Part shown: positions 1 to 11,293 of the stretch, in pieces
Position numbering within the stretch: the stretch's first letter is position 1
Layout: the number at the start of each line of letters is the position of its first letter
Source: Acidobacteriota bacterium
GTDB taxonomy: Bacteria; Acidobacteriota; Terriglobia; Acidiferrales; UBA7541
Length of the DNA stretch: 11,293 nucleotides
Direction of reading: 5' to 3'
Assembly: GCA_003153585.1 (NCBI GenBank)
Contig: PLZZ01000214.1
Span: 10,762 to 22,054 of the forward strand
The notes under the pieces: generated by a model
What the model saw: the letters and a program-made list of their open reading frames with translations, nothing else
Told to the model about the DNA's origin: nothing
Database searches by the model: none
Position numbers and translations under genes: made by a program

Positions 1-498
1 CCCTACATCGGGGCGTTATTCCACGGGCCAAATTACGGAGTCGGCTTTCTAACCGCCGGAATCGTTCTGGCGATTATGGTCGTGCCGTTCATTATTTCTG
101 TCTCGCGGGAAGTTCTTTTGACGGTGCCGCGCGAGCAGCGCGAAGCGGCGCTTGCGATGGGCGCTACGCGATGGGAATCCACCTGGAAAGTGGTGGTCCC
201 GTGGGCTCGCACCGGCATCATGGGTTCCGTGTTTTTGGCACTGGCTCGCGCGCTGGGTGAAACGATGGCCGTCACCATGGTGATAGGTAATGCGCCAACG
301 ATCGCCGCTTCGCTGCTTTCCCCCGGCGATACCATCGCTTCCACCATCGCCAGCCAGTTTACCGAGGCGACCGGAGACTTGTATTTGAGCTCACTGATCG
401 AACTGGGATTGGTGCTCTTCTTGATCACGTTTATTCTGAATGGCCTGGCTCGGATTTTGATTGTCGCCACTGGACGCGGAGGAGGCCGGCCCGCATGA
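1..498 (+). CDS. pstC: Phosphate ABC transporter permease PstC, 5' truncated
   Basis: C-terminal part of PstC, one of the two inner-membrane permeases of the PstSCAB high-affinity phosphate importer. The reading frame is open from base 1 (begins PYIGALFHG), so the true start lies left of the window; the ATG at 76 is internal. The visible part contains the EAA-type cytoplasmic loop that docks onto PstB (REAALAMGATRWES, then the PWARTGI turn), followed by the family segment ALGETMAVTMVIGN and a final membrane helix near the C terminus (ELGLVLFLITFILNGLARI). The TGA stop overlaps the ATG of pstA (ATGA), indicating translational coupling. Identity is firm from the EAA loop together with the pstA-pstB-phoU context. 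PstS is not in the window and may lie upstream. Confidence 0.95.
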   Translation, partial: PYIGALFHGPNYGVGFLTAGIVLAIMVVPFIISVSREVLLTVPREQREAALAMGATRWESTWKVVVPWARTGIMGSVFLALARALGETMAVTMVIGNAPTIAASLLSPGDTIASTIASQFTEATGDLYLSSLIELGLVLFLITFILNGLARILIVATGRGGGRPA

Positions 499-1349
499 GC
501 AATGCGCGTATTATCTGGCGAAAGTCATTAAATTACGTGATGCTGAGCTTGACCGGAATAGCCGCGCTTGGAGTGGTTTCGATTCTGTTCTTTATCCTTG
601 GATATTTGATCTGGAACGGCGGCAAATCGCTGAATTGGAATTTTTTTACGCAACTTCCAAAGCCCGTGGGTGAAACGGGCGGTGGAATGGCCAACGCCAT
701 TGTTGGCAGCCTGAAGCTGCTGATGTTGGCAGCTTTGATGGGCCTCCCGGTAGGATTGCTTACCGGCGTGTATCTTGCGGAGTTCGGGGGCAAAACGTTT
801 TCGTTCGTCGTACGGTACACGACGGATTTGCTGAACGGCGTGCCGTCCATCGTTATAGGCATTTTCGCCTACTCGCTGGTGGTGCTGCCGGTGAAGCATT
901 TCTCCGCGCTGGCCGGCGGGGTAGCACTGGGAATCATGGTGATTCCGATCACGGTGCGTAGCACGGAGGAGTTTCTTAGGGCGGTGCCCGGAAACCTGCG
1001 CGAAGGCGCGATGGCACTGGGAGCCAGCAAGTGGAAGACTATCGTTACCGTGGTGCTGCCCGCCGCGAGCGGCGGCATACTGACCGGAATGCTGCTGGCG
1101 CTCGCGCGCGTTGCCGGGGAAACTGCGCCGCTGCTCTTTACCGCCTTCGGCAACCGCTTTTGGAGCCCAGGTTTCGAACAGCCCACCGCTTCGCTTCCGG
1201 TAATGATATATACATATGCCATCGCGCCGTATGATGATTGGCACAGGCAGGCGTGGGCGGCGGGCTTGGTATTATTGGGCTTGGTGCTGGTTGCAAATCT
1301 GGGTGCCCGTCTTCTACTGAACCGCGGCAGCGCGGTCAGGAGCACGTGA
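495..1349 (+). CDS. pstA: Phosphate ABC transporter permease PstA
   Basis: Second inner-membrane permease of the phosphate importer, 284 residues, the usual PstA length. It has an N-terminal membrane helix (about residues 16-38), a periplasmic stretch, then several further helices. The [16 protein letters not shown] segment at 111-126 is highly characteristic of PstA. The EAA loop lies at about 169-190 ([15 protein letters not shown]...LP), and the following [19 protein letters not shown] matches the phosphate-permease signature. The start ATG overlaps the pstC stop, which fixes it; a purine-rich GGAGG sits at 480-484. The stop is one base before the pstB start. It partners PstC to form the membrane channel energised by PstB. 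Confidence 0.96.
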
Positions 1350-1350
1350 T

Positions 1351-2190
1351 ATGCCGTCGGTTTCCCAAGGCAGCAATGCCACCGCCGCAAGACTCGCTTC
1401 ACAAGTGCGTATGAATGATCCTCGTTCGATGGCTTCGGAAAAGGAGACGCCGGTGCGCTTTCAGATCTCCGACCTGAATTTTTTCTACGGCCCAAAGCAG
1501 GCCATCTTTGGGCTGAATCTGAATATCCCGGTGAATAAGGTGACCGCCTTAATCGGACCTTCGGGATGCGGAAAGTCTACATTCCTGCGCACGTTGAACC
1601 GCATGAACGAGATCATCAGAAACACTCGCGTGGACGGCGAAATCTTGCTCGACGGCCAAGATATACACTCGATGGATGTGGTGAATCTGCGGCGCCGTGT
1701 CGGAATGGTGTTTCAGAGGCCGAATCCTTTTCCGAAGTCGATTTATGAAAACGTGGCGTATGGACTTCGCATCAATGGTTATAAGGGGCGCCTCGACGAA
1801 CTAGTAGAAAGCAGCCTGCACCGCGCGGCGCTTTGGGACGAGGTCAAGGATTACCTTCACAAGTCGGCTTTCGCGCTTTCCGGCGGGCAGCAGCAGAGGC
1901 TGTGTATTGCGCGCGCTCTCGCCGTGAATCCTGAAGTGCTTTTGCTGGACGAACCCTGCTCCGCGCTGGATCCGGTGACGACCGCAAAGATTGAAGAATT
2001 ATTGTTTCAGCTGAAGGATAGCTGCACCATGGCAATCGTTACTCACAACATGCAGCAGGCAGCCCGCGCCAGCGATTTCACCGCCTTCATGCTGGACGGC
2101 AAACTTATCGAACACAGCGAAACATCTAAACTATTTACGACCCCTACCGATCCGCGTACTGAGGCCTACATTACCGGCCGCTTCGGTTAA
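1351..2190 (+). CDS. pstB: Phosphate ABC transporter ATP-binding protein PstB
   Basis: Cytoplasmic ATPase of the Pst phosphate importer, 279 residues. Walker A is GPSGCGKST (69-77), Q-loop Q122 sits inside the PstB hallmark [10 protein letters not shown] (121-130), the ABC signature is LSGGQ (176-180), Walker B is VLLLDEP (196-202) and the switch histidine is H232 in VTHNM. The protein carries about 30 extra N-terminal residues before the nucleotide-binding fold begins ([11 protein letters not shown]). ATG codons at 1411 and 1429 are therefore alternative starts, but AGGAG eight bases before 1351 supports the longer form. It is one base downstream of pstA and co-transcribed with it. Confidence 0.96.
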
Positions 2191-2244
2191 AGTGGATTGG
2201 TTCATCGGGCTATTGCACGCAGAAACGGAAAGGTCTGAGGAAAC

Positions 2245-2910
2245 ATGGAACGACATTTTGAGCGAGACCTCGAAGAACTGAAACAGCGACTGCTTTGGAT
2301 GGGAAGCCTCGCCGAGCGAGCCGTCCATCAGGCCATCCACGCGGTACTGGATGGGGAAGAGCACCTCGCCGAGACCGTTTTGACTGAAGAAGATGCGATT
2401 AACGAGATTCAGATTGAAATCGACGAGCGCGTGCAACGATTGCTGGCCCTGCAGCAGCCCATGGCCGCCGACTTGCGATTCTTGCTTGCGGTCTCACGCA
2501 TCAATGGAGATCTCGAGCGCATCGGAGACCAAGCCGTCAATATCGCGCAGTCAGCAACGCGGATCATGCGCCATCCGCAGGTGAAGCCTTACGTTGATTT
2601 GCCGCGAATGAGCGAGCTGGCTGAGGGGATGGTCCGCGATAGCTTGAATGCCCTGGTGCGAGGAGATATCGAGCTAGCGCACAGCGTGCTTCAGCGCGAT
2701 GACCAGGTGGACCGGCTGCGCGACCAACTCTTTCGCGAGTTGCTTACCTACATGATGGAAAACTCCGCCGTGGTGTTCTCCGCCTTCGAACTTGTTTTGG
2801 TGGCGAAGAACATCGAACGCATCGGGGATCACGCTACAAACATCGCCGAAGACGTGATTTACTTCGTCGCCGGCCGCGACGTACGGCACCCAGCGCTCGA
2901 CCGCCGTTAA
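2245..2910 (+). CDS. phoU: Phosphate transport system regulator PhoU
   Basis: PhoU, 221 residues, the standard length. It is an all-helical cytoplasmic protein with two three-helix repeats that couples the Pst transporter to the PhoR/PhoB phosphate response and restrains phosphate uptake. Each repeat ends in the metal-binding motif: ERIGDQAVNIAQ at 91-102 and ERIGDHATNIAE at 191-202. The start ATG is preceded by GAGG a few bases upstream, and the gene follows pstB by 54 bases, the common pst-operon order. No Pho box or histidine-kinase/regulator pair is visible in the window. No convincing terminator stands in the 83 bases before the convergent STAS gene. Confidence 0.96.
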   Translation: MERHFERDLEELKQRLLWMGSLAERAVHQAIHAVLDGEEHLAETVLTEEDAINEIQIEIDERVQRLLALQQPMAADLRFLLAVSRINGDLERIGDQAVNIAQSATRIMRHPQVKPYVDLPRMSELAEGMVRDSLNALVRGDIELAHSVLQRDDQVDRLRDQLFRELLTYMMENSAVVFSAFELVLVAKNIERIGDHATNIAEDVIYFVAGRDVRHPALDRR

Positions 2911-2993
2911 ACATCTTTTTTGCCCACGCCACGGCCCGGACACACTTCTTCTAACGAGAGTAATTCTTTTGACATTACACGCAGGAAGAGGGT

Positions 2994-3329
2994 CTAGATG
3001 CGCGTAAGAGCCGTAGCTTCGTCTTCGGCGAGGTCAAGAATTGTGTCGAGCCGGACCATTTTCAACAGCATCACTACCCGCTTATTCGGCGCGAAGTAGG
3101 TGCATTTTCCGCCCGCGCGCTTCAGCGTGGTGAACGCACGAACGAGTGCCCCAATCCCCGAACTGTCGAGTTCGGTAACGCCGGCGAGATTTACAGCTAC
3201 GTGTGTGGTTCCCGCTTCGATGAGCTGCTGAATCTGATTGCGAAAAGATTCTTCAGCGTCGCCCAATTTCAGCGGCCCGTCGAGATCCAGGATTGTGGCT
3301 CGGCCAGCCTTGCGGATGCCAATGTTCAC
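2994..3329 (-). CDS. STAS-domain anti-sigma-factor-antagonist-like protein
   Basis: A stand-alone STAS protein of 111 residues, the SpoIIAA/RsbV fold that switches partner proteins by serine phosphorylation. The opening strand MNIGIRKAGRATILDLDG and the central ELDSSGIGALV (about 54-63) are typical; the first Ser after Asp-55 is the expected phosphosite. The frame extends upstream to a TTG at 3380, but I prefer the GTG at 3329: it has GAGG five bases upstream, starts exactly where related proteins start, and a possible -10 (CATAAT, 3368-3363) would lie inside the longer version. No kinase (RsbW-like) or PP2C phosphatase is next to it, so its partner is unknown. It is divergent from the GAF-HlyD operon and convergent with phoU. 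Confidence 0.9.
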   Translation of the reverse strand: MNIGIRKAGRATILDLDGPLKLGDAEESFRNQIQQLIEAGTTHVAVNLAGVTELDSSGIGALVRAFTTLKRAGGKCTYFAPNKRVVMLLKMVRLDTILDLAEDEATALTRI

Positions 3330-3362
3330 ATGTGCCTCACTGCGCTTTGCAAAGCTATCTGA

Positions 3363-3390
3363 ATTATGTCCGGCAATCAAGTCCCTGCAA
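3363..3390 (-). promoter_or_regulatory. Possible sigma-70-type promoter for the STAS gene
   Basis: On the - strand, TTGCAG (3390-3385) and CATAAT (3368-3363) are separated by 16 bases. The -10 matches consensus at five of six positions, while the -35 is weak. The implied transcript start near 3356 gives a short leader of about 27 bases before the GTG at 3329, consistent with that start choice. This was assigned by eye only. Confidence 0.35.
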
Positions 3391-3432
3391 AAAACTTCTA
3401 AGAAATACGGCAGATACCGTCAGCGGTCTTCC

Positions 3433-3461
3433 TTGACGCTGTACACGGCATTTGCTAGGCT
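3433..3461 (+). promoter_or_regulatory. Possible sigma-70-type promoter for the adaptor/protease operon
   Basis: TTGACG (3433-3438) and TAGGCT (3456-3461) are spaced by 17 bases in the divergent intergenic region upstream of the GAF-HlyD gene. The -35 is good and the -10 poor. The implied start near 3468 leaves a leader of about 64 bases. I found no -24/-12 element here, so the operon does not appear to share the sigma-54 control of the peptide genes. Confidence 0.3.
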
Positions 3462-3531
3462 GCCTCACTATCTCTTCATTCGCGCGCGGTGTTTACCCGC
3501 GATAAGAGTATCCCCTGCCGCTGGGAGAGTA

Positions 3532-5958
3532 ATGGAAACATCTTCCGCGCTTTTTGAACTCGCGAGCATATCTTTAGCGTGCCGCGATCAAGACACCCTG
3601 CTCAAGACCTTCGCCGCCCGAGTGGGCACTACGCTCGGAGCGCGCGCCGTGCTCGTATGGACGACGAATGGAACAGCAGAGGAACTCCTTTGCCGCATGC
3701 GCTGGACCGAGCCGGGCGAACGCTTGCATCCCACTGAGCTGCCTGTCAACGGAGGAACGCTCGCAATATTGTACCAATCAGCCGCCACCAGGCGTTTGCC
3801 CGCACGCGAAATCGCACCAGAAGATCTTGAGCATCTTGATGAGTTCAGCCGTACACGGGTGAAATCCGCTTTGTATTCATCCCTGCCGGGAGCGCAAAGG
3901 CCGGAAGGCGTAGTCGAGGTTCTCAACAAGCGCACCGGAGACTTCACCGCCGAAGACGCGCACTTCCTGGAAGAAGCATGCCAGCTGGCAGGCCGTGCAC
4001 TGACCAATCTGGGCGCGATTGAACAGGAACGGCAGAGCCAACTCGCCACTCTCGAACGCCTGACCGCGCTATACGACCTGGGCCAGACATTTACGTCAAC
4101 TCTGGAACTGGAAGAGCTTCTCCCCATCGTAGCGGGTAAAATCCGCGACATTTTGGGGGCCGGAGCCTGCAATCTCTGGCTCGCTTCGCCTGACGGACAG
4201 GAACTCAATCTCGCGAAGCAAATCGGCGATGACCCTACGATTGAAGAGGACGCCACCGCGTCATTAAGTGAAGGATTGCTGGCTGAAGTTGCGCAGCAAG
4301 CGAACCCGAAATTAGTCGAAGACCCGAGCGGGGAAGCCGGGCTCGCCGAACGCATTGAAGCTGGCGGGGATTTCGAGCTCCAGTCTTGGATGGCAGCGCC
4401 CCTGCGAAAAGACGACGAGGTTCTCGGTGTCGTCGAGATCATTAATAAGGCGGATGGCACGCTGTTCAATGAAGACGATCTATTTTTCCTCTCCAGTATC
4501 AGCGAACAGGCCGCGGTGGCACTGCACAATGCAAATCTGCTGGAGTCCGAGCGAAAGGTTCACGCCCTCGATGCCCTGCTGAAAATTTCGCAGGAAATTA
4601 CTTCCACTCTGGATCTCGATCACGTTTTGACCACGGTAGTGGCGCAGTCCGCATCAGTCGTGCCGTTTGAGAGTTGCGTTATTGGATTTTACGACCGCGG
4701 GCGCTTCGTCCTGGGGGCCGTCTCCGGAGAAACGGAAGTTCCGAAGACGCGGGAAATGAGCGAGCTGCGCGAACGCATGGAGTGGGTGGCGGAGCAGGAT
4801 AGTCACGTTTCGGCGAATTTTCATGAGGATGGCTGGCAAGTCGAGCCCGCAGAAGCGCACGCCCAAATTGTCTCGTTCCTGGAAGCCCATGAATACCAAG
4901 GCTTTTATGGCTTACCATTGCGCGACGATCAAGGAACGCTCGGCGCAATGATTCTTCTGAGCAAGGAAGCCGATTTTCTATCAGAAAGCCATTTGGAAAC
5001 TCTGGCCATCCTTGCCAGCCAGACTACGGTTGCAATCCGCAACGCCCAGCTTTATCAGCAAGTTCCGCTGGCGAATATTTTGCATCCGTTTGCGCAGAGA
5101 AAGAAAAAGTTCCTTGCCGCTGTGCCGCAGAGCCGCATGATGGAATACGCGCAACGCGCCGGCATCGTGGCCCTGTTTCTGACGATAATCCCATGGCCCA
5201 TGCGCGTTGGCACCGACGCCACTGTGGTCCCATCTGAGCGCCGCACGGTGAGTGCAATCGAGGGCGGAGTTGTAAAACAAGTTTTCGTGCGCGAAGGCGA
5301 TTCAGTGAAACCAGGCCAGGTGCTTGCACAACTGGACGACAGCGAGGATCGCATAAAGCTTATAGAAGCGGACACGGCGTTGTCTCAGGTGCGGCGTGAA
5401 TTAGCCGAAGCCGAATTCAGGAATGACCCCGCAGCGGCGGGGCAGGCTCAAATACGCTCCCAGATGTATTCCGCTGAAGTTGCCCTCGAGCAGGAGCGCA
5501 TAAATGACGCGCGTTTGACCTCACCGATAGCTGGTATTGTCATCACCCCGAAGGTGGAAGAAAAATCCGGGTCCATGATTAAACCCGGGGATAGTTTCTG
5601 CGAGGTAGTATCCCAGGAGCGCATGGCTGCGGAAATGAGCGTCCCCGAAACTGATCTTTCGCTCGTACGTCCGGGCGAAAATGTGTCTCTGAAATTAAAC
5701 GCGTTCCCGACGACGACGTTTGAGGGAACCGTCGATCGCATAGGCGCACAAACTCGAACCGACTCCGGCGACCAATATTTCCTGGTGCGCGCGATATTCG
5801 AAAATGCCGGAGGAAAGGCTCGCAATGGAATGGTCGGGCGAGTGAGAATTCGATCGCGCGGCGGGTGGTTCGACAGCGGATGGTACCCGGTTGGGTACGT
5901 TATTCTGCGTTCGCCGTTCAGATGGTTCTGGCAAAAGCTATGGCCCTGGCTGCCGTAA
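3532..5958 (+). CDS. Triple-GAF sensor fused to a HlyD-type membrane adaptor
   Basis: An 808-residue fusion. Three GAF-like domains occupy roughly residues 5-160, 175-335 and 345-510; each module ends in a similar helix (GRALTNLGAIEQER, AVALHNANLLESER, TVAIRNAQLYQQ). One membrane helix follows (about 543-555, AGIVALFLTIIPWPM), then a HlyD/RND-type adaptor with a split lipoyl-like domain: AIEGGVVKQVFVREGDSVKPG (575-595) and LTSPIAGIVITPKVEEKSG (662-680), around a short coiled coil (about 608-660). A beta-barrel and a tryptophan-rich tail follow. The GAF part should be cytoplasmic and the adaptor periplasmic. The frame is open back to 3238, but that stretch is antisense to the STAS gene and of low quality; ATG 3532 with GGGAGAG just upstream is the likely start. 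It leads a three-gene operon. The GAF ligand is unknown. Confidence 0.88.
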   Translation: METSSALFELASISLACRDQDTLLKTFAARVGTTLGARAVLVWTTNGTAEELLCRMRWTEPGERLHPTELPVNGGTLAILYQSAATRRLPAREIAPEDLEHLDEFSRTRVKSALYSSLPGAQRPEGVVEVLNKRTGDFTAEDAHFLEEACQLAGRALTNLGAIEQERQSQLATLERLTALYDLGQTFTSTLELEELLPIVAGKIRDILGAGACNLWLASPDGQELNLAKQIGDDPTIEEDATASLSEGLLAEVAQQANPKLVEDPSGEAGLAERIEAGGDFELQSWMAAPLRKDDEVLGVVEIINKADGTLFNEDDLFFLSSISEQAAVALHNANLLESERKVHALDALLKISQEITSTLDLDHVLTTVVAQSASVVPFESCVIGFYDRGRFVLGAVSGETEVPKTREMSELRERMEWVAEQDSHVSANFHEDGWQVEPAEAHAQIVSFLEAHEYQGFYGLPLRDDQGTLGAMILLSKEADFLSESHLETLAILASQTTVAIRNAQLYQQVPLANILHPFAQRKKKFLAAVPQSRMMEYAQRAGIVALFLTIIPWPMRVGTDATVVPSERRTVSAIEGGVVKQVFVREGDSVKPGQVLAQLDDSEDRIKLIEADTALSQVRRELAEAEFRNDPAAAGQAQIRSQMYSAEVALEQERINDARLTSPIAGIVITPKVEEKSGSMIKPGDSFCEVVSQERMAAEMSVPETDLSLVRPGENVSLKLNAFPTTTFEGTVDRIGAQTRTDSGDQYFLVRAIFENAGGKARNGMVGRVRIRSRGGWFDSGWYPVGYVILRSPFRWFWQKLWPWLP

Positions 5959-5977
5959 AAAAAGAGGAACCTTCAAT

Positions 5978-6901
5978 ATGAAACGCGCCGCGTTGATTTT
6001 AATCGCTGCAATGGCGGTTGTCGGAAATGGTTGCGACAACTCGTCTGTGGCTTCCGGCCCCAAGAATGCGCCGCTATCCAACGCAGCTTCGTCTCAGGCT
6101 CCCGCGCCAAGCGCAGTTTCCGCAAAAGGGACCGAGACGGGAGATATTCTAAGCGTGCTGACAGTGGAACATCAGGTGGATCTCTCCTCGCAGCGCGATG
6201 GCACGGTGACGTCCGTTGCCAAAGATGAAGGCAGCGTGGTCAAGACCGGCGAAATTCTCGGCCGGCTTGACGACCGAAGTCTGCAACAGGAGCTCATCAA
6301 GGCGCGCGATGATCTGAAGGTGACTCAGAACAACTTGCAATACAAAGCAGCGGAACTAAAGGCTAAGGGCGCAGCCTACCGGCGTCAGCAGCAGTTGCGG
6401 GAAGCGGGATTGTCAAGTCAGGCCGATCTCGAAGCCGCGGAATTCGAAGCGAAAGGGGCTGAGTACGACATGCATGGATATGAGGCCTTGGTCGAAAGCG
6501 GCCAAGCCGAGATCCACCGGCTCGAAATTGAAATCGACCAGACCGTTTTGCGCGCTCCGTTCTCGGGCGTCGTGGCGCGACGCTATGTTCGAGAAGGGCA
6601 AGCTGTCGTCAAAGGTGACAAGTGTTTTCGAGTGAGCCAGCTGTATCCACTGCAGGTACAGTTTCAAATTTCCGAATTGGCAACCCCGCACCCCGCACTC
6701 GGCGCGCCGGTTAACCTCGTCCTCTTGGGTGGTACCAATCGCCCGCTCAACGCGAAAGTGGTGAAGGTCAGTCCTACCGTGGATCCATCCAGCGATAGTT
6801 ACGATGTGGTAGCACAGCTCACCGGTTCCGGACTTTCGGATCTACGTCCCGGAATGGCCGTGCGCGTCGGATGGCCCGGAACCTCGCCATCAAAGCCGTA
6901 G
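5978..6901 (+). CDS. HlyD/RND-type periplasmic adaptor, probable lipoprotein
   Basis: A 307-residue periplasmic adaptor (membrane fusion protein family). The N terminus is a signal peptide, MKRAALILIAAMAVVG, followed by NGC; Cys-19 could be lipidated, although GNGC is a poor lipobox. A low-complexity Ser/Ala/Pro linker runs to about 50. The lipoyl half-motifs are SQRDGTVTSVAKDEGSVVK (71-89) and LRAPFSGVVARRYVREGQ (191-208), flanking a helical hairpin (about 100-188) rich in Glu, Lys and Ala. A beta-barrel region closes with LRPGMAVRVGWPG. The start at 5978 is chosen for its signal peptide and the AGAGG about ten bases upstream; an in-frame ATG at 5891 would overlap the preceding gene. Such adaptors normally link an inner-membrane pump to an outer-membrane channel, neither of which is in the window. 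Confidence 0.9.
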   Translation: MKRAALILIAAMAVVGNGCDNSSVASGPKNAPLSNAASSQAPAPSAVSAKGTETGDILSVLTVEHQVDLSSQRDGTVTSVAKDEGSVVKTGEILGRLDDRSLQQELIKARDDLKVTQNNLQYKAAELKAKGAAYRRQQQLREAGLSSQADLEAAEFEAKGAEYDMHGYEALVESGQAEIHRLEIEIDQTVLRAPFSGVVARRYVREGQAVVKGDKCFRVSQLYPLQVQFQISELATPHPALGAPVNLVLLGGTNRPLNAKVVKVSPTVDPSSDSYDVVAQLTGSGLSDLRPGMAVRVGWPGTSPSKP

Positions 6902-6913
6902 GGGATCTCGACC

Positions 6914-9061
6914 ATGCGTTTCGGTCCCACCAGCCTCCAAGTCTCCAGCGTCCTCGCGAAAGGCCTTAAACGCCCTAAACTGCGCACCGATCTGCGCATC
7001 AGCGAACAAACGGTAGCGGGCGAAATCAGTTACGTGGTCAAAAACCGCGAGACAAACTCCTACAACCGGTATGGGGCCACGGAATATCAACTGCTGTCCC
7101 TTTGCGACGGAACGCATACGGCTGCCGAAATCGCGCAGGTCATGTCTGAAAAAGATCCCGATTTGACAACGAACGAGGCCGATGTGCTCGACTTCCTGGA
7201 CTCGGTGGATGCCACCATGTGGGAGCGATCGATCGGAGAAAAAAACCTGGCGGTCCTCGAGCGCATTCGGGACGAACGGAAGGGTCGGATCGAGCAATCG
7301 AGTGTGCTGTATATAAGCTTTAAAGCCTGGGATCCGGACAAGACACTCGGGAAAATGGATCGGTATCTCGGATGGATGTTCACCAAGGGCTTTGTCATCT
7401 TCTCTCTGTTCATATTTGTCGTCGCGGTTTATCTGCTCGCCGGGGATTGGACGCGCGTGCAGCAGGACACGGAGGCCTTGTATGATTTTGCGGGTAAAAG
7501 TGCCTACGACATCTGGATCTTTTGGATACTCCTCCTGGGTTTGGGTGCCATACACGAATTTGGTCACGGTCTGACTTGCAAACACTATGGCGGCGATGTT
7601 CATCAAATGGGCTTTTTGCTCATCTATTTCACTCCCGCCTTTTTTACTGATACCACAGACATCCTTCTGTTCCAGACCGGAGCTCCCCGGCAGTGGGTTA
7701 TCTTCGCGGGTATTTGGATTGAACTGGTGATCTGCGGCCTGGCTGCATTGGTGTGGCATTTCACCGCACCCGGTTCGCTGACGAATGACTTTTTTTACAA
7801 AATGATGCTGCTGAGCGGCATTCAGGGTGCGCTCTTGAACCTGAATCCGTTAGTCAAAGCCGATGGATACTATGCGTTGTCACAATTTCTCAACATGGAT
7901 AACCTGCGTGAAGATTCTTTCGGCTACCTGCGGGCCTGGGTGCAAAAGTACATTTTTCGGCATGACATAGACTTGCCGTCCTCCAGCAAGCGCCAGCGCC
8001 GTGTTTTCTTCCTGTTTGGAATCTCAGCCATCATCTACAGCATGTCGCTTCTAATTATCATGCTTTTGTTTGTTAAGAACATACTCGTAAGCCAAATGGG
8101 CGACGAATGGGGATATCTGGCAACCCTTGGCGTCGTTTATTTCTTTGCAAGAACGAGTTTGCGAAAGGCTTTGCCCGTGGCACGGGCTTGGATGCGGGAC
8201 AAGAAGGAGAAATATATGGCCTGGAAAGTGACTCGTGCGCAGCAAGTTGGCGCTCTTGGACTGGTTCTGCTGTTTCTGTTGCCTCCGTTTTCTTCAAAGG
8301 TCTCCACCGATTTAGTGCTCGAGCCCGGAAAGGATGTGCGCGTTCGGGCCGCAGTGGACGGCAGAATTCAAAGAGTGTTTGTCCGCGAGGGCGATGAAGT
8401 AAAAGCGGGCCAAATGTTGGCGATCTTGGAGAATCCCGACATAATTGCCGACGCGCAATCGCTGACGCAACGGTTAGCGCTGGCCAGCAGTAATCTCCGC
8501 AATAATCAGGATCGCTCAGACTTCAGCCAAGCGGCGCAAGTGGTTCGCGATCGAGGGCGGCTTGAGCAAGAGTTGTCCGTAGCGCAGAAAAGGGTCCAGA
8601 ACCTCGAAATCCGAGCTCCCATGGACGGGGTCATCGTTACTTCCAATGTGGACCAGGAAGCCGGCGAGTATCTTTCGGCGGGGGACGAATTTGCCCGGGT
8701 GGTGGACCGAAGCACCATGAAGGCGCGTATTCTTGTGCAGGACCGGGAGCTTCCGGACGTTCAACCCGGCGCGCCTGCCAAGGTGAAGGTGCTCCCATTT
8801 CCATACCGGACTTACTCTGGCCACGTGGATAAAATACTTCCGGCCGCGGCGCTGGATCACCCAGTCGCCCAGACTGAGAGGCTGACGCGTTTAGGGCAAG
8901 AGCTAGCGAACTTCGTTGCGGTTGAGATGGAAATTCCAAACCCCGATGGGTCTCTGCGGGAAGGCATGACCGGAAAAGCCAAAATTTCCGGGCCCCGGCA
9001 TTCCTTAGCCTGGCAGACCGGCCAAGCGACATGGCGCTGGGTGCGTTCGCAGTTTTGGTAA
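6914..9061 (+). CDS. PqqD-like domain / M50 membrane metalloprotease / HlyD adaptor fusion
   Basis: A 715-residue three-part protein. Residues about 20-105 form a PqqD-like (RiPP-recognition-type) winged helix: ISYVVKNRETNSYNRYGATEYQLLSLCDGTHT and the following helices. The membrane region has helices near 160-176, 200-213, 260-285, 295-310, 365-390 and 400-412. It carries the M50 (site-2 protease) zinc motif HEFGH (214-218) and the second motif NPLVKADGYY (311-320), whose Asp-317 should be the third zinc ligand, so the active site looks intact. After a helix at 445-458 comes a HlyD module: VDGRIQRVFVREGDEVKAG (481-499), RAPMDGVIVTSNVDQEAGE (567-585) and a beta-barrel. It starts 12 bases after the adaptor gene, with AGGGGA upstream. 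The architecture resembles 'putative peptide zinc metalloprotease' proteins related to YydH of the Bacillus epipeptide system. The substrate is inferred to be a small peptide. Confidence 0.9.
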   Translation: MRFGPTSLQVSSVLAKGLKRPKLRTDLRISEQTVAGEISYVVKNRETNSYNRYGATEYQLLSLCDGTHTAAEIAQVMSEKDPDLTTNEADVLDFLDSVDATMWERSIGEKNLAVLERIRDERKGRIEQSSVLYISFKAWDPDKTLGKMDRYLGWMFTKGFVIFSLFIFVVAVYLLAGDWTRVQQDTEALYDFAGKSAYDIWIFWILLLGLGAIHEFGHGLTCKHYGGDVHQMGFLLIYFTPAFFTDTTDILLFQTGAPRQWVIFAGIWIELVICGLAALVWHFTAPGSLTNDFFYKMMLLSGIQGALLNLNPLVKADGYYALSQFLNMDNLREDSFGYLRAWVQKYIFRHDIDLPSSSKRQRRVFFLFGISAIIYSMSLLIIMLLFVKNILVSQMGDEWGYLATLGVVYFFARTSLRKALPVARAWMRDKKEKYMAWKVTRAQQVGALGLVLLFLLPPFSSKVSTDLVLEPGKDVRVRAAVDGRIQRVFVREGDEVKAGQMLAILENPDIIADAQSLTQRLALASSNLRNNQDRSDFSQAAQVVRDRGRLEQELSVAQKRVQNLEIRAPMDGVIVTSNVDQEAGEYLSAGDEFARVVDRSTMKARILVQDRELPDVQPGAPAKVKVLPFPYRTYSGHVDKILPAAALDHPVAQTERLTRLGQELANFVAVEMEIPNPDGSLREGMTGKAKISGPRHSLAWQTGQATWRWVRSQFW

Positions 9062-9168
9062 GGGATACAGCTTGTTTACGAACGGACCAGGACTGCTACG
9101 CGCCGCCTGCGTGCTCGATTATCAAGAGGGGTCTAAAGAGCCTGGAACGCTGGCTGCGCATGGCAGCA

Positions 9169-9624
9169 TCAGCTCAAAATGTATCTGAATGTGCCACGGC
9201 ATCGTCGAGCGCCGCAATGGCAGGGAACGCGCTGAAGCTTGACCGGGTAGCAATAATCCGCCGTCAATTCTTCGCCAGCGCATATTTTCCGGCGGCTGAA
9301 GAAGAGCAAGTGGTTGCGAACACAGCGCCAGAGCAGATTAGGATTGCACGAGTGGTTGATGAACTGGGCACCGCTCCCACCAGAGCTCCCGTCCAGAAAC
9401 CACCGGTCATTCATCTTCGCGAGGTAAGTGTCTTGGGGAAATTCTATATCCCAAACCTGCTCGTAACTGAGGCGTTTTCCGGTGTATTCGATGACGCGGC
9501 GATCTCGAGGAATGTCCTCGAGCGCAAACACTCCATAGCGATGAAGCGAAGAGGGCCCTATTCGAAGATCATAGTACGCGGTTTTCGGGTTGATCTGGAG
9601 CTTCTTCGGGCTCGGCGCTTTCAT
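9169..9624 (-). CDS. SET-domain protein lysine methyltransferase-like
   Basis: A 151-residue stand-alone SET protein. Visible motifs are the N-terminal G-V-F-A-L-E-D-I (31-38) with EYTGKRLS, the cofactor-site motif FINHSCNPN (88-96), AGEELTADYCY (116-126) holding the expected catalytic tyrosine, and a post-SET zinc knuckle C-H-C-x4-C (Cys-135, 137, 142) that would pair with Cys-93. The family transfers methyl groups from S-adenosylmethionine to protein lysines. The frame reaches a TTG at 9651, but ATG 9624 has GAGG seven bases upstream and gives the usual N terminus. It lies on the same strand as, and downstream of, the two lysine-rich peptide genes, beyond the terminator of the nearer one, so it may be read by leak-through or have its own promoter. 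Its substrate is unknown. The convergent gap to the M50 gene (9062-9168) shows no clear terminator. Confidence 0.88.
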   Translation of the reverse strand: MKAPSPKKLQINPKTAYYDLRIGPSSLHRYGVFALEDIPRDRRVIEYTGKRLSYEQVWDIEFPQDTYLAKMNDRWFLDGSSGGSGAQFINHSCNPNLLWRCVRNHLLFFSRRKICAGEELTADYCYPVKLQRVPCHCGARRCRGTFRYILS

Positions 9625-9711
9625 TTCGCATCCTCGAAGGACCGCTGCCAATCAGAAGAGCGGCCAAGCATCTAAGTCGTTTAAGTGGTGCGATATTCCC
9701 CGACAACAAAG

Positions 9712-9745
9712 AAAAAAGGGCTGCCGTTCCTGGGACGGCAGCCCT
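9712..9745 (-). terminator. Intrinsic terminator of the downstream peptide gene
   Basis: A perfect 12-bp stem, AAGGGCTGCCGT / ACGGCAGCCCTT with a 6-base loop (9716-9727 pairing with 9734-9745). On the - strand it is followed by six T (9717-9712, the inner two also pairing in the stem) and then CTTT. The T-run lies only on the - strand side, so it ends transcripts of the peptide gene at 9805-9888. Confidence 0.92.
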
Positions 9746-9754
9746 TGGTAGTGC

Positions 9755-9765
9755 AACTGCTAACT
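9755..9765. repeat. 11-bp direct repeat, copy 1 (AACTGCTAACT)
   Basis: The word AACTGCTAACT occurs here and again at 10314-10324, in each case downstream of a tiny peptide gene and upstream of its terminator. It looks like a remnant of the duplication that made the two cassettes. No function is assigned. Confidence 0.5.
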
Positions 9766-9804
9766 GGTGGCCAGCCGAAGCCAGCCGTTACAGATTGACA
9801 GAAA

Positions 9805-9888
9805 TTATGGACGGCCGATTCCGACCTTGGTCAACGGCTTCACTGATCCGAGCTTCTTTCCCTTTTTCACTGTCTTTGCTTTTGCCAT
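9805..9888 (-). CDS. Tiny lysine-rich peptide, paralogue 1 (27 aa)
   Basis: A 27-codon gene on the - strand (ATG 9888-9886, TAA 9807-9805). The peptide opens MAKAKTVKKGKKLG and ends in KPLTKVGIGRP; eight of 27 residues are Lys and none is acidic or Cys. It aligns over its length with the 26-residue peptide at 10324-10404: 17 residues are identical, sharing MAK, KT, KK, KL, KPLT and VGxGR. Of the 16 identical internal residues, 14 use different synonymous codons, which supports selection on the protein. AAGGAG (9904-9899) lies ten bases before the ATG; a sigma-54-type promoter and an intrinsic terminator flank the gene. I do not recognise the family. There is no hydrophobic signal sequence. 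It could be a peptide precursor (leader plus C-terminal core), a cationic antimicrobial or a signal; a precursor fits the nearby PqqD/M50 protein best. Confidence 0.82.
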   Translation of the reverse strand: MAKAKTVKKGKKLGSVKPLTKVGIGRP

Positions 9889-9898
9889 GGTCTTGAGT

Positions 9899-9904
9899 CT
9901 CCTT
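9899..9904 (-). promoter_or_regulatory. Shine-Dalgarno of peptide paralogue 1
   Basis: AAGGAG on the - strand, ten bases before the ATG at 9888. It decides the frame of this very short gene against a 72-codon overlapping frame (10006-9788) that lacks a comparable site. Confidence 0.85.
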
Positions 9905-9942
9905 AGAATTTTTTGTTTTCCTTCTGACTACACTGCTACCAG

Positions 9943-9958
9943 TGCAATCCGCGCGCCA
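9943..9958 (-). promoter_or_regulatory. Sigma-54 (-24/-12) promoter of peptide paralogue 1
   Basis: Read on the - strand this is TGGCGCGCGGATTGCA, matching the consensus TGGCACGN4TTGCA at all but one fixed position (A to G at the fifth base), with exact GG-to-GC spacing. The implied transcript start is near 9932, giving a leader of about 44 bases before the ATG. A matching element sits before the paralogue, and the next gene upstream encodes a sigma-54 activator. Confidence 0.85.
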
Positions 9959-10048
9959 AACTCTCGTCGGACCACCCTTGAGCACGTATGCCTGATTTGA
10001 AAGCACTTATGGCCGGGAAGGAGCAGGATGCCAAGACCCCTGTTATCG

Positions 10049-10056
10049 AATGTGTT
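10049..10056. promoter_or_regulatory. Candidate activator-binding word, copy 1 (AATGTGTT)
   Basis: AATGTGTT begins 106 bases upstream of the first base of the 9943-9958 promoter element. The same word begins 105 bases from the equivalent point of the 10453-10468 promoter. Flanking bases also partly agree (an AA-TT-T pattern to its right). The distance is typical of sigma-54 enhancer sites. Suggestive only. Confidence 0.4.
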
Positions 10057-10217
10057 TAATTTTTTATGATCGAGTTGAATATTTCAATATCCAGGTAAAC
10101 TAGCTAGGCCAAAAAGAACCTCACGGACGATTTCACACAGCGAGGAATGGGCGGCTCATGAGGGCATCGCAGCATAAACTAAGGGGACGAACTTTGGAGG
10201 GGAGCGCTTCGCGCAAT

Positions 10218-10249
10218 AAAAAAAGGCTGCCAGCCTTTCGGCGGCAGCC
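10218..10249 (-). terminator. Intrinsic terminator of the upstream peptide gene
   Basis: On the - strand, GGCTGCC-GCC-GAAA-GGC-T-GGCAGCC forms a ten-pair stem with one bulged T and a GAAA tetraloop, followed by seven T (10224-10218). The GGGCTGCCG start of the stem matches the other peptide's terminator, suggesting the terminators were duplicated with the genes. Confidence 0.92.
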
Positions 10250-10313
10250 CTGTGATTCAGTAATAATAGTAATTTCAGTGCGTCTGCAAATGAACAGTCA
10301 CACCTGTCACGCG

Positions 10314-10324
10314 AACTGCTAACT
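10314..10324. repeat. 11-bp direct repeat, copy 2 (AACTGCTAACT)
   Basis: Second copy of the word at 9755-9765. Here it abuts the stop codon of peptide paralogue 2. Confidence 0.5.
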
Positions 10325-10404
10325 TATCCCCTACCCACGCCAACAATCGTCAGGGGCTTCGTTGCTTCCAGCTTCGTTGCTTTCTTCAAGGTTTTCTTGG
10401 CCAC
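10324..10404 (-). CDS. Tiny lysine-rich peptide, paralogue 2 (26 aa, GTG start)
   Basis: A 26-codon gene on the - strand (GTG 10404-10402, TAA 10326-10324). The peptide opens MAKKTLKKATKLEATK and ends in KPLTIVGVGRG; six residues are Lys and one is Glu. It is the paralogue of the 27-residue peptide at 9805-9888, with one residue missing after MAK. The most conserved part is the C-terminal KPLTxVG[IV]GR; the middle varies. GGAGG (10416-10412) lies seven bases before the GTG, a sigma-54 promoter at 10468-10453 and an intrinsic terminator at 10249-10218 bracket the gene, and a perfect 18-bp palindrome covers the predicted transcript start. I do not recognise the family. The role is inferred as for its paralogue: possible substrate of the PqqD/M50/HlyD protein and possible SET target. 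Confidence 0.82.
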   Translation of the reverse strand: MAKKTLKKATKLEATKPLTIVGVGRG

Positions 10405-10411
10405 GGTGGTT

Positions 10412-10416
10412 CCTCC
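10412..10416 (-). promoter_or_regulatory. Shine-Dalgarno of peptide paralogue 2
   Basis: GGAGG on the - strand, seven bases before the GTG at 10404. This strong site supports use of a non-ATG start. Confidence 0.85.
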
Positions 10417-10425
10417 GTTTGGAAT

Positions 10426-10443
10426 GAGTCGCCTAGGCGACTC
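10426..10443. promoter_or_regulatory. Perfect 18-bp palindrome at the transcript start of peptide paralogue 2
   Basis: GAGTCGCCTAGGCGACTC is its own reverse complement. It covers the position expected for the sigma-54 transcript start (near 10442) and the first bases of the leader. It could be an operator or a leader hairpin (loop-less as written, so at most 7-8 pairs in RNA). The other peptide gene has no equivalent, so it may be specific to this copy. Confidence 0.55.
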
Positions 10444-10452
10444 TCTCCTTTA

Positions 10453-10468
10453 TGCAAAAGGAGTGCCA
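10453..10468 (-). promoter_or_regulatory. Sigma-54 (-24/-12) promoter of peptide paralogue 2
   Basis: Read on the - strand this is TGGCACTCCTTTTGCA, which matches TGGCACGN4TTGCA at every fixed position except the seventh (G to T), with exact spacing. Predicted start is near 10442, 38 bases before the GTG. It lies between the gene and the sigma-54 activator gene, all on the same strand. Confidence 0.88.
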
Positions 10469-10557
10469 ATGCGAGTCGAAAATGCGCTGGAGCTAAAGTG
10501 CTGTTTTATAATGTTTTAGAGTATGGGACTTGACTTGTTTCCCCGTTAGATCGCCCA

Positions 10558-10565
10558 AATGTGTT
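10558..10565. promoter_or_regulatory. Candidate activator-binding word, copy 2 (AATGTGTT)
   Basis: Second copy of the word at 10049-10056, starting 105 bases upstream of the first base of the 10453-10468 promoter element. It is followed by GAAATTCTCAC. The near-identical spacing at both promoters is the main argument. Confidence 0.4.
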
Positions 10566-10586
10566 GAAATTCTCACCACCCCGCTG

Positions 10587-10618
10587 AAAAAGTAAGCCTG
10601 TAACTACAGGCTGTACTT
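10587..10618 (-). terminator. Probable terminator at the end of the sigma-54 activator gene
   Basis: On the - strand AAGTA-C-AGCCTGT-AGTT-ACAGGCT-TACTT followed by TTT forms a 12-pair stem with one bulge. The stem includes the last codons and the TAG stop of the regulator. It would separate the regulator's transcript from the sigma-54-driven peptide genes. The T-run is short. Confidence 0.6.
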
Positions 10619-11293
10619 ACGACACAAGTAGTTGAGCCGGTTGCGGTCCACTCCCAGCAAGCGCGCTGCATCCGCCTTCCCTTGTTTGGCCTGCTCCAGA
10701 GCTTCCTCAACCCAGCGGCGCTCGAAAGCCTCCATTTCCTTGGCCAAATTAATCCCGCCGGAGGGTAGCCGGAAGCGGTTGCGCGAATCTCGTCCGGAGG
10801 CTTGCACGATTTCGCTGGGGAGGTCCTTCAGCGAGATCACATCTCCGTCGGTCATGATAACGAGCCTTTGAATGGCGTTTTGGAGTTCCCGTACGTTACC
10901 AGGCCATGGATAGCGCTTTAGCGCCAACATGGCGTCATCAGCGATGCGCTTTGGTGGGAAACTATTGGCAGCGCAATACACACTGACGAAGTAGTCCGTG
11001 AGGACCGGTATATCCTCCATTCTCTCGCGCAGAGAAGGCACAAAGATGGGCACCACGTGTATCCGGTAATAGAGATCTTCTCGAAACCGTTCCTCGCGAA
11101 CCATCTCCTCCAGATCTTCGTTCGTCGCGCTAATCAGGCGAAAATCCACGCGAATAGATTTCTTGCCTCCTAATCGAGTGAAGGAACGGTCCTCTAGGAC
11201 GCGCAGAAGCTTGCTCTGGAGCGCGGGCGTAAGTGTCGCAATTTCATCAAGAAACAGCGTGCCTTGGTGGGCCATTTCAACGCGGCCTTCCTT
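10604..11293 (-). CDS. Sigma-54-dependent enhancer-binding regulator, N terminus outside window
   Basis: The last 229 residues of an NtrC-family activator; the frame is open to the window edge, so the start and sensory domain are not seen. Within the fragment: Walker B GTLFLDEI (11-18), sensor [10 protein letters not shown] (53-61), the arginine-finger region FREDLYYRI (70-78), [11 protein letters not shown] (86-96), and sensor [14 protein letters not shown] (130-141). A Fis-type helix-turn-helix closes the protein (about 207-229, [23 protein letters not shown]). Walker A and the GAFTGA loop must lie beyond the edge. Such proteins use ATP to open promoter complexes held by sigma-54. It is on the same strand as, and directly upstream of, two sigma-54-type promoters, so it is the obvious activator for the peptide genes. 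Whether it responds through a phosphorylated receiver or a ligand domain cannot be told here. Confidence 0.95.

Follow-up and report, generated by a model that had tools for sequence, protein, structure and literature searches.

Two tiny genes for short, related, lysine-rich peptides lie within the 11,293 nucleotides of acidobacterial DNA analysed here (the window). What are such peptides for, and what in the genome might read them? Our favoured reading, which we consider fairly probable, is that they belong to a dispersed sigma-54 regulon of leader peptides that would be cleaved and exported by an RRE-protease-HlyD machine. The peptide genes and the hairpins that follow them are:

9805..9888, minus strand: peptide 1 gene, MAKAKTVKKGKKLGSVKPLTKVGIGRP, 27 residues; type A leader MAKAKTVKKGKKLGSVKPL and tail TKVGIGRP
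9716..9746, minus strand: terminator-like hairpin after peptide 1 (hairpin scan)
10324..10404, minus strand: peptide 2 gene, (V/M)AKKTLKKATKLEATKPLTIVGVGRG, 26 residues, GTG start; type B leader MAKKTLKKATKLEATKPL and tail TIVGVGRG
10221..10239, minus strand: terminator-like hairpin after peptide 2 (hairpin scan)

An earlier note, made from the sequence alone, had described both genes and given each a Shine-Dalgarno sequence and a terminator, and these features are indeed there. Both frames were found as described, AAGGAG and GGAGG lie just 5' of the two genes, and each gene is followed on its own strand by a terminator-like hairpin; positions 9640-10600 hold four such hairpins on both strands, against a mean of 1.3 in shuffles. 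Of 16 identical post-start residues, aligned with one gap, 14 have different codons, as the note had claimed, and the stop TAA is common to both. Peptide 1 finds peptide 2 at E=0.003 in a search of the window's own genome. Sequence comparison thus confirms both as real-looking genes, beyond chance resemblance. The 'pair of paralogues' was right as to relatedness and wrong as to number, as the source genome has at least four members of the family: by the family profile, the window pair and two on contig 26, the last of which is interrupted by unread bases. No named family was recognized, in agreement with the note: neither peptide has a Pfam or NCBIfam match, and the four leader strings are absent from the literature searched. 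A search by title and start of abstract, with most subscription papers outside its scope, found no published description of a system joining an RRE-M50-HlyD protein to sigma-54 leader peptides.

A conserved leader and a variable tail

How large is the family, and which part of the peptide is conserved? Peptide 1 was searched against 101 genomes, of which 18 gave a match at E<=10. Homologues with a conserved frame in related genomes, whose absence would have refuted the note, were found, and in a large protein database 162 proteins match the family profile at E<=0.01; the 120 listed were read individually. Two main leaders recur among the matches listed and the genome matches, MAKAKPVKKGKKLGSVKPL (type A) and MAKKTLKKSKKLEATKPL (type B), and both are represented in the window. 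Related leaders, such as KKGKKLxxKKEIxKAQTL, occur at more distant loci. Up to ten peptide copies occur per genome, at scattered sites and with their own promoters.

Leader and tail were compared in 177 distinct sequences, of which 141 fit the leader pattern and 36 were dropped, leaving 135 distinct tails. Mean pairwise identity is 72% over the last 14 leader residues, a value raised by the selection of members through their leader, and 13% over the first six tail residues (121 tails of at least six residues), a figure free of that bias and to be set against 7% expected from composition. The leader/core layout suggested in the note is borne out by these identities. Judged by sequence conservation, the leader is the basic N-terminal half of about 18-19 residues, ending in KPL. 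The proposed hallmark KPLTxVG[IV]GR fails as such: KPL closes the leader, and TxVGxGR is variable tail, common to the window peptides and near relatives and different in most other members. The search pattern built on it, K-x-L-x(3)-K-P-L-T-x-V-G-x-G-R, would miss most of the family.

Selection on the peptide sequence, also claimed in the note, is seen as codon-level purifying selection on the leader. Between the peptide 1 orthologues of the window and locus L032, the leader has three synonymous and no nonsynonymous codon changes in 19, and the tail one synonymous and four nonsynonymous in seven. Peptide 2 is less clear-cut when compared with L031: the tail is unchanged, and two leader codons differ nonsynonymously, one being the GTG/ATG start. 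The cationic effector that the note offered as an alternative is neither borne out nor contradicted: net charge is negative in four of the 135 distinct tails. Most tails end in R, K or G. A Pearlin-like scaffold was considered, but the tail is encoded in the gene and varies from one member to the next, and the idea was dropped for that reason.

Predicted promoters and upstream palindromes

The note had given each gene its own promoter. This stands in that each has a sigma-54 box matching at 11 of 12 positions; it falls for the sigma-70 type, for which three weak sites were found (shuffles 0.8), none suitably placed for either gene. The predicted elements are:

9943..9958, minus strand: sigma-54 box of peptide 1, TGGCGCGCGGATTGCA, 11/12, starting 70 bases before the start codon
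10074..10088, minus strand: putative enhancer of peptide 1, ATTGAAATATTCAAC, one mismatch to GTTGAAN3TTCAAC
10453..10468, minus strand: sigma-54 box of peptide 2, TGGCACTCCTTTTGCA, 11/12, starting 64 bases before the start codon
10563..10577, minus strand: weaker enhancer-like site of peptide 2, GGTGAGAATTTCAAC, two mismatches, one half-site intact
10604..11293, minus strand: sigma-54 activator gene (AAA+, Fis-type HTH), N-terminus lost at the contig end

The predicted sigma-54 box and the upstream palindrome at the peptide genes are what is new in this analysis. When the regions upstream of 63 peptides were first scanned, 71% had a box of at least 9/12, against 4% in shuffles. The set was enlarged to 87 with 24 peptides chosen by rule and eye, and such a box then occurs in 58/87 peptide genes against 18/295 control ORFs of the same loci and 5/87 on the opposite strand. 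It starts 56-80 bases before the start codon in 47 of the 58, and is kept in 38/61 after reduction to sequence clusters. Beside the M50 gene 35/46 peptide genes have it, and among orphans 23/41.

Further 5', a dyad search found TTGA-N5-TCAA in 24/62 regions against 0/292 controls. The palindrome GTTGAA-N3-TTCAAC, with up to two mismatches, precedes 42/87 peptide genes and 5/292 controls; the motif was derived from these same regions, so the first count is not an independent test, whereas the controls are independent. Distances from enhancer to box are clustered at 98-141 bases (37 regions), and their helical phasing (R=0.62 at 10.5 bp for distinct values, naive chance 0.0002) is suggestive only, because the loci are related. 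Of 200 shuffles of the window, 16 contain two or more such enhancer-like sites. Could the palindrome alone serve as a genome-wide marker? With one mismatch its one-strand matches number 138 in the 11 genomes that carry the M50 gene and 46 in nine that lack it, where the reversed pattern has 37 and 19; it was rejected as unspecific. The GAF-HlyD gene lacks such an enhancer in the four loci tested.

Relatives with intact copies of the activator have a response-regulator receiver domain at its N-terminus. The gene rpoN is found in 18 of 20 genus genomes and is split over two pieces in the source genome. All the marks of a sigma-54 regulon are predicted here (a -24 GG/-12 GC promoter, an upstream enhancer, an activator and rpoN), and the peptide genes apparently share a two-part DNA signal, box plus upstream palindrome. 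A separate, perfect palindrome, GAGTCGCCTAGGCGACTC, at 10426-10443 lies between the peptide 2 box and its start codon, and so inside the presumed 5' untranslated region.

There is a precedent for such an arrangement. In the PEP-CTERM/EpsH regulon with PrsK-PrsR (PMC1569441), many single-gene substrates carry one sorting signal, and each has a palindrome-like motif upstream and a -24/-12 site. A sigma-54 response regulator is again present, and a single system does the processing. The PEP-CTERM signal differs in being a domain at the C-terminus of large proteins, which EpsH processes; here there is an N-terminal leader on tiny peptides, with an M50-HlyD protein. In Pfam and NCBIfam searches the window peptides show no C-terminal PEP-CTERM domain.

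The RRE-M50-HlyD protein and the fate of the peptides

What could read the leader? Three genes of the window are candidates for the machine:

3532..5958, plus strand: triple GAF domain fused to an HlyD adaptor (ATG read from sequence; the ORF tool lists 3238)
5978..6901, plus strand: HlyD-type adaptor, lipoprotein-like at its N-terminus (ATG read from sequence; the ORF tool lists 5891)
6914..9061, plus strand: single protein combining RRE (PqqD-like), M50 site-2 protease and HlyD adaptor, presumed to read the leader, to cleave it off and to form part of the exporter

Two structure models, compared with VIA-align 2, support the predicted RRE, protease and HlyD folds of the last protein; its putative leader-binding RRE domain is recognized by fold. 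The fusion of three GAF domains to an HlyD adaptor is unusual, and relatives have it next to the M50 gene as well. Phosphate-uptake genes, PstC/PstA/PstB/PhoU-like by eye, precede the machine genes (window 1-2910), and their order is the same in L031 and L032. The M50 gene and the lysine-rich peptides are separated by a gene for a SET-domain (lysine methyltransferase-like) protein, at 9169-9651 on the minus strand; L031 has a similar frame in this position, and none was seen in L032 or L033.

Daptides were discovered through the combination of an RRE with a site-2 protease (PMC10036551), and EpeP is thought to cleave and export (PMC10885120). The likeness to daptide DapP and YydH-EpeP consists of an RRE N-terminal to an intramembrane M50 protease and a short precursor with a conserved leader and variable C-terminus. 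The window system differs in that HlyD is fused to the protease and has GAF-HlyD and lipoprotein HlyD partners, and in its many dispersed precursor genes under sigma-54, with no daptide or radical-SAM enzyme in the window. The N-terminal 412 residues of the RRE-M50-HlyD protein match the daptide protease model at E=1.5e-53 and 182.3 bits, below the curated cut-off of 300; against the YydH/LiaK model the protein scores 39.6 bits (cut-off 225). Among the window proteins scanned with Pfam there is no daptide oxidative decarboxylase, aminotransferase or methyltransferase, and no radical-SAM protein of the epipeptide (YydF/EpeX) kind among those scanned; the window peptides have no daptide-type C-terminal Thr core.

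Two marks of a RiPP in the broad sense are seen: genetically encoded precursors with conserved leader and variable core and, by fold, an RRE domain in a partner protein. Might the peptides be RiPP precursors in full, with an enzyme encoded elsewhere modifying the tail before the RRE-protease releases it? The fused RRE and site-2 protease, which is the daptide architecture (PMC10036551), speaks for this, as does the match to the daptide protease model, and as many peptide genes are far from the machine, enzymes could be remote too. Yet no neighbour cluster besides HlyD/M50, activator-like and STAS recurs in more than seven of 46 loci, and among the larger clusters, which were annotated, no recurring modification enzyme is seen; the tails are almost without Cys (0.1%) and have no invariant acceptor residue. 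We regard full RiPP precursors as rather unlikely.

Double-glycine-leader bacteriocins and class II microcins are short peptides with leader-directed export and an HlyD-type adaptor. The likeness extends to the short peptides, the leader and the adaptor; a GG (GA/GS) site is absent from the window peptides, and a C39-peptidase ABC transporter from the window proteins scanned.

If the peptides are indeed exported substrates of the RRE-M50-HlyD protein, the steps might be as follows. A response-regulator-type activator, encoded beside the peptides, would bind the GTTGAA-N3-TTCAAC enhancer and activate the peptide genes, each at a -24/-12 promoter of its own. The RRE domain would recognize the basic leader, the M50 core would remove it, and the HlyD adaptors, together with GAF-HlyD and lipoprotein HlyD, would export the short variable tail. 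The tails may have a signalling or antagonistic role. Alternatively, could the leader be the working part, and the peptides intracellular regulators of the membrane machine or the activator, with an unconstrained tail? The leader is conserved, the tail accumulates nonsynonymous changes between near relatives, and the activator gene is adjacent; but scattered copies with their own promoters, repeat or Hcp-piece tails and an exporter-like partner all fit substrates better, and a regulatory role seems distinctly improbable.

Do the peptides accompany the machine? The note had proposed looking for co-occurrence with PqqD-M50-HlyD genes, and it is borne out: genus peptides are in 11/11 genomes with the gene and 0/9 without, a comparison in which related genomes are non-independent and most of the genomes behind the profile have the M50 gene. 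Over the taxonomic family, 35/89 genomes have an M50 match at E<=1e-10, in two score groups (22 at 518-981 bits, the rest at or below 273). Peptides at E<=0.01 are in 20/89, 18 of them among the 22 high-scoring genomes. Of the other four, G026 and G038 have contigs that stop shortly behind the gene, whereas in G056 and G030 looser rules find leader-like peptides. Peptides without the M50 gene occur in two genomes, G036 (79% complete) and G124 (82% complete). Leader-like peptides lie near 24 of 29 fetched M50 loci scoring at least 440 bits. In a class sample of 250 genomes, 18 have the M50 gene and these include every one of the 11 with peptides, and a phylum-wide draw gave 1/396 genomes at E<=0.001, the window's own; the recognizable family is therefore narrow. 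That these are ordinary small basic proteins or remnants, near the M50 gene through common neighbourhood ancestry alone, can draw on the relatedness of the genomes and the commonness of short lysine-rich frames, but is very improbable given the same boxes (score >=9) at orphan copies on other contigs, the purifying selection on the leader and the way presence and absence track the M50 gene.

Cleavage and export by the RRE-M50-HlyD protein, if true, would connect the processing of peptides under RRE guidance with HlyD-type export that needs no ABC transporter, and with a sigma-54 regulon resembling that of PEP-CTERM, in acidobacteria that abound in peat and soil. The analysis supplies a testable unit of leader, reader-protease-exporter, activator and DNA signal, and the leader profile, box and palindrome together could be a simple route to hundreds of secreted peptides missed by annotation.

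Hcp pieces and repeats as tails

In a few relatives the tails match Hcp, the T6SS protein, at three separate parts of its profile, and other tails consist of repeats. Why should some leader peptides bear Hcp pieces? The genes concerned are:

L162, 1408-1563 and 1651-1797, plus strand: Hcp-like-tailed leader peptides
L098, 6338-6571, plus strand: Hcp-like-tailed leader peptide
L168, 1396-1650, plus strand: Hcp-like-tailed leader peptide
L152, 4113-4247, plus strand: Hcp-like-tailed leader peptide
L100, 8973-9110 and 9225-9347, plus strand: pair resembling that of L162; no Pfam match
L077, 9028-9327, minus strand: leader and tandem LQRG-type repeats
L076, 5874-6035, plus strand: leader and tandem LQRG-type repeats
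L078, 6317-6499, minus strand: leader and tandem LQRG-type repeats

The Hcp-like tails comprise N-terminal, middle and C-terminal pieces. Of the two adjacent L162 peptides, one matches the profile at 2-21, with 27.1 bits against a cut-off of 23.5, and the other at 34-68 (E=0.037); further peptides match at 38-71, 39-66 and 106-129. These are five matches from ten hand-picked peptides, one above the curated cut-off. The genus profile search independently returned the same L098, L162 and L168 frames, and an exact enhancer with a box of 9 precedes the first L162 gene and the L098 gene. In an unbiased test with PF05638, none of 122 profile-selected peptides matched at E<=1, nor did the window peptides, so Hcp tails are a rare, minority theme. 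Read-through or frameshifted full Hcp genes were rejected as their source: frames downstream of eight peptides (seven loci) hold no Hcp continuation. Three tails were compared with solved structures: the best outcome was an Hcp at E=0.037, a second tail matched an unrelated entry (E=1.7), and the third had no match. The longest Hcp-tailed peptide as query found only five near copies.

The tandem repeats occur in more distant relatives, as LQRGT (L077), LQRAS (L076), SLRGVSTLRGIN (L083) and TLKPSF (L081), and the LQRG-type genes have the sigma-54 box at the same position. The LQRGT tail weakly matches the pentapeptide-repeat protein HetL (E=0.0005). One might picture the leader as a portable export signal for ABC-free Gram-negative secretion by an intramembrane protease fused to a periplasmic adaptor, with open-ended cargo: cationic tails, tandem oligopeptides, pentapeptide repeats and Hcp pieces, with N-terminal, middle and C-terminal ones each on a leader peptide of their own, which might serve as decoys against Hcp-based systems or belong to them. 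This wider picture is tentative, and we think it possible rather than likely.

With the N-terminal-piece peptides as queries, ten database proteins were retrieved, of which P0128 is labelled an Hcp component by its source. The database protein P0135 is short and joins a bacteriocin-like double-glycine leader to an Hcp start; it may be, then, that several leader systems carry Hcp pieces. Full-length Hcp-like proteins occur in genus genomes G018, G001, G019 and G009, three of the four without the M50 gene, and the N-terminus of those in G018, G009 and G001, read by eye, resembles a secretion signal. Perhaps by chance, proteins at L099 (2853-4271) and L102 (6846-8399), with N-termini that look FAD-dependent monooxygenase-like, adjoin orphan peptides in two genomes.
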